A DNA stretch of 64,000 nucleotides from Opitutaceae bacterium (lineage in GTDB: Bacteria; Verrucomicrobiota; Verrucomicrobiia; Opitutales; Opitutaceae). Made by a program: the position numbers and the translations under genes. The notes under the pieces are model-generated. The model was not told the DNA's origin, did no database searches, and worked only from the letters and a program-made list of their open reading frames with translations. This document shows, piece after piece, positions 1 to 64,000 of this stretch (its first letter is position 1; each line of letters starts with the position of its first letter). The stretch covers positions 1 to 64,000 of the forward strand of contig JAGYIG010000006.1 of the NCBI GenBank assembly GCA_018402455.1, in the 5' to 3' direction.

Positions 1-1108
1 GCAGTCCCAACAGCCCCAGAGCACTCAGCAAAAAGGAGTTGGCCATCCGCCAGCCCGGATGAAACCAAAATTCAAATACCCCCGCCAGATTATCGCTCAC
101 GTATTCCGCACCGAACCGACTGGTTTGGTCTTCCTTCATCTCCCACAGCACGGGCGATTCCGATAACACCTTGTTGTGCAGGGCCACCGGCAACAGCAGC
201 ACCGGACTGGCAATGGCCGCTCCCGATAGCACGACTTTTCCCGCGCGCCACCAGCCCAGCAACACCACCAGGCCCCCCGAGACCACAAAGATCGCCGATT
301 CATAGCGGCACTGAGCCAGCAGGACGACCGTCAGAATGAAGGCGCTCAGACTGCCTTCATCCGGCTGGCGGAGGTAGCGGGCCCCGATCAACACCGCGGT
401 CAGGAGCATCACCACGTTGATGATTTCCATCCCGGAGCCGGTGGCGTTCTGGCCAAACAACGGCAGGGTGCCCAGCAGGGTCATGGCCACCATGCCTCCG
501 CGCCAGCCATGCCACTGCCGACCCAACCCATACGCCAGCCCTAACGCCACCGGCATCAGCAACACATTGAGCACATAAGCATTGATCACCCGGTACCCGG
601 TCAGGTCGTGGCAGAGCGAAACCAGAAACGGAAAAAAATAAGGTCGCTTGTCCAGATAGTTGTCGGTCGAGACAAACGTCCCCAACAGCTCGTAGCCCCG
701 CACCATCGTGGCCACCTCGCGAAAATGATGCATGTTGTAGGCCGTCGATTGGAGGACATACTCATCGTAGAGCACCTTGCTGCGCAGCGTCTCCATCCCC
801 AGCAACGAAGCCATCATCACGGCCATCACGGCCACCACCGCGATGATCTCGCGGGACGGCCACCCCCGCGCCGAGCCCTCGATCCGCCCCGGGGCCGCCG
901 ACCGCCCCCAGCACCAGCGGCCCACCCCCACGACCCACGCGAGCACGGTCACCGCCATGAAGTGATAACCCCAGTGTTTGATCAGGTGTTCCGCGGTGCC
1001 CACCTCGATCCCCCCAAAGCCGAGGTAGACGGACACCACTCCCACCAACCCGATCACCATCAGCCGCACCTCGGCCCGGGACCAAACCTTTTCAACCCAT
1101 GCGCTCAT
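1..1108 (-). CDS. Polytopic membrane protein, GT-C/ArnT-like glycosyltransferase family (partial, C-terminus outside window)
   Basis: Minus-strand reading from ATG at 1106-1108 (MSAWVEKVWSRAEVRLMVIGLVGVVSVYLGF...) stays open to the window edge; contains DEYVLQSTAYNMH, DKRPYFFPFLVSLCHDLTGYR and LPLFGQNATGSGMEIINVVML, all mirrored in the neighbouring 1121-2986 protein. Confidence 0.7.
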   Translation of the reverse strand, partial: MSAWVEKVWSRAEVRLMVIGLVGVVSVYLGFGGIEVGTAEHLIKHWGYHFMAVTVLAWVVGVGRWCWGRSAAPGRIEGSARGWPSREIIAVVAVMAVMMASLLGMETLRSKVLYDEYVLQSTAYNMHHFREVATMVRGYELLGTFVSTDNYLDKRPYFFPFLVSLCHDLTGYRVINAYVLNVLLMPVALGLAYGLGRQWHGWRGGMVAMTLLGTLPLFGQNATGSGMEIINVVMLLTAVLIGARYLRQPDEGSLSAFILTVVLLAQCRYESAIFVVSGGLVVLLGWWRAGKVVLSGAAIASPVLLLPVALHNKVLSESPVLWEMKEDQTSRFGAEYVSDNLAGVFEFWFHPGWRMANSFLLSALGLLGL

Positions 1109-1120
1109 CCCCTTCACGGC

Positions 1121-2986
1121 TCAGGGGAGCAATTTGATGAAGTTCTCCATGTAGGCCTCCCGGGCCGCCGCGATTTCCTCCGGCGTCATTTCGGCAAACG
1201 TCGATCGCTCCTCGACCGAGATCACGGAGTCGCCGTCGGCGATGGCCACGATCCGACTGATCCGACTCAGCGTGAAGGGCGTGAACCGGCGCTCCCACAC
1301 CGGTTCCAGCGTGTAAATCGAACCCACGTCATACTCCGGGGGCAGCTGCACTTCCCCCGTGGCGGCGTCGATTTGGTAGCGCTGGAAGACATACATCTCG
1401 CCAAACGTCCGGTTGCGCCAGTTGAAGCGCATGACGTCCGGGTCGTCGACCGCCCGCTTCACCGGCGTGCTGGAGACTTGATGGATGATCCATTCAATCG
1501 AATTCGGGTCGATCACGAGGTAGTCCTTCTCCGGGTGAGCCGCCATGAACTCCCGCCGCCAAGCCGTTTCCCGCGCCACGTAATAGTCGAGCGAGTAGTC
1601 ATGACGGGCCATCGATGGAAGCGAATAGGCGAAGAAGCCGCAGCCAATGAGTCCCGCGAGTCCCCACCATTTGCGGGTCTGGCCCGGCAGTTCCTTGGCC
1701 ACCACAATTACCGCCAACACCATATAGAGATTCAGAGGCAGACTCAGGCGGCGAATGACGGGATCATCGAACCGTCCCCAAAAGTAGAGCATCATCAGCG
1801 CCGTGTGGGCCAAAAATCCCAAACTGATCGCGGCCCAGGCCATCTCGATGGGGCGAGCGTCTTTGAGCCGTCCCAGCGTTTTGACCATCAGGAGGATGCC
1901 AAAGGGGACCGCGATCACCCCGAGCCCGGCCAGGATCAGCGAGTTGGATTGCGCCCCCGAGGTATCAAAAAAGAACGCCAGCGCATGGGCGATGTTATCG
2001 GGCACGTAGCGCAGCGCAAAGGGCGTATCGAAGTCGCCCAGGCTCGCCATTTCCCAGGAAGATTCCCGCACCGTGAACACCTTGTTGTGCAGCGCATAGG
2101 GAATCAGCATCAGCGGGCTCAGCGCCGCGAACCAGCCCAGCACCGGGCGCGCGGCGCGGAACCAGCCCCAGAGGATCAACCCGGCGACCGGGACCACAAA
2201 CAGGACCGATTCATAGCGGGTCAGGGCCAGTAGGACGGTCGTGACCACCAACGCATCGACCGAGGTCCGATCCCGCCGCTCGGCGAAGCGGACCGCCGTC
2301 AAAAATACCGCCATGATCATGACCAGATTCAGCACCTCAAACCCGCCACCCGTAGCGTTCTGCGCTAGGAGCGGGAGCGTCGTCAGCAAAGCCACCGCAC
2401 ATCCTCCCGCGGCGCGACCCGCCAAGCGGGTGCCGGCCCGATATACCAGGATCAAGAGCACCAGCGTCAGTCCGGCATTGAGCACCCAGCCGTTCTCCGG
2501 GCGATAACCGGACAGGTCGTGCAATAGGGAGACGAGAAAGGGTTGCAGCAGCGGGCGTTTGTCCAGTTGCCCCCCCAGCAGCTCAAACGCGCCCTGAATG
2601 TCGTGACCCCGCATCGGCACGATCGCGATCTTTTCGAAATGCATGCTCATCGCCGTGCCGGCCAGCATCGCCTCATCCATCAGGATTTTGAAACCGAAGG
2701 GCTCATGCACCAACAGCAACACCCAGCAGAGTCCGATCAATGCCACCACCCCCGGTTGCTCCCGACAGGCCTGAGGCCATCGGGAGACCTCTCCGCGCAG
2801 GGAGCGCCACCACGTCCAAGCCGCCACCGCAAACAGCACCAACATCATCCAATACCCACCATAGGTGATGATGTTCAATGCCCGCTCCGGCGAGATCAGG
2901 ACGAAGCCGATCAACACCGCCGCCACCGCACTGCCCAAAAAAGCGAAGATACGACGATCACGAAACGAAGAAGCCAAATCGATCAT
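1121..2986 (-). CDS. Polytopic membrane protein, GT-C/ArnT-like glycosyltransferase family
   Basis: ORF 1121..3034; more likely start MIDLASSFRDRR at 2986. Many TM segments; DEAMLAGTAMSMH, DKRPLLQPFLVSLLHDLSGYR and LPLLAQNATGGGFEVLNLVMI parallel the adjacent gene. Confidence 0.75.
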   Translation of the reverse strand: MIDLASSFRDRRIFAFLGSAVAAVLIGFVLISPERALNIITYGGYWMMLVLFAVAAWTWWRSLRGEVSRWPQACREQPGVVALIGLCWVLLLVHEPFGFKILMDEAMLAGTAMSMHFEKIAIVPMRGHDIQGAFELLGGQLDKRPLLQPFLVSLLHDLSGYRPENGWVLNAGLTLVLLILVYRAGTRLAGRAAGGCAVALLTTLPLLAQNATGGGFEVLNLVMIMAVFLTAVRFAERRDRTSVDALVVTTVLLALTRYESVLFVVPVAGLILWGWFRAARPVLGWFAALSPLMLIPYALHNKVFTVRESSWEMASLGDFDTPFALRYVPDNIAHALAFFFDTSGAQSNSLILAGLGVIAVPFGILLMVKTLGRLKDARPIEMAWAAISLGFLAHTALMMLYFWGRFDDPVIRRLSLPLNLYMVLAVIVVAKELPGQTRKWWGLAGLIGCGFFAYSLPSMARHDYSLDYYVARETAWRREFMAAHPEKDYLVIDPNSIEWIIHQVSSTPVKRAVDDPDVMRFNWRNRTFGEMYVFQRYQIDAATGEVQLPPEYDVGSIYTLEPVWERRFTPFTLSRISRIVAIADGDSVISVEERSTFAEMTPEEIAAAREAYMENFIKLLP

Positions 2987-3076
2987 AGGGAATATTGCGG
3001 CACCTTGGCCGCTTGCGGTTGAAAACGAAAGCACGCTTTCCCGGCCAAATCAGGCGGCCACCGCCTCGCCTGACGT

Positions 3077-3106
3077 CAAAAAAAACCGCCTCCCGAAAGA
3101 GGCGGT
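3077..3106 (-). terminator. Rho-independent terminator of the pilin-like gene
   Basis: ACCGCCTC-ccgaaa-GAGGCGGT perfect 8-bp stem, with an A-run on its left (a U-run in the minus-strand transcript), just past the pilin stop. Confidence 0.75.
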
Positions 3107-3132
3107 CTGAAAAACTATCCGAAGGTTAAACC

Positions 3133-3486
3133 TTAGGGAGCGTAAGTGAGGGTACGCACGCCGGCGATGCTGGCGATGGTGATGGTGACACCTTGCGTGT
3201 AGTTCGTCGGGTAGGTTTCGCTGGCGACCGTGTTGACGGCCTTCACGTAGTTGGCCGCACCAACGAGGTTGGTGGAAGCAACGGTGGAGACGCCATTCTC
3301 GAGGAAGTATTGGTCAGCCGCCGCAGAGAGCTGGCGGGCGTTGTTCAACACAGCCTTGTCTTGGGAGGATTGACGGACCTTTTGGAAGGCCGGGATGGCC
3401 ATGGCAGCGAGGAGGCCGATGATGACGACCACGATCATGATTTCGACGAGCGTAAAGCCCTTGGAGGAGGATTTCTTAGCGTTCAT
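3133..3486 (-). CDS. Type II/IV prepilin-like protein with N-terminal methylation motif
   Basis: MNAKKSSSKGFTLVEIMIVVVIIGLLAAMAIPAFQKVRQSSQDKAVLNNARQLSAAADQYFLENG: canonical G-FTLVE class III prepilin signal. ORF track extends to 3558 but the Met at 3486 is the sensible start. Confidence 0.9.
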   Translation of the reverse strand: MNAKKSSSKGFTLVEIMIVVVIIGLLAAMAIPAFQKVRQSSQDKAVLNNARQLSAAADQYFLENGVSTVASTNLVGAANYVKAVNTVASETYPTNYTQGVTITIASIAGVRTLTYAP

Positions 3487-3742
3487 TTGAACTTTAATTT
3501 TATTATTATGATATGAGCCCACGAGGGGCGGAAGCTTCGACGACACCTTAAATGCCATTTAATTTCAAGATCATTCCCGTGGGTAGAACTACGCCCTTAA
3601 AGGTGAGGGGTTGTTTTCTTACTGGTTTTTTACACCAATTCTGCCCCCCTATCGCAAAAATTGGGCATAATCTTCACCGGGGACCGAAATGGACTCAATT
3701 TGGTCTAGCCATCCCGTCATCCTTCTTTCGCATTAGACCGCA

Positions 3743-4852
3743 ATGAGGTCGCCCTTCGCTCTCACCCTCCTCCTTCTAGCCTCGGCGGTTACGGCATTCG
3801 CGACCGAAACTGAGGTAGCCCCCGCCCCCCCCGATCTCCTAAGATTTCAAAACGGTGACCGCTTGATCGGAAGACTCATCCGTCAGGACGATGAGGTTGT
3901 TGTCTTCTCCTCGGATACGCTGGGCGAGATCATCCTGCCCCAATCCGGGGTCACCGTGATTATGGGTAACGACCCCAAGGGAGTCCCCATCGAAGCGCTC
4001 GTCGGCATCGCCCCCATTTCCCAAAACACTCGCTCTGCCCCGTCAGCCGAGCCCAAAGCGACCCCTCCTGCCGCGCCGGTGGCCCCGCCCGGAGCCGATC
4101 AGGAACAGACTGTCGCCAAGATCGCTGAGAAGGTGGACGCTGCTCCTGCCGATGAGAACTGGGACGGTAAATTGGAATTCGGGCTCCGGCAGCAGCAGGG
4201 GCGGCGTAACGTCTTTGCCGTCGATATTCGAGGCTCGGCCGACCGCACCATCGGCGAAAACGAACTGCGGGCCAAAGCCCGCCTGCTCTACGGGGAGCAA
4301 GATGGCGAAGTGAATAATGATCGCTACGATGCCAGCCTCCAGTGGCGCCGCGAAATCGGCGCCCGCACGTTTGCCCAGTCCCTGTCTTCTTATTTTCAGG
4401 ATGACCTGAAGGACATTAACCGCAACTTGGAGCAAAATTTCGGCGCCGGGGTCCGGCTCATCGACAGCAAAGCCCACGTGGTGAACCTGGGCGCCGGGCT
4501 CACCGGTCAATACCGCGAAGCAGACTTGGCGGAATCCGGTTTCTTTACCTTGCTTGAGCTCTTTCAGGACTACACTTACCGGTTCAGCAAACGCGTCACT
4601 TTCCGCCAGAATGCGCAGGCTCAATACTCCCCGGAAGGCGGCACCCGATTTTTATCCGTGGCGAATCAACCCTCCGGCACCTCGGAGGAAGCCGACAACT
4701 ATAAGGTACGATTCAATACGGTGCTCCAGGGCAACCTCACGCGTAAGGTATCCATGAACCTGCGTTTTGAATTCGAATACGATAACACCGTGAGCCCTCG
4801 GACCGCCCGGACCGACCAACGGATCATCAGCTCCATCGGCTACGCCTTCTGA
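3743..4852 (+). CDS. DUF481-family (YdiY-like) outer-membrane protein
   Basis: Signal peptide MRSPFALTLLLLASAVTAFA; C-terminal beta-rich part (RAKARLLYGEQDGEVNNDRYDASLQWRREIG...) ends in an aromatic residue (GYAF), as expected for DUF481. Confidence 0.75.
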   Translation: MRSPFALTLLLLASAVTAFATETEVAPAPPDLLRFQNGDRLIGRLIRQDDEVVVFSSDTLGEIILPQSGVTVIMGNDPKGVPIEALVGIAPISQNTRSAPSAEPKATPPAAPVAPPGADQEQTVAKIAEKVDAAPADENWDGKLEFGLRQQQGRRNVFAVDIRGSADRTIGENELRAKARLLYGEQDGEVNNDRYDASLQWRREIGARTFAQSLSSYFQDDLKDINRNLEQNFGAGVRLIDSKAHVVNLGAGLTGQYREADLAESGFFTLLELFQDYTYRFSKRVTFRQNAQAQYSPEGGTRFLSVANQPSGTSEEADNYKVRFNTVLQGNLTRKVSMNLRFEFEYDNTVSPRTARTDQRIISSIGYAF

Positions 4853-4885
4853 GCATCGCTGCCGCCCGGCCGGATCGGAAGCGCC

Positions 4886-5305
4886 CTAGGAATTGATCGG
4901 AGCCCCTTGCTGGGGACGGTTCACCACCATGCTCGCGACGTCGAGTTCCTCGGCATCACCCCACAGTTTTTCCAACTGATAGGTTTCGCGTTGTTCGGGC
5001 AGAAACAGATGGACCATCACCTGATAGGCATCGAAGACGATCCAGCCGCTGTCCTCGCCAAAGTCCACCCCTGCAATCGGTGCCCCCGCCGCGTCCAACA
5101 CTTTCTCAAGTTCAACGCGCAGGGCCCGCAGGTGAGGCCCCGCCATGCCCGTGCCCATAATCAGGTAATCGGTGATGGAGGACTGTTCCGTGACCTTCAT
5201 CACCCGCAGGTTTTCGGCTTTGCGGCCGTCCAATGCTTGGACGAGAGCAGCAATAATTGCCGGAGTTTGGGGCGGGGAGGCGGAAATTTGATCAGAATCA
5301 GACAT
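4886..5305 (-). CDS. rsfS: Ribosomal silencing factor RsfS (YbeB/Iojap)
   Basis: ALDGRKAENLRVMKVTEQSSITDYLIMGTGMAGPHLRAL...GVDFGEDSGWIVFDAYQVMVHLFLPEQRETYQLEKLW; next to nadD. MSDSDQ start chosen at 5305. Confidence 0.92.
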   Translation of the reverse strand: MSDSDQISASPPQTPAIIAALVQALDGRKAENLRVMKVTEQSSITDYLIMGTGMAGPHLRALRVELEKVLDAAGAPIAGVDFGEDSGWIVFDAYQVMVHLFLPEQRETYQLEKLWGDAEELDVASMVVNRPQQGAPINS

Positions 5306-5312
5306 GGGTGTT

Positions 5313-5891
5313 TCAGGTATACAGGCCATGTTCTCTAAGATACACAATCGCCTTGTGCGGCATGAAGTAATCCAGGGAGAGCCCCTGCTTGATCCGGTCC
5401 CGCAACTCGGTGGAGCTGATCTCGATCAAATGCCCGTCGCAGCGGTGCAACCGCAGCCCCGGAATCTCGGGGTGGGCCTTGGCCGGGTGACCCGGACGTT
5501 CGAGGTAGATGAACGGGACTAAATTCGCCAGCTCCTCAATCCGGTGCCACCGGTCCAACTTCGGCAACTGGTCGCCCCCGATGATCCAATACAATTCATC
5601 CTCCGGAAAGCTTTCCCGAAAGTGTCGCACCGTGTCCACCGTGTAGCTTGTGCCCCCTTGGCGGATTTCAAAGTCCGAGACTTCCAGGCGCTTATCCCAA
5701 CCGGATGCCTGGCGCAGCATCGCCACCCGGTGCTCCCCGGAGGCGCTCACTTCGTAGTCTTTGAGCGGGGCTTGGGCAGCCGGAATCAGGATCAATCGGT
5801 CGAGACCATATTGTTCCATTGCATCCTGCGCCGCGATCAAATGACCGAAATGCACGGGATCGAAGCTGCCGCCCATGAGACCTGTTTTCAC
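5313..5891 (-). CDS. nadD: Nicotinate-nucleotide adenylyltransferase
   Basis: KTGLMGGSFDPVHFGHLIAAQDAMEQYGLDRLILIPA...ISSTELRDRIKQGLSLDYFMPHKAIVYLREHGLY. GTG start inferred at 5889-5891; the ATG-based ORF extends to 5993 and approaches the tRNA. Confidence 0.92.
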   Translation of the reverse strand: MKTGLMGGSFDPVHFGHLIAAQDAMEQYGLDRLILIPAAQAPLKDYEVSASGEHRVAMLRQASGWDKRLEVSDFEIRQGGTSYTVDTVRHFRESFPEDELYWIIGGDQLPKLDRWHRIEELANLVPFIYLERPGHPAKAHPEIPGLRLHRCDGHLIEISSTELRDRIKQGLSLDYFMPHKAIVYLREHGLYT

Positions 5892-5994
5892 GGGCCGTTC
5901 CTGAGTGTCCGCTCCCCCGGCGGCAAGGACCGTTTTTATCCCGACATCCCAACATTGACGCCCCGCAGCGAGTCGGTGAACGTCACCGCGCATC

Positions 5995-6080
5995 GCCCTG
6001 GTGGTGGAATGGTAGACACCGGAGACTTAAAATCTCCTGCTCGAAAGAGCGTGCCGGTTCGAATCCGGCCCAGGGCACCA
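5995..6080 (+). tRNA. tRNA-Leu(UAA)
   Basis: GCCCTGG acceptor 5' arm pairs with CCAGGGC; anticodon stem-loop GGAGA-CTTAAAA-TCTCC gives anticodon TAA; long variable arm; T-arm CCGGTTCGAATCCGG; encoded CCA. Confidence 0.95.
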
Positions 6081-6168
6081 CGCCTGAGTTGCCTGCGGTA
6101 TTGTCCGACCCGCGCTTTCCCGCCAAGGTCCCTTTCCCGCTCCCGGCCCTCCACCCTTCCGCTCGCCC

Positions 6169-7197
6169 ATGATTTACCAACAGCTCGGTCGTTCCGGCCT
6201 GCTCGTCTCCCGCACCTGTCTCGGCACCATGACTTTCGGCAACCAGGCCTGGGGTTGCGATGCGGATGAATGCCGCCAACTCACCAACGCCTTCATCGAA
6301 GGCGGGGGCAATTTCATCGATACCGCCGACCTCTACGCCAACACGGCCTCCGAATCGATTCTCGGCACCCTCCTGCAGGACCACGATCGCGATGCTCTGG
6401 TCATCGCCACCAAGGGTTGGTTTCCCCAGGCCAACCATGCCAATGCCCGCGGGTTGTCCCGGCGCCATATCATCACCGCCTGTGAGGCCTCGCTGAAACG
6501 ACTGAAAATCGACACCATCGACCTCTACCAGTTTCACGGCCCCGACCCCTACACCCCGCTCGATGAATCCCTCGGCGCCATGGCCGATCTCATCCGTTCC
6601 GGCAAGGTCCGTTACGCCGGGCTATCCAACTTCCATGGCTGGCAGGTGGTGCAGGCCAACGAAGCCGCCAAGCGCGCGGGCATCACGTCCCTCATTTCCG
6701 GCCAATACATGTATAACTTGCTGCGGCGCGATATCGAACGCGACATCGTGCCCGCCTGCCAGTCCGAGGGCCTCGGCGTGATCTGCTGGAGCCCGCTCGC
6801 CAGCGGTTTTCTCTCCGGCAAATACCGGGGCAGGGAAGCCCCGCCGCCCGGCTCACGCTTCGATCAAATGGGCAAGGTTCTCCTCCCCCGCTTCTGGAAC
6901 GAACACACCATCGCCTTGGTGGAACGGATGGCGGCCATGGCGAAAGAACTGAACGAACACCTCGTGGCGGTCGCCCTCGCGTGGTGTCTGGCCCAACCGG
7001 GGATCACCTCGGTCATCGCTGGAGCCAGCAAACTCCACCACCTGGAACCCCAATTGCGGGCGGCCGAACTCAACTTGCCGGAAGCCATGTTGGCCGAGCT
7101 CAACCAGGCGTTTCCGTGTGATCGGGGCTACCCCGATGATTGGTTCCAAGTGGCGGGGGCGAACACGTTTCCCCCCGAGTATATTCGCCAGGCCTGA
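6169..7197 (+). CDS. Aldo/keto reductase
   Basis: MIYQQLGRSGLLVSRTCLGTMTFGNQAWG...FIDTADLYA...ATKGW...IDLYQFHGPD...ICWSPLASGFLSGKYRG: AKR family motifs. Confidence 0.9.
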   Translation: MIYQQLGRSGLLVSRTCLGTMTFGNQAWGCDADECRQLTNAFIEGGGNFIDTADLYANTASESILGTLLQDHDRDALVIATKGWFPQANHANARGLSRRHIITACEASLKRLKIDTIDLYQFHGPDPYTPLDESLGAMADLIRSGKVRYAGLSNFHGWQVVQANEAAKRAGITSLISGQYMYNLLRRDIERDIVPACQSEGLGVICWSPLASGFLSGKYRGREAPPPGSRFDQMGKVLLPRFWNEHTIALVERMAAMAKELNEHLVAVALAWCLAQPGITSVIAGASKLHHLEPQLRAAELNLPEAMLAELNQAFPCDRGYPDDWFQVAGANTFPPEYIRQA

Positions 7198-7301
7198 ACG
7201 GACCCTGCCCTCCCGGTGATCTTGGGATACCTGCTCTCCTGCAGTTCCCTCTTGGCTGGCGCCCCGGACTGTCCTCTCGTTGCCGTCCTTCCCGTTCAGC
7301 C

Positions 7302-7484
7302 ATGAGCCACGAATCCCCCGGCCCGGCCCTCACCACCCCGCCCCAACACCTCGACTACAGCCTGACCGGGGCCAACGCGACGTTCGCCGTGGAGCGGGGG
7401 CTGGCGGAAGCGGATTGGTATCAATGCCCCGTGCCGCGGGCCACCATGCGCCAGTTGCTGGAACGGCCCGTCTCCACGTCGTGA
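7302..7484 (+). pseudogene. N-terminal remnant, possibly of a fatty-acid desaturase
   Basis: MSHESPGPALTTPPQHLDYSLTGANATFAVERGLAEADWYQCPVPRATMRQLLERPVSTS*: resembles an N-terminus only; stops immediately before the NqrF-like remnant. Confidence 0.4.
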
Positions 7485-8298
7485 GCAACACCATAGGTGT
7501 GGCGACCTTCACCCAGGAACTGGTGCTGGAGCCGACCTCCGCCGATTCCGCCATCGACTTCACCCCCGGCGACTACCTGCAAATCGACATCCCGAGTTAC
7601 GCCGAGATCCGATTCCGGGACTTCGATATTCCCGCGCCGTTTGCGGCCGTCTGGGAGCGACAACACGTTTTCGATCTGGTGGCCCGCAACCCCGCGACGG
7701 GCCGCCGCAACAACTATTCGCTCGCCAGCAATCCGCAGACCGAAAACGTGCTGCGGTTCAATGTGCGCGTCGCCACGCCGCCGCCCGGTCAGGACTGCCC
7801 CCCCGGCGTGGGCTCCAGCTACGTGTTCAGCCTGAAACCAAGCGACGAGGTCACCGCGATCGGGCCCTTCGGTGGCTTCCACGCCAAACCCACCCAACGC
7901 GAGATGGTCACATCGGCGGCGGGGCGGGCATGGCCCCGCTGCGGTCTCACTTGTCCCACCTGTTTGATACCCAGCGGACCGCTCGACGCGTCAGCTTTTG
8001 GTATGGGGCTCGATCCCGGCAGGAGATTTTTTACGCGGACGTCTTTACCCGCATGGCCGCCGACCATGCCAATTTTTCCTTTCACCTCGCCCTGTCCGAT
8101 CCGTTACCCGGGGAGCCTGGGACCGGGTTCACCGGGTTCATCCACGAAGTGGTTGCGCGGGAGTATCTGCAGTCGCACCCGAATCCCCGCAGCGTGGAAT
8201 ACTAACTGTGCGGGCCGCCCATGATGATCAAAGCCTGCACCCGGATGCTGTCCGAGCTGGGGGTGCCAGAGGCCCAAATTGCCTACGACGAATTTTGA
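7485..8298 (+). pseudogene. NqrF C-terminal (FAD/NADH domain) remnant, frameshifted
   Basis: VSNTIGVATFTQELVLE...GDYLQIDIPSYAEIRFRDFDIP...NPQTENVLRFNVRVATPPPGQDCPPGVGSSYVFSLKPSDEVTAIGPFGGFHAKPTQREMV, then a 1-nt frame change into IGGGAGMAPLRSHLSHLFDTQRTARRVSFWYGARSRQEIFY...TGFIHEVVAREYL...EY*LCGPPMMIKACTRMLSELGVPEAQIAYDEF*. Ferredoxin domain missing; in-frame TAA where NqrF has EYYLCGPPMM. Confidence 0.8.
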
Positions 8299-8388
8299 GG
8301 CCGGCGCTCCCGCCCGCCCGACGATTCCGCCACGAGCCATTGACGGGGCCCGCCGGTTCGTGGTTTATCACCCCCCTTCCCTCGTCCT

Positions 8389-9252
8389 ATGCCTGCTCCT
8401 GCAACTCCCCATCTCATCGCGCTTCTCCACGGCCCGGACCAAAGAGGTCTGGTGTCAAAGGTCGCGGGTTGGATCTTCGACCACGCCGGTAACATCATCC
8501 ACGCTGATCAACATCGCGACCAGGAGGAGGGCGTGTTTTTTCAACGGGTCGAATGGGACCACGAGGGTGAGTTGGCGCCCGCCGCCGTGGCGCAAGCGTT
8601 TCATGGTTTTGCTGAATCGATTGGGATGCGTTCGATCGTGGCCGTGTCGGGCCAACGGCCTCGCATCGCTTTGTTCGTCTCCAAATTCGACCACTGCTAC
8701 CATGACCTGATTCTGCGTTGGAAGGCGGGTGAGCTGAATGGTGAGATCAGCCTCATTGTTTCCAATCATGAGGACCTGCGGGCCGCTTCCGAAAGCTACG
8801 GGGTGCCCTTTCACCACATCCCGGTCACCCGAGACGCCAAGCCGGCGGCCGAGGCGGCGCAACTCGATCTGCTGCGCGAGCACCACATCGAACTCGTGGT
8901 GTTGGCCCGTTACATGCAGGTGCTCTCCGCGGACTTCCTGGCGCAATTTGGCCGCCCGGTCATCAACATCCACCACTCCTTCCTGCCCGCCTTTGTGGGC
9001 GCCCGCCCCTACCACCAAGCCTACCACCGAGGCGTCAAGGTCATCGGCGCCACCGCCCACTACGTCACCGCCGACCTCGATCAAGGTCCCATCATTCACC
9101 AGGGCGTGGCCAGCGTCACGCACCGCCACAGCATCAGCGACCTCATTCAAAAGGGCCGCGACCTGGAAAAAATGACCCTCTCCCAAGCCGTCCGCTGGCA
9201 GCTGGAAAACCGGGTCTTGGTCTACGGCAACAAAACGGTCGTTTTCGACTGA
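8389..9252 (+). CDS. purU: Formyltetrahydrofolate deformylase
   Basis: HLIALLHGPDQRGLVSKVAGWIFDHAGNIIHADQHRDQEEGVFFQRVEWD...INIHHSFLPAFVGARPYHQAYHRGVKVIGATAHYVTADLDQGPIIHQ: ACT domain plus formyl-transferase fold. Confidence 0.95.
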   Translation: MPAPATPHLIALLHGPDQRGLVSKVAGWIFDHAGNIIHADQHRDQEEGVFFQRVEWDHEGELAPAAVAQAFHGFAESIGMRSIVAVSGQRPRIALFVSKFDHCYHDLILRWKAGELNGEISLIVSNHEDLRAASESYGVPFHHIPVTRDAKPAAEAAQLDLLREHHIELVVLARYMQVLSADFLAQFGRPVINIHHSFLPAFVGARPYHQAYHRGVKVIGATAHYVTADLDQGPIIHQGVASVTHRHSISDLIQKGRDLEKMTLSQAVRWQLENRVLVYGNKTVVFD

Positions 9253-9491
9253 GACCACGTGGTGCCGTGCTTCAGCCGGCATGCCGAAACGCCGACCAAA
9301 GCCCGGCGCTGCGTTGCGCGGCAACCCTCACGAAGCCCACGGAGTCATGTCGTCACATGGTCCATGAGGTCCGCGAAGACGTAGTGAATTTTTTACGACG
9401 TGACCTCTTTTCGGGTGCGCAGAAACAACGGCCACCCACGGTCCCCGCCACCGCATCGAGCAAGAGAACGAGATGGCAGGACGAAGACGGA

Positions 9492-9968
9492 TTACCGCAC
9501 CGGCACGGAAAGCGGCTCCGGGTTGAGCAGCATGATGGCGATCGCGACCGCATACACCGACAACCCGATAAACACCCCGGCACTGCCGAGGCGATACGCT
9601 CGGGTCTTGCGGTTTCGCGATTCGATGATCCGCACGAGCGTGGGTTGCAACTGCGGCTGCAAATGTCGGCTGATCACCCAGTCCACCGAGAGCACCCGCA
9701 GAAAAATAACGAGACAGGCACTCAGAATGATCACCAACCCGGCAATGATACTGGCCTGCGCCCAAACATTCGTGCCCGCAATCAGCCGCCCGGAAAACCC
9801 CGTCGTCGTGACCGCCACGGCCGCAAAGCCGATCACCACCTGAGCCCGCATGTGGATCGCATTCAGCTGCCGCTCGACCAAAGCCAGCGCCGCCGGCCCA
9901 TCCTCCGCAAAGAAACGACCAATGCTCGTCGCCTCCGCTTCGGCCATCATGGGGGAATCGTCCTTCAT
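9492..9968 (-). CDS. Small integral-membrane protein, unknown function
   Basis: 158 aa; several hydrophobic segments (AQVVIGFAAVAVTTTGF, ASIIAGLVIILSACLVIFL, GSAGVFIGLSVYAVAIAIMLL); preferred over overlapping frames by its membrane pattern. Confidence 0.6.
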   Translation of the reverse strand: MKDDSPMMAEAEATSIGRFFAEDGPAALALVERQLNAIHMRAQVVIGFAAVAVTTTGFSGRLIAGTNVWAQASIIAGLVIILSACLVIFLRVLSVDWVISRHLQPQLQPTLVRIIESRNRKTRAYRLGSAGVFIGLSVYAVAIAIMLLNPEPLSVPVR

Positions 9969-10175
9969 TCACCGCAACGGAACCTTGATCTCCCCCGGGG
10001 TCAACCACCGCCACCACGCCACCTTCACCCGCCGCCGCTGCCATGATGAAATTTCACCCATCTAACTTACAATTTTCTCCCCCCTTAGGTTGTCATTCCC
10101 GGTTCGCTCCGCCTAAACCTCTTAACCCGTGCCCCCGCACCCCTTTCTCTCCCTGCCCTTAATTCAACCCACCTT

Positions 10176-11060
10176 ATGAAAGATCAAAAAATCGGATTCG
10201 TCGGACTTGGCCGCATGGGCGGCAACATGGCCCGCTGCCTCCACGACCGCGGCTACCACGTCGCGGCGGTCTTTGACCTCAACCCCGAAGTCACCTCCGA
10301 GCTCGCCGCCGAAGTCGGCGCCACCGCCTGCTCCAACCTGGCCGCCGTCACCGCCGGTTCCGACATCGTGCTCACGATCGTCACCAACGATGCCGCCATG
10401 GAGGCCATCTACTTCGGGGAGGACAACCTCCTCATGGGCGCGGCCGGACGCACCTTCATCAACTGCGCAACCCTCACCCCGGCGATTCACGGCCGGATCG
10501 ATTCCGCGGCCAAAGACGCCGGCGCAGTCAGCCTGGAAGCCTGCATGGCCTCCAGCATCCCGCAGGCGCGCAACGGTTCCCTCTTCCTCATGATCGGGGG
10601 CGACGAAGCCGAGTTTACCCGCGTGAAACCCTTGCTCGATGACCTCAGCGAGGCGCTCCACTTCGTGGGGCCCGCCGGCAAGGCCTCGGAGGTGAAGGCC
10701 TTGGTCAACATGATCATGAACATCAACACCGCCGCGCTCGCGGAAGGCCTCGGCATCGGCCACGCCCTCGGTCTCGATCTCGACATGCTGCTCCGGGTGC
10801 TCGGCCAGACGGGTGCCCGCTCCCGCGTGTTGGAAACCGACGGCGCCGACATGGTCGCCCGGGACCACGAGTGTTACTTCTCCGCGGAGCACGCCGCCAA
10901 GGATTCCGGTATCGCTCTGAAGCTCGCCGAGTCCGCGGGCATTCCCGCCCCGCTCGCGCAGGCGACCTTCGCCCAATACACCAAGCTGACGGCGATGGGT
11001 CTCGGTCAGCTCGACAAATCCGGCATTGCCGAACTGACCTTCAAGGGCCGCGCCATTTGA
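10176..11060 (+). CDS. NAD(P)-dependent beta-hydroxyacid dehydrogenase (3-hydroxyisobutyrate DH/tartronate semialdehyde reductase family)
   Basis: KIGFVGLGRMGGNMARCLHDRGYHVAAVFD Rossmann motif; EACMASSIPQARNGSLFLMIGGDE; GKASEVKALVNMIM. Confidence 0.9.
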   Translation: MKDQKIGFVGLGRMGGNMARCLHDRGYHVAAVFDLNPEVTSELAAEVGATACSNLAAVTAGSDIVLTIVTNDAAMEAIYFGEDNLLMGAAGRTFINCATLTPAIHGRIDSAAKDAGAVSLEACMASSIPQARNGSLFLMIGGDEAEFTRVKPLLDDLSEALHFVGPAGKASEVKALVNMIMNINTAALAEGLGIGHALGLDLDMLLRVLGQTGARSRVLETDGADMVARDHECYFSAEHAAKDSGIALKLAESAGIPAPLAQATFAQYTKLTAMGLGQLDKSGIAELTFKGRAI

Positions 11061-11082
11061 GCGCTGGGCTCTCCCCTCACGC

Positions 11083-11826
11083 ATGAACCTCCCCATCATC
11101 AACCCCGCGGGCGAACGCCTCGACTACAGCTTCCTGCCCGGCACCGGCGAAACGGTCGTCGCCGATTGGCTGGTGGTGCTGGGGCACGGCGTCACCGGCG
11201 ACAAGGATCGTCCCCTCGTGGTCGACACCGCCACCGCGTTGAGTGCCGCGGGCTTTCCCACCCTGCGCATTTCCTTCTCCGGCAACGGCGCCTCCGAAGG
11301 CAATTTCCAGGCCAGCACCATCACCAAGGAGGTGGCCGATCTGGGCGCCGTTATCGATGCCCTGTCCCCGTCGTATCCGAATATCGCCTACATCGGGCAC
11401 AGCATGGGGGCCGCCGTGGGGGTACTCCGCGCCGCTCAGGACGAGCGGATCCGAGCGCTGGTCTCGCTGGCCGGCATGGTGGACACCAAGGCCTTTGCCG
11501 AAACCGAGTTCGGTGACATCACCCCCGACGAGGGGGTGATGTGGGACGACGAGGACTGCCCGCTTTCCCGCGTCTTCATGAGTGACCTCACCCTCACCGT
11601 GGGTCACGTGTCACCCGCCGCCGAGCAGGTCACGGTTCCCTGGCTGCTCGTCCACGGCACGGCCGATGATGTGGTCCGCCCCGGCGACACCACTCACATC
11701 CAGATGCTAAAAGAGAGCGCCGTCGATGTCGTCTTCGTCCCCGGCGCCGATCACGGTTTCAACGCCCCCGACCACAAGGCCGCGGCCACCCGCGCCGTGG
11801 TCGATTGGCTCCGAGCCCGCGCCTGA
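11083..11826 (+). CDS. Alpha/beta hydrolase
   Basis: VVLGHGVTGDKDRP...GHSMGAAVGVLRA nucleophile elbow...LLVHGTADDVV...GADHGF: complete Ser-Asp-His pattern. Confidence 0.85.
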   Translation: MNLPIINPAGERLDYSFLPGTGETVVADWLVVLGHGVTGDKDRPLVVDTATALSAAGFPTLRISFSGNGASEGNFQASTITKEVADLGAVIDALSPSYPNIAYIGHSMGAAVGVLRAAQDERIRALVSLAGMVDTKAFAETEFGDITPDEGVMWDDEDCPLSRVFMSDLTLTVGHVSPAAEQVTVPWLLVHGTADDVVRPGDTTHIQMLKESAVDVVFVPGADHGFNAPDHKAAATRAVVDWLRARA

Positions 11827-12014
11827 GCAGCCCGCATTTTCCCGGACCGCCTACCCTCCAAACCGTGCGCGAGTGACATCTCTCCCCGACCTGCCCAAGC
11901 ACCCGCCATGGGGTCCCCGCGCAACCCCTACCCCCGAGCGAGGACCCTCGGATCCGGTCGAAGCCGTTCCTCTCAGCGTGGCCCCTTTTCCGCTAACCCG
12001 TTCTGATCTGACTT

Positions 12015-13556
12015 ATGTCCCTCTCCCCTTTTGATTGGCTGATCATTGTCGCCTACCTCACCGGCTGCCTGGTCGCCGGCCTCGCCATGCGTCGCTACGT
12101 GCGGGGCGTCGAGGACTTCGCCGTCGCGGGCCGCGAGATGAATGTGAACCTCGGCATCGCTTCCCTCGCCGCGACGGAGATGGGGTTGGTCACGATCATG
12201 TATACCGCCCAGCTCGGCTTCGAGAAAGGCCTCGCCGGGGCGATGGTCGGTGTGCTCATGGCGTTCGCCTTTTGGATTGTCGGTAAAACGGGCTTCATCA
12301 TCGGCCCGCTTCGATCGGCCGGTGTTATCACCATCCCCGAGCTCTTCGAGAAGCGGTTCAGCACCAAAGTCCGTTGGCTGGCCGGTCTTTTTGTGGTGCT
12401 CGGCGGGCTGCTTAACATGGGGATTTTTCTCCGTCTGGGCGGCGAGTTTCTGGTCTGGGCCACCGGCATGCCGCCTTCGTGGCTCGAGTGGGTCATGACC
12501 GGGCTGCTCGGGGTGGTGCTGCTCTACACCGCACTGGGCGGCATGTTGTCCGTGCTGGTCACCGACTACCTGCAGTTTCTGGTCATGGGAGTCGGTCTGG
12601 TCGTCACGTCGATTATCGTGCTGTTCCACGTGGGGGGGCTCGACCTGATCAGCGGGCTGCAACTCGCCTGGGAGGGTCAGGGCAACGTGAAACTCGAATC
12701 GCATCCATTTAACCCGTTTCATGAATCAAGTCTCGGTTGGGGTTACATCCTGTGGATGTTGGTTTTCCAAGTTGCCGCCGCGACGACGTGGCAAACCGTC
12801 ATCAGCCGGGTGCTTTCGGCCAAGAACTCCGAGACCGCCAAAAAAATGTATCGCCGCACGGCCTTTTACTTTGTCGGGCGGTTCCTCATCCCCGGTCTGT
12901 GGGGCGCCGCCGCCTTTGTTTTCTTCGCGCAAAACGGCGGTCTGCCCGAGGACCTCTCCAGCCTCACTGCCATGCCCCACTATCTGGGCATCATCCTGCC
13001 GGTCGGACTCATCGGCCTCGTCATCGCGGCGATGCTGGCCGCGGAAATGTCCACCGACAGTGGCTACCTGCTCACCTGGGCCACGGTCATCTACAACGAT
13101 CTGATTTCGCCCTGCCTGCGGCATCCGTTGGGTCCCAAGGCCCGCCTCCTGCTGACCCGTAGTCTCGTGCTCGGGATCGGCGTGTTTCTGTTGTTTTACG
13201 GACTTTGGTATGAGCTCCCCGGCAACGCCTGGGACTACCTCGCCGTCACCGGCAATATCTACCTCGCCAGCGTGTTCACGCTGTTGGTCGCCGGACTCTA
13301 CTGGCCGCGCGCGACCACCCGCGGCGCCTACGCCGCCCTGATCATGGGCGCTATCGGCCCGATCACGTTTCTGCTGCTGGGTAAGGAATACAATATCGCC
13401 CCCGAGGTCGCCGGCGCCTCCGCCTTCGGTCTCGCCGCTGTCGGAATGGATTGTCGGTTCCCCTCACTTCACCCGCCCGCCCACCCCCACCGGCGCCCCT
13501 GCCTCGACCCTTCTTTGGATCCCATGATGCTTTTGCCTTCTGCTGGGTCGCCCTGA
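12015..13556 (+). CDS. Sodium:solute symporter (SSS family), C-terminus frame-disrupted
   Basis: FDWLIIVAYLTGCLVAGLAMRRYVRGVEDFAVAGREM...LLYTALGGMLSVLVTDYLQFLVMG: SSS signature. The last ~30 codons look frame-shifted (see findings). Confidence 0.85.
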   Translation: MSLSPFDWLIIVAYLTGCLVAGLAMRRYVRGVEDFAVAGREMNVNLGIASLAATEMGLVTIMYTAQLGFEKGLAGAMVGVLMAFAFWIVGKTGFIIGPLRSAGVITIPELFEKRFSTKVRWLAGLFVVLGGLLNMGIFLRLGGEFLVWATGMPPSWLEWVMTGLLGVVLLYTALGGMLSVLVTDYLQFLVMGVGLVVTSIIVLFHVGGLDLISGLQLAWEGQGNVKLESHPFNPFHESSLGWGYILWMLVFQVAAATTWQTVISRVLSAKNSETAKKMYRRTAFYFVGRFLIPGLWGAAAFVFFAQNGGLPEDLSSLTAMPHYLGIILPVGLIGLVIAAMLAAEMSTDSGYLLTWATVIYNDLISPCLRHPLGPKARLLLTRSLVLGIGVFLLFYGLWYELPGNAWDYLAVTGNIYLASVFTLLVAGLYWPRATTRGAYAALIMGAIGPITFLLLGKEYNIAPEVAGASAFGLAAVGMDCRFPSLHPPAHPHRRPCLDPSLDPMMLLPSAGSP

Positions 13557-13650
13557 CTTCGCCTCATTGCCTGGTATGGCGGGCTGGTGTTCTACGTCGG
13601 CATCAAGGCCGGACGTGACATCCGTGACCTAATCAAGTCGCTCACCAAAC

Positions 13651-14724
13651 ATGAGTGAGTCCCCGCCAGACTGGCCGCAATTGATCCAAGCGTTTGGGCT
13701 GCCGGGAGCCGTAACCGCCGCGCACCCCCACGGCTCCGGCCACATCAACGACACCTATGCGGTTTCCCTGCAACAAGCGGACCGCCAGCGCCGCTACATC
13801 CTGCAGCGGATCAATCATCGGGTCTTTACCAATATTCCCGCCCTCATGGCGAACATCAGCCGGGTCACCGCTCACCTGGTCCACGGCATGCGCCTCAACC
13901 CGACGGTCGCGGGCGAGGCCTTCCTGACGGATCCGACCGGGCGGTTCTGGCGGTGCTACGATTTCATCGAAGGCGCCACCACCCACGACCTGGTGGAGAA
14001 CCCGCAACAGGCGCGCGAGGCCGCCCATAGTTTCGGAAAATTTCAGCGCCAGTTGGTGGATCTGCCCGGCCCCCGGCTGCACGAGACGATCCCCGATTTT
14101 CATCACACCCGCAAACGGTTCAATCGACTCCTCGCGGCCATCACCGAGGACCGGGTGGGTCGGCGAGCGGCCGTCCAAGCCGAAATCGACTTCGCCCTTG
14201 CCCGGGAAGCCATGGTCGACCACTTGCTCGCGCGAGCGGCTCGCGGTGAACTCCCCGAGCGGGTCACCCACAACGACACCAAGATCAACAACGTCATGCT
14301 CGATGACCATACCAACGAGGGAGTCGCGGTGATCGATCTTGATACGGTCATGCCCGGACTCGCGGCGTATGATTTCGGCGACATGGTTCGCACCGCCACC
14401 AACTCCGCGGCAGAGGACGAAACCGACCTCTCTAAGGTGAGGTGTCGTTTGGAGATTTTTGACGCGCTGGCGGAGGGCTACCTGTCGGCCGCGGGGACGT
14501 TCTTGACCGACGCCGAACGAGAGGAGCTTGAACTCGGCGGCCGGCTGATGACTTTCGAAAACGGGATCCGCTTCCTGACCGATCACCTAGAGGGCGACAC
14601 CTACTACAAGATCCATCGCCCGAGCCAGAATCTCGACCGCGCCCGCTGCCAGTTCGCCCTGGTGCAGAGCATGGAAATGCAAGCCCACGATATGCGTGCC
14701 ATCATCGCCGATCGGAGCACGTGA
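13651..14724 (+). CDS. Phosphotransferase (APH/NahK-like sugar kinase family)
   Basis: GSGHINDTYAV...RVTHNDTKINNVMLDDHTNEGVAVIDLDTVMPGLAAYDFGDMVRTATN: APH catalytic loop HND..N and DxD. Confidence 0.8.
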   Translation: MSESPPDWPQLIQAFGLPGAVTAAHPHGSGHINDTYAVSLQQADRQRRYILQRINHRVFTNIPALMANISRVTAHLVHGMRLNPTVAGEAFLTDPTGRFWRCYDFIEGATTHDLVENPQQAREAAHSFGKFQRQLVDLPGPRLHETIPDFHHTRKRFNRLLAAITEDRVGRRAAVQAEIDFALAREAMVDHLLARAARGELPERVTHNDTKINNVMLDDHTNEGVAVIDLDTVMPGLAAYDFGDMVRTATNSAAEDETDLSKVRCRLEIFDALAEGYLSAAGTFLTDAEREELELGGRLMTFENGIRFLTDHLEGDTYYKIHRPSQNLDRARCQFALVQSMEMQAHDMRAIIADRST

Positions 14725-14843
14725 ACCGGCCGCTGGCCCGCCGGGCCAGTCTGCGCAAAATGTCAGGCCTTATGCGGTTTATATCCTGAGCTTCGTTTCT
14801 TCCGACTGGTAGAGTCCAGCTCCCCCGCTCGACCGCCACTGCC

Positions 14844-16694
14844 ATGCCTTCCGCCATCAACGCATTCCTGCTGCAAAACAACCTGCGGATCGCAAACAAC
14901 CCGTGCGTCTCACCCGACTTCTGTCTCGATTGGACGGCGCTGCAATCCCGACTGCGGGCTCAGGCATCGATTCACGTTTGGACCGCCAGCACCTTCACCA
15001 CCCCACACGGGGAGTGGATGCTTCAGGAGGATCTGGAGACCGGAGATTGCGCCTGGGTGCTCACCGCTTCGACCGGCTCCGCGCCCACCACCGTCCTCGC
15101 CGACGGGATCAACCTCACCGCCGGGACCGCCGCATTTCCCGCCACCTGGGAAAACCTTTTGCGCCTCAAGAACATCATCCTCGAGGCCGACCCGGACGCG
15201 ACCCTCTTTCCGACGGCGGGAGCGAATTTGGGTCGCAGCACTTTGGGCGTGGGGGCGCGTTTTACGACCCTCCACTGGCCCGCGGTGGACTGGGTGATGG
15301 CCCAGCTGGGCGTGGGCCTCACCGCCAACCAGAACAGCATCCCCCGCGAGTTGGTCTATGATGTCGATGAGATGCTCGCAGGTCGGCTGGACACCGTGCC
15401 CTTTCCCTTTATCGGCACGTCCGTGCCGGAGGGCCATCAGGGTCAGTCGGTCGAAGGCATGAGCCACGGAGCCGTGTTGGCGAAGCTCAAACACGGGTTT
15501 CATCACCATCGCATCGCCTGGAGTTTCAACGCCGATCACCAACCGATCGGCGGTAAGTTCGACCAACGGGAAGCCGCTCTGGTCGCCGGCTCCCTGCTCG
15601 CCAGCTACATCACCTTCGACCTGTCGCCCGAGTTGGCCAAAAATGAGCCCGCACTCCTCGAGGAAATCGATCCGGGTCTTCGCGCCAAAATCCACGACCG
15701 CATCGCCGGGGTCGGCATCGCGGTCAGCCCCGCGGATTTCGACACCCTGCTGACCACCGTCTGGCCGGCGATGCGCAAAATGAAGCGGCGCGACGAGCTC
15801 TACGCCCAAGCCCGCGCCCGCGCGTTCACCACCCCCGTCGGCCGGGCCTACCTCCGGGAGCTTTCCATCGACGAGCTCCCCGGCCTGACCTCTCCCGCCA
15901 CCACCGCCATCATGCTCGCGCTGTGCGAGGCCATGGACATGCCGGTCAATTTTATCGCGCCGGCCTTCGGCTTCCAAAAGAACATCCCCTTCCCCGATGA
16001 AGACCGCCTGCGCGAGCTCGTCACCGCCCAATGGCAGGTCGGTGAGAAGTTCGGGGTCAGCATCGGTTTCCACTCCGGCTCCGGCAAATCGGCCAGCAAC
16101 TACCGCATCCTGGGGGAGATCACGGGCAGCCATTTGGAGATTAAAACCAGTGGTCGCTACACCTACGAGATGGGCCGCGCCTTGCATGCCTCCTCCGCGG
16201 CCGCCGATCAAAGCCTCTGGCGCGACTGGTATGCCTTCACCGTGGACCTGGCGGTGCAGGGCGCGTTCAGTGAAGATGCCACGGAGCGGGCCGCCGCCCG
16301 GGAATTCATCACCGCGAGCCTGGCCGCCGCGCCGGCCGCCGAGGAGGTGTTCGCTTCGCCGAGCACGTGTCACGCCGCCCTGGCCCAGCTCGATCCGCAC
16401 CCCGATCACGTGTTGTTTTTCGAGTATAATTTTCTCTACGTGCTGGCGGCCGACGGTCGGCCGGAAAAGGCCGCCTTGGGCGATCACTCGGCCGCGGGCT
16501 ATCAACAGCGCGCCCGGTTCTACTCCATCAGCGAGGAGGCCCGTCTCAACTACGCCAAGCGCGTGGCCGCCTACCTCGTTTTTCTGGCGGAAACCACGGG
16601 GATTGCTCCCGCCAGCACCTGTGCGGCGGTCCGCGCCTCGCTCGAGGAGGTCGAAGACTACCCCGCATTTTTGCACGGCATCGGCCCCACCTGA
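14844..16694 (+). CDS. Tagaturonate/fructuronate epimerase-like protein (UxaE-like)
   Basis: 616 aa; KFGVSIGFHSGSGKSASNYRILGEITGSHLEIKTSGRYTYEMGRAL resembles the UxaE-type HSGS...TGG...KTxGxxY segment; genomic context fits tagaturonate metabolism. Family assignment from memory only. Confidence 0.5.
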   Translation: MPSAINAFLLQNNLRIANNPCVSPDFCLDWTALQSRLRAQASIHVWTASTFTTPHGEWMLQEDLETGDCAWVLTASTGSAPTTVLADGINLTAGTAAFPATWENLLRLKNIILEADPDATLFPTAGANLGRSTLGVGARFTTLHWPAVDWVMAQLGVGLTANQNSIPRELVYDVDEMLAGRLDTVPFPFIGTSVPEGHQGQSVEGMSHGAVLAKLKHGFHHHRIAWSFNADHQPIGGKFDQREAALVAGSLLASYITFDLSPELAKNEPALLEEIDPGLRAKIHDRIAGVGIAVSPADFDTLLTTVWPAMRKMKRRDELYAQARARAFTTPVGRAYLRELSIDELPGLTSPATTAIMLALCEAMDMPVNFIAPAFGFQKNIPFPDEDRLRELVTAQWQVGEKFGVSIGFHSGSGKSASNYRILGEITGSHLEIKTSGRYTYEMGRALHASSAAADQSLWRDWYAFTVDLAVQGAFSEDATERAAAREFITASLAAAPAAEEVFASPSTCHAALAQLDPHPDHVLFFEYNFLYVLAADGRPEKAALGDHSAAGYQQRARFYSISEEARLNYAKRVAAYLVFLAETTGIAPASTCAAVRASLEEVEDYPAFLHGIGPT

Positions 16695-16727
16695 AGCCGC
16701 CACCCCACGATATGTTCTTCCGCCATC

Positions 16728-17684
16728 ATGCACTACCGAAGTCTGGGTAACACGGGATTGGAGGTATCGGTCCTCAGTTACGGAGCGTCCCCTTTGGGGG
16801 GCGTGTTCGGCAACATCGACGAGGCTGAGGGCATCCGCACCGTGCACACGGCGCTCGACCACGGCATCAATTTCATCGACGTGTCTCCCTACTACGGGGA
16901 CACCAAGGCCGAATCCGTGCTGGGCCGGGCTTTGGCCGGAGTGTCCCGCGACCGCTACTACCTCGCCACCAAGGCGGGCCAGTATGGCCAGGAGGAGTTC
17001 GATTTCTCCGCCGCCCGCGTGACCCGCAGCCTGGACGAAAGCTGCGCGCGCCTCGGCGTGGACTACATCGATCTGTTTCAGTGCCACGACATCGAATTTG
17101 GCGACCCGGCCCAGATCCTCTCGGAAACCCTCCCGGCCCTGGTAAAGCTGCGTGAGGCGGGCCGCATCGGCCACATCGGCATCACGGGCCTGCCGCTGCG
17201 GGCTTTGGCCAATGTGCTCGATCAGGTGGGCCCCGGGGTTGTCGAAACGGTGCTGTCCTTCTGTCGCTATGAGCTCAACGACACGGCGCTCGAGGGTTGG
17301 TTGCCTTACTTCGAGTCCAAGGGGGTTGGGGTGATCAATGCCTCGCCCACCGGAATGGGGCTGCTCACGCCTCGCGGGGTGCGCGATTGGCATCCGGCCA
17401 CACCGCTGATGGTGGAGACCGCCCGACAGGCCGTGGCTTTTTGCGCGGCCGAGGGAATCGATATCGTCAAACTCGCCGTGCAGTTTTGCGTCGCGCATCC
17501 CGGGATTGTGACCACCCTCGTCGGGACCTCGCGCCCCGACAACATCGAGGCCAACATCCGCTACGCGGAGGAGCCCATCGATACCGCCATGATCGCCCGG
17601 GTGCGCGAAATCCTGGCTCCGATTCACAACCATAATTTCACCCGCGGACTCCCCATCAACCGCGACCCCATCATTCCCGCCTGA
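16728..17684 (+). CDS. Aldo/keto reductase, L-galactose/L-fucose dehydrogenase-like
   Basis: MHYRSLGNTGLEVSVLSYGASPLGGVFGNIDEAEGIRTVHTALDHGINFIDVSPYYGDTKAESVLGRAL...GVDYIDLFQCHDIEF...INASPTGMGLLT. Confidence 0.75.
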   Translation: MHYRSLGNTGLEVSVLSYGASPLGGVFGNIDEAEGIRTVHTALDHGINFIDVSPYYGDTKAESVLGRALAGVSRDRYYLATKAGQYGQEEFDFSAARVTRSLDESCARLGVDYIDLFQCHDIEFGDPAQILSETLPALVKLREAGRIGHIGITGLPLRALANVLDQVGPGVVETVLSFCRYELNDTALEGWLPYFESKGVGVINASPTGMGLLTPRGVRDWHPATPLMVETARQAVAFCAAEGIDIVKLAVQFCVAHPGIVTTLVGTSRPDNIEANIRYAEEPIDTAMIARVREILAPIHNHNFTRGLPINRDPIIPA

Positions 17685-18697
17685 TGCTCCAAGTCACCCT
17701 CCAGCAACCCGGCAATTTTACCGGCACGACCACCGCCGCCGAACCCGCGCGCGGGCCGGGAGAGGTGCTCGTCCGGGTGCACCGCATCGGTATCTGCGGC
17801 ACCGATCTGCACGCCTACGCCGGACGGCAGCCGTTTTTCACCTACCCCCGGGTCCTGGGCCATGAGTTGGGAGTGGAGGTCATCGACCCCGGCGACTCGT
17901 CGAACGGACTCAAGGTCGGTGATCGTTGTTCCGTGGAGCCCTATATGAACTGCGGTCACTGCATCGCCTGCCGCCGGGGCAAACCAAACTGCTGCACCAG
18001 CCTAAATGTGCTCGGCGTCCATGGCGACGGCGGCATGGGGGAACTCCTCGCAGTGCCCGCCCCCAAGTTACACCCCTCCGCGCAGCTGACCTACGATCAA
18101 CTCGCGCTCGTTGAGACCCTCGCTATCGGGGCCCACGCGGTCGAACGAGCCGAACCCACTCCCGCCGATTTCATGCTCGTGGTCGGCGCTGGTCCCATCG
18201 GGTTGAGTGTCCTGCAATTTGCCCTCCTCTCGGGCGCCAAGGTGGCGGTCATGGACATCAACGAGTCACGCCTGGCCTTTTGCCAATCCCACTTGGGGGT
18301 CACCCACACCGTGGTGGCGGGAGCGTCCGCCGCCGCCGAACTCACCGCTGTCGGTGAAGGCAATCTCCCCACCATCGTGATCGATGCCACCGGCAATCCG
18401 CATTCGATGGCCGGGACCTTTGATCTGACCGCCCACGGCGGCCGCATCGTCTTTGTCGGCCTCTTTCAAGGTGAGCTGACGTTCAATGATCCGAATTTCC
18501 ACCGCCGCGAACTGACCCTTTGCGCCAGTCGCAACGCCCTCCCGGGAACGTTCAGCTCCATCATCGCCGCGATGGAGGCGGGGCACATCGACACCACCCC
18601 ATGGATCACCCACCGCCTGGCGCTGGCCGATCTGCCCGGACAATTCGAGGCGATCGCGCAGGACCCGACCCTGCTGAAGTGCATGGTCGAGGTTTGA
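17684..18697 (+). CDS. Zinc-type alcohol dehydrogenase, L-galactonate 5-dehydrogenase (LgoD)-like
   Basis: IGICGTDLHAYAGRQPFFTYPRVLGHE, NCCTSLNVLGVHGDGGMGELL and VIDATGNPHSMAGTFDLTAHGGRIVFVGLFQGELTFNDPNFHRRELTLCASRNA closely parallel E. coli LgoD as recalled. Confidence 0.75.
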   Translation: MLQVTLQQPGNFTGTTTAAEPARGPGEVLVRVHRIGICGTDLHAYAGRQPFFTYPRVLGHELGVEVIDPGDSSNGLKVGDRCSVEPYMNCGHCIACRRGKPNCCTSLNVLGVHGDGGMGELLAVPAPKLHPSAQLTYDQLALVETLAIGAHAVERAEPTPADFMLVVGAGPIGLSVLQFALLSGAKVAVMDINESRLAFCQSHLGVTHTVVAGASAAAELTAVGEGNLPTIVIDATGNPHSMAGTFDLTAHGGRIVFVGLFQGELTFNDPNFHRRELTLCASRNALPGTFSSIIAAMEAGHIDTTPWITHRLALADLPGQFEAIAQDPTLLKCMVEV

Positions 18698-18746
18698 ATC
18701 AGACCAGTCCGCACCCGGTGTTCCGTCGCCCCCCCCAACCCTTCCC

Positions 18747-19466
18747 ATGAGCCCCTATGAGATCCGACTCCTGACCGAAGGCTTCCGCCGGATGGGTCTG
18801 TTTGCCGAAATAAAACCAGACCACGCGCCGATCGTCGCCGACTTGACCAAGGTGCCGCCGCCCCCGTCCACCCGGGCGGCCTGGCAATCCCGCGGACTCA
18901 CCCACGTCGCCCTCTACGCCATCGAAACCGCGGCCGGTTCCTTTCTTTTCGCCTACGCCGAGTCGGCAGACCCGGATCCCGTCGCCGCCGCGCGGGTGCT
19001 CGAAGACGATCCGTGGTTCAAGGTCTTGGCCGAACATCTGCGGCCGCATCCCCGGGTCCGCTCCGGCAGCGTTTGGATGCCGATGGAAACGATTAACATC
19101 ATCGGACCGACCTGCCCGCGGCCGGCCGATCCCACGGCCGTTCGACGCCTCGGGGTGGTGAGCCGACTCAAACCCAGCGCCGAACTGACCTACCGGACGC
19201 TGCACCAAACCAACTGGCCCGGCGTGGTGGACCAGATGGCGCGCAGCCACCGCCGCTGTTGGGTCACCTTCCTCATCGAGCAAGGGGCGGACCTCTGGCT
19301 GTTCACCTACACGGAATACGTGGGCACAGACCAGTCGGCCGACGATGCCGCCATGGGCAAAGATCCCGTCACCCAACGCTGGTGGCAGCACACCCAACCC
19401 TGCCTGCACCCCCTCTCCGACGTCCCGGGTGGTTGGACCTCCATGCAGTCCTTGCTGGAAGGCTAG
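18747..19466 (+). CDS. L-rhamnose mutarotase (RhaM/DUF718)-type protein with two tandem domains
   Basis: C-half RRLGVVSRLKPSAELTYRTLHQTNWPGVVDQM...DLWLFTYTEYVGTDQSADDAAMGKDPVTQRWWQHTQPCLHPL is canonical RhaM-like; the N-half has a degenerate copy (GLFAEIKPDHAPIVADL...FAYAESADPDPVAAARVLEDDPWFKVLAEHLRP). Confidence 0.75.
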   Translation: MSPYEIRLLTEGFRRMGLFAEIKPDHAPIVADLTKVPPPPSTRAAWQSRGLTHVALYAIETAAGSFLFAYAESADPDPVAAARVLEDDPWFKVLAEHLRPHPRVRSGSVWMPMETINIIGPTCPRPADPTAVRRLGVVSRLKPSAELTYRTLHQTNWPGVVDQMARSHRRCWVTFLIEQGADLWLFTYTEYVGTDQSADDAAMGKDPVTQRWWQHTQPCLHPLSDVPGGWTSMQSLLEG

Positions 19467-19473
19467 GTCCGGA

Positions 19474-20301
19474 TCACGCCAAACCGTAAATCTCCCGCGC
19501 GGTGCCGCCCATGATGCGCGCTTGCTCCGCCGCAGACAACTTCGCGGCCCATTGCCTCACGGTGTGATACCAACGCGCGTAACTCGACCGCACCAAGCAC
19601 ACCGGCCAATCCGAACCGAACATCAACCGCTCCGGTCCGAAGGCATTCAGCACGACATCCCCATAGGGCTCGATCAAGTCGGACGACCACGCCGCGGCCG
19701 TGACCTCGGTGACGACGCCGGAAAACTTGCAGCTCACCTGCGGCCGCTCCGCCAGTTGCGCGATTTGTTCCCGCCACGGCGAAGGCGGTGCACCCGCCAC
19801 CACGGGCTTGGCGATATGATCGAGCACGAAGGACTGCTCCGGATGGCGGTCCACCAACGCCAGCGTGGCCTCCAGTTGGGGGGCCGTGATCAACACATCG
19901 TAGACCAAACCGCGGGCGGTGACTTCCCTGATGCCGGCATTAAATTCCTCCCCGGCCAAAAACTGCGGATCCGCTTCTGCCTGCACCACATGGCGCACCC
20001 CTTTGAACACCGGGTTTTGGCGCAGCTCGTCAAGGTCGGCGCCGACGCGGGCTGCCGCCAACGGCACCCACCCGACGACGCCCTTGATGAACGGGTTCTG
20101 CGCCGCCAACTCCAACAGCCATCGCGTTTCCACCAGACTCTGACGGGCCTGCACCGCCACCGAACCCTCCAGCCCCAGGGGCGCCGCCACCTCGGTCAAA
20201 TCATCCGGGATGAAGTCCCGCCGGATCACCGTCATGCGGTCATCAATCCAGTCGTATTCCTCGGCCGAGTAGCGCCAGAAATGTTGGTGGGAATCAATCA
20301 T
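19474..20301 (-). CDS. Amidohydrolase-2 family lactonase (L-fuconolactonase/L-rhamnonolactonase-like)
   Basis: MIDSHQHFWRYSAEEYDWIDDRM...FVLDHIAKP...CKFSGVVTE...RLMFGSDWPVCLV: typical of this lactonase family. Confidence 0.85.
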   Translation of the reverse strand: MIDSHQHFWRYSAEEYDWIDDRMTVIRRDFIPDDLTEVAAPLGLEGSVAVQARQSLVETRWLLELAAQNPFIKGVVGWVPLAAARVGADLDELRQNPVFKGVRHVVQAEADPQFLAGEEFNAGIREVTARGLVYDVLITAPQLEATLALVDRHPEQSFVLDHIAKPVVAGAPPSPWREQIAQLAERPQVSCKFSGVVTEVTAAAWSSDLIEPYGDVVLNAFGPERLMFGSDWPVCLVRSSYARWYHTVRQWAAKLSAAEQARIMGGTAREIYGLA

Positions 20302-20336
20302 GGCAGCGTGAAAAAAACGGTGGCCCCTGAATCCGG

Positions 20337-21971
20337 CTAGGGCTGGAACTGGTAGGCATACACCTGCGCATCCTGCAGGACAAAACGCAGCCGCACGGGC
20401 TGCCCCTCGAGCTCGACCAACGCCCGACCTCCAGTCCAGGTCAACGGGCGGTCGACCGTGTTACCATAGAGCGGCGCGCAATCAGTCAGCGCGAAACCGG
20501 GCAAGGGCTCGCCCGCCTCATCCTGAATCTCCACCCGAATGCTGCCCGCCGCGGAGGTGGCGAAATTCAGCGCCAGCTTCGCGCCGGTAAAACGAATCGG
20601 CTTGGTGATGAGTTCACCGCCCGTCATCGGCGCACGCACCGACACAAAGCCATCCAGTCGAAGCGTGTAACGCCGCAACGCGCTGCCGGGTTCCGTCCAG
20701 TAACTTTCCACCGCATACAGCGACAGTTCATTCGGCGCCCCCGGCAGGGCCGATGCGGTTTCGACCACATGCCAGGCCAAGTATTGATGCCCGTAGTTCC
20801 AGGTGCCCGGTCGCTCGATCCCCGGCGGCAAAAAGGCGTCGTTCCACCGCTTGAAATGCACCCCATCGCGACTGGCCATCAGCAGGGCCTCGGTCAGACC
20901 AATGCCATACCGCTCGCGCGCCTCGGCGCGATGCTTCCGGTGCGCCAACTCGGGCAACGCTTTCATCGCGTCCGACCAATGTTCGCTGCGCTCGCCGTCG
21001 GCCGCGGCATTACCCGCGATGCGAGCCGCGGCCGCGTCGATTGGTGCCGCGTGTTCGTGCCCGCGCTCCATATACCGATTGGGGAACCCGATCAGCAAAT
21101 GCGGCGCGCGGAGATAGGGTTTGATCTGGTTGGTGTAGAGCTGCTCCGGGGGGGAGTCCACATAGGTCAGGTCGCCGATCACCTCCCAGTTGATGAAGTC
21201 CGGTGACGTGCCGGTGCGGATGGACCGCAGGCCCGTGTCGCCCTCCCTTTCGGGCGGGGTGAAGCTGCGCCAGTAGGCCCGATAGCAGCCCGCCACCTCG
21301 TCCCAGAACGCCAGATTCTGGGAATCAAAGGCGCCGTCAGTGATCACCGGCGCATCGGCCATGGGCTCCCACCGCAACCCATCCGCCGACTTGAAGGCCA
21401 GCAATCCCTCCTCCCCGCTCGAGCGAAAGAACGCCTTGTAGCGAGCGTCCGCCGGGGCTGCCGGATTGGTGTCTTTAAAAAACGCCGGATGCGCCGCATC
21501 CACGGCGACCGCGCCCACGATCTCGCTGCGCATGACGATGTTGTTGGCAGTGCTGCCCTCGAAGGCATGGAGGTTCAGCTCGGGTTTCCGCCAATGAATC
21601 CCATCGTCGCTTTCGGCATAGGCGGAAAACCGGGGATTGGGCTTATCGTTGGGGTCGCGCCGCGCCGCATTCAACGGGTCCAACTGCCACGACTTGTAAT
21701 ACATCCGATAAAGTCCGTCGTCCTCAAAGATACTGTGGTAGCCACTGCCGGTGCCTTCCCACGGCGCGTCATGCCAAATCGAGATCTCCCGCGCAACCGG
21801 ACGGTGCATCACCAGGTGGGCCCCACCCTCCAATCGCTCGATCAAACTGTCCTCCACAAACAGCTCTCGCCGGGAACCGATGTCCGTCACCGCCGCCGTC
21901 ACCACCTGGGCGAGGATCAGCACCCCCAACCCCATCAAGCCATTTCGCATCGTCCTGGTTTTCATATTCAA
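20337..21971 (-). CDS. Secreted glycoside hydrolase-like beta-propeller protein (paralog of 27941..29413)
   Basis: Signal peptide; RELFVEDSLIERLEGGAHLVMHRPV...YRMYYKSW...SDDGIHWRKPEL...LTKPIRFTGAKLALNFATSAAGSIRVEIQDEAGEPLPGFAL. Confidence 0.65.
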   Translation of the reverse strand: MNMKTRTMRNGLMGLGVLILAQVVTAAVTDIGSRRELFVEDSLIERLEGGAHLVMHRPVAREISIWHDAPWEGTGSGYHSIFEDDGLYRMYYKSWQLDPLNAARRDPNDKPNPRFSAYAESDDGIHWRKPELNLHAFEGSTANNIVMRSEIVGAVAVDAAHPAFFKDTNPAAPADARYKAFFRSSGEEGLLAFKSADGLRWEPMADAPVITDGAFDSQNLAFWDEVAGCYRAYWRSFTPPEREGDTGLRSIRTGTSPDFINWEVIGDLTYVDSPPEQLYTNQIKPYLRAPHLLIGFPNRYMERGHEHAAPIDAAAARIAGNAAADGERSEHWSDAMKALPELAHRKHRAEARERYGIGLTEALLMASRDGVHFKRWNDAFLPPGIERPGTWNYGHQYLAWHVVETASALPGAPNELSLYAVESYWTEPGSALRRYTLRLDGFVSVRAPMTGGELITKPIRFTGAKLALNFATSAAGSIRVEIQDEAGEPLPGFALTDCAPLYGNTVDRPLTWTGGRALVELEGQPVRLRFVLQDAQVYAYQFQP

Positions 21972-21986
21972 AGGGGTAAAAAAAAA

Positions 21987-23165
21987 TCACCAATGGGCTC
22001 TCACCGCCGCGGCGAATTCCGCGAAGGTGGGCACCAGCGGCGTGGGGGTTTCCCCCGCCATTTTTATCACCGAAGTTTCGTCCTTGAATCCTACTCCCGT
22101 GATGAGGCACACCACGTGCTCGGCCGCGTCCACTTCACCGGCTGCCACCGCCGCCTCGACGCCGGCCAGGCTCACCGCACAAGCGGGCTCGCAAAAAATC
22201 CCCTCATCCGTCGCGAGCCGCGCCTGCCAGGCAAACGCCGCTTCGTCCGATACCACGTAGCCCGTGCCCCCCAGCCCCCGGCACGCGGAGATCACCTGAT
22301 CCCCATCCAACACGCTGCCCACCTGTAGGCCGCTGATCGCCGTCGTGGAGTCCACTGGGCGCGCGCGCCGCGCCCCTTCGCGCAACGCCGAGGCGATGGT
22401 GTCATTGCCCGTCGGTTGCACGCAATGCACCCGACCATTCGCCGCCGATTCGGCCACGCCCCGCGCGACCGCCAACGTCAGGCCGCCGCCGCCGGCGGGA
22501 CTGAATACGGCAAACCGTTCCTTCCCGAATGCCGCCGCGATTTCATAGCCGATGGTCTTCACCCCCGCCATCCCGTGCGGAGAAATCGAAAACGCACTGA
22601 CTTCAAACCCGGCGTTCAATTCCGCCGCAAGATCCTGCAAGCCGGTGAACACGGCCGCGTTCACCGCCGGCATCTTGCCGAAGTCGGCCACCCGCTGGAG
22701 CTGCGCCCCATACGCCCGCATCTGGCGAAGCTTCCCCTCGGGGGCCCCTTCGACGATAGCGAGGTGACAGGCGATCCCCGCCCGCGCGCAATACGCCGCC
22801 ACGGCGGCTCCGGTGTTTCCACTGGAGGTGCCAGAATAACAAACGCCGTCTGCCGGCTTGCTGGAGATGAGTCACGCCGCCGCTGCAAAAATGATCCTTG
22901 TAAGACCTCGGATTACCGCCTCGTATCGAACCATAAATTGCCAGCCCGGGAGGTCGGGACCGATGCGCGTCGAGCGGATCAGGGCGTGTCACCTTCGCCC
23001 ATCGTGACCGCGAGCGATCTCTCCTGCGGGGGCTCCAAGCAGCGCCCAGCGTAATTCCAAATGCTCGCGGGTTGGTCGTTTTAAAACGCCTCCGGCGTTC
23101 CACCATTGCTCCCCGCTCCGCCGCCGTTTCAGCGGCCATGTGTTTTCCGTCCTCTGCTCACTCAT
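21987..23165 (-). pseudogene. Threonine-synthase-like PLP enzyme, decayed 5' third
   Basis: ORF 21987..22802 lacks its N-terminus; upstream minus-strand frames carry the missing parts in different phases: MGEGDTP, GGNPRSYKDHFCSGGVTHLQQAGRR (PLP-lysine region) and YSGTSSGNTGAAVAAYCARAG. Confidence 0.7.
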
Positions 23166-24105
23166 GACGGCTGATCCTTCCATCGTCGGTCTGCCGCCTT
23201 GGGCCACGCTGGCGGGCCGGGATGCTATCACTAACGATTTGGCGAGGGTGACTCGGGTTTGATGCGTGGATTTGGCGGGCCGGGCCGGGTCCCGTATTGG
23301 TCGTCGCCAAATGGCGCCACCCATGGCGACGATGAGGGTCCCACGCTGCCAGCCGTTGGGTCGATCGGGGACTTCCCCGATCTCCGGGGCACGGTGGTTC
23401 TCATACCGGTGCGCGAACGAAGGCGCTTTCAGCGTCGGCCAACGCTGCCACCTGACGGACGGCGGAATCTGGCGCGCGCATTTCCCGGCGATCCCAACGG
23501 TGCCGACGCCTCGACTCGCGCACCTCTTCGAAACGCGTGCTGGCCCACGCAACCCACTACGTCGATCGTATTGTGGCGGCCAGGCCTCCTCGAAATTCAC
23601 CCGTGGGTCGGCTACACGTGGGCGAAGGTGCACACAGACCTGCCGCCATGGCGGCTTGCTTGATTCACCGGCAGTGGTCCGTCTCTACCTGCCGGGGGCG
23701 CACCTCGCGCGGCGCTGATCAGCCGGATTCCCGCCATCTATACCGAATGTCATGGTGCCGGTGGCGCGCCCCGCCGACCTGATGGCGCGGATCGTGGGCT
23801 GCAGAATCTGTTGGTCGAGATCGGTTTCGCGCCGGACTTAAATCTCCTCGCACCACAACGTTTCACCAGTCCACCGATGCCGAGGAAACGCACTTGCAGG
23901 TCCACCACTCCTGCGCCGCACGCCGGTATTTCCGAGCCTCGGTGGAATTGATTGATTCCGTCGCTGCAGCGATCAACTGGATTGAGCGGCTGCGGCCGAA
24001 GGTCGCCAACTCGATCTTCGCCGCGACCCAGGCACGGTGGTGCTGCGTCGTCATCAGCGGTCGGTGCAGCCCGGCGACGCGCTGTTGGTGGTCGTTCCGA
24101 CCTGA
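23164..24105 (+). pseudogene. Succinylglutamate desuccinylase/aspartoacylase-family deacylase, multiply frameshifted
   Basis: Pieces across frames: NGATHGDDEGPT (zinc motif), DLRGTVVLIPV, DGRRNLARAFPGDPNG, RLAHLFETR, ALISRIPAIYTECHGAGG, NLLVEIGFAPDLNLLAPQ, and RDPGTVVLRRHQRSVQPGDALLVVVPT*. Confidence 0.75.
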
Positions 24106-24109
24106 ATCG

Positions 24110-24827
24110 ACCCGGTTCATGCAAGGCAGCGCGAAGGCGTCGATGACCCAGGTCCGGCTTCACGAATTTTTTGCTTGATCTGGAACAGAGAAAGGCAAAC
24201 GCCTCGGGCGATGTCTTTGAAGCTCACTGGGCCCCAGGGCGTTCCGCGCGCATGCCGGAATCGAGTCCTGTTCGGTCACTTTGGCGGACGCCGCCGACGA
24301 AATCCACCGATATCCCCCGGCGCCACTGCCACGACCCGAATACCATCGGCGGCCAGTTCGCGGCCAGATTGTGACTGATCCGATCGCCGCCTGCGGCGAG
24401 ACTATCGCGCCAGCCTGGGGCTGTTCCAATCGAGGACACCTGCACGATCACGCTCGCCCGCTTCTATGCAGGTGGGGCACCGCGGCCTGCGAGCAGAAGA
24501 TCGCCACCTAAATTACCTTCGTCACGGGCGGTCAAAATGATCCGCGGTCAACTTCCGTCCAAGGTGGCCAATACGCCGCCCCGACCACGCCGCATTATTG
24601 ACCAAAACATCCAGTCCCCAGCACCGCGCCGCGGCATCGATAAAGGTTTGGCACTGCGCCGCATCCCCACGTCCACCGCCAAGGCCGTGACCCGATCGCC
24701 ATACTTTTGCCGCAACGTGGTTGGCGAACGCTACGTCTACGACGACGTGAGCGCCGTCCGCCAGCAACCGTTCGGTGATGGCGCGACCGATGTTCGTCGC
24801 TCCTCCGGTGACAATAGCCCGTAACAT
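24110..24827 (-). pseudogene. Short-chain dehydrogenase/reductase, frameshifted
   Basis: MLRAIVTGGATNIGRAITERLLADGAHVVV...DAAQCQTFIDAAARCWGLDVLVNNAAWSG, then in other frames VIVQVSSIGTAPGWRDSLA, ELAADGIRVVAVAPGDIGG, SFKDIARGV and TWVIDAFALP. Confidence 0.75.
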
Positions 24828-24875
24828 CCGCTCAGGGTGCTTCGCTTCCGGCATGGGGGCAAGAATCACCGGAAG

Positions 24876-25802
24876 CTAAACCGCCCCGGCCGTCGCATAG
24901 GTTTCGATGAATTCCCGGCACTCGGCCGTGAGCGGATACTCCAGATACGAGGCGGTCGTCGCGAACACCCCTTGCCGCACCAAGCAGTGCTTCAACCCGG
25001 TCAACCAACACGCGATGGCCTCACCGCCATAGATGCCATACAGCACCCGCCGCATCGCCGCATCCATCCGGCGAGCCTCCTCCCCATCCCCTCTCGCCAC
25101 CGCCGCCACGATCTGCCGCAACATCGGCATCACCACCACGGCGCCCCCAAACAGGCAACCGTCGTAGCCCGCCTCGAGGTATTCGACGCCGCGGAACTCA
25201 TCGCCATTCAAAAGCTGCAGGCCTGGATTCGTGGCCCGCGCCACCAACGCCGCCGCCCGCCGCGCCGGATCCCCCGAGCTGTCCTTCACCATCACCACGT
25301 TCGGCAAGCCATACACCTCCGGCAGCCGCTCGACCGGAATGACCACCGGTCGGTGCGAACCCAGATCGTAGATCGCCATCGGCAAGGCACTCGCGTTGAC
25401 CGCCGCGGTGAACAACGCGACCACCCGGTCCGGGGTGGCATTCATGAAGGTCGCGGGCGAGGCCATCACCGCAATGTCCGCCCCCGCCTCGCCGACCCGG
25501 GCAACGTTGTCGAGGATGCGGGGCACCGAGTTATCCGAAACCTGCGCCGCCAGCTGCAAACCATCACCCGCAGCCGCCTTGGCCGCTTGAATCAACCGCA
25601 CTTTTTCGCGCTCCGGCAGCCAGGGCCCCTCCCCACAGGTGCCCGCCAACAGCACCCCGGTCATGCCTCCGGCAATCGACGCCGTGATCATGCGGGCGAC
25701 CGAATCTTCGTCCACCGTGAGGTCGTCGAGAAGGGGAGTCGGTAATGCGGACCAAAGTTTGATTTCCCGGGGCGCTGGCATCATGGCTATACGAATCACC
25801 AT
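24876..25802 (-). CDS. DHDPS/NAL (DapA)-family aldolase
   Basis: KLWSALPTPLLDDLTVDEDSVARMITASIAGGMTGVLLAGTCGEGPWLPEREKVRLI...PMAIYDLGSHRP...VMVKDSSGD: Schiff-base Lys motif. Confidence 0.88.
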   Translation of the reverse strand: MVIRIAMMPAPREIKLWSALPTPLLDDLTVDEDSVARMITASIAGGMTGVLLAGTCGEGPWLPEREKVRLIQAAKAAAGDGLQLAAQVSDNSVPRILDNVARVGEAGADIAVMASPATFMNATPDRVVALFTAAVNASALPMAIYDLGSHRPVVIPVERLPEVYGLPNVVMVKDSSGDPARRAAALVARATNPGLQLLNGDEFRGVEYLEAGYDGCLFGGAVVVMPMLRQIVAAVARGDGEEARRMDAAMRRVLYGIYGGEAIACWLTGLKHCLVRQGVFATTASYLEYPLTAECREFIETYATAGAV

Positions 25803-25842
25803 TGGTTGCTCCGCGCTAGAACCAAATTACCCCCACCCCCTT

Positions 25843-26739
25843 ATGTTGATCTCCCGCTGCCTACTCCTCGCTCTATTCGCCACCCTGAGCTCTGCCGCTC
25901 CGCTTACCGACCGCGCCATCGCAACGCTGCGCGAGGTGCTCGAAGTCGGTAACCCCGTGGATCAAATCCATGCGGCCGAGGTGCTGATTCCGTTTGGGGC
26001 CAGTCGCGTGGTTTGGGAGCACTACTATCCCCGCCGGTTTGAGCAGGATGAGACGCCCATCTTTCGGATCACCAATTGGCGCGCCTTGGCCCGGGTCGAT
26101 CGCACCCCCGAGGCCCGGCAGATCTGGATCAATAAAATCTTCGCCATTGCCACCACGCCCGGCCTGCCCGATCGCGTGCACGCCGCCGAGTCCGCCGCCA
26201 AACTGAAGGCCCCGCCTCCCCCGCACGTCATCGCCTCCCTGCAAACGTGGGCCGCCGATGCCCCGGACAAGGATGCCGCCTTCGCCTGGTGGGGTGTCTG
26301 GTCCGATCACCTCCCCACGGCCGCGAATGAACAGGTCATCGACTGGTTGGAGAACGGCGACGGTGATACCCGGCTGCGGGTCGCCTATATGCTGGCCCGC
26401 CTGCAACCCACGGACCCGGCGGTGCTTGCCGCGCTCGCCGCCGCCGCCAATGCCGCCACAGAGGTCAATCTGGTGAACACCGTGGTCGTCGCCAACGCGC
26501 ACTTCTTAAATGCCTCGCCCGCGGACATGCCGCAGTGGCGCGCCTTCCTGGAGGCCGCCATCGCCACCAGTGATCCTTTGCTGATCTTCCACAGCGTGCA
26601 GGGCATTATGCCCTACTACCAGCCAAGCGACATTCCCGACTACCTGCCGCTCCTCGATCACCCCGCCCCCGACGCCCGCACCTCCGCCGCCTGGGTGATC
26701 CTCGCCGCCAGCACCCGCGACCGGAACCCGGTTCGGTAG
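25843..26739 (+). CDS. Secreted HEAT-like/alpha-solenoid protein
   Basis: Signal-like MLISRCLLLALFATLSSAAP; helical repeats with periodic VLAALAAAA, YLPLLDHPAPDARTSAAWVIL. Upstream extension in the ORF track overlaps the dapA-like start. Confidence 0.55.
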   Translation: MLISRCLLLALFATLSSAAPLTDRAIATLREVLEVGNPVDQIHAAEVLIPFGASRVVWEHYYPRRFEQDETPIFRITNWRALARVDRTPEARQIWINKIFAIATTPGLPDRVHAAESAAKLKAPPPPHVIASLQTWAADAPDKDAAFAWWGVWSDHLPTAANEQVIDWLENGDGDTRLRVAYMLARLQPTDPAVLAALAAAANAATEVNLVNTVVVANAHFLNASPADMPQWRAFLEAAIATSDPLLIFHSVQGIMPYYQPSDIPDYLPLLDHPAPDARTSAAWVILAASTRDRNPVR

Positions 26740-26771
26740 GGAAGTGTTTTCATGGAGGGGTTTAAGCAGGT

Positions 26772-27944
26772 TTAATCCCAGGCCAGGATCGTCCCCGCGA
26801 TGTGCGGGACCTGACCGTCGACATTCATATAGTAGGTCACGAGCACGTGGTCGTCATCGAGCATGACCGACCACGGATAACCCAGATCCCAGGTCGTGCC
26901 GTCGTCGCGCAGCACCACCTCCGGCGCCGTGGCAAAATCAGTGCACTCCGCGTTCAACACCCGCGCCCGAATCCCGAAGGGTTCCTGGCGGTATCCATAG
27001 ACCAACAATACCCGATCATCCGGCAACCGCAGGGCCTGCAACGGGTAACCCACCCAGCCCATGCCCTCCCACGGCTGAAAGGTTTTCCCCCCATCCGTCG
27101 AGCGCGTGATCGCGGCCTCTCCGTCCCGACCCGCGGTCCGCATAAAAGCCACCAGATCGCCCCGAGGGGTTTCGTAGATCGAAACTTCGTTGAACAAGAC
27201 CTCGTCATCTTGCGCCACCACCGACGCATAGTCCCAAGACTCCCCCTGATCTTCCGAGATGAGGAGATGCACCGACGTGTGATACGGGTCCAACTGATTA
27301 GTGGACGCGACCACCCAAAAAATCCGGCCATCGGCTCCTTCAACCAGCGCACCCCGGTTGTAGGCCGGAATCAACTCGCCCGCCGGGTTACGCAGAATCT
27401 CGGGGGCAATGTGCGGTGGCTGATACGGTCCCTGCCAGGTGTCGCCGCCGTCTTCGGAGCGCAGGTAAAAGCCACCGTTAAAGGTCGCCCCCTGATAGAC
27501 GTCGCGCACCGGCGGCTGGAGATTCGGCACCCCACCGGGTCGCACGAACGACCAGCCGTAACTGAAACACAGCAACGTGCCGTCGCGCAGTTGCAGCAGA
27601 CACGGGTCCTGGGACCCGCCCCAGTCGTTGGCGTGAATCAGTTCGGGCTCCGACGTAAACGTCTCCCCATCCGTCGATCGCACCATCACCAGATAGCTGT
27701 TGGGATCGACGTGGTTGTTGTGTTCCTCACCCCAGTTCAACCGATTGGGGGCGCGCCGAAATGCGACCAGGAGTTCGCCGTCCGGTCGCTGCACGGCCGA
27801 CGGAAACGCCGGGTAATACCGGTCGTCCTGGTAGATGATCACGTCCTTCACCTTGCGAATCCCGGGATCGGTGGTCGCCGTCAGAGCGAGGCCGGACCCG
27901 AGTCCGACCCACAGGCTTAAGAGGGTGAGGGTGCGCCCATTCAT
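26772..27944 (-). CDS. Secreted sialidase/BNR-repeat (exo-alpha-sialidase-like) protein
   Basis: Signal peptide; VRSTDGETFT, RSEDGGDTWQGPY, ISEDQGESWDYAS, TRSTDGGKTFQPW: four Asp-box (SxDxGxxW/F) motifs. Confidence 0.85.
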   Translation of the reverse strand: MNGRTLTLLSLWVGLGSGLALTATTDPGIRKVKDVIIYQDDRYYPAFPSAVQRPDGELLVAFRRAPNRLNWGEEHNNHVDPNSYLVMVRSTDGETFTSEPELIHANDWGGSQDPCLLQLRDGTLLCFSYGWSFVRPGGVPNLQPPVRDVYQGATFNGGFYLRSEDGGDTWQGPYQPPHIAPEILRNPAGELIPAYNRGALVEGADGRIFWVVASTNQLDPYHTSVHLLISEDQGESWDYASVVAQDDEVLFNEVSIYETPRGDLVAFMRTAGRDGEAAITRSTDGGKTFQPWEGMGWVGYPLQALRLPDDRVLLVYGYRQEPFGIRARVLNAECTDFATAPEVVLRDDGTTWDLGYPWSVMLDDDHVLVTYYMNVDGQVPHIAGTILAWD

Positions 27945-29413
27945 TTAAATCGAAACGAAAACAGGTCAGCGTCCTTGAGCACGACGCGGAGGCGGACGGT
28001 TTGGCCCGCCCAAGCAGCCACGCTGGTCCCGCTGGTCCAGGCGACGGTGCGGGCGACTTGATCCCCAATGATCTCGCGCGAGTCCGCCAAGGCGAAGCCC
28101 GGCAACGCGTTGCCCGCCTCATCCTGCAACTCAAAGCGCAGGCTGCCCGCCGCCGAGGTCGCATAGTTGATTTCCAACGTCTCCCCGGTGAATCGAAACG
28201 GTTTGGTGGTCATGGCCCCCCCATCATACCCCGCGTGCAACGAGGCGAACCCATCGAGTCGCAGGCTGTAGCGCTCCAAGCGGTGATCCGGCTGACCATA
28301 GGCTTTCTGGACAAAAAACGACATCTCCGCCTCGCCGGTGGGAATGACATTCAGGGCGGGGTAATTGGTCCGGGAGGTCCAGTTGCTCAGTCCGACTCCC
28401 GGGCGAGCGAAACCCGCCATGAACGTGCGATCGTAGACCGTGCCGCCACGCGAGGTCATCAGAATGCTGTCCGAGATGTCGTTGAAATACTCCGGATTCA
28501 CCCCGACCTGCGCCGCCTCCGCCGCCGTAAGGACCTGGCGGCCCGGCAGAAACCGTGCGGCGATCGCCACGTAGAGGTGCGGAGCACGAAAGTAAGGGCC
28601 GGTCTGGTTCGTGTAGAGGTGCTCCACGGGCGCCGCTGAACCGTCGGCGCGCCGAAAGGTCATCTCCCCTTCGTCGGTCCACCGCCTGAAATCCGGGCTG
28701 GTGGCGCGGCCGATCAACCGCACCCGCGGGCCCACCCCTTCGACGTCACGCACGTTTCGATAATAACACACGTAGTGCTGCTCCGCCTCCGACCAAAATG
28801 CCAAATTCTGAGAGTCGTAACGGTAGGCACTTTCCGTCTGCGGAACCGCCGGCAGCAGAGGAGTATCCCCCATCAATTTGCGCCACCGCAGTCCGTCGGC
28901 CGAGACCACCCGCACCAAGCCGCCGTCATTCAATCCCCCGATGCCCTTCCACTGCTCATCAGCCGGCACCCCCGGTTTGGTATCATAAAAGACCGACAGG
29001 TTGTGGGTGACCTTCGGCATGTCATCGACCACCACGTTGGCGACGGGTTTGGACCACGTGATGCCATCCCGCGATTCCGCGTAGGCCGTGATTTCTTCCG
29101 GCGAGCCCGCCCCCACCGCGACCGGCAGACCCCGGTAGTAAGCGCGATAGCCCGCCCCTTCCGGCAGGGTGACGATTGAGACGTAACCGCTAAACGCCCC
29201 TTCGTGCGGACGATCAAAAGCGAAGGCCACGCCCTCGTTGTGCGGTTCCTGCAGACGCAGTTCCGCCCCCTCCATCGTGTCGATCAGGTAATGATCCACC
29301 ATCAGTTCCCGCTGGGAACCGAGGTCCACGACCTGACTTTGCATCAACGGTGCAACGGCGAGCGCCGTGACCGATACCAATAAGGGGGGGAGTTTCATCG
29401 GGGAGAAAATCAA
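27941..29413 (-). CDS. Secreted glycoside hydrolase-like beta-propeller protein (paralog of 20337..21971)
   Basis: RELMVDHYLIDTMEGAELRLQEPHNEGVAF...TTKPFRFTGETLEINYATSAAGSLRFELQDEAGNALPGFALAD; ATGA overlap with 26772..27944. Confidence 0.65.
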   Translation of the reverse strand: MIFSPMKLPPLLVSVTALAVAPLMQSQVVDLGSQRELMVDHYLIDTMEGAELRLQEPHNEGVAFAFDRPHEGAFSGYVSIVTLPEGAGYRAYYRGLPVAVGAGSPEEITAYAESRDGITWSKPVANVVVDDMPKVTHNLSVFYDTKPGVPADEQWKGIGGLNDGGLVRVVSADGLRWRKLMGDTPLLPAVPQTESAYRYDSQNLAFWSEAEQHYVCYYRNVRDVEGVGPRVRLIGRATSPDFRRWTDEGEMTFRRADGSAAPVEHLYTNQTGPYFRAPHLYVAIAARFLPGRQVLTAAEAAQVGVNPEYFNDISDSILMTSRGGTVYDRTFMAGFARPGVGLSNWTSRTNYPALNVIPTGEAEMSFFVQKAYGQPDHRLERYSLRLDGFASLHAGYDGGAMTTKPFRFTGETLEINYATSAAGSLRFELQDEAGNALPGFALADSREIIGDQVARTVAWTSGTSVAAWAGQTVRLRVVLKDADLFSFRFK

Positions 29414-30159
29414 GTCAGGTAAGCAAGTTCATCCGCTGCCAAGGTTCGGGCCACGCGCTCCTGCTCCTCCTGCTCCAGTTTGCGCAACGAAATCTCGATC
29501 AGATTCTCCAGGTGGGTTTCCATCGCCGCCTTGGCCTTCCGCACGTCACCCGCGGCAATGGCGGCGAAGATGGCGTCGTGCTCCGCGAGCACCCGATCAT
29601 GGTTTGCCACCGGGGCGGCCCGTAGATCCGCCTCCGTCACATCGTGGCCGATCGGGGCCTGCGCCACCCGGTGGATCAGGTGGAGCCGGAGAATTTCCTT
29701 TTGCATCAGCGTGTTTTTGGCGGCCGCCATGATCGCGAGATGAAACCGCACATCCTCGCCGGCGATTTTCTGCAACCGCGGCAGGCGCACGCGGGAGCGG
29801 GCCAGCTCCACCGCAAGCGCGCGCATGGCGACCAAGGGAGCCTCGATCGCGCGCAGATCGGCCGCCGTGCGATGTTTCGCCGCCAGGCCCGCGGCCTGCG
29901 CCTCGAGGGCGAGTCGCAGTTCGCACATCTCCCGAAACTCCTGCCGATCCAACTGCTTCACCCGGGCACCCAGCCGCGGCTGAATCACCACCAGCCCGTC
30001 CCCCTCCAATTTGCGCAGCGCATCGCGCACCGGAGTGCGACTCACGCCAATCTCCTCGGCCAATACTTCGGTCATCAGCGCCTCACCGGGAACGTGATGG
30101 CCCCGCAAAATGCCACGGCGAATGTGGTCGTAAGCGATGTCGGTGTTCACACTTTTCAT
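29410..30159 (-). CDS. GntR-family transcriptional regulator (FCD/FadR-type)
   Basis: MKSVNTDIAYDHIRRGILRGHHVPGEALMTEVLAEEIGVSRTPVRDALRKLEGDGLVVIQPRLGARV (wHTH) plus helical FCD domain with HDAIFAAIAAGDVRKAKAAMETHL. Start set at 30159. Confidence 0.92.
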   Translation of the reverse strand: MKSVNTDIAYDHIRRGILRGHHVPGEALMTEVLAEEIGVSRTPVRDALRKLEGDGLVVIQPRLGARVKQLDRQEFREMCELRLALEAQAAGLAAKHRTAADLRAIEAPLVAMRALAVELARSRVRLPRLQKIAGEDVRFHLAIMAAAKNTLMQKEILRLHLIHRVAQAPIGHDVTEADLRAAPVANHDRVLAEHDAIFAAIAAGDVRKAKAAMETHLENLIEISLRKLEQEEQERVARTLAADELAYLT

Positions 30160-30171
30160 TTGCCTGCGAAT

Positions 30172-30187
30172 ACGCGTGTATACAAAT
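30172..30187. promoter_or_regulatory. Candidate GntR operator (TGTATACA palindrome) in divergent promoter region
   Basis: acgcgTGTATACAaat: perfect 8-bp palindrome (30177-30184) between the divergent GntR gene and Gfo/Idh gene. Confidence 0.45.
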
Positions 30188-30278
30188 TGTCGCCTTCGAT
30201 GCAACCCCCGCTTTGCCGCCACCGCTCTCGAGCCGGAACGCCTTTGTCCATCGGCGACGCTATCACCCCCCTCGCCTG

Positions 30279-31301
30279 ATGCATTCCGTTCTCGTCGTCG
30301 GCTGTGGCAGTATCGGGGAACGGCACTTGCGCTGTTTTCAAAAAACCGGCCGGGCAACGGTCGCGGGGTGCGATCCCAGCGAGGCGCTGCGGACCACGAT
30401 GGCCCAAACCTATGGCGTGGAAATGTTCGCGGACTTCGCCGCGGCGCTGACCCCGACCGTCGACGCCGTCGTCATCTGCACGCCTCCTCCCCTGCACGTT
30501 CCGATGGCCCGGGCCGCGCTTCGGGCGGACAAGCACGTGTTGATTGAGAAGCCCCTGGCCGCGGATTTCGAAGGGGTGGCGGAGTTGATGGACGAGGATG
30601 CCAAATCGGACCGCGGCACCGCCGTGGCCTACGTGCAGCACGTCTATCCGTTTCTCCAAGCGGCCCGTCGCTTCCTGCAGGAGGGATCCTTGGGGCCGGT
30701 CAAGCACGTCACCTTCACCGGCGGCAGTCATTTTCCGACCGGGCGACCGGCGCACACCGTGCACTATGCCGAGACTTATTACGCCCAACGTCGCACCGGC
30801 GGGGGCGTGATTCAGGATGCCCTCACCCACCCGGCCAACTTTGTGGAAAGCGTGATCGGCCCGACCGACTCGCTGTATTGCGACTGCGCCCACCAGGTGC
30901 TCCCCCGCGTGACCATTGAGGACACGGTCAACCTCAGCGCCCGGCACGGCGACATTCTGGTGAACTACGCCCTCAACCAATTTCAGGCCCCCGACGAGGG
31001 CACCTTGCAGTTTCACACCGCCTTGGGTTCGGTGAAGATCGAGATGCATCACCAGCGCTGGGGCATCCTTCGGCTGGGTGAGCCCGCCTGGACTTGGCAC
31101 TCCGGCGACGTGTCCGAAAGGGACACCCATTTCATCACTCAGGCCCACGCCTTCCTTGATCAAATCGAGGGCCAACCGGCCCGACTCTGCTCGCTGCCCG
31201 CCGCGGTGCAGACCCTGCGGTTTAATCTCGCCGCCCTCGCCTCCGCCGACTCCGGCCAGCGCGTCGCCTGCGCCGCATTTTTCCCTTCCCCGCTCAACTA
31301 A
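30279..31301 (+). CDS. Gfo/Idh/MocA-family oxidoreductase
   Basis: MHSVLVVGCGSIGERHLRCFQKTGRATVAGCDPS...VDAVVICTPPPLHVPMARAALRADKHVLIEKPLA. Confidence 0.9.
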   Translation: MHSVLVVGCGSIGERHLRCFQKTGRATVAGCDPSEALRTTMAQTYGVEMFADFAAALTPTVDAVVICTPPPLHVPMARAALRADKHVLIEKPLAADFEGVAELMDEDAKSDRGTAVAYVQHVYPFLQAARRFLQEGSLGPVKHVTFTGGSHFPTGRPAHTVHYAETYYAQRRTGGGVIQDALTHPANFVESVIGPTDSLYCDCAHQVLPRVTIEDTVNLSARHGDILVNYALNQFQAPDEGTLQFHTALGSVKIEMHHQRWGILRLGEPAWTWHSGDVSERDTHFITQAHAFLDQIEGQPARLCSLPAAVQTLRFNLAALASADSGQRVACAAFFPSPLN

Positions 31302-31319
31302 ACCTCATCCCTGATCGCC

Positions 31320-32582
31320 ATGCCGCCTTCATCGCCCCCCTCCCCTTCAGCTGCCGGTGGCATTACGTCGGCCCCGGCGGACCCACTGGCCATTGATGCC
31401 AATCGGCGGCGGCTGAATCGATACCGCTTCGTTGCCCAGGAGACGATGCGCCTGCTGGCGGGGTGGTTGCCGCGGGTCGCCACGTTTGAGCTGAAGTGCG
31501 AATTCGGCCGCATGATATGGGAGGCCTCGCTGCAGGTGGAGGCCTACTACCGGCGGCTCCGTGAGATCCAGTCGCCCGCCTTTCAAGATCCCCCGGATCC
31601 GGCCTTCATTACGGCGATCCGGGAGCTGAGCCATGCTCCCAGCGAAATGGCGCTGCTGCTTTCGTTGCGCGACCTCATCGGGCCCCAGCTGATCAAAGCC
31701 CTCGAATCCCATGAGCAGGCCACGTTCCCCAACAGCGATTTTCCCAGCGTCTATGCCATTCGCCACGCCTTGGTCGACTTGCGCGCCCAACTGACCCGTC
31801 TCGACGCGTTGGCCACGACGGCGGCATCCGCCGGACGCATCGACCACGACGCCCACGAGTGGTGCCGCTACATCGAAACCCTGCTTGGCGGCTGCGGTGG
31901 CATCGACGGTTTGGCGCCGCGGCCGTTGGCCGATCCCATCACCCCTCCCCCCTGCCGGACCGAGTTTACGTTGCCGACCGAGGCCGCTCGGGATGAACGG
32001 TTCGTGCATCGGGGGGGCGCCTCGGCGCCGCGCATAAACGAGGAGGATTACGCCAACCACACCACCGAAGAGTTCGAACGCTACGCGACCGAAATGCTGG
32101 CGGCCGAAACCCTCGCGGTCATCCTGCGGGTTTCATCCGCCCTGCCCTGGGACTTTCAGCGGGACACGGCCCGGCACCTGTATGACGAAGTCCGGCATTG
32201 CCTCATGGGCTTTGAATGGATGCGCCGACACGGCCGCGATCCCTTTAAGTCGCCCCAGTTTCTGGATATCTTTGCGTGGCGGTCCCAGTTCCCCCCCGTG
32301 TTTCAGTATACCCTGCTGACCATGGGCAACGAAGTGCACGCCTTCCCCTACCGACTCCGGCGAGTGGAGGCGCATCAACAGGCCGCCGACGCCCTCAGTG
32401 AGCAGTTCGTGCGCTATGATATCGCCGACGAGACCCAACACGTGCGCTTCGGTCACCAGTGGTTGCCCGAACTGCTGCGGCAATCCGGGGAAACCCGGTC
32501 CGTCGCCGATTACACCGCGGCCGTGCTCGAGGTGTGGCGATCGGAATACTTGACCGGAAAATATCCCATCAACGTCGAGTAA
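31320..32582 (+). CDS. Ferritin-like (DUF455-like, putative diiron) protein
   Basis: Helical; EMLAAETLAVILR, DTARHLYDEVRHCLMGFEWM and YDIADETQHVRFGHQWLPELL contain E and ExxH-type ligand patterns. Confidence 0.55.
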   Translation: MPPSSPPSPSAAGGITSAPADPLAIDANRRRLNRYRFVAQETMRLLAGWLPRVATFELKCEFGRMIWEASLQVEAYYRRLREIQSPAFQDPPDPAFITAIRELSHAPSEMALLLSLRDLIGPQLIKALESHEQATFPNSDFPSVYAIRHALVDLRAQLTRLDALATTAASAGRIDHDAHEWCRYIETLLGGCGGIDGLAPRPLADPITPPPCRTEFTLPTEAARDERFVHRGGASAPRINEEDYANHTTEEFERYATEMLAAETLAVILRVSSALPWDFQRDTARHLYDEVRHCLMGFEWMRRHGRDPFKSPQFLDIFAWRSQFPPVFQYTLLTMGNEVHAFPYRLRRVEAHQQAADALSEQFVRYDIADETQHVRFGHQWLPELLRQSGETRSVADYTAAVLEVWRSEYLTGKYPINVE

Positions 32583-32589
32583 GCCGGCC

Positions 32590-33556
32590 ATGTCTCTCGT
32601 CCCAGACCCCCAGCAGATCCGCCTCGCCATCCTCGGCAGCACGCCGGGCAATGGCCACCCCTACTCGTGGAGCGCGATGTTCAATGGGTATGATCGCGAA
32701 GTGATGACGACCGAGTGCCCCTTCCCCGGGATTCCCGCCTACCTCAACCAGCAGCCGAGCGAGGGTCTCACGATCCCCGGAGCCACCGTCACCCACATCC
32801 ATTGCCGGGGCGACGGTGGTTTCACCGCGGAACACGTCGCGCAGTGTGCGCTCATCCCTCATGTCGTGGCGGCACCGGAAGACGTGATCGGCCACGTCGA
32901 TGCAGTGATCGTCGCGACCGATATCGGCGGCGAACACGTGGAGCGCGCGCGGCCGTTTGTCGAGGCGGGGTTGCCGGTGTTCATCGACAAACCGCTGGCC
33001 GATAACCTTGAAGATTTGCGCACCTTCCATCGCTGGGTCTCGGCAGGACATCCGATCCTGTCATCCAGCAGCATGCGCTACACCAAGGAGTTCATGCCCT
33101 ACCGGGAGTCCACCCACGAGCTGGGCGAGCTGCGCTTTGTCAGCATCACCACCGCCAAATCATGGGAAACCTACGGGATCCATGCGTTGGAAGCCATCTA
33201 CCCGATTCTGGGGCCCGGTTTTTTGACCGCCCAAAACACCGGCACCCGGGACCGCAACGTGGTGCACCTGACCCACCGTCGCGGCGTGGATGTCGTGGTC
33301 ATCGCCAATCAGGACATGACGTGGCTTTGGCTGCCTGCAGCTCTGCGGCACCGCCGGCAGTGTGCAGACGGCCTCCGCAGACAGCTTCTTTGCCTTCAAA
33401 GCCCAACTGAGCGCTTTCGTCGACTACCTGCGCACGGGGGTGCGCCCCTTCCCCTTTGCCGAAACCGTCGAACTGATTCAACTCGTGATCGCCGGAAAAC
33501 TCAGCCGCGAACAAAATGGTCGGGTCGTCGCTCTTTCCTCCCTTTCCGTTCCTTAA
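32590..33556 (+). pseudogene. Gfo/Idh/MocA-family oxidoreductase with a single frameshift near 33320
   Basis: N-terminal frame (32590..) has VDAVIVATDIGGEHVERARPFVEAGLPVFIDKPLADN; after about 33320 coding continues in another frame: GFGCLQLCGTAGSVQTASADSFFAFKAQLSAFVDYLRTGVRPFPFAETVELIQLVIAGKLSREQNGRVVALSS*. Confidence 0.65.
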
Positions 33557-33565
33557 ACCCAACCC

Positions 33566-34393
33566 ATGCCCATGACCCTCCGTCCCAGCCGCGTGCGGCA
33601 AAAACTCCGCGACAACAAGATCGCGACCACCCTCAAAATCAATCTCGCCGATCCCCGGGTGATCGAAATCGCCGGTATCTGCGGCGTCGATGGCGTGTGG
33701 CTTTGCCAGGAACATGTGCCCAGTGATTGGAGCACCATCGAAAATCAAATCCGCGCGGCGCGCCTCCATAACATCGACTCCTTCGTGCGCGTGTCCAAGG
33801 GGTCCTACAGTGACTACGTGCGACCGCTCGAGGCCGGTGCCACCGGGATCATCGTGCCCCACGTGGAGTCCGCCGCCGAAGCCCGGCAGATCGTCGCCTG
33901 GACCCGCTTTCATCCGCTCGGCCAACGCGCCCTCGACGGGGGCAACATCGACGGCGCCTTCTGCCTCGTGCCCACTTCGGACTACCTCCAACACGCCAAC
34001 GAGGAGATCGCGATCATCCTGCAAATCGAATCGCCGGAGGGGCTTGAGCAGATCGAAGAAATCGCGGCCGTGCCCGGCTTCAGCGGGGTGTTGTTCGGGC
34101 CGGGCGACTTCAGCCACCGGATCGGCAAGGTGGGCCAGCTCACCGACCCCATCGTGGTCGCAGCCCGCCAGCGGGTGGCCGCCGCCTGCCGGGCCAATGG
34201 CAAGTTCGCCATGAGCGCGGGACTTATCGCCCCGCTCGAAGAGTTGGTGCAGGAGGGGCACAGTATTGTGAACATCGGAGCCGATGTGGTGGGAATCAGT
34301 TCCTACGTGCAGGACCGCCTCAGCAGTCTGCGCGACGCCATCAACGACCTGCCCGTCGAACTCAAACCCGCCACCTCCACCGCCTATGTCTGA
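33566..34393 (+). CDS. HpcH/HpaI-family aldolase (2-keto-3-deoxy sugar-acid aldolase-like)
   Basis: VDGVWLCQEHVPSDW...GATGIIVPHVESAAEARQIV...IILQIESPEGLEQIEEIAAVPGFSGVLFGPGDFSHRIG. Confidence 0.88.
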   Translation: MPMTLRPSRVRQKLRDNKIATTLKINLADPRVIEIAGICGVDGVWLCQEHVPSDWSTIENQIRAARLHNIDSFVRVSKGSYSDYVRPLEAGATGIIVPHVESAAEARQIVAWTRFHPLGQRALDGGNIDGAFCLVPTSDYLQHANEEIAIILQIESPEGLEQIEEIAAVPGFSGVLFGPGDFSHRIGKVGQLTDPIVVAARQRVAAACRANGKFAMSAGLIAPLEELVQEGHSIVNIGADVVGISSYVQDRLSSLRDAINDLPVELKPATSTAYV

Positions 34394-35171
34394 GCCCCCC
34401 ACCTTTTCCCTCACCGACAAGGTGATCGTCCAGTTCGGCGGCACCGGCCTGCTCGGGCGCGCGTTGGTCGATGCTCTCGCCGCCGCCGGTGCCACGTTGA
34501 TCGTCGCCTCGCGTAATCGCGCCGCCTTGGCCACCCTCGCCGCGACCCAACAAGCCGTCGGCCACCCCGTGCAAATCGAGGAGGTCGACATCGGCTCCGC
34601 AGCCTCCCTGGCGACCTTGCGCGACCGGGTGCTCGGGGCGCAGGGACGCATCGATGGGATCGTGTTCAACGCCGTGAGTCGCCCCATGTCCGGTTACGCC
34701 GACGATCTCGACCACTGGCGCGCCTCGATGGACGTGAACGCCACGGGATTTTTCGCCACGGTGCGCACCTTCGGCGACGCCATGGCCGAGCAGGGCTCCG
34801 GCAGCATCGTGAACATCGCTTCCCAAATGGGCAGCATCGGCATGAACCCTTGGCTCTATGAAGGCACGTCTATGTCCGCCGCCCCCGACTACTTTTTCCA
34901 CAAGGGGGGCATGATCAACCTCACCCGCTACCTCGCTTCGCACTACGGCAAAAACAACGTCCGGGTAAATGTCGTCTCGCCGGGCGGTATCTATAATCCC
35001 GATACCCCGCAGGCCGACGCCTTCCTCGAACGCTACGGCAAGATGACCATGCTCGGCCGCATGGCCGACGCCCCCGAAATCGGCGGGAGTGTCGTGTTCC
35101 TCCTCAGCGACGCATCGACCTACATCACCGGGGCCAACCTCCCCATCGACGGCGGCTACACCGCCAAGTAG
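34386..35171 (+). CDS. Short-chain dehydrogenase/reductase
   Basis: DKVIVQFGGTGLLGRALVDALAAAGATLIVASR; GSIVNIASQMG; C-terminal LPIDGGYTAK; start overlaps the aldolase stop. The ORF-track start at 34284 is too far upstream. Confidence 0.88.
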   Translation: MSEPPTFSLTDKVIVQFGGTGLLGRALVDALAAAGATLIVASRNRAALATLAATQQAVGHPVQIEEVDIGSAASLATLRDRVLGAQGRIDGIVFNAVSRPMSGYADDLDHWRASMDVNATGFFATVRTFGDAMAEQGSGSIVNIASQMGSIGMNPWLYEGTSMSAAPDYFFHKGGMINLTRYLASHYGKNNVRVNVVSPGGIYNPDTPQADAFLERYGKMTMLGRMADAPEIGGSVVFLLSDASTYITGANLPIDGGYTAK

Positions 35172-35199
35172 TAAACGACCACTCCACCGCAGTTTTTTT

Positions 35200-35300
35200 T
35201 AACCACGGATGAACCCGGATAAACCCTGATTTCCAAACGCGAGGGACAGGGTCTCAGGGCGTAGACGGTAGGCGAAGCCTTCCGTGTTCATCTGTGGTTT
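35200..35300. repeat. Intergenic element with ~20-bp terminal inverted repeats (copy 1)
   Basis: Left AACCACGGATGAACCCGGATAAA; right end TCCGTGTTCATCTGTGGTTT (reverse complement AAACCACAGATGAACACGGA); T/A-tracts outside. Confidence 0.7.
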
Positions 35301-35335
35301 AAAAATTGACCTGCCTCTCCGTCTTTTCCCTCCCC

Positions 35336-36115
35336 ATGAGCTACTCCCGAAATTTAGCTGGAAAATCAATCTGGATCACCGGCGGCGCCGGTTATCTGGG
35401 CTCGGCGATCACGCGAGAGCTCGATGCCGAGGCGGAACAAGTGGTGTGCATCGACCTTCCGGGGCGGGCCGAAGCTCTGGTGCGTGAGCACCATCTGCAG
35501 CGGACCATTCCGGTCACGCTCGACGTCAACGATGCCGCCGCCCTGCCCGCGGCGCTGGACCAGGCCGTGGCGGCCTACGGACTGCCGGACGGAGTTGCGC
35601 ACCTTGCCTTCTCCTCTTCGAGCGGGCATCGGTTGGAGGATCTTCCCGCGGAGGTGTTTCAAGCCACCTTCGATCGTTCGCTCACGCCCACGTTTGTGCT
35701 GGGCCGCGCGCTCGCCGAAAAAATGAAAGACCGGCGCGCGGGGAGTTTTGTGCTCTTTTCCAGTATGTATGGGATCGTCGCCCCCGATCCGCGGATCTAT
35801 GTCGAACCGATGAAGCCCAATCCCATCGACTATGGCGCGAGCAAGGCGGCGCTGCTGCAGTTGACCCGGTATTTTGCGGTCCACTACGGCCCGGCCAACC
35901 TGCGCTTCAACGCCATCACCCCGGGTCCCTTTCCCCCGGCCGCCGTGCAGGCCGCCCACCCGCAGTTTGCCGCCGACCTGCGCGCGAAGACCGCCCTCAA
36001 CCGCCTCGGGGTGAACGACGAAATCGTCGGCCCCACGCTTTTTCTGCTTTCCGATAGCGCCGCCTACGTCACCGGTCACAGCCTCGTGGTCGACGGCGGC
36101 TGGACCAGTTGGTAG
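35336..36115 (+). CDS. Short-chain dehydrogenase/reductase
   Basis: GKSIWITGGAGYLGSAITRELDAE...YGASKAALLQLTRYFAVHYGPANLRFNAITPGPFP...YVTGHSLVVDGGWTSW. Confidence 0.9.
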   Translation: MSYSRNLAGKSIWITGGAGYLGSAITRELDAEAEQVVCIDLPGRAEALVREHHLQRTIPVTLDVNDAAALPAALDQAVAAYGLPDGVAHLAFSSSSGHRLEDLPAEVFQATFDRSLTPTFVLGRALAEKMKDRRAGSFVLFSSMYGIVAPDPRIYVEPMKPNPIDYGASKAALLQLTRYFAVHYGPANLRFNAITPGPFPPAAVQAAHPQFAADLRAKTALNRLGVNDEIVGPTLFLLSDSAAYVTGHSLVVDGGWTSW

Positions 36116-36160
36116 CCCTCTTCTTTCCTTCGCCCTTTTTACCCCCGCCCCTACTGATTA

Positions 36161-37606
36161 ATGCGATCGCTCGATGTTGCCGTCATCCTCCTCTATCTTA
36201 TCGGCGTGGTCTGGGCGGGTCTGGCGAGTCGCGGGAAAAAGCAGGACAGCGACGAGTTTTTTACGTCGAAGGGGGGATTCACCGGATGGCTCGGCATGGT
36301 CATGGTCGGGTTCAGCATGGCGGCCACGTTGTTCAGCGGCATCAGCTATGTGGTCTACACCAGCGTCGCGTTCTCGGCCGGCGCGGGAATCGTCATGGGG
36401 ATGATCAGTTTCCCCATCATGTGGGCGCTGCTGCGATTTTGGTTCCTGCCCCGCTACCTCGCCGGCGGCGGCAACCACCCCTACGATATCATTGAAGCAC
36501 GGCTGGGCGAACCGGTGCGGCTTTGCCTGTCGGCCATGTTCATTCTGCTGCGAATCGGCTGGATGGCGGCGATTTTGGTCGCACCGACCTTGGTGCTGCT
36601 CGGGGCGACGGGCTTGGGCCCGGAATGGTTCTGGCCCATCGTGATCAGCATTGGCGTGACCTGCACCCTCTACACCGCCATCGGCGGCATTCGCAGCGTG
36701 ATCGTGACCGATGCGATCCAATTTGTGATCATGGGCCTGGGCATGCTGTTCATCATTGGCTTCATCTTCGACAAACTCGGCATGCCCATCGGGGAGATCT
36801 ACGCCCAACTCGACCAAGGGGAGCGGCTGAAACTCTTCAACTTCTCATTCGACCTCACGGTGGACCTGACCTTCTGGACGGTGGTGATTGGGCTGATGGT
36901 CGGCAACCTGGGCAGCTACACCGGCGACTTGATGATGCTGCAGCGCTATCACGCCGCCGAGTCGGCCCGGGCGGCCGCCAAGGCCTTCGCGATCAATACG
37001 TGGGGCGTGATCATCGTGGGCGTCCTGCTCGTCACGGCAGGCCTGTTGTTGTGGGTGTGGTTTCAAAATCACCCGGATCCGGCGTTGCCCGAGAACGCCG
37101 ACCAGGTTCTGGCCTATTTCATCACCAACGAACTCCCCCCCGGAATCGCGGGCCTGTTGATCGCGAGCATCCTCGCGGCCACCATGAGCAGCATGACCAG
37201 CGGGATCATCGCTTTGGCAGGCACCCTAACCAATGACTGGTTGCAACGCTTTGGCCGGCCGCGCACGCCGGACGAACTCCTCCGCTTTGGCCGCTGGGCC
37301 AGCGTCGGCATCGGCGCATTGGCCATCGCCGCCGCCGGACTGGCCATCGTCATGGGCTCGTTGTTTCAAACCACCCAGGCGGTGATGGGGGCGTTCTTTG
37401 GCCCCATGGTGGGCTGCATGATGATCGTGGTGAACAAGTGGCGGTTCCGCCCCGAGGGCGTCCTCCTCGGCATGGGCCTCGGCACCGTCGCCGGCTGGGC
37501 GATCGCTTTCTCCCCCGTCTCCAATCTCTGGGTCGCCACCGGCTCCCTCATCGTAACCCTGAGCGTAGCCTGCTGCTTCCGCCGCAAGAAAACCGCCGAT
37601 GAATAA
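36161..37606 (+). CDS. Sodium:solute symporter (SSS family)
   Basis: LDVAVILLYLIGVVWAGLASRGKKQDSDEFFTSKGGFTGWLGMVMVGFSMAATLFSGISYV...LYTAIGGIRSVIVTDAIQFVIMGLGM. Confidence 0.93.
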   Translation: MRSLDVAVILLYLIGVVWAGLASRGKKQDSDEFFTSKGGFTGWLGMVMVGFSMAATLFSGISYVVYTSVAFSAGAGIVMGMISFPIMWALLRFWFLPRYLAGGGNHPYDIIEARLGEPVRLCLSAMFILLRIGWMAAILVAPTLVLLGATGLGPEWFWPIVISIGVTCTLYTAIGGIRSVIVTDAIQFVIMGLGMLFIIGFIFDKLGMPIGEIYAQLDQGERLKLFNFSFDLTVDLTFWTVVIGLMVGNLGSYTGDLMMLQRYHAAESARAAAKAFAINTWGVIIVGVLLVTAGLLLWVWFQNHPDPALPENADQVLAYFITNELPPGIAGLLIASILAATMSSMTSGIIALAGTLTNDWLQRFGRPRTPDELLRFGRWASVGIGALAIAAAGLAIVMGSLFQTTQAVMGAFFGPMVGCMMIVVNKWRFRPEGVLLGMGLGTVAGWAIAFSPVSNLWVATGSLIVTLSVACCFRRKKTADE

Positions 37607-37624
37607 AGCACGATTCAACTGCTG

Positions 37625-37763
37625 TTTTTTAACCACGAATGGACCCGATTAAATCCGCCTGGCGTTCCGCCTACCCCCTCCACCGCTTCTGGAAAACAAG
37701 ATCCAGCGCAGGTTTTCCGTGCGGAGCGGTATCCCGCATGCGCAGGACCATTGGTGGTTAAAA
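37625..37763. repeat. Intergenic element with terminal inverted repeats (copy 2)
   Basis: Left TTTTTTAACCACGAATGGACCCG; right end CAGGACCATTGGTGGTTAAAAA (reverse complement TTTTTAACCACCAATGGTCCTG). Confidence 0.65.
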
Positions 37764-37783
37764 ACCAGCCCTACCGCTTCGTC

Positions 37784-38626
37784 ATGAGTCATCCGCCCCG
37801 TCCGCTTCATATTTTTGGCACCCTTTGGTCGCTGCGCCAGTATCCCACCAAAACGCGCGAGTGGTCGTGGGCGAAGAAGTTTTCCGCGATCGCGGACGCT
37901 GGTTGTGACGGTTTGTTTTCGGCCCCCATTCCCGAGCTCGAAGCCCGCGGCTCCCTCCAGATCTTGCCGTCGCGGAGTTTTCGGCCAGCCCCGGCCGAGG
38001 AGATCAAACGCACCGCCCGGGCCGCCCAGCAACTCGGCGCCGTTGCGATTGGCATCCAGCTTGGCGACACCGATTCGGCATTGGCCGACATGATCAAACT
38101 GGCGATTCACATCGATGCCGTCGCCCGGGACTTTGACCTGCCTTACGCGATCGAGACTCATCGCGATACCTTTACGGAAACTCCCGAAAACACCCTGGCG
38201 CTGACCCGCGGATTTAGCAGGCAGCGGAAAACGACCCTGCCCCTTTGCCTCGATCATTCCCACTTCGCGGTGGTGCGCCATCATGCTCCCGGCACCTATT
38301 GGGAGCGGTTGCGCCAACCCGTTGAACTCCTCAATGCGGCCACTCAGTTTCATCTGCGTCCTTTCAATGGCCATCACTGCCAAATTCCCGTGCTCACGCC
38401 CAACGGTCGGCGCACCCCCGAATACCGCGACTGGCTCACTTACCTCAACGGGCTCTTCACCCACCTTCACACGCAAAACAATCCCGCCCCCGTGCTGGCC
38501 GTCCCCGAACTGGGTAACGCCGCGCCTGCTTACGGACTAAGTTGTTTCGGCGACACTTGGCGGGATGCCCAAGCCCTCATCCGCGATCTCCGTCGCACCT
38601 GGAAGTCCACCCGTCCCAACCACTAA
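37784..38626 (+). CDS. Sugar phosphate isomerase/epimerase-like TIM-barrel protein
   Basis: IFGTLWSLRQYP...FSAIADAGCDGLFSAPIPELEA...LPYAIETHRDTFTETPENTLAL...LPLCLDHSHFAVV: AP-endonuclease-2/xylose-isomerase-like fold. Confidence 0.7.
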   Translation: MSHPPRPLHIFGTLWSLRQYPTKTREWSWAKKFSAIADAGCDGLFSAPIPELEARGSLQILPSRSFRPAPAEEIKRTARAAQQLGAVAIGIQLGDTDSALADMIKLAIHIDAVARDFDLPYAIETHRDTFTETPENTLALTRGFSRQRKTTLPLCLDHSHFAVVRHHAPGTYWERLRQPVELLNAATQFHLRPFNGHHCQIPVLTPNGRRTPEYRDWLTYLNGLFTHLHTQNNPAPVLAVPELGNAAPAYGLSCFGDTWRDAQALIRDLRRTWKSTRPNH

Positions 38627-38649
38627 CTGGACGGCCCCTACTCTGCGGG

Positions 38650-38757
38650 GTTTAACCCCGGATTAACCCAGATAGCTTCGCCTCCCGGCTACGCATGGAA
38701 ACCTCCAAAACGCTGCTGCTGGGTCCGGGTTTATCCAGGTCCCTCCGTGGTTAAAAT
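38650..38757. repeat. Intergenic element with degenerate terminal inverted repeats (copy 3)
   Basis: Left TTTAACCCCGGATTAACCCAGATA; right end TTTATCCAGGTCCCTCCGTGGTTAAAAT (reverse complement ATTTTAACCACGGAGGGACCTGGATAAA). Confidence 0.55.
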
Positions 38758-38769
38758 CAGTCCTCGCTC

Positions 38770-39162
38770 TCAGCTCTTTTTCGGCACGGCGATGCAGTCC
38801 ATTTCGAACTTCAAGTTTGAGCCCAAGCACTTGCAGATCGTCGTGCGCGCGGGATACGGCGCGGTGAAATACTTCCGGTAAAGCTCGTTGAACTTCGCCA
38901 CGTCCTCGGGCTCGCGCACGAAGTTGTGCGTCTTCACCACGTGCGCCAAGTCACTGCCCGCCGACTCCAATACCGCCCGCAGGTTTTCAATCGAACGCCG
39001 GAATTCACCTTCGAATGTATCCGAAACAATCTTACCGGTCTTATCGACCGAGGCTTGGCCCGACACGAAGATCAGGTCTCCGACCTGCACGGCGGGGCTG
39101 AACGGTAGGTGGGATACCGGGGTGTCGGCATCACGAGGATAAGATACGGCGGGATGGTTCAT
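38770..39162 (-). CDS. RidA family protein
   Basis: PFSPAVQVGDLIFVSGQASVDKTGKIVSDTFEGEFRRSIENLRAVLESAGSDLAHVVKTHNFV...PARTTICKCLGSNLKFEMDCIAV. Confidence 0.92.
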   Translation of the reverse strand: MNHPAVSYPRDADTPVSHLPFSPAVQVGDLIFVSGQASVDKTGKIVSDTFEGEFRRSIENLRAVLESAGSDLAHVVKTHNFVREPEDVAKFNELYRKYFTAPYPARTTICKCLGSNLKFEMDCIAVPKKS

Positions 39163-40667
39163 AAAAATTCAAATTTCGGGGTGGTGATATCGTCGAGCGG
39201 GAAGATGGGGCGAGGCAGTTGCTGCCAGGGAAACGTGCTCACGTCGCTGCGGCAGGGTCCCGGCGTATCCACCAAAAATGTCGCCCCCGCAATCGGGTCA
39301 TAGGCCCGCCGGTGGGCCACCGCGGCTTTGACCCCGATTACCTTAAAATCACCGGGTTCAAGGCCTTGGCTGCGGAACTGCCCCAGATCAAAGGGCGGCG
39401 TTTTCCGGCTGGTCAGGAGCAGGGTCACCCCCGCCGTGCGCACCACCGCGCACGGCCCCATCTCAATCTTCAGTCCCCGCATGGACGCCAGATGGCTGTG
39501 GCGATCCTCGAGATCAAACGTTCCGGCGCTGCGCGAAATCAACGTGACTTCGAGGTCAAGCGGCCCGGCATCGAGCGCCGATCCCTTGCCGCCAATCGCC
39601 AGTCGGATCGTCCCCTGCAACGGCAGCGATTGCAGGGCGCACACCGCCTCCGCGTCGTTGATCGCGACCAACGCGTTGTCGACCCCGTGCCGCAGCAGCG
39701 CGCGCAGAATTCCCGTGCCATCCCCCGGAGCGCCTCCCCCGATGTTATCCGCCGGTTCCACCAGAACAATCGGGCCTCCCGGGTCCCGCGGCAACCGGGA
39801 CATCACCGCGTCGACGGAGGGATAAGAGACGCCACCTTCCGCCCGTTTGGCCCAGGCCAGCGCCGCCACGGGCGCGAGCTTTTCCCGCGCCAGCTGCTCG
39901 CTTCCCGTATGAATCAAACTGAGCGAAACCCCGGTGTAGGGGGTGTCTGCGAACGAAAAGCCCGCCACCACATTGCCCGCCCATATGATGGGTTCGGCGG
40001 CGACAATTTCCTCGATCTCCGTCCGCAAAGCCCGCATCGGATCCGCGGCCGTCCCGGTGCCCGGTGGTGGCCATAGAATCGGTAGCCGAACGGTCGTCAT
40101 GCGCGGACTGACCCGTTCCGCCAAGGCCCGGGCCATCAACCGGGTCGCCCGCATGGCCGAATCCCGGGAATCGGTGTGGGGGTTTTCGCGGTAGGCCACC
40201 AACCCGTTGGCCAAACGTCCCATGCGAGCCGAAAAGTTGGCGTGCAGATCAAACACCCCAAACAGCGGCAGGTCCGCCGCCCCCGGCAGGGCCCGAATGC
40301 GCTCCAGTAACTCACCTTCCACATCCGGGAACAACGGCGTCACCATCGCGCCGTGCAGCACGAGAAAAATCGCATCCACCCCTTCCGCCAAGGCGGCTCG
40401 CGCCCGCGGGGCGAACTCCCCCCAAAACGTGTCGAAAACCTCATCGGCCACCATGCCTCCCGGCGTCGTCCGGATATCGATGGTGGGAATCACCGTGAAG
40501 CCCAACTGCCGGGCCACGGTCAAAAAGCCATCGGTCGGCGAGGCATCCCCCAGTTTGTCGAGAATCGCCGCGTCGCAAGTGACTTCGAAATCCGGCCAGG
40601 TGGTCAGCTGATCGAGAAACGTATGCGTCTCGTGAAACAGCCCACCGAACAGGATCCGTGCACTCAT
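39159..40667 (-). CDS. M81-family metallopeptidase (MlrC-like)
   Basis: GGLFHETHTFLDQLTTW, VLHGAMVTP, GVFDLHANFSARMG, YRENPHTDSRDSAMRA, EPADNIGGGAPGDGTGILRALL: MlrC family motifs. Start MSARI at 40667. Confidence 0.9.
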   Translation of the reverse strand: MSARILFGGLFHETHTFLDQLTTWPDFEVTCDAAILDKLGDASPTDGFLTVARQLGFTVIPTIDIRTTPGGMVADEVFDTFWGEFAPRARAALAEGVDAIFLVLHGAMVTPLFPDVEGELLERIRALPGAADLPLFGVFDLHANFSARMGRLANGLVAYRENPHTDSRDSAMRATRLMARALAERVSPRMTTVRLPILWPPPGTGTAADPMRALRTEIEEIVAAEPIIWAGNVVAGFSFADTPYTGVSLSLIHTGSEQLAREKLAPVAALAWAKRAEGGVSYPSVDAVMSRLPRDPGGPIVLVEPADNIGGGAPGDGTGILRALLRHGVDNALVAINDAEAVCALQSLPLQGTIRLAIGGKGSALDAGPLDLEVTLISRSAGTFDLEDRHSHLASMRGLKIEMGPCAVVRTAGVTLLLTSRKTPPFDLGQFRSQGLEPGDFKVIGVKAAVAHRRAYDPIAGATFLVDTPGPCRSDVSTFPWQQLPRPIFPLDDITTPKFEFL

Positions 40668-40693
40668 CTCGCGTTCGTTTTCCCGCCGTTCGA

Positions 40694-42031
40694 TCAGGCT
40701 GCCGGCCACGTGGCGGCGTGGCGCTTGAACGCGACCGCCGCGCGCGCCAAAGCCTCGTCAATGTCCGCCTCGGTGTGGGCCAGACTGATCGACCACAACC
40801 CGCGTTCGATCGCCCGCACCCCTTCCTCCAACAAACAGCGGCGCAAATGCGTCCACCGGGGGACGTCCTGCAGTTGGATGTAGTCCCGGTAGTTTTCCAC
40901 CGGTCGGGCGGCCACGTCGGGCTTCACCATCAGGGTGTGAAAGGCCAGACCGGGGCCCTGCGGTCGCAGCGGAATGTCGTGCTCATCGGCCAGGGCCCGC
41001 AGGCCGGCCATCAGTTTTTGCCCCAGCCGATTCAGCGTAGCCGGATGCTCGGGGCCCAGCGCGATCACCGCATCGAGGCACCAGCGGCTCGCCGCCAGAC
41101 ACAGGGGATTGGCGTTCAAGGTGCCCGCGTGCATCGCCTCGCCGGAGATGATTTTGGCCATCGCGGCGCGGGTCCCCGTCAAAGCGGCAAACGGGGTGCC
41201 CCCGCCGATCGCCTTGCCGAACACCGTCAAGTCCGGACGCACCCCGTAATAGGCCTGCGCTCCACCCGCCCCGAACCGGAAACCGGTAATGGTTTCATCG
41301 GCGATCATCAACATGCCTTCCTGATCACAGAGCGCGCGGATCGCGGCCAGCATGCCTTCGCCCGGCTCGATGCAGCAGGTGTTGCACATGGCCGGCTCAC
41401 AGACAATCGCCGCGATCTGCCCACGGTAATCCGCGACGCGCTGCCGCAGGTGCTCGATGTCATTCCAGCGCGCCACCACAAACTGCTCCGTCACCGCGGA
41501 AATGATGCCTTTGCTGGGATGAACGCGAGCGGGTTCGGGATCAGCCCAAGTGCTCGGCGGATTCGCGAACCCCACCAAGCCTTCGTCACCCCAGCCGTGG
41601 TAGTGCCCTTCAAATTTCAGAATCAAACGGCGCCCGGTGTGCGCTCGGGCCAACCGGAACGCCGCCATCACCGCCTCGGTGGCGGAGTTGTTGAACCGAA
41701 CCAGCTCCGTCGCCGGCACCATCTGTTGCAACCGCTCCGCCACGTCCAACTCCAGTTTGCTTTGCGCCGCCCAATGCAGCCCCAACTTCGCCTGCGCCGC
41801 GATCGCCTCGGCCAATCCGGCGGGCGCGTGACCATAGAGCAGCGCGCCCTGACCGAGTTGGTAGTCGATATACTCGTTGCCATCCACGTCCCACACCCGC
41901 GCCCCCGCGCCTTTCTCGAAATACAGGGGCACCGGCTTTTCCATCAGCCGAATGCCGCTGTTGATACCGCCGGCGATGCTTTGCTGGGCCCGCTCAAAGA
42001 GCTGCTGGGATTGGGAAAAGGTGTAGGGCAT
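40694..42031 (-). CDS. Class III aminotransferase (glutamate-1-semialdehyde aminomutase-like)
   Basis: GGINSGIRLMEKPVPLYFEKGAGARVWDVDGNEYIDY...VRFNNSATEAVMAAFRLARAHTGRRLILKFEGHYHGWGDEG...IADETITGFRFGAGGAQAYYGVRPDLTVFGKAIGGGTPFAALTG. Confidence 0.92.
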   Translation of the reverse strand: MPYTFSQSQQLFERAQQSIAGGINSGIRLMEKPVPLYFEKGAGARVWDVDGNEYIDYQLGQGALLYGHAPAGLAEAIAAQAKLGLHWAAQSKLELDVAERLQQMVPATELVRFNNSATEAVMAAFRLARAHTGRRLILKFEGHYHGWGDEGLVGFANPPSTWADPEPARVHPSKGIISAVTEQFVVARWNDIEHLRQRVADYRGQIAAIVCEPAMCNTCCIEPGEGMLAAIRALCDQEGMLMIADETITGFRFGAGGAQAYYGVRPDLTVFGKAIGGGTPFAALTGTRAAMAKIISGEAMHAGTLNANPLCLAASRWCLDAVIALGPEHPATLNRLGQKLMAGLRALADEHDIPLRPQGPGLAFHTLMVKPDVAARPVENYRDYIQLQDVPRWTHLRRCLLEEGVRAIERGLWSISLAHTEADIDEALARAAVAFKRHAATWPAA

Positions 42032-42049
42032 GGGACGGTTTCGGCAGGG

Positions 42050-42799
42050 TTAGGCTGAGGCCAGAAAAGCGGTGTCGTCTCCGGCGTGGATTCGGCTCAG
42101 GGTCGCGATCAAACTCAAACGTCGTTTTTCCGGGAACCGGCTCAACGGGACCGCTACACTGATCCCCGCCAAGGGCTCCCCCAGCTGGCTCAACGACACC
42201 GCCACGCAGCCCACCCCCGCCACGGTTTCCTCCTCCTCCCACGCCCACCCTCGCAGGCGGGTGGCTTCGAGTTCCTGTTCCAGCCGTGACCGCGCCGCCT
42301 GCCGACCCCGGGCCGGTCGCAGGGCAACTACCTTGGCCACCAGTCGGGCCCTTTGCTCCTTCGGCAAGTTGGCCGCAATCGCCCGGCCCAGGGCCGTCGT
42401 GGAAAACAAATCCCGGGCGCCCGGCTTCACAATCCAGCGCAAGGCCTGCTCCGTCTCCAGCACCTCCGCGTAACGAACATAAACCCCCTCCAGCACGCCC
42501 AAGTTCACCGTCTCATCAAAGCGGGCATGCAGTCCCGCCATGATCGGCTGCGCCTTGCCCCGCAACAACGCGTCCCGCCCATGCTCCCGCAATGAGGCCA
42601 ACCGCGAGGTCAACCGGTAACTTCCGCGGGTTTCCCCGGGCTCCAAATACCCCAAATCCCGCAGACTGCCCAAAATGCGGTGCACCGTCGGCTTCGGCAG
42701 GCGGCTTTCCGCCGCCAGTTCCGCCAAACTCAACGCCCGCCCCGTTCGCGCCAGCACTTCCAGAATCGAAAAGGCTTTATCGAGGACGGCAATACTCAT
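42050..42799 (-). CDS. IclR-family transcriptional regulator
   Basis: AFSILEVLARTGRALSLAELAAESRLPKPTVHRILGSLRDLGYLEPGETRGSYRLT HTH plus effector domain. Confidence 0.93.
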   Translation of the reverse strand: MSIAVLDKAFSILEVLARTGRALSLAELAAESRLPKPTVHRILGSLRDLGYLEPGETRGSYRLTSRLASLREHGRDALLRGKAQPIMAGLHARFDETVNLGVLEGVYVRYAEVLETEQALRWIVKPGARDLFSTTALGRAIAANLPKEQRARLVAKVVALRPARGRQAARSRLEQELEATRLRGWAWEEEETVAGVGCVAVSLSQLGEPLAGISVAVPLSRFPEKRRLSLIATLSRIHAGDDTAFLASA

Positions 42800-42811
42800 A
42801 GCTTCGGGTAA

Positions 42812-42834
42812 GTTTTCATATCACAATGTGAAAC
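42812..42834. promoter_or_regulatory. Candidate IclR operator in divergent promoter region
   Basis: GTTTTCATAtcacaaTGTGAAAC imperfect palindrome centred between divergent iclR-like and amidohydrolase genes. Confidence 0.4.
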
Positions 42835-42864
42835 ATTAATTCCGTCAAATAGAATGGACACCCC

Positions 42865-43827
42865 ATGATCATCGACTGTCACAACCACCTCGGCGTCGAC
42901 CCTTACTTCTACCTCAACCGCTACCACCCCTACGCCCAGGACTTGGTCACCCTGGTGACCGAGGGGCGTCATTGCGGGGTGGATCGCTGGGTGGTGTTTC
43001 CGATGGTCGGGAACCTTACTTTTGATCTGGCGGCGATGCGTCGCCGGGAACTCGTGCCGGGCGGAATCGAGTCCGTGCCCTATGCTTTCGAAAATGAGCG
43101 GATGTTCCACGAGATCTACGATCTGTATCCCGATCTCGGCGCCCACACCCTCCCGTTTGCCATCCTCGATCCGATGCGCGAACCAGCCGCCCAACTCACC
43201 CAGCTGCGCAAGCTGCGCCCGCGGTATCCTTTCTACGGGCTGAAAATTCAGCCCACCATGATTCAGGCCCCCATCGAATCGCTGCTGACCGTGGGACGCG
43301 GGTTTCTGGAGTTTGCGGCCGAGTTCGACCTGCCCTTCATCATCCACTCCAGCGTCGACCCGGCCGATCTCTGGGCGCAGGCCACCAGCATCCTGCGCGT
43401 CGCCGAAGCCACCCCGGACGTGCGTTTCTGTCTGGCCCACTCCTGTCGTTTCGATCGGGAGTGTCTGGATCGCGTCGCGGACTTACCCAACACGTGGTTC
43501 GACTGTTCGGCCCACCGCATCCATTGTGATTGCGCCCGCCAGGAGTTCGCCAACATCGCTCCGCCCACCCGCCGCTTTGCGGCGGACTACACTGACCCCG
43601 CCGCCGTATTGCTGGCCTTGGCGGAGGCTTATCCCACCAAGCTGATCTGGGGGTCGGATACGCCGTTTCAGAGTTACGTTGACGACAAGCTCTCCCTGCG
43701 CAGCACCTATGCCGAAGAAACCGATTGTTTGAAAATTCTGCCCCCCCACCTGCTCCGCGCCGTCACCTGCGACAATCTGCTGAGCTACCTCAATCTGCCC
43801 GATGAAAACCCTCTCGCTCTCGGGTAA
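42865..43827 (+). CDS. Amidohydrolase-family metal-dependent hydrolase
   Basis: MIIDCHNHLGVDPYFYLN...FIIHSSVDPADLW...FCLAHSCRFDRE...TWFDCSAHRIHC...LIWGSDTPFQSYVDDK. Confidence 0.88.
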   Translation: MIIDCHNHLGVDPYFYLNRYHPYAQDLVTLVTEGRHCGVDRWVVFPMVGNLTFDLAAMRRRELVPGGIESVPYAFENERMFHEIYDLYPDLGAHTLPFAILDPMREPAAQLTQLRKLRPRYPFYGLKIQPTMIQAPIESLLTVGRGFLEFAAEFDLPFIIHSSVDPADLWAQATSILRVAEATPDVRFCLAHSCRFDRECLDRVADLPNTWFDCSAHRIHCDCARQEFANIAPPTRRFAADYTDPAAVLLALAEAYPTKLIWGSDTPFQSYVDDKLSLRSTYAEETDCLKILPPHLLRAVTCDNLLSYLNLPDENPLALG

Positions 43828-44563
43828 CGCCGCCCTCGTCACCGGGTCATCCCAAGGGCTCGGCCTGGGTATTGCGCAGGGGCTGCTGGAATCGGGCGCC
43901 GCGGTGGCGTTTCACGGCCACGAGGCCCGCCCCTCCGCCGTGCCGCCATCCGCCCCCTACCTTGGCGGGGACTTGCTCGATCCGGCCACCCCCGCCGCCT
44001 TGGTCGACGCCGCCTTCGCGGCCCTGCCCGCACTCGACCTACTCGTCTGCAACGCGGGCAGCATCTTCGATCTGCCGTTCCTCGAGATGGACCTCGAGCG
44101 CTGGGATCGGACCCAAAACCTCAACGTGCGCGCCACCTATTTTGTGGTGCAGGCCTTCGCCCGGGCGATGGTCGCGCGCCACCGCCCCGGGGCGGTGGTC
44201 ATCACGTCGTCCATCAATGGCTATCAGGCGGAGATCAACTCCAGTGCCTACGACACTTCCAAGGGAGCCCTCGTCATGATGACCCGCACCCTCGCCCAGG
44301 CGCTCGCCCCCCACGCCATCCGCGTGAATGGCATCGCGCCGGGTTTGATGCGCACGCCGCTCACCGAGCGGTGGTTACAAACCGATCCGGCGGGCGCCGA
44401 GCTCTACGCTCAGCGCACCCTGCTCAATCGCTTGGGCACGGCCGAGGATTGCGCCGGCGCGGTCGCTTTCCTGCTGTCTCCGGCTGCTGGATACATCACC
44501 GGCCAGGTGCTGGCGGTCGACGGCGGCATGGGGATCAGTCAACTCGGCAGCATCACCCCATGA
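43802..44563 (+). CDS. Short-chain dehydrogenase/reductase
   Basis: GNAALVTGSSQGLGLGIAQGLLESGAAVAFHG...SSAYDTSKGALVMMTRTLAQALAPHAIRVNGIAPGLM...YITGQVLAVDGGMGI. Confidence 0.92.
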   Translation: MKTLSLSGNAALVTGSSQGLGLGIAQGLLESGAAVAFHGHEARPSAVPPSAPYLGGDLLDPATPAALVDAAFAALPALDLLVCNAGSIFDLPFLEMDLERWDRTQNLNVRATYFVVQAFARAMVARHRPGAVVITSSINGYQAEINSSAYDTSKGALVMMTRTLAQALAPHAIRVNGIAPGLMRTPLTERWLQTDPAGAELYAQRTLLNRLGTAEDCAGAVAFLLSPAAGYITGQVLAVDGGMGISQLGSITP

Positions 44564-45651
44564 CGACCCTCGACGCGCTCGCCACCCCCAGCATTCTTGT
44601 CGTCGAGGATCGCTTGGAGACCAACCTGCGGGTGATGCAGCAGGCGTGCGATCAGGCGGGAATCGCCCTGCGCCCGCACATCAAGACGCACAAGCTGGTG
44701 CCGATCGCCCGGCGTCAGTTGGCGCTGGGGGCGAAGGGCCTCACCTGCGCCAAGCTGGGCGAGGCCGAGGCGATGCTGGCCAGCGGCGTGCGCGAAATCT
44801 TCCTCGCCCACTCACTGGTCGACCCCCGCCAGGCCCCGCGGATCCGAGCCCTCGGGCACCAGCTCGACGAATTGCGCCTCGCCGTTACCAGCGAGGCCCA
44901 CCTTGAGGCCTTCCTCCCCTTGGCCCGACAGGTCGGGTGCCCGCTCCTCGTCATGATGGCCGTGGACACCGGACTCAACCGGGAAGGCGTCCGCTCCCTC
45001 GCTGCCGCCCAGCGCATCGCCCAGCAGCTCGAGGCGGAACCGCTTACCCGGCTGGCCGGATTTTATTCCCACGAGGGGCAGTTCTACGGCAGCGACCACA
45101 CCCAACACTCCGCCAATGTCGCCGCCCTGATTGATCACCTCTGTGCGGTCCGCGACGCCGTCGATCCGGCGCTGGCGATCTGGCCGGGTTGCAGTGTTTC
45201 GGCCCGGGCCGTGGTTGCCGCGGCGGCGGGTCGGATCGAGGCCGTCCGCCCGGGGGCCTATGTTTTTGGCGACCTTTCGCTGACTCAAAATGCCAACGTG
45301 ATGCCCTGGGATCATGTCGCCCTCCAGGTGCTCGCCACCGTGGTCGACAAACCCACGGCCGAGCTCGCCCTCATCGATGCCGGCTCCAAAACCTTTTCCT
45401 CCGATAAGACCCGCCAGGGAACCACCGCCCTCGCCGCCGATGGCCGTCGCTTGGAGGTCTTTGCGGTCAACGAGGAACATGGCCACCTGCGCGGGGCCGA
45501 TTTGGGCAACGTCAAGGTCGGCGACCGCATTGCCTTCGTGCCCGCCCACGTCTGCCCGGTGGTCAACCTCACCGACCAGGTTCACGTCATCGCCACCGAC
45601 GGATCCGTTCGCACCACCTGGCCGGTCGAGGCGCGCGGCAAAACCCAGTAA
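44560..45651 (+). CDS. D-threonine aldolase/D-serine dehydratase-like PLP enzyme (alanine racemase fold)
   Basis: LATPSILVVEDRLETNLRVMQQACDQAGIALRPHIKTHKLVPIARRQLALGAKGLTCAKLGEAEAMLASGV (PLP Lys in RPHIKTHK)...IPAHVCPVVNL-type metal end (FVPAHVCPVVNL). 4-bp ATGA overlap with upstream SDR. Confidence 0.9.
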   Translation: MTTLDALATPSILVVEDRLETNLRVMQQACDQAGIALRPHIKTHKLVPIARRQLALGAKGLTCAKLGEAEAMLASGVREIFLAHSLVDPRQAPRIRALGHQLDELRLAVTSEAHLEAFLPLARQVGCPLLVMMAVDTGLNREGVRSLAAAQRIAQQLEAEPLTRLAGFYSHEGQFYGSDHTQHSANVAALIDHLCAVRDAVDPALAIWPGCSVSARAVVAAAAGRIEAVRPGAYVFGDLSLTQNANVMPWDHVALQVLATVVDKPTAELALIDAGSKTFSSDKTRQGTTALAADGRRLEVFAVNEEHGHLRGADLGNVKVGDRIAFVPAHVCPVVNLTDQVHVIATDGSVRTTWPVEARGKTQ

Positions 45652-45679
45652 CCCTGCCACCACAGTTTCAAGCCCGCCC

Positions 45680-46570
45680 ATGCAAGCTCAGCTCTACCTC
45701 GACTCCCAACACGACCTCGCGGAGGGCCCCGTCTGGCACGAGGGCAAACTTTACTGGGTGAACATCACCGCCGGCCGGCTCTATCGGCACGACCCGACCA
45801 ACGATTCCACCACCCACTGGGACGTGGGCGCCACGCTCGGCGTGGCCCTGCCCGCCGCCAACGGGTGGTGGTGGAACGCTCGCGAACGTGACTGCGCCTG
45901 GCTGCACGAACCTACCGGGAAGATCGTGCCGATTGCCGCAACCATCGCTCCCGACGTGCCGGCCAACCATCGCTTCAATGATGGCTTCTGCGGGCCCGAC
46001 GGACACCCTTGGGTGGGCAGTGCGGCGCTGGACGGATCGCGGGAAACCGCCGCCCTTTACCGGGCCGATCCGACGGGTGCACTGCACCTGGCCCTGGCAA
46101 ACATCACGCTTTCCAACGGTCTCGGGTGGTCGCCCGATCACCACCGCTTTTATTATGTCGATTCACTGGCGCACCAACTGGCGGTCTTCGACTACGACGC
46201 CGCAACCCACCAGCTCCGCAACCGCCGCATCCTGCGGGAGTTCCCCCCGGATGGCAGCGTGCCGGACGGACTCAGTATCGATACCGCCGGCCACGTCTGG
46301 TTGGCGATCTGGGGCGGCGCAAAGGTCCTCCGGCTCCATGGCCTGACCGGGGAAATTCTCGATCAAATTGAACTCCCGGTCACCCAGGTGACCTCCTGCT
46401 GTTTCGGCGGGCCCGATCACCAAACCCTTTTCATCACCACCGCCCGAGCGGGTCTCGACGAGAAAGCGGTGCGGGAACAGCCGTTCGCCGGGGGTATTTT
46501 CGCGGTCGAAACCCGCACGCGCGGTCTGCCACCGACTCCCTGTTCGATTCCTCCGCCTCGGCCGGACTGA
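45680..46570 (+). CDS. SMP-30/gluconolactonase family protein
   Basis: DLAEGPVWHEGKLYWVNITAGRLYRHD...RFNDGFCGPDGHPWVGSAALDG...LSNGLGWSPDHHRFYYVDSLAHQL...PDGLSIDTAGHVWLAIWGGAKVLR. Start set at 45680. Confidence 0.92.
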   Translation: MQAQLYLDSQHDLAEGPVWHEGKLYWVNITAGRLYRHDPTNDSTTHWDVGATLGVALPAANGWWWNARERDCAWLHEPTGKIVPIAATIAPDVPANHRFNDGFCGPDGHPWVGSAALDGSRETAALYRADPTGALHLALANITLSNGLGWSPDHHRFYYVDSLAHQLAVFDYDAATHQLRNRRILREFPPDGSVPDGLSIDTAGHVWLAIWGGAKVLRLHGLTGEILDQIELPVTQVTSCCFGGPDHQTLFITTARAGLDEKAVREQPFAGGIFAVETRTRGLPPTPCSIPPPRPD

Positions 46571-46737
46571 CGAGGAGGCCGCCGCCGCCGCCCCAAGGCC
46601 GGTCACCGACTCACCCTTAAAAATTAAACCGCGATTTTCTTAAAATATTTTGAACGAAATCCCCGGGGCCTCGTCTTCCCCTTTGTAAGTTCATTGTTCT
46701 TTGGTTTAGTTCATAGTTTGTAGTTTGATTAGTCGGT

Positions 46738-46779
46738 AAGGGCGCCTTGGTTATTCACTGTGGCGCCCTTCCTGTTTTT
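46738..46779 (+). terminator. Strong hairpin with trailing T-tract (terminator-like)
   Basis: AAGGGCGCC (46738-46746) / GGCGCCCTT (46762-46770), then cctgttttt, in an AT-rich intergenic region. Confidence 0.6.
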
Positions 46780-46822
46780 CGACCCTCGACTCTGGCTGGC
46801 ACCACTTTAGGCCTGAATAATC

Positions 46823-47578
46823 ATGTCTGATTTTCGTGCCTTTTACTCTCCCGCCGAACAAGAACCCCGCCAGGTGGTTTTGGATGCGACCGAATCCCAC
46901 CACTTGGTGGCCGTCAACCGGGCACGGATCGGCGCCACCGTGGTCGTGTTCAACGGCAAGGGCACCGAGTGGATCTGCGAGCTTACCCAAGACTCGAAGC
47001 GTGCCGCCGAACTGAAGGTGAGGTTTGCCCAAACCGCCCCGCCCCTGCCGCACCACATCAGTCTGGCGCAGGCCCTGCCCAAGGGAAACACCTTTGAGTC
47101 CATCGTCCGCAAGGCCACCGAGATCGGGGCCGCCGAGATCATTCCGCTGGAAAGCGAGCGCACCCAAGTGCACCTCGATGCCAATCGCTCGGACAAAAAG
47201 CACGACAAGTGGAAAACCGCCGCCCTCGAGGGCGCGAAACAATGCGGGAATCCGTGGCTGCCGGAGATCCAACCGTTGCGCACGGCGGCGGAGTATTTCG
47301 CCAACCCTGGCGCGTTCGATTTGAAACTCATCGCCAGCCTGCATCCCGGGGCCAAGCCCCTCAAAGCCGTGCTGGCAGCGAGCGAATCGGCGCTGGGACG
47401 CCCCCCCCGTCGGGTGCTGTGGGCCATCGGACCCGAGGGCGATTTCACCCCCAGCGAGATGAGCATCGCCCAGAGTGCGGGGTTCGAGCCGATCACCCTC
47501 GGTCCCTTGGTGCTCCGTTGTGAGACGGCGGCCGTGTATGCACTCAGTGTGCTGAGCTACGAGCTCTCCTCCTCATGA
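46823..47578 (+). CDS. rsmE: 16S rRNA (uracil(1498)-N(3))-methyltransferase
   Basis: DATESHHLVAVNRARIGATVVVFNGKG...FESIVRKATEIGAAEIIPLESERTQVHLD...KWKTAALEGAKQCGNPWLPEI...WAIGPEGDFTPSEMSIAQSAGFEPITLGPLVLRCETAAVYALSVLSYE. Confidence 0.95.
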   Translation: MSDFRAFYSPAEQEPRQVVLDATESHHLVAVNRARIGATVVVFNGKGTEWICELTQDSKRAAELKVRFAQTAPPLPHHISLAQALPKGNTFESIVRKATEIGAAEIIPLESERTQVHLDANRSDKKHDKWKTAALEGAKQCGNPWLPEIQPLRTAAEYFANPGAFDLKLIASLHPGAKPLKAVLAASESALGRPPRRVLWAIGPEGDFTPSEMSIAQSAGFEPITLGPLVLRCETAAVYALSVLSYELSSS

Positions 47579-49677
47579 AAGCACAACCACTCGGTTGGCT
47601 TGCCCTCTGCTCCCTATCCTTGGCCGCTCAATTGAACGCTTCCCCCCCATCCGAAGATCCCTACTTGTGGCTCGAGGAGATCGCATCCGAACGGGCTCTT
47701 GATTGGGTCAAGGCCCGCAACAAGGTCACCCTCGAGGAGCTCACCTCCTCCCCGCGCTACGACGAGCTCTACCAGGGGTTGCTGGAAATCTATCATTCCA
47801 GCGACAAGATCCCGGGCGTCACTCAACACGGTGACCACTATTATAATTTCTGGCAGGACGCCGATCACGAGCGGGGCATCTGGCGACGCTGCTCTCCCGC
47901 CTCCTACCTCGCCGAGGAACCCGCGTGGGAGACCGTTCTCGATCTCGATGCCCTCGCCGCCACCGAGGCCATCAGCTGGGTGTGGAAGGGTGCCACCGTC
48001 CTCGACCTCACCTTCGACCGGGCCCTGCTCCGCCTTTCCGTCGGAGGCAAGGATGCCGTCGTCATTCGCGAATTTGATCTCATCGGGAAACAGTTTGTGG
48101 CCGACGGATTTAATCTCCCGGAATCGCGTAACCACGCGCAATGGGTCGATGCCGACACCTTGCTGGTCGGCAGCGCGGTCGATCCGGCCCAAGCCACCGA
48201 CTCCGGCTACCCCCGCCTCACCTGGCGGTGGCGTCGCGGCCAGGCACTGCCCGACGCGGAGAAAATCTACGCCGGAGAAAAAACGGACGTGGGCGTCTTT
48301 GCCGCCGTCTCCGACTCCCTCAGCGGACGGCGGGAAATGATCGTCCGCGCCCTCACGTTCTTCGAGACCGAGTATTATCTCGTCGGCGCCGACCACGAGC
48401 TCACCCCGATTCCGGTGCCCTTGGATTCCGAAATCGGTTTCTTCCATGATCAGCTCCTCGTGGAGGTGAAGTCCGATTGGTCGGTCGGTGCCACCACCCT
48501 GCCCACCGGTGCGCTCGTCGCGATAAACTTTGACGCGTTCATGGCAGGCGCCCGGGGCTTCACCCTGCTGTTCACGCCCCAACCTCGGGTATCGCTGGCT
48601 CGCCAAGGTTACACGACCACCCGGAACCACGTCGTCATCTCAACGCTGGACAACGTGAACGGCCGTCTCGCCGCTTGGCGCTACGATCACGGCGATTGGC
48701 AGGCCGTCGCGATGGAGGCGCCGGCCATCGGTAGCATCTCCGCGCGGGGCATCGATTCCAACCGCTCCGACCAGATCTTTGTCACCACCTCAAATTTCCT
48801 CAGCCCGTCCACCCTGCACCGGCAAACCGTCGGCCAAAACGACCGAATCACCCTGAAACAGACCCCGGCCTACTTCGACGCGACGGGGTTGACCATGACC
48901 CAGCACGAGGCCACCGCCCCGGATGGCACCAGGATCCCGTATTTTCAGGTCGGGCGAGCCGATTTGGAACCGGACGGCACTCACCCCACCCTGCTCTACG
49001 GCTATGGGGGGTTTCAGGTCTCGATGACTCCGGATTACACCGGCACGTGGGGCCGGAGCTGGATGGCCCGGGGCGGCGTTTTTGTCCTCGCCAATATTCG
49101 CGGCGGCGGTGAGTTCGGACCGGCCTGGCACCAAGCGGCCCGGAAGGAAAATCGCCAGGTGTCCTGGGACGACTTCATTGCCATCGGGGAAGATCTGATC
49201 GCCCGGGGGGTGACCTCTCCCCCACACCTCGGCATCATGGGCGGCAGCCAAGGCGGACTCCTCATGGGCGTGATGTATACCCAGCGGCCCGACCTGTGGG
49301 GGGCCGTGGTGTGCCAGGTGCCGTTGCTGGATATGTTGCGTTTCCACCGGCTGCTGGCGGGCGCGTCATGGATGGGCGAATACGGCAATCCCGACCTTCC
49401 GGCGGAACGCGAATTCATCGCCGCCTACTCGCCCTACCAGAACATTTCGCCCGTCGGCGACTACCCGCGCATTCTCTTTGTCACCTCCACGCATGATGAC
49501 CGGGTGCACCCGGCCCACGCCCGCAAGATGGCGGCCCGATTGGAGGAATTCGGGCACGATTTCCTCTATTGGGAAAACACCGAAGGCGGCCACGGGGGGG
49601 CCGCCAACCACACCGAACGCGCCCAGCTGCACGCTCTCGGTTATGCATTCCTCTGGCAGGAACTCAGCGGTGAATAA
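47575..49677 (+). CDS. S9A prolyl oligopeptidase family protein
   Basis: DPYLWLEEIASERALDWVKARNKVT...LYGYGGFQVSMTPDYT...ANIRGGGEFGPAWHQAARKENRQVSWDDFIAIGEDLI...GIMGGSQGGLLMGVMYTQRPDLW...STHDDRVHPAHARKMAARLEE. Confidence 0.92.
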   Translation: MKAQPLGWLALCSLSLAAQLNASPPSEDPYLWLEEIASERALDWVKARNKVTLEELTSSPRYDELYQGLLEIYHSSDKIPGVTQHGDHYYNFWQDADHERGIWRRCSPASYLAEEPAWETVLDLDALAATEAISWVWKGATVLDLTFDRALLRLSVGGKDAVVIREFDLIGKQFVADGFNLPESRNHAQWVDADTLLVGSAVDPAQATDSGYPRLTWRWRRGQALPDAEKIYAGEKTDVGVFAAVSDSLSGRREMIVRALTFFETEYYLVGADHELTPIPVPLDSEIGFFHDQLLVEVKSDWSVGATTLPTGALVAINFDAFMAGARGFTLLFTPQPRVSLARQGYTTTRNHVVISTLDNVNGRLAAWRYDHGDWQAVAMEAPAIGSISARGIDSNRSDQIFVTTSNFLSPSTLHRQTVGQNDRITLKQTPAYFDATGLTMTQHEATAPDGTRIPYFQVGRADLEPDGTHPTLLYGYGGFQVSMTPDYTGTWGRSWMARGGVFVLANIRGGGEFGPAWHQAARKENRQVSWDDFIAIGEDLIARGVTSPPHLGIMGGSQGGLLMGVMYTQRPDLWGAVVCQVPLLDMLRFHRLLAGASWMGEYGNPDLPAEREFIAAYSPYQNISPVGDYPRILFVTSTHDDRVHPAHARKMAARLEEFGHDFLYWENTEGGHGGAANHTERAQLHALGYAFLWQELSGE

Positions 49678-49747
49678 ACGACTGAATCGACGGAGCGCAC
49701 CCACCGACGACCCCAAGCCCGACCCGCTTCAGGTCGCGCCCGGCCGA

Positions 49748-51346
49748 TCACCAGACCAGTAAGCCACCGGCATAAGTGAAGCCGGCACCGACGCTGCAGA
49801 AGATGATTTTGTCCCCGGCCTCAAAGATTTCCTCTTCGGCCGCCCAGCCGAGGGCCATCGAAACCGAAGCGCCGGAGGTGTTGCCGTATTTATCGATCGT
49901 GACGACAAAGCGGTCATAGGCGATGCCCACCCGCTTCGAGACCGCCCGCAGGATCCGCTCGTTGGCTTGGTGCGGCACGATCCAACCGATGTCATCGGGG
50001 GTCAGTTGGTGGCGTTGCATCGTCTTCTCGATCTCGTCGGCAAATGCTTTCACCGCGCTCTTGAACACCACCGGGCCGTTCACCTGCAGGTAGAAGTCAT
50101 CGACGTTCACATCTTCCGGCTTGGGCCAGGGTTTGTTGGCGCCGCCGCCCGGACGTTGGATGGCGGCAAATTTGCTCGCATCGCCCGAGAGGCCCATGCG
50201 GTGAAGACGATGCCCCCCGGGAGCATCGGTGAGGATCGCCGCACCGGCCCCGTCGCCAAACAGAAAGGCCGTCTCGTGATCTTTCGGGTTGGTGATGCGG
50301 GACAGCAACTCGGCCGTCACCACCAGCACCCGCTTCGGCCCGCCGCCCAGAATCAGCGAGCGGCCCACTTCAAGCGCATAGAGCCAGCCGGAACAGGCGG
50401 CATTGAGGTCGAACGCCAGCGCGGAATTGATCCCCAGTTTCTGCGCCAACGCGCTGGCCATGGCGGGAACCGGTTGATCGGGAATGAGGGTCGCCATGAT
50501 CACCCCATCAATACTGGCCAACTCCACGCCGGATTGCTCGAGGGCATGCTCGACCGCGGTGACCGCCAGATCCGTCGCGGTCTCACCCTCGCCGGCATAG
50601 CGCCGTTCGCGGATGCCGGTGAGCTTGATCATCTCCGCCTCGGTGCGGCCCGGGAACTCCTTGAGCACGTCCTTGGTGGAGCGAATGTTCTTGGGCACGG
50701 CAAAACCCACCCCGGCAATGCACACGGTTTGGTCGGTGGCCTTGACGGTGACTGCGGGGGTGACCGACGGCTCCGCCAGATCCCCCGCCCCGCGATTCGC
50801 CAAATACCGGGCCACGTCATCGCCCGAAATCCGACCGGCCGGTCCCGTCGCCGGGATGTCCGTGATCGTGTCCGGATCCAACCCCGCATCCCGAATCAGC
50901 TTCACGGCGCGCGGGGTCCATTTGGGGCCGGCGGAAAGGGCTGCCGGCGCAGCGGAGGCTGGCGCAACGGGATCAGCGGCGGCGGCGGCGGCGGCGGGTT
51001 TGGCTTCGATGGAAGGCGGAGTCGTTGACCCCGATTTTTCCTCGGGCGCCGCGCTCTTGGCCGCCAAATGCTTGAGCGACACGTCGTCGGTCGCGATCCG
51101 CATGAACGGGGAGCCCGAGGGCACGATGTCCCCCGCCCGCACGGCCAATGCCTCCAGCACCCCATCGCATGGGGCCTCGAACTCAAACACCGATTTGTCG
51201 CTCTCGAGTTCGGCAATTTTGTCGCCTTTGGCGAATGAGTCGCCCGGCGCCACCATCACATCGATGATGGTCAATTCGTTTACTGTCGCCCCCATCGAGG
51301 GGATCGGCACATCGATCAAAAAGGTCTGCGCAGTGGAGTCAGCCAT
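49748..51346 (-). CDS. Lipoyl domain + peripheral subunit-binding domain + 3-oxoacyl-ACP synthase III (FabH) fusion
   Basis: N: PIPSMGATVNELTIIDVMVAPGDSFAKGDKIAELESDKSVFEFEAPCDGVLEAL (lipoyl-type). Middle: KWTPRAVKLIRDAGLDPDTITDIPATGPAGRISGDDVARYLANR (PSBD) after an Ala/Pro linker. C: FabH with Cys (LNAACSGWLYAL), His (VPHQANERILRAV) and Asn (KYGNTSGASVSMAL). Confidence 0.92.
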   Translation of the reverse strand: MADSTAQTFLIDVPIPSMGATVNELTIIDVMVAPGDSFAKGDKIAELESDKSVFEFEAPCDGVLEALAVRAGDIVPSGSPFMRIATDDVSLKHLAAKSAAPEEKSGSTTPPSIEAKPAAAAAAADPVAPASAAPAALSAGPKWTPRAVKLIRDAGLDPDTITDIPATGPAGRISGDDVARYLANRGAGDLAEPSVTPAVTVKATDQTVCIAGVGFAVPKNIRSTKDVLKEFPGRTEAEMIKLTGIRERRYAGEGETATDLAVTAVEHALEQSGVELASIDGVIMATLIPDQPVPAMASALAQKLGINSALAFDLNAACSGWLYALEVGRSLILGGGPKRVLVVTAELLSRITNPKDHETAFLFGDGAGAAILTDAPGGHRLHRMGLSGDASKFAAIQRPGGGANKPWPKPEDVNVDDFYLQVNGPVVFKSAVKAFADEIEKTMQRHQLTPDDIGWIVPHQANERILRAVSKRVGIAYDRFVVTIDKYGNTSGASVSMALGWAAEEEIFEAGDKIIFCSVGAGFTYAGGLLVW

Positions 51347-51409
51347 AGGAATGGTCGGATCGTGCGGTTCGATTTCTTGCGGGTCAACGCCGGTGGCGCA
51401 TTTCCGAAA

Positions 51410-52204
51410 TCAGCTGTTCACGACTCGCCAAACCGCCAAACAGCGTTCGATCAGTCCGGCCAACTCGCTGAGCGGCACCATGTTCGGTCCGTCGCTGATG
51501 GCTTGGGCCGGATCAGGATGGGTTTCCAAGAACAGGCCGTGGGCGCCCGCCGCCAGCGCCGCCTTGGCGAGAGGCTCGACAAACTCGCGTTGGCCACTGC
51601 TCCGGCCATCACCGGCGCCGGGCAACTGCACGCTGTGAGTCGCGTCGAGAATCGTTGGGAGCCCGTTGGCCGCCATGATCGGGAATGCCCGCATGTCGAC
51701 GACGAGATTTTGGTAGCCAAAGGTCGTGCCCCGCTCCGTCTGCCAGATTTCCCCCGCGCCGCCCTCGCGAATCTTGGCCACGACATGCTTCATGTCAGTC
51801 GGGGCGAGAAACTGTCCTTTCTTGACGTTGACGATCCGGCCAGTGACGGCCGCCGCCAGTAACAGGTCGGTCTGCCGACTCAGAAATGCCGGAATCTGCA
51901 GGACGTCACACACCGCCGCGACCGGCCCGCACTGCTCGGCGTGGTGGATGTCGGTCACGACCGGCAGGCCGAACTCCGATTTCACCATCGCCAGCAAGGC
52001 CAACCCCGCCTCGAGTCCCGTGCCCCGCGCCCCGGCGATGGAGGTCCGGTTGGCTTTGTCGAACGACCCTTTGAAGACGATGTTCAGGTCCGGATGCGAC
52101 CGCCCGAGCGTCACCAATTCAGTGGCCACCGCCCGGCAGACGTCGGCGTTTTCCAAGGAGCAGGGACCCGCCAGCAGCAGGAGTTTGGTCGGGTCGTGGA
52201 GCAT
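51410..52204 (-). CDS. kdsA: 3-deoxy-8-phosphooctulonate synthase
   Basis: [20 protein letters not shown]...[26 protein letters not shown]...[11 protein letters not shown]...[18 protein letters not shown]...[11 protein letters not shown]...[10 protein letters not shown]. Confidence 0.95.
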
Positions 52205-52207
52205 GAT

Positions 52208-53911
52208 TCAGGCGGTTTTGGGCGGAGCGGAAGCGGCCGGCTGCGCTGCGGCTTTCTTTTTGGTCTTCGGCTTGGGCTTGGGTTTGGGCTTCGGCATGGG
52301 CTTTGCGGCGGCCCCCTTGTGGTGCTTCATCGCCGCCTTGATGAAGGCGGCAAACAGCGGGTGTGCCGCATTCGGCTTCGACTGGAACTCCGGGTGGAAC
52401 TGCACCGCGACAAACCACGGATGGTTCTTGATTTCCACGATCTCCACCAGGTTGCGACGCGGGTTGATGCCACTGATCACCATGCCGCCCTTCTGCATCT
52501 TGGCGACGTAGGCGTTGTTGACTTCAAACCGGTGGCGGTGGCGCTCGCGGATGTTTTCGACCCCGTAGGCGCGCCGGGCTTTGGTGCCGGGTTGAAGGGC
52601 GCACTCATAACTGCCGACCCGCATGGTGGCCCCCTTGTCGATGATCTTTTTCTGCTCCTCCATCATGGTGATGACGGGCTCCTTGGCCTGGGGGTCAAAC
52701 TCCAGGGAGTTGGCCCCCTTCAACTTCAGCACGTTGCGGCAAAACTCAATCACCGCGATCTGCAGTCCCAGACAAAGGCCGTAATAAGGCACGCCGTTTT
52801 CCCGGGCGAAGCGCGCGGCGGCAATCTTGCCCTCCGTGCCGCGATCACCAAAACCGCCCGGCACAAGAATACCGTCCAGCCCCTGAAGCAGGTCGAGTCC
52901 GTGACGAGCCTCCAGTTCCTCCGCATCGATGCGGCGAAAATTGACCCGGCAATTGTTGGCAATCCCGGCATGGGTCACCGATTCGTAGACGGATTTGTAG
53001 GCATCCTGCAGTTCAATGTATTTGCCCACCACGCCAATGGTGACCTCGTGCCGGGGATTTTCGATGCGTTTGACGATGTTGTTCCAGAGGTTGTTCTCCG
53101 GCATCGGGCGCTTCAGGCCAAAGAGGTCCACCACCAATTCGTCCAAACCTTCGTTCTGCAGCGCGAGGGGCAGTTTGTAGATCGAGTCCACGTCGCGACA
53201 CTCCACCACCGCCTTCACCGGCACGTTGCAGAACATCGAAATCTTATCGCGCATGCCGTGGTCCATCGGATGCTCGCAACGGCATACCACGATATGAGGC
53301 TGAATCCCGATCTCGCGCAGCTTCGCCACCGATTGCTGAGTGGGCTTGGTCTTGAGCTCACCCGCCGCCCCCAGATAGGGCACGAGGGTCACGTGGATGA
53401 AGAGACAATCGCGGGGCCCCACCTCGAGCGCAAACTGCCGCATGGCCTCGAGAAACGGTAGGCCTTCAATATCTCCCGTGGTGCCGCCGATTTCCGTGAT
53501 CAACACATCAACATCCTTCGCGCCTTGGTAGATGCGTTCCTTGATCTCATTGGTCACATGCGGAATGACCTGCACCGTCTTGCCGAGATAAACACCACGG
53601 CGTTCGTTTTGAATCACACTCTCGTAAATCTGACCGGAGGACAGGCTGTTGAGCCGGGAGAGTTTGCCGCTGGTGAAGCGTTCATAGTGCCCGAGGTCCA
53701 GATCGGTTTCCGCCCCGTCTTCGAGCACGTAAACCTCCCCGTGCTGGAACGGGCTCATCGTGCCCGGATCGACGTTGAGGTAGGGGTCAAATTTCTGGAT
53801 GCGAACCTTCAGACCACGCACCTCCAGCAACGCGCCCAGCGCCGCCGCCGTCAGCCCCTTGCCCAAGGAAGAAACCACCCCACCAGTCACGAAAATATAT
53901 TTCATCGTCAC
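52208..53911 (-). CDS. pyrG: CTP synthase
   Basis: [77 protein letters not shown]...[41 protein letters not shown]; basic Pro/Lys/Ala C-terminal tail. Confidence 0.97.
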
Positions 53912-53975
53912 CGGTTATTGAGTGCCCACGAACTGAGACAAGAAAAAGCTCCCACTCCCCCCGAGGAACCAAGCT

Positions 53976-54242
53976 TCAAATGTAGCCCAATACCCACCAG
54001 ATCGCCCCCACCACCAGCGCGACCCCGGCCAGGGCCAGCAGAACCTGCAGGGTGAGTTTCAGGATCTTGCCCACCACCCACAATCCCGCCAGCGCAAGGA
54101 TGATGCCACAGCTGGCGACGAGCCAACGGGGATACGCCTCCAACTGGAGCAGAAGGGCTTTGAGGTGGGTGCTGAGTTCCTCCATCGCCTTCCACCAAAA
54201 CGCCTTTGCCCGCGCCGCCAAGCCATTCCCGCTTGCCTCCAC
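53976..54242 (-). CDS. Small membrane protein
   Basis: 88 aa with two TM-like segments (WLVASCGIILALAGLWVVGKIL, VLLALAGVALVVGAIWWVLGYI). Confidence 0.5.
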   Translation of the reverse strand: MEASGNGLAARAKAFWWKAMEELSTHLKALLLQLEAYPRWLVASCGIILALAGLWVVGKILKLTLQVLLALAGVALVVGAIWWVLGYI

Positions 54243-54259
54243 CAGATCCCCTGCCCCCC

Positions 54260-54655
54260 ATGGACCCTATCGTGCAATCCAAACCACAAGTCCTCACTTG
54301 GCTCACCTGCGATGGTGTGCACATCGACCCCGCCACCGGCAAACACACCATCCTGGGCGTGTTTTCCAACATCCGGGGCCGAAACTTCCCCCTCACCCAC
54401 CCGTTCATGGTCTGGTTTCTGACCCTGTGCGATGTGCCCAAAGGCGAACATACCATCAGAATCTCCATGGGAGTCGATCCCACCAACCTGAAACCCCTCA
54501 TCGAACGGGCCTTTCAATCTCAGGGCCCGCTGCAGCGGATCAACCTCATCAACGAGGTGCGCAACCTGAGTTTCCCCACCCCCGGCGACTACGGCATCAT
54601 GATCGAAATCGACGATGAGCCGCTGCTCGCCACCAATCTGCAGGTCTCTCAGTAG
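54260..54655 (+). CDS. Conserved hypothetical protein (DUF6941-like)
   Basis: TWLTCDGVHIDPATGKHTILGVFSNIRGRNFPLTHPFMVWFLTL...FPTPGDYGIMIEIDDEPLLATNLQV; start at 54260. Confidence 0.65.
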   Translation: MDPIVQSKPQVLTWLTCDGVHIDPATGKHTILGVFSNIRGRNFPLTHPFMVWFLTLCDVPKGEHTIRISMGVDPTNLKPLIERAFQSQGPLQRINLINEVRNLSFPTPGDYGIMIEIDDEPLLATNLQVSQ

Positions 54656-54683
54656 CCTCCTGACAACCCCTCCAACCCATTCT

Positions 54684-55685
54684 ATGTCTGATTCAAAATT
54701 CGATCTCATCGGCGTCGGCTCTCCCATCATGGATCTGCTCGCCACCGTCCCCTTCGACTTCCTGCAAGCTCACGTCGCCGGCGAACAAGGCGGCATGGTC
54801 CTCGTAAATGATGCCGAGATGTCCGCCATCCTGGCCCACCTAGCCGACGCCCCCAACACGTCCACCGGCGGTTCCGCCGCCAATGCCACCCTCAACGCCG
54901 CCCGCCTCGGACTAAAAACCACCTACCTCGGCAAACTGGGCAACTGCCCCATCGCCGACACCTACCGCCAGCGCTTCGCCGCGCTCGGCATCGACACCTC
55001 CCGGTTTAAAACCGGCAACGTGCCCAACGCCCGCTCCCTCATCCTCACCACGCCCGATGCCGACCGCACCATGCGCACCGACCTCGGCGCCGCCATGACG
55101 CTGTCGCCCGACGAGATCACCCCCGCCGATTTCGCGGGCTGCCGCCACACCCATATGGAAGGCTACCTCGTATTCAATGAGGCCCTCGCCGACGCCGTCC
55201 TCGCCTCCGCCCGCGCCGCGGGTTGCACCGTTTCCGTCGATCTCGCCTCGTTTGAGGTCATCAACGCCACCCGACCCTGGATCTTCAAACAACTCGCCTC
55301 CGGTATCGACATCGTCTTCGCCAACGAGGACGAAATCCGCGCCCTTTTCGAGGATTCAGACTCCCCTTACGAGGTGCTCGCCAAACGGCTCGCCAGCCAT
55401 GGGGTGATCGCCGCCGTCAAGGTCGGCAAGGACGGCGCTTGGATCGCCCAAGGTGAAGAACTGCACCGCATTGACCCGGTTGTGGTCGACGCCGTCGTCG
55501 ACACCAACGGCGCTGGCGATTCGTGGGCGGCCGGCTTCCTCGCCTCCTACCTCCGCGGCAAATCCCTGCTCGAAAGCGGTCGGATCGCCTCCCACGTCGG
55601 AGCCGAAACCGTGCAACACCTCGGACCCATCATCCCCGACGAGCGCTTCGCCCACCTCAAGACCCGCTTGGCCACCCTCGGGTGA
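54684..55685 (+). CDS. PfkB-family carbohydrate/adenosine kinase
   Basis: FDLIGVGSPIMDLLATV...NTSTGGSAANATLNAARLGLKTTYLGKLG...VDAVVDTNGAGDSWAAGFLASYLRG: PfkB signatures. Confidence 0.9.
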   Translation: MSDSKFDLIGVGSPIMDLLATVPFDFLQAHVAGEQGGMVLVNDAEMSAILAHLADAPNTSTGGSAANATLNAARLGLKTTYLGKLGNCPIADTYRQRFAALGIDTSRFKTGNVPNARSLILTTPDADRTMRTDLGAAMTLSPDEITPADFAGCRHTHMEGYLVFNEALADAVLASARAAGCTVSVDLASFEVINATRPWIFKQLASGIDIVFANEDEIRALFEDSDSPYEVLAKRLASHGVIAAVKVGKDGAWIAQGEELHRIDPVVVDAVVDTNGAGDSWAAGFLASYLRGKSLLESGRIASHVGAETVQHLGPIIPDERFAHLKTRLATLG

Positions 55686-55806
55686 TCAGGCGGTTCCCCC
55701 GCCAGTCGAACCGACCATGACTTTTGGCCCGGCCTGACCGGGTCGATGGTCACAGAAATGCAGATTGGCTTCGCCGGGAGCGTCCGGAACCCCCTAGACA
55801 TCGGGC

Positions 55807-56913
55807 ATGCTCACGATCAGCTCGGTTTCCAAATCCTACGGCAGCCTTGTCGCGCTCAGCGACGTCTCGCTCGAAATCGGTCCCGGCGAGTTTCTGGGCC
55901 TGCTCGGCCCCAACGGCGCAGGTAAGTCCACCCTCATGTCGTTGGTTTCCGGGCTCAAAACCCCCGATGCCGGCACGATCACCCTCAACGGCACGTCCGC
56001 CATCAGCGGCAATTCCCAAGCCCGACATGAACTCGGATTGGTCCCCCAAAACATCGCGCTTTACGATGATCTGACGGCAGAGGAAAACCTCCAGGCCTTT
56101 GGTGAACTCTTCGGGCTCAACCGCAAACTCCTGCGGGAACGCATCGCCGAGGGGCTGACCGCCGTGGGCCTGATCGACCGCCGACGGGATCGGGTCAAAG
56201 GATTTTCCGGCGGCATGAAGCGCCGCCTCAACATCATCGCGGCCCTCCTGCACCGCCCCAAAGTGCTCCTGTGCGACGAACCGACTGTCGGCGTCGACCC
56301 CCAGTCCCGCAATGCCATCTTTGAACTGCTCGAAGACCTGAACCGCCAGGGCCTGACTGTCGTCTATTCGACCCACTACATGGAGGAGGCCACTCGCTTG
56401 TGCTCCCGCATCGCCATCATTGACCACGGCAAAATTCTTGACCAAGGCACCCTGCCCCAACTGCTGGCAAAACTGCCGTCCGCCGAGCAGGTTCGCCTCG
56501 TGGCCTCCGCCGCCGTCGAGGCCGCCCCCCCCTCCCTTGCCCCTCTCGGAACCCTCACCCCCCACGAGGGAGGCCACTCCCTCCTCATCGCTCCCGACAC
56601 CCGCCTCTCCACCGTCTTCCAAGTGCTGGAACAGCACGAGGTGCCCTCCGCGGACTGCACCCTCACCCGCCCCGGCCTCGAAGAGGTCTTCCTCCACCTC
56701 ACCGGCAAAGCCTTCGCGAATAACCCCTCCCCCTCCATCTCACCGCCTCCGCCACCGCCCCAGCCCTCAACCCGCCCCCAAGCCGTTTGTCATCTCCTAG
56801 ATGACAAACCTGCGGGGCCGCCACCGTTCGCTTCGCTCCTGCTCCCATGTCCACCGCATTCTCTCTGCTCCGCAAAGCCCCCCGCTTGTTCCCGCGCAAC
56901 AAGGTCGCGTTAG
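55807..56913 (+). CDS. ABC transporter ATP-binding protein
   Basis: LGLLGPNGAGKSTLMSLVSGLKTPDAG (Walker A), GFSGGMKRRLNIIAALLHRPKVLLCDEPTVGVDPQSR (signature/Walker B). The C-terminal ~60 aa are Pro-rich sequence encoded by duplicated DNA. Confidence 0.92.
   Translation: MLTISSVSKSYGSLVALSDVSLEIGPGEFLGLLGPNGAGKSTLMSLVSGLKTPDAGTITLNGTSAISGNSQARHELGLVPQNIALYDDLTAEENLQAFGELFGLNRKLLRERIAEGLTAVGLIDRRRDRVKGFSGGMKRRLNIIAALLHRPKVLLCDEPTVGVDPQSRNAIFELLEDLNRQGLTVVYSTHYMEEATRLCSRIAIIDHGKILDQGTLPQLLAKLPSAEQVRLVASAAVEAAPPSLAPLGTLTPHEGGHSLLIAPDTRLSTVFQVLEQHEVPSADCTLTRPGLEEVFLHLTGKAFANNPSPSISPPPPPPQPSTRPQAVCHLLDDKPAGPPPFASLLLPCPPHSLCSAKPPACSRATRSR
56785..56809. repeat. Perfect inverted repeat, copy A
   Basis: GTTTGTCATCT-cct-AGATGACAAAC, 11-bp stem. 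Confidence 0.85.
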
Positions 56914-56985
56914 GCCCGACCTTCCTCGGGCTCCCCCGCCTCCATCTCACCGCCACAGCCACCGTCCTCAACCCGCCCCCAAGCC

Positions 56986-57010
56986 GTTTGTCATCTCCTA
57001 GATGACAAAC
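56986..57010. repeat. Perfect inverted repeat, copy B
   Basis: Identical GTTTGTCATCT-cct-AGATGACAAAC within the second duplicated unit. Confidence 0.85.
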
Positions 57011-57047
57011 CTGCTGGGCCGCCACCGTTCGCTTCGTTTCTGCTCCC

Positions 57048-58400
57048 ATGTTCACCGTATTCTCTCTGCTCCGCAAAGACCTCCGCTTGTTCCTGCGCAA
57101 CAAGGTCGCTTTTGGCCTGACCTTCCTCGTGCCGCTGGTGCTGGTCTACATTTTTGGTCAGGTCTTCGGCGTGAATCGCTCCGACTCCGGCCCCACCGGT
57201 ATCCCCATTGCCGTGGTCAACGAATCCGATGCCGCGGTCGCGACCGCCATCATTGAGGCCATGGGGCAGGAATCCGCCTTCCGCGTGGTGTCCACGTGGC
57301 GGGATCCCAACGGCGTGGAACAGCCGCTGACCGCCGATTGGGCCCGCCAACTCATCCGCGACAATCGCCTTCGCTTCGGGCTGGTATTTCCGTCCGATAC
57401 CGTGAGCGCGGAACGTTTCGGGCTGCGGCTGATTTTTCTAAACAATCCCCGTAATGCGATCGAGACCCAGACCGTGACCGGACTGCTGCAGAAAGTGATT
57501 TTCACGGCGGCGCCGCAGGCCTTGATGACCAGCCTGCGCCAACAAGCTGAGAGCTTCATTGGCACCGCGGAGACCACCGCCTTCTACGACGATATCGCTC
57601 GATCAATCTCCAATGCCTTCGGCGTGAACTATGCCGAGGTGCGGGCGGACATGGAGGCGGGCGTGATGAATTTCGGGGGCTCTGATGCCTCCGCCACCGC
57701 CGACGGCGATGCCACGACCGAGGAGGAGACGAGCTCCTTCATCGAACAGATCGTCGCCATCGAAAATGAACAACTCGCGGGGGCCGAGGTGAAGAGTCCG
57801 GGCGCGACCCGGGTGGTTGGCGGTTGGGCGATCATGTTCCTGCTCTTTTCCGTGAGCGGCGCTTCCACCGCCCTTTTCGAGGAGAAACAAGCCGGGATCT
57901 TCCACCGTCTGCTCGCCTCACCCGTCCGCCGGTCCCACATCCTGTGGAGCAAATACCTTTTCAATATGTTGCTGGGTTTGGTGCAGTTGACGGTGCTGTT
58001 CCTCGCTGGGCAGGTGATGTTTGGGATCGAGGTGATCCCCCATTTGCCGTCCCTGCTGGTGGTGGCACTCTGCGCCTCCATCGCGTGCACGGCATTTGGC
58101 ATGCTGCTCTCGGCCATCGCGCCCAACCCGGCGGCGGCGAACGGTTTGGCGACCTTCCTGATTCTGACCATGAGCGCGATCGGCGGCGCTTGGTTCCCCG
58201 TCAGCTTCATGCCGGAGTTCATCCAATCTCTCAGCAAACTCACGCTGGTGTATTGGTCCATGGAAGGGTTTCTGGCCGTGCTCTGGGCCCAAAAGTCCGC
58301 CTTCGAAATTCTGCCCCTCCTGGGGGTCCTGCTGGGTATGGCTGCGGTGGTCAACGTCATCAGCATCTGGCGCTTCAACCGCGGCGACCTCTTCGATTGA
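57048..58400 (+). CDS. ABC-2 type transporter permease
   Basis: MFTVFSLLRKDLRLFLRNKVAFGLTFLVPLVLVYIFGQVFG...VVGGWAIMFLLFSVSGASTALFEEKQAGIFHRLLASPVRRSHILWSKYLFNMLLGLVQL. Confidence 0.92.
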   Translation: MFTVFSLLRKDLRLFLRNKVAFGLTFLVPLVLVYIFGQVFGVNRSDSGPTGIPIAVVNESDAAVATAIIEAMGQESAFRVVSTWRDPNGVEQPLTADWARQLIRDNRLRFGLVFPSDTVSAERFGLRLIFLNNPRNAIETQTVTGLLQKVIFTAAPQALMTSLRQQAESFIGTAETTAFYDDIARSISNAFGVNYAEVRADMEAGVMNFGGSDASATADGDATTEEETSSFIEQIVAIENEQLAGAEVKSPGATRVVGGWAIMFLLFSVSGASTALFEEKQAGIFHRLLASPVRRSHILWSKYLFNMLLGLVQLTVLFLAGQVMFGIEVIPHLPSLLVVALCASIACTAFGMLLSAIAPNPAAANGLATFLILTMSAIGGAWFPVSFMPEFIQSLSKLTLVYWSMEGFLAVLWAQKSAFEILPLLGVLLGMAAVVNVISIWRFNRGDLFD

Positions 58401-58436
58401 ACGTCTAGTGCGGATGGGGTTGGCCGGACCTGGTCT

Positions 58437-61400
58437 TTGATACAGGCCTCGGGTTTGCCCGTGAAACCCCTGTTTTTGAAAACCCGCTTAGTGGGGGCGG
58501 TAGTGGTTGGTCTGGCTGCCACAACCGCTTCCGCCCAAATGCGACCCTTCGGGTTGCCGTGGAATGATGATGCCCCTTCGGTCACCGATTTTTCGGCGCT
58601 CAACTCTCCGATCGCCACCGACTCACCGCGACTGACGGTGAATGCCGAGGGCCAACTGGGGTTGGCGGGCGCCCGTCAGCGCATGATCGGGGTCAACTTC
58701 ACGGGGGAATCCGCGTTCCCCCAAGCCGCCGATGCCGCCGCTATCGCGGGTCGGCTGGCCAAATTTGGTTTCAACACCGTGCGTTTCCACCACCTCGAGG
58801 CACCGTGGGCCGCGCCGAACGTGCTGGTCGACTACACGGGCGATACTTCCCGCAATCTGAGCGCGTTCCACCTCGATCGGCTCCATCGTTTCATCGCCGA
58901 ATTGGCCGACGAGGGGATCTACACCAATATGAACCTGCTGGTCTCCCGGCAGTTCTACCCCAATGACGGGTTTCCCGCCGCCGTTGCTGACCTTGAGTGG
59001 AAGTCGCAGCAGGCGCTGAGCTTTTTCAACGACCACATGGTCACCCTGCAAAAGGAATACGCGCAGCAGTTGCTCGCCGCGCCCAATCCCTACCGCGGTC
59101 ACCTCCCCCTCGCGGCCGATCCGGCCCTCGGTTTTGTCGAAATCCTCAACGAATACGGGTTTCTGCAGGCCTGGCATGACGGGGTGCTCGATACGTTGCC
59201 GGCGGCTTTCGCCGATGGCCTCGTCGCACACTGGAATGCCTGGCTGGCGCTCCGCTACGCCAACACCGCCGCCGTGCTGCAGGGATGGGAGGCCATTGAC
59301 GAGCCGCCGGGACCCCCGCTCTTGAACAACCCCAACTTTGCCGCCGGGGCGACCGGCTGGAATTTGGAGCGCCACGATACGGCGGTCGCCACCGCGATCT
59401 CCACCAACACCTTCACCGGTAGTGCTCCCGCCCTGCGGATCGCGGTCACCACCGCCGGATCGGCCACTTGGCACGTGCAGTTGAACCAAGCCGGCCAGAC
59501 CCTTACCGCGGGCCAGATCTACACGGCCAGCTACTGGGCGCGTTCGGCCGACGGCCTGCCCCTTACCGGAATGATTGGTCGCGCGTCCGGCGACTTTGCC
59601 GGCTTGTTCAGCGTGGGCAGTGCCACCCTCGACAACACGTGGCGGGAGTTCTCCACCACCTTCGTGGCCAGCGCCGACGAGCCGGCGGTCCGCTTCAACT
59701 TCAACGGCTTTGGCAACCAGACCGGCACCCTTGAAATCGCCGCCGTGGCCTTCGCCACCGGCGGCCAGGCGGGCACCCTGCCCGCGGGCGTTTCGTTGGA
59801 ATTGCGCAACATCCCCATCACGCTCAAAAACGGCGGTTCCGCCACCGCCGCCCAGCGGCGGGACTGGTTCCGCTACCTGATCGCCAGCGAGCAAGTCTAC
59901 TGGGATACGATGTATTCATATATCAAGGACGACCTGGGTTATCCGGGCATCGTTTTCGGGACCATTGTCGCCAACAGCCCCGCCGGCGTGCAGGCCCGGC
60001 TGGATGCCGTGGACTCCCACTTCTACTGGGCGCATCCCATTTTCCCCAACGTCGAATGGGACCCGAACGATTGGTATCTGGGGGAGACGGATTCCGCCGT
60101 CAATTCCACCACCAGTCACGTCGGCGCCTTTGCCCGGCAGCGCGTCGCCGGCAAACCTTTCTTCAACACCGAATACCAGCACGTGGTGCCCAACAAATAC
60201 AGCGGCGAGGCTCCCTTGATCCCCGCGGCCTACGGGGCGTTTCAGGACTGGGACGGGTTTTGGTTTTTTGAGTATGGGGCCGGCGGCGACCAGTGGGACC
60301 GGGGTTACATGTCCAACTATTTCGGCATCGACACCGATCCGACCAAAATGGCCAACGTGCTGCTGGCCGCGGCCATGTTCCGGCGCGGCGATGTCGATCC
60401 GGCTCGCACCAGCGTCACGGTGGGCTTTGACCCCGACGCGCAACTTGCCGCCACCCTCAACGGACGGGCCTGGAGTGTGGGCGACGGCTCGCATCTGGGG
60501 CTCTCGACCCGCCACGCCTTCACCACCCGGGTCGCCCTCGATACCACCGCTCCCTTCACGTCGGTGCCGCCGGCCCCGACCGGTGATGTGCTGACCTCCG
60601 ACACCGGGCAACTGGTCTGGGACAATTCCCAGACCAACCGTGGGGTGGTCACGGTGGACACGCCTCGCACCAAGGCTGTTTTTGGTTTCGCGGAGAACCG
60701 CAGTTTTGATCTGGAGGGTTGGGTCTTCACTCCGGGTGACACCCGTTTGGACTGGCTCACCGCCGGAGTCACCAGTGTCGCGGGCGAGTCGCTGCAAAGC
60801 ACCGCGGGGATGCGGGCGTTGGTGATTGTCACCGGCGAACGGGCCAGCACCGGTTGGAATTGGCCCAATGCCGCCGAGAACAGCTTGGGCAACAATTGGG
60901 GAGGGGCGCCGACGCTGATCGAGGTGGTGCCCCTGACCCTGGAGATTCCTCATCCGGCGGCACGGGTGAACGCTTGGGCGTTGGACGAGACGGGCGCCCG
61001 CCTCTCGGCCCTGAGCGTCACGTCCACCCCCGCGGGCGCCCGCCTCGAACTCGGGCAAAACGGCGACACCTTGTGGTATGAAATCGCCGTCGCCGCCGAT
61101 CCCACCTTGACCGGTCCGGAGATCTCCCTGCATCCCGAGGATCGATTGCTGGCTCCGGGTGACAGCGGCACGATCGCGGTGACCGCCACCGGATCGCCCC
61201 CCCTGACCTATCAGTGGTTCCGCGACGGCGACCTCCTTCCGGCTGCGACGTCACCTCAGCTCACCCTGTCCCCGGCTTCGGCGGAAGACAGCGGGCGCTA
61301 TGAGGTCACCGTGGCCAATGCCCAAGGATCCGTCACCAGTCGCGCCTCCCTCATTCGCGTGGAAGCGAACCCCGCGGCCTTTGCGGGCCTGATCAACTTG

Positions 61401-62204
61401 TCCACTCGCGCCAATTCCGGCAGCGGCGATGCGTTGGCGATCCCGGGGTTTGTGTTGGTCGGCTCCGGGCAGAAGGAACTGTTGGTCCGCGCGGTCGGTC
61501 CCGGACTCGAGCCCTTCGGCATCACCGACTATCTGCCGGACCCCTCGTTCAGCCTGCTGGCCAGCCAGAGCGGAGGGGAGCCGCTGGAGATCGCCGCTAA
61601 CGACAACTGGGATGCGGCGATGATCGGCGATGCCTTCACCCAAACGGGGGCCTTTGGTTTGGCGGACGGCAGTGCCGACGCGGCGCTGCGCACCATCGTC
61701 GGTCCCGGGAGTTACACCGCCCCGGTGGTGGACCGGCGGGGCGAAGGGGGACTTACCATTGTTGAGCTCTACGACATGGAAATCGGATTGGGGGACCTAC
61801 GCGTGATGAACCTCGCCACTCGCGGACCGGTCGGCAGCGGAGCCGACCAACTCATTGCCGGTTTCGCGATTCCGGGAGAGCTGCCGCGCCGCGTGTTGGT
61901 CCGCGCCATCGGCCCCACCCTGGCGGATTTCGGAGTGAGCAATGCGGTGACCGACCCCAAGTTGGAGATTGTCGCCCTCGATGCCGAGGGCACCCCCCAG
62001 CGAGTGGCGGCCAACGACGATTGGTTTCGCGACGGGAATGCCGGCAATCTCGGACAACTCATGGGGCAAGTGGGGGCCTTTCCGCTTCCGGCTGCATCCC
62101 GGGACGCCGTGAGCGTGGTCGAACTTGCGCCCGGTTCCTACACTGTTCTGGTCAGCGCGACCTCACCCGGCATCGCCCTGGTGGAGATTTACGCGATCGA
62201 CTAG
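58437..62204 (+). CDS. Large secreted multidomain glycoside hydrolase (GH5/cellulase-like + CBM-like + Ig-like + two C-terminal repeats)
   Basis: Signal peptide; RMIGVNFTGESAFPQAADAAAIAGRLAKFGFNTVRFHHLEAPW; CBM-like NNPNFAAGATGWNLERHDTAV...; Ig-like PPLTYQWFRDGDLLPAATSPQLTLSPASAEDSGRYEVTVAN; duplicated LINLSTRANSGSGDALAIPGFVLVGSGQKELLVRAVGPGLEPFGI... and VMNLATRGPVGSGADQLIAGFAIPGELPRRVLVRAIGPTLADFGV.... Confidence 0.85.
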   Translation: MIQASGLPVKPLFLKTRLVGAVVVGLAATTASAQMRPFGLPWNDDAPSVTDFSALNSPIATDSPRLTVNAEGQLGLAGARQRMIGVNFTGESAFPQAADAAAIAGRLAKFGFNTVRFHHLEAPWAAPNVLVDYTGDTSRNLSAFHLDRLHRFIAELADEGIYTNMNLLVSRQFYPNDGFPAAVADLEWKSQQALSFFNDHMVTLQKEYAQQLLAAPNPYRGHLPLAADPALGFVEILNEYGFLQAWHDGVLDTLPAAFADGLVAHWNAWLALRYANTAAVLQGWEAIDEPPGPPLLNNPNFAAGATGWNLERHDTAVATAISTNTFTGSAPALRIAVTTAGSATWHVQLNQAGQTLTAGQIYTASYWARSADGLPLTGMIGRASGDFAGLFSVGSATLDNTWREFSTTFVASADEPAVRFNFNGFGNQTGTLEIAAVAFATGGQAGTLPAGVSLELRNIPITLKNGGSATAAQRRDWFRYLIASEQVYWDTMYSYIKDDLGYPGIVFGTIVANSPAGVQARLDAVDSHFYWAHPIFPNVEWDPNDWYLGETDSAVNSTTSHVGAFARQRVAGKPFFNTEYQHVVPNKYSGEAPLIPAAYGAFQDWDGFWFFEYGAGGDQWDRGYMSNYFGIDTDPTKMANVLLAAAMFRRGDVDPARTSVTVGFDPDAQLAATLNGRAWSVGDGSHLGLSTRHAFTTRVALDTTAPFTSVPPAPTGDVLTSDTGQLVWDNSQTNRGVVTVDTPRTKAVFGFAENRSFDLEGWVFTPGDTRLDWLTAGVTSVAGESLQSTAGMRALVIVTGERASTGWNWPNAAENSLGNNWGGAPTLIEVVPLTLEIPHPAARVNAWALDETGARLSALSVTSTPAGARLELGQNGDTLWYEIAVAADPTLTGPEISLHPEDRLLAPGDSGTIAVTATGSPPLTYQWFRDGDLLPAATSPQLTLSPASAEDSGRYEVTVANAQGSVTSRASLIRVEANPAAFAGLINLSTRANSGSGDALAIPGFVLVGSGQKELLVRAVGPGLEPFGITDYLPDPSFSLLASQSGGEPLEIAANDNWDAAMIGDAFTQTGAFGLADGSADAALRTIVGPGSYTAPVVDRRGEGGLTIVELYDMEIGLGDLRVMNLATRGPVGSGADQLIAGFAIPGELPRRVLVRAIGPTLADFGVSNAVTDPKLEIVALDAEGTPQRVAANDDWFRDGNAGNLGQLMGQVGAFPLPAASRDAVSVVELAPGSYTVLVSATSPGIALVEIYAID

Positions 62205-62292
62205 CGTTTTCCGCCAACGCGAAAGGAGCCGGACTTGCGGCCCCACCCCGGCGATTGACCGGCCCGGGACGCTCCGTCTGGGTGGGCCCCGC

Positions 62293-63240
62293 TTGAATGC
62301 TCAACCCAATCCCGTTTCACCCGGTCGCGCGGTGGGGCTGTCGGCGATCTACCTCCTGTTTACCATGGGAGCCGCGATCGCTGCAGTCGGCGGTCTGTTG
62401 ATTGCGGGATTGTGGTGGCCCGAGGTGAACCTCACCGCCCTCGATTCCCCGTGGTTGATCATCGTGGCCAACACCATCGCGGCCTTTTGTCTGATCGAAG
62501 TGGAGAAACGCTGGCGAGGCTCGGTCTGGCCCGGCCTGCCGCGGCCCCGAATATCCGCCGACCGTGCATGGCCGCCCGGCCTTTTGGCCGGGCTGGGGTT
62601 GGTGCTGATGGTGCTTTGGTTTGTCATCGTGACGGATCCGTGGGCGCAGTCCTTGGATTGGTGGGCTCCGCCGTCCATTGATTGGATGAACTTGGCGACC
62701 CACCCCCTTTCGGCCCCCTTGGTGTTGATGGTGGTGGCGCCGCTGACCGAAGAATTCATCAGCCGCTACATGGTTTTGGGAGGGCTGCTCCGCACGGTCA
62801 AACCCACCAAAGCGATCGTGCTCAGTGCGCTGCTCTTCAGTGCGCTTCACCTCAACCTCTGGCAGATTCCGGCCACGTTTCTGATCGGATTGCTGTTGGG
62901 CTGGGTCTACTACCGCACCCGTTCCCTCCTCCTGTGCATGGGGATGCATGCGCTGCACAACGGGGTGGCGCTCCTGGTCGCCACCGCGACCTCTCCCGGC
63001 GAAGGCTCGGGGCTGGACATCGCGGCCTCCGGGATGGGTTGGATCACCTCGCCCGGTGTCCTGGCCGTGGGCGCACTCCTCCTTGGTTTGGGGTGGTGGC
63101 GCTTGGATCGAATCACCCCAGCGGCCCCGATGGATCTCATGCCGCCACCGCCACCGCTCCCGCCAACCCTCCCGCCCCCGTTGCCGGCTCAATCGCAAGT
63201 TTCCCCTTTTCAGGCGGGGGCAAATGGGCGTTCTAAAGGG
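62293..63240 (+). CDS. CPBP-family intramembrane protease; frame continues without a stop into proA
   Basis: TTG start at 62293; LVLMVVAPLTEEFISRYMVLGGLLRTVKPTKAIVLSALLFSALHLNLWQIPATFLIGLLLGWVYYRTRSLLLCMGMHALHNGV: EExxxR, FxxxH and HxxxN motifs. Codons checked from 62293 to 63241: no stop. Confidence 0.8.
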
Positions 63241-64000
63241 ATGTCCGAAGATCTTGCCGCTCTTGTCACCGCCATCGCCGAGCGCGCCCGTGCCGCGTCC
63301 CACGTGCTGGCGACGGTGCCGACCGCGCAGAAAAACGCCGCGCTGGAGAAATTGGCCGAACTCCTCCCGGCCGCCGCCGAATCGTTGCAGGCCGCCAATC
63401 AAAAAGACCTCGATGCGGCCGAGGCCAACGGCCTGACCCCGGCCCAGATCGACCGACTCACCCTCACCCCGGATCGCCTGGCGCAACTGGCGGAGTCGGT
63501 TCGCCAAGTGGTGGCACTCCCCGACCCGGTGGGCGTCGCTCTGGAAACCACCACCCGGCCCAATGGCCTCGTAATCGAAAAACGCCGCGTGCCCATCGGG
63601 GTGATCGGAATCATCTATGAGGCGCGGCCCAACGTGACCATCGACTGCGCGATCCTGTGCCTCAAATCCGGCAACGCCGCCATCCTGCGCGGGGGCAAGG
63701 AGATCTTCCACACCAACACCGCCTTGGCCGCCTTGGTTGCCGAAGCACTGTCCGCCGCCGACCTGCCCGCTGACGCCGTCCAGCTCATTCCCACCACGGA
63801 CCGCGCCGCCCTCCATACCCTGCTGCAACTCGACGAGCTCATCCACTGCATCATCCCGCGCGGAGGTGAGGGCCTGATTCGATTTGTGGCCCAGAACAGC
63901 ACCATCCCCGTGATCAAACACTACACCGGTGTCTGTTTCGTGCACCTCGACAAGGCCGCCGACCCGGCTCTGGCCGAGGCCATCACCGTCAACGCGAAGA
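63241..64000 (+). CDS. proA: Glutamate-5-semialdehyde dehydrogenase (gamma-glutamyl phosphate reductase), partial at window end
   Basis: MSEDLAALVTAIAERARAASHVLATVPTAQKNAALEKLAELL...RRVPIGVIGIIYEARPNVTIDCAILCLKSGNAAILRGGKEIFHTN...CIIPRGGEGLIRFVAQNSTIPVIKHYTGVCFVHLDKAADP. Confidence 0.93.
   Translation, partial: MSEDLAALVTAIAERARAASHVLATVPTAQKNAALEKLAELLPAAAESLQAANQKDLDAAEANGLTPAQIDRLTLTPDRLAQLAESVRQVVALPDPVGVALETTTRPNGLVIEKRRVPIGVIGIIYEARPNVTIDCAILCLKSGNAAILRGGKEIFHTNTALAALVAEALSAADLPADAVQLIPTTDRAALHTLLQLDELIHCIIPRGGEGLIRFVAQNSTIPVIKHYTGVCFVHLDKAADPALAEAITVNAK

Follow-up and report, generated by a model that had tools for sequence, protein, structure and literature searches.

A lipoyl-ketosynthase III fusion of Opitutaceae as a probable E2-like partner of a dedicated 2-oxoacid dehydrogenase E1

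A 532-residue protein (P0001) encoded in the genome of an Opitutaceae bacterium (GenBank assembly GCA_018402455.1) probably serves as the E2-like partner of a dedicated E1 with fused alpha and beta parts, a ketosynthase III (KAS III) domain replacing the acyltransferase core, and would prime fatty acids via acyl-dihydrolipoyl, not acyl-CoA. In the textbook view, bacterial fatty-acid synthesis is initiated by FabH with acyl-CoA, and bacteria with branched chains use FabH to prime iso and anteiso fatty acids, the branched primers coming from a branched-chain dehydrogenase that releases acyl-CoA. With somewhat less confidence, we propose that P0001 and its E1 form a dehydrogenase complex with a ketosynthase as E2 core, which would couple the decarboxylation of a branched 2-oxoacid to chain initiation on malonyl-ACP, make NADH without ever releasing acyl-CoA, and be the main source of iso and anteiso primers in the organisms carrying it.

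The gene lies at 49748..51346 of the window, i.e., the 64,000-nucleotide stretch of contig JAGYIG010000006.1 analyzed here, and was delimited from its open reading frame, Pfam matches and relatives. A preliminary description had found this frame without giving its strand; it is on the minus strand, as are all features located below, and read on the plus strand these positions contain stops. An AlphaFold2 model shows three confident domains (pLDDT mostly 85-98) with two disordered linkers between them. The lipoyl-type domain of the preliminary description corresponds to residues 12-84 (51095..51313), folded in the model and matched by Biotin_lipoyl with 55.9 bits (cut-off 22.1). Its modifiable lysine, Lys51 (51194..51196, motif ESDKS), is the same in all 40 relatives aligned, which span three phyla, and so are Cys318, His459 and Asn489 of the KAS domain; such invariance is not expected by chance. 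Identity as a biotin carrier was rejected, since the ESDKS/ESAKS motif is of the lipoyl type and not the MKM biotinylation motif. Nine residues past the lysine lies Cys60 (51167-51169, within EAPCDG), which at least 90% of the 40 relatives across the three phyla share. The Ala/Pro-rich linker that had been read from the sequence is disordered in the model (residues 99-138, 50933..51052, pLDDT < 50), and a second disordered linker covers residues 188-204 (50735..50785, pLDDT < 50). Between them, residues 144-178 (50813..50917) form a peripheral subunit-binding domain (PSBD) whose E3_binding score, at 26.0 bits against a cut-off of 23.7, is weak but real; it reaches 36.3 and 33.0 bits in relatives, and the PSBD of P0001 was also recovered by a genome-wide scan. 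The PSBD assigned earlier thus stands as a sequence match, whereas an essential role for it is not supported, the domain being absent in Fibrobacterota.

Residues 207-532 (49751..50728) constitute the KAS III (FabH-like) domain, according to Pfam (ACP_syn_III at 312-375, ACP_syn_III_C at 443-532), NCBIfam, AlphaFold2 and superposition. In NCBIfam, NF006829 scores 301.6 bits, above its cut-off of 249, and TIGR00747 (fabH) 272.6 bits, below its cut-off of 292.1. This part superposes on FabH of E. coli, Neisseria and Yersinia with TM-scores of 0.93-0.96 on the target. Pfam finds in P0001 neither a carrier-protein domain nor the PF00198 (2-oxoacid_dh) acyltransferase core, in keeping with the initial view that a FabH-like domain has replaced that core. 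For residue comparisons, 35 ordinary FabH and 60 lipoyl-KAS sequences were aligned and numbered on E. coli FabH. The catalytic triad claimed from the outset, Cys318 (50393..50395; E. coli Cys112), His459 (49970..49972; His244) and Asn489 (49880..49882; Asn274), is kept in all ordinary FabH and all 60 lipoyl-KAS, together with the ACP-docking arginine Arg249.

The site that receives CoA presents a different picture. Three FabH residues contact the adenine, Thr28 and Trp32 by holding it and Arg151 by stacking on it; a fourth, Arg36, binds the phosphopantetheine portion (PMC4606726). All four are kept in 35/35 ordinary FabH; among the lipoyl-KAS, Trp32 and Arg36 occur in 0/60 and Thr28 in 1/60, and in P0001 the Thr28, Trp32 and Arg36 positions (residues 234-242, 50621..50647) are Arg234, Glu238 and Leu242. 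The position of Arg151 is His, Phe or Tyr in Opitutaceae lipoyl-KAS, and Arg (13) or Lys (11) in most of the 26 Fibrobacterota and Sumerlaeia rows; that of Phe304 is Val in 60/60 lipoyl-KAS. Judged from the alignment, the CoA-adenine site of FabH is lost in the whole lipoyl-KAS family. This would be expected if acyl-CoA were no longer the donor, and an acyl-ACP donor would fit as well.

Relatives were collected by a pattern scan over one genome per GTDB species, yielding 72 loci, and the spread of the architecture, proposed earlier as a check, proved considerable. Full-length fusions (lipoyl-PSBD-KAS III, 59-86% identity) occur throughout Opitutaceae and Pelagicoccus, the isolates P. mobilis and Ereboglobus PH5-10 among them, and are limited to the Opitutaceae family in a phylum sample of 291 Verrucomicrobiota genomes. 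Shorter relatives with lipoyl and KAS III domains only (37-40% identity) are found in Fibrobacterota, where 27/151 genomes carry a lipoyl-KAS, and in one Sumerlaeia genome. In a contig labelled Candidatus Sumerlaeota (L017), a pyrG-kdsA-lipoyl-KAS locus typical of Opitutaceae (63% identity) is present, probably through a binning error. Full-length lipoyl-KAS genes occur twice in one genome of the Opitutaceae family (G331:C34:20494-22083 and C66:12443-13978). In the KAS tree, whose outgroup sits on a very long branch that makes the root unsafe, so that only the unrooted split is used, lipoyl-KAS forms a clade (SH-aLRT 97) that excludes the ordinary FabH found in the same genomes. Adjacent but separate genes encode lipoyl-PSBD and KAS III in one clade of Opitutaceae; as this clade (SH-aLRT 99) nests among fused forms, the arrangement looks derived and apparently goes back to one event in which an ancestral fusion came apart. 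In seven genomes the E1 and a lipoyl-PSBD protein are retained with no such KAS at the locus, where tblastn found no KAS partner, and the six FabH genes from KAS-less genomes included in the residue alignment are all ordinary; the arm may therefore have another acceptor there. In these loci (L132-L138, from G014, G059, G032, G029, G031, G037 and G049) pyrG and kdsA are followed by a stand-alone lipoyl-PSBD protein of about 150-205 residues, and in L136 the contig stops just past its gene.

The identity of the partner E1 emerges most directly from Fibrobacterota. A fused alpha-beta E1 (E1_dh, Transket_pyr, Transketolase_C) directly precedes the lipoyl-KAS gene there, its end falling at -4 to +33 bp relative to the start of lipoyl-KAS in all 26 testable loci, namely those with sequence upstream of lipoyl-KAS; no other upstream gene was found to be common to the Fibrobacterota loci at the level of the E1. 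The Sumerlaeia locus (n=1) has the same arrangement. Among 61 Opitutaceae-family genomes, an orthologous fused E1 accompanies one or more parts of the lipoyl-KAS system in 57, and four have neither (Fisher p 1.9e-6 for the co-occurrence of E1 and lipoyl-KAS, species kinship being ignored). Orthologs of this E1 (55-100% identity) are confined to the Opitutaceae family in the 291-genome sample, the next best match reaching 40%.

In Opitutaceae the two genes are mostly far apart, the E1 in a kdsC-lptA-lptB cluster and the fusion next to pyrG-kdsA. The P0001 gene follows, on the same strand, pyrG (CTP synthase, 52208..53911) and kdsA (51410..52204, directly upstream), both conserved neighbors in Opitutaceae, and converges on an oligopeptidase-like gene; all three neighbors were named from sequence and synteny rather than by a family scan. 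The E1 gene of the source genome, an assembly of 100 contigs and 91% completeness, is truncated by a contig end: at locus L085 (G000:C43:1-12000) the contig start cuts an orphan E1-beta, after which come kdsC-, lptA-, lptB-, HprK- and HflX-like genes (names from sequence). Elsewhere in Opitutaceae the E1 is whole (about 690 residues); in 29/29 testable loci kdsC lies downstream of it on the same strand, within 150 bp in 27 of them. Each half of the Opitutaceae system consequently has a Kdo gene beside it, kdsC for the E1 and kdsA for lipoyl-KAS.

The preliminary description had advised looking for E1 genes lacking an E2 and for a second stand-alone fabH, and both were found. The source genome holds a single E2 core (PF00198), that of pyruvate dehydrogenase (PDH), and two PSBDs, those of PDH E2 and P0001. 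Two E2 cores are present in most of the 61 Opitutaceae-family genomes, and neighboring genes identify them as SucB and PDH E2 in Pelagicoccus mobilis, DG1235, Ereboglobus PH5-10 and Ca. Synoicihabitans; a SucB locus was also read in two further genomes (G019 and G054). We considered whether a second chromosomal E2 nearby might serve the orphan E1 and rejected this, because that E2, wherever it was checked, proved to be SucB, accompanied by SucA and/or Lpd. Since the typed cores are PDH E2 and SucB, the fused E1 is left without a classical E2. Within the limits of MAG completeness, an E2 core is missing from a Fibrobacter-type genome (G335) that has E1 and lipoyl-KAS, and a Chitinispirillaceae genome (G337) shows only a marginal E2-core match. 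Opitutaceae also possess a full PDH and an ordinary stand-alone FabH, and a lipoyl/octanoyl ligase is present in 11/11 genomes checked.

A different architecture, a single-chain E1-E2 fusion of about 1050 residues, is present in 13 of the 61 genomes. It shares a 2-oxoacid E1 and a lipoyl domain with the present system and, unlike lipoyl-KAS, keeps the PF00198 core. Two examples, L143:1775-4927 and L144:3806-7036 (1050 and 1076 residues), comprise E1_dh, Transket_pyr, Transketolase_C, Biotin_lipoyl and 2-oxoacid_dh, and the gene in L143 adjoins a 3-hydroxyacyl-CoA dehydrogenase gene. The single-chain form is commoner in genomes without lipoyl-KAS (9/11) than in those with it (4/50), with Fisher p values of 2.0e-6 and, at genus level, 5e-4, kinship not being fully controlled; the pattern fits a replacement of lipoyl-KAS by a CoA-releasing route.

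In the mechanism that we propose, the E1 would use thiamine diphosphate to decarboxylate a 2-oxoacid, most likely a branched one from valine, leucine or isoleucine, and would reductively acylate the lipoyl group that we infer on Lys51. The arm would hand this acyl group over to Cys318 in the KAS domain of the same protein, and that domain would condense it with malonyl-ACP to 3-oxoacyl-ACP, the first intermediate of iso and anteiso fatty acids. The common E3 (Lpd) of the cell, docked by the PSBD where one is present, would reoxidize the dihydrolipoyl group with NAD+, and free acyl-CoA would not be needed. Such channeling from E1 through the lipoyl arm to the KAS cysteine was the central idea of the preliminary description, and it gains support because its predictions held: an E1 without its own E2, a second, stand-alone FabH, co-occurrence of E1 and lipoyl-KAS, and the E1 and lipoyl-KAS operon of Fibrobacterota. 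The loss of the CoA-adenine site, which had not been foreseen, points in the same direction.

The 2-oxoacid is probably branched, as suggested by membrane fatty acids and by weak similarities of the E1. Horticoccus contains 34.9% iso-C15:0 and 29.0% anteiso-C15:0, Oleiharenicola 28.4% anteiso-C15:0 and 17.1% iso-C15:0, and Rariglobus, a MAG of which carries the fusion (L028), 31.1% anteiso-C15:0 (PMC12193912). With only PDH and SucB as E2, no other source of branched primers is evident among the E2-dependent dehydrogenases of such genomes. Branched fatty acids also occur in Coraliomargarita, outside the fusion-carrying family, and in Lacunisphaera limnophila (48.6% iso-C15:0), whose putative genome (G320) has neither the E1 nor lipoyl-KAS, so the lipoyl-KAS system is not the sole route to them. 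In one Fibrobacter-type locus (L072:227-1246), a branched-chain aminotransferase (NCBIfam ilvE_II, 360 bits) lies two genes upstream of the E1; it is absent from all other loci inspected and is therefore not taken as proof of a branched substrate.

Alternatively, the same complex may act on pyruvate or another straight 2-oxoacid, acetyl-dihydrolipoyl priming straight-chain fatty acids, which we regard as unlikely. Taken as a whole, the E1 shows roughly the same similarity to PDH as to branched-chain E1 structures. Its beta part has Geobacillus PDH as best solved match (162.8 and 211.4 bits), and PDH E1 models come first in NCBIfam, though all below their cut-offs; these results favor pyruvate, whereas the alpha part scores higher against branched-chain E1 (Thermus 127.7 and human BCKDH 119.3 bits) than against PDH (102.7 bits). 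Acetyl priming would moreover be redundant in Opitutaceae, given their own PDH and ordinary FabH, and the Val or Ile that Opitutaceae lipoyl-KAS have at the position of E. coli Phe87 would suit a larger primer, although this position varies in ordinary FabH too.

Whatever the acyl group, the KAS III domain could be a plain acyltransferase, moving it from lipoyl to ACP or CoA without condensation. The domain does occupy the place of the E2 acyltransferase core, and in other pathways E1/lipoyl units have been proposed to prime carrier proteins without CoA (PMC5384830), but the Cys-His-Asn triad of decarboxylative condensation is complete and does not vary (60/60), and the lost adenine site speaks against CoA as the acceptor, making this reading quite improbable. 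Slightly less credit still is given to the lipoyl and PSBD domains being a scaffold that tethers a separate KAS III working with acyl-ACP, or even still with acyl-CoA: the altered adenine site would suit acyl-ACP, and the seven genomes have the lipoyl-PSBD protein without KAS, but the invariant lipoyl lysine and the tight E1 operon of Fibrobacterota would be left unexplained. A fusion accident or assembly artefact lacking any functional link, for which the fragmented source assembly and its cut E1 might be invoked, can be dismissed, as dozens of independent genomes across three phyla, among them isolates and assemblies of a single contig, contain full-length relatives.

Returning to condensation from a lipoyl arm, P0001 resembles the E2 of 2-oxoacid dehydrogenases (PDH, OGDH, branched-chain) in its N-terminal lipoyl domain, Ala/Pro linker, PSBD and partner E1 gene, and differs from them in having KAS III instead of the PF00198 core and, in the Fibrobacterota forms, in lacking the PSBD. 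With FabH/KAS III of E. coli, S. aureus and B. subtilis (FabHA/FabHB) it shares the fold, the triad and Arg249; unlike them it has its own lipoyl arm, has lost the CoA-adenine residues and belongs to a separate clade. Its E1 is a single chain with the three domains of other alpha-beta-fused E1, yet it has no matching E2 core in the typed genomes and is paired with lipoyl-KAS III. On these sequence features P0001 likely works like an E2 without acyltransferase core, its KAS III recognizable by fold and triad and devoid of the CoA-adenine site. The nearest parallels come from secondary metabolism. For the pepteridine E2-NRPS fusion, an E1 and a lipoyl unit are proposed to load a carrier protein directly, with no CoA (PMC5384830); the naphthyridinomycin glycolicacyl unit (Peng et al. 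2012) and a case of branched-chain priming (Craig and Brady 2011), taken here from their citation in that paper, are further units proposed to act in this way. In these units, too, a 2-oxoacid E1 and a lipoyl arm would feed biosynthesis and not CoA (PMC5384830), but the acceptor is a carrier protein of secondary metabolism, whereas P0001 joins the arm to the very enzyme that condenses. In the open-licence PMC literature, to which our search was confined, no lipoyl-KAS III fusion and no lipoyl arm on a condensing enzyme initiating fatty acids was found described. If our reading is true, lipoyl-bound acyl groups would join acyl-CoA and acyl-ACP as a third way into fatty-acid synthesis, and lipoyl-KAS would provide a ready-made part for CoA-free engineering of branched lipids.
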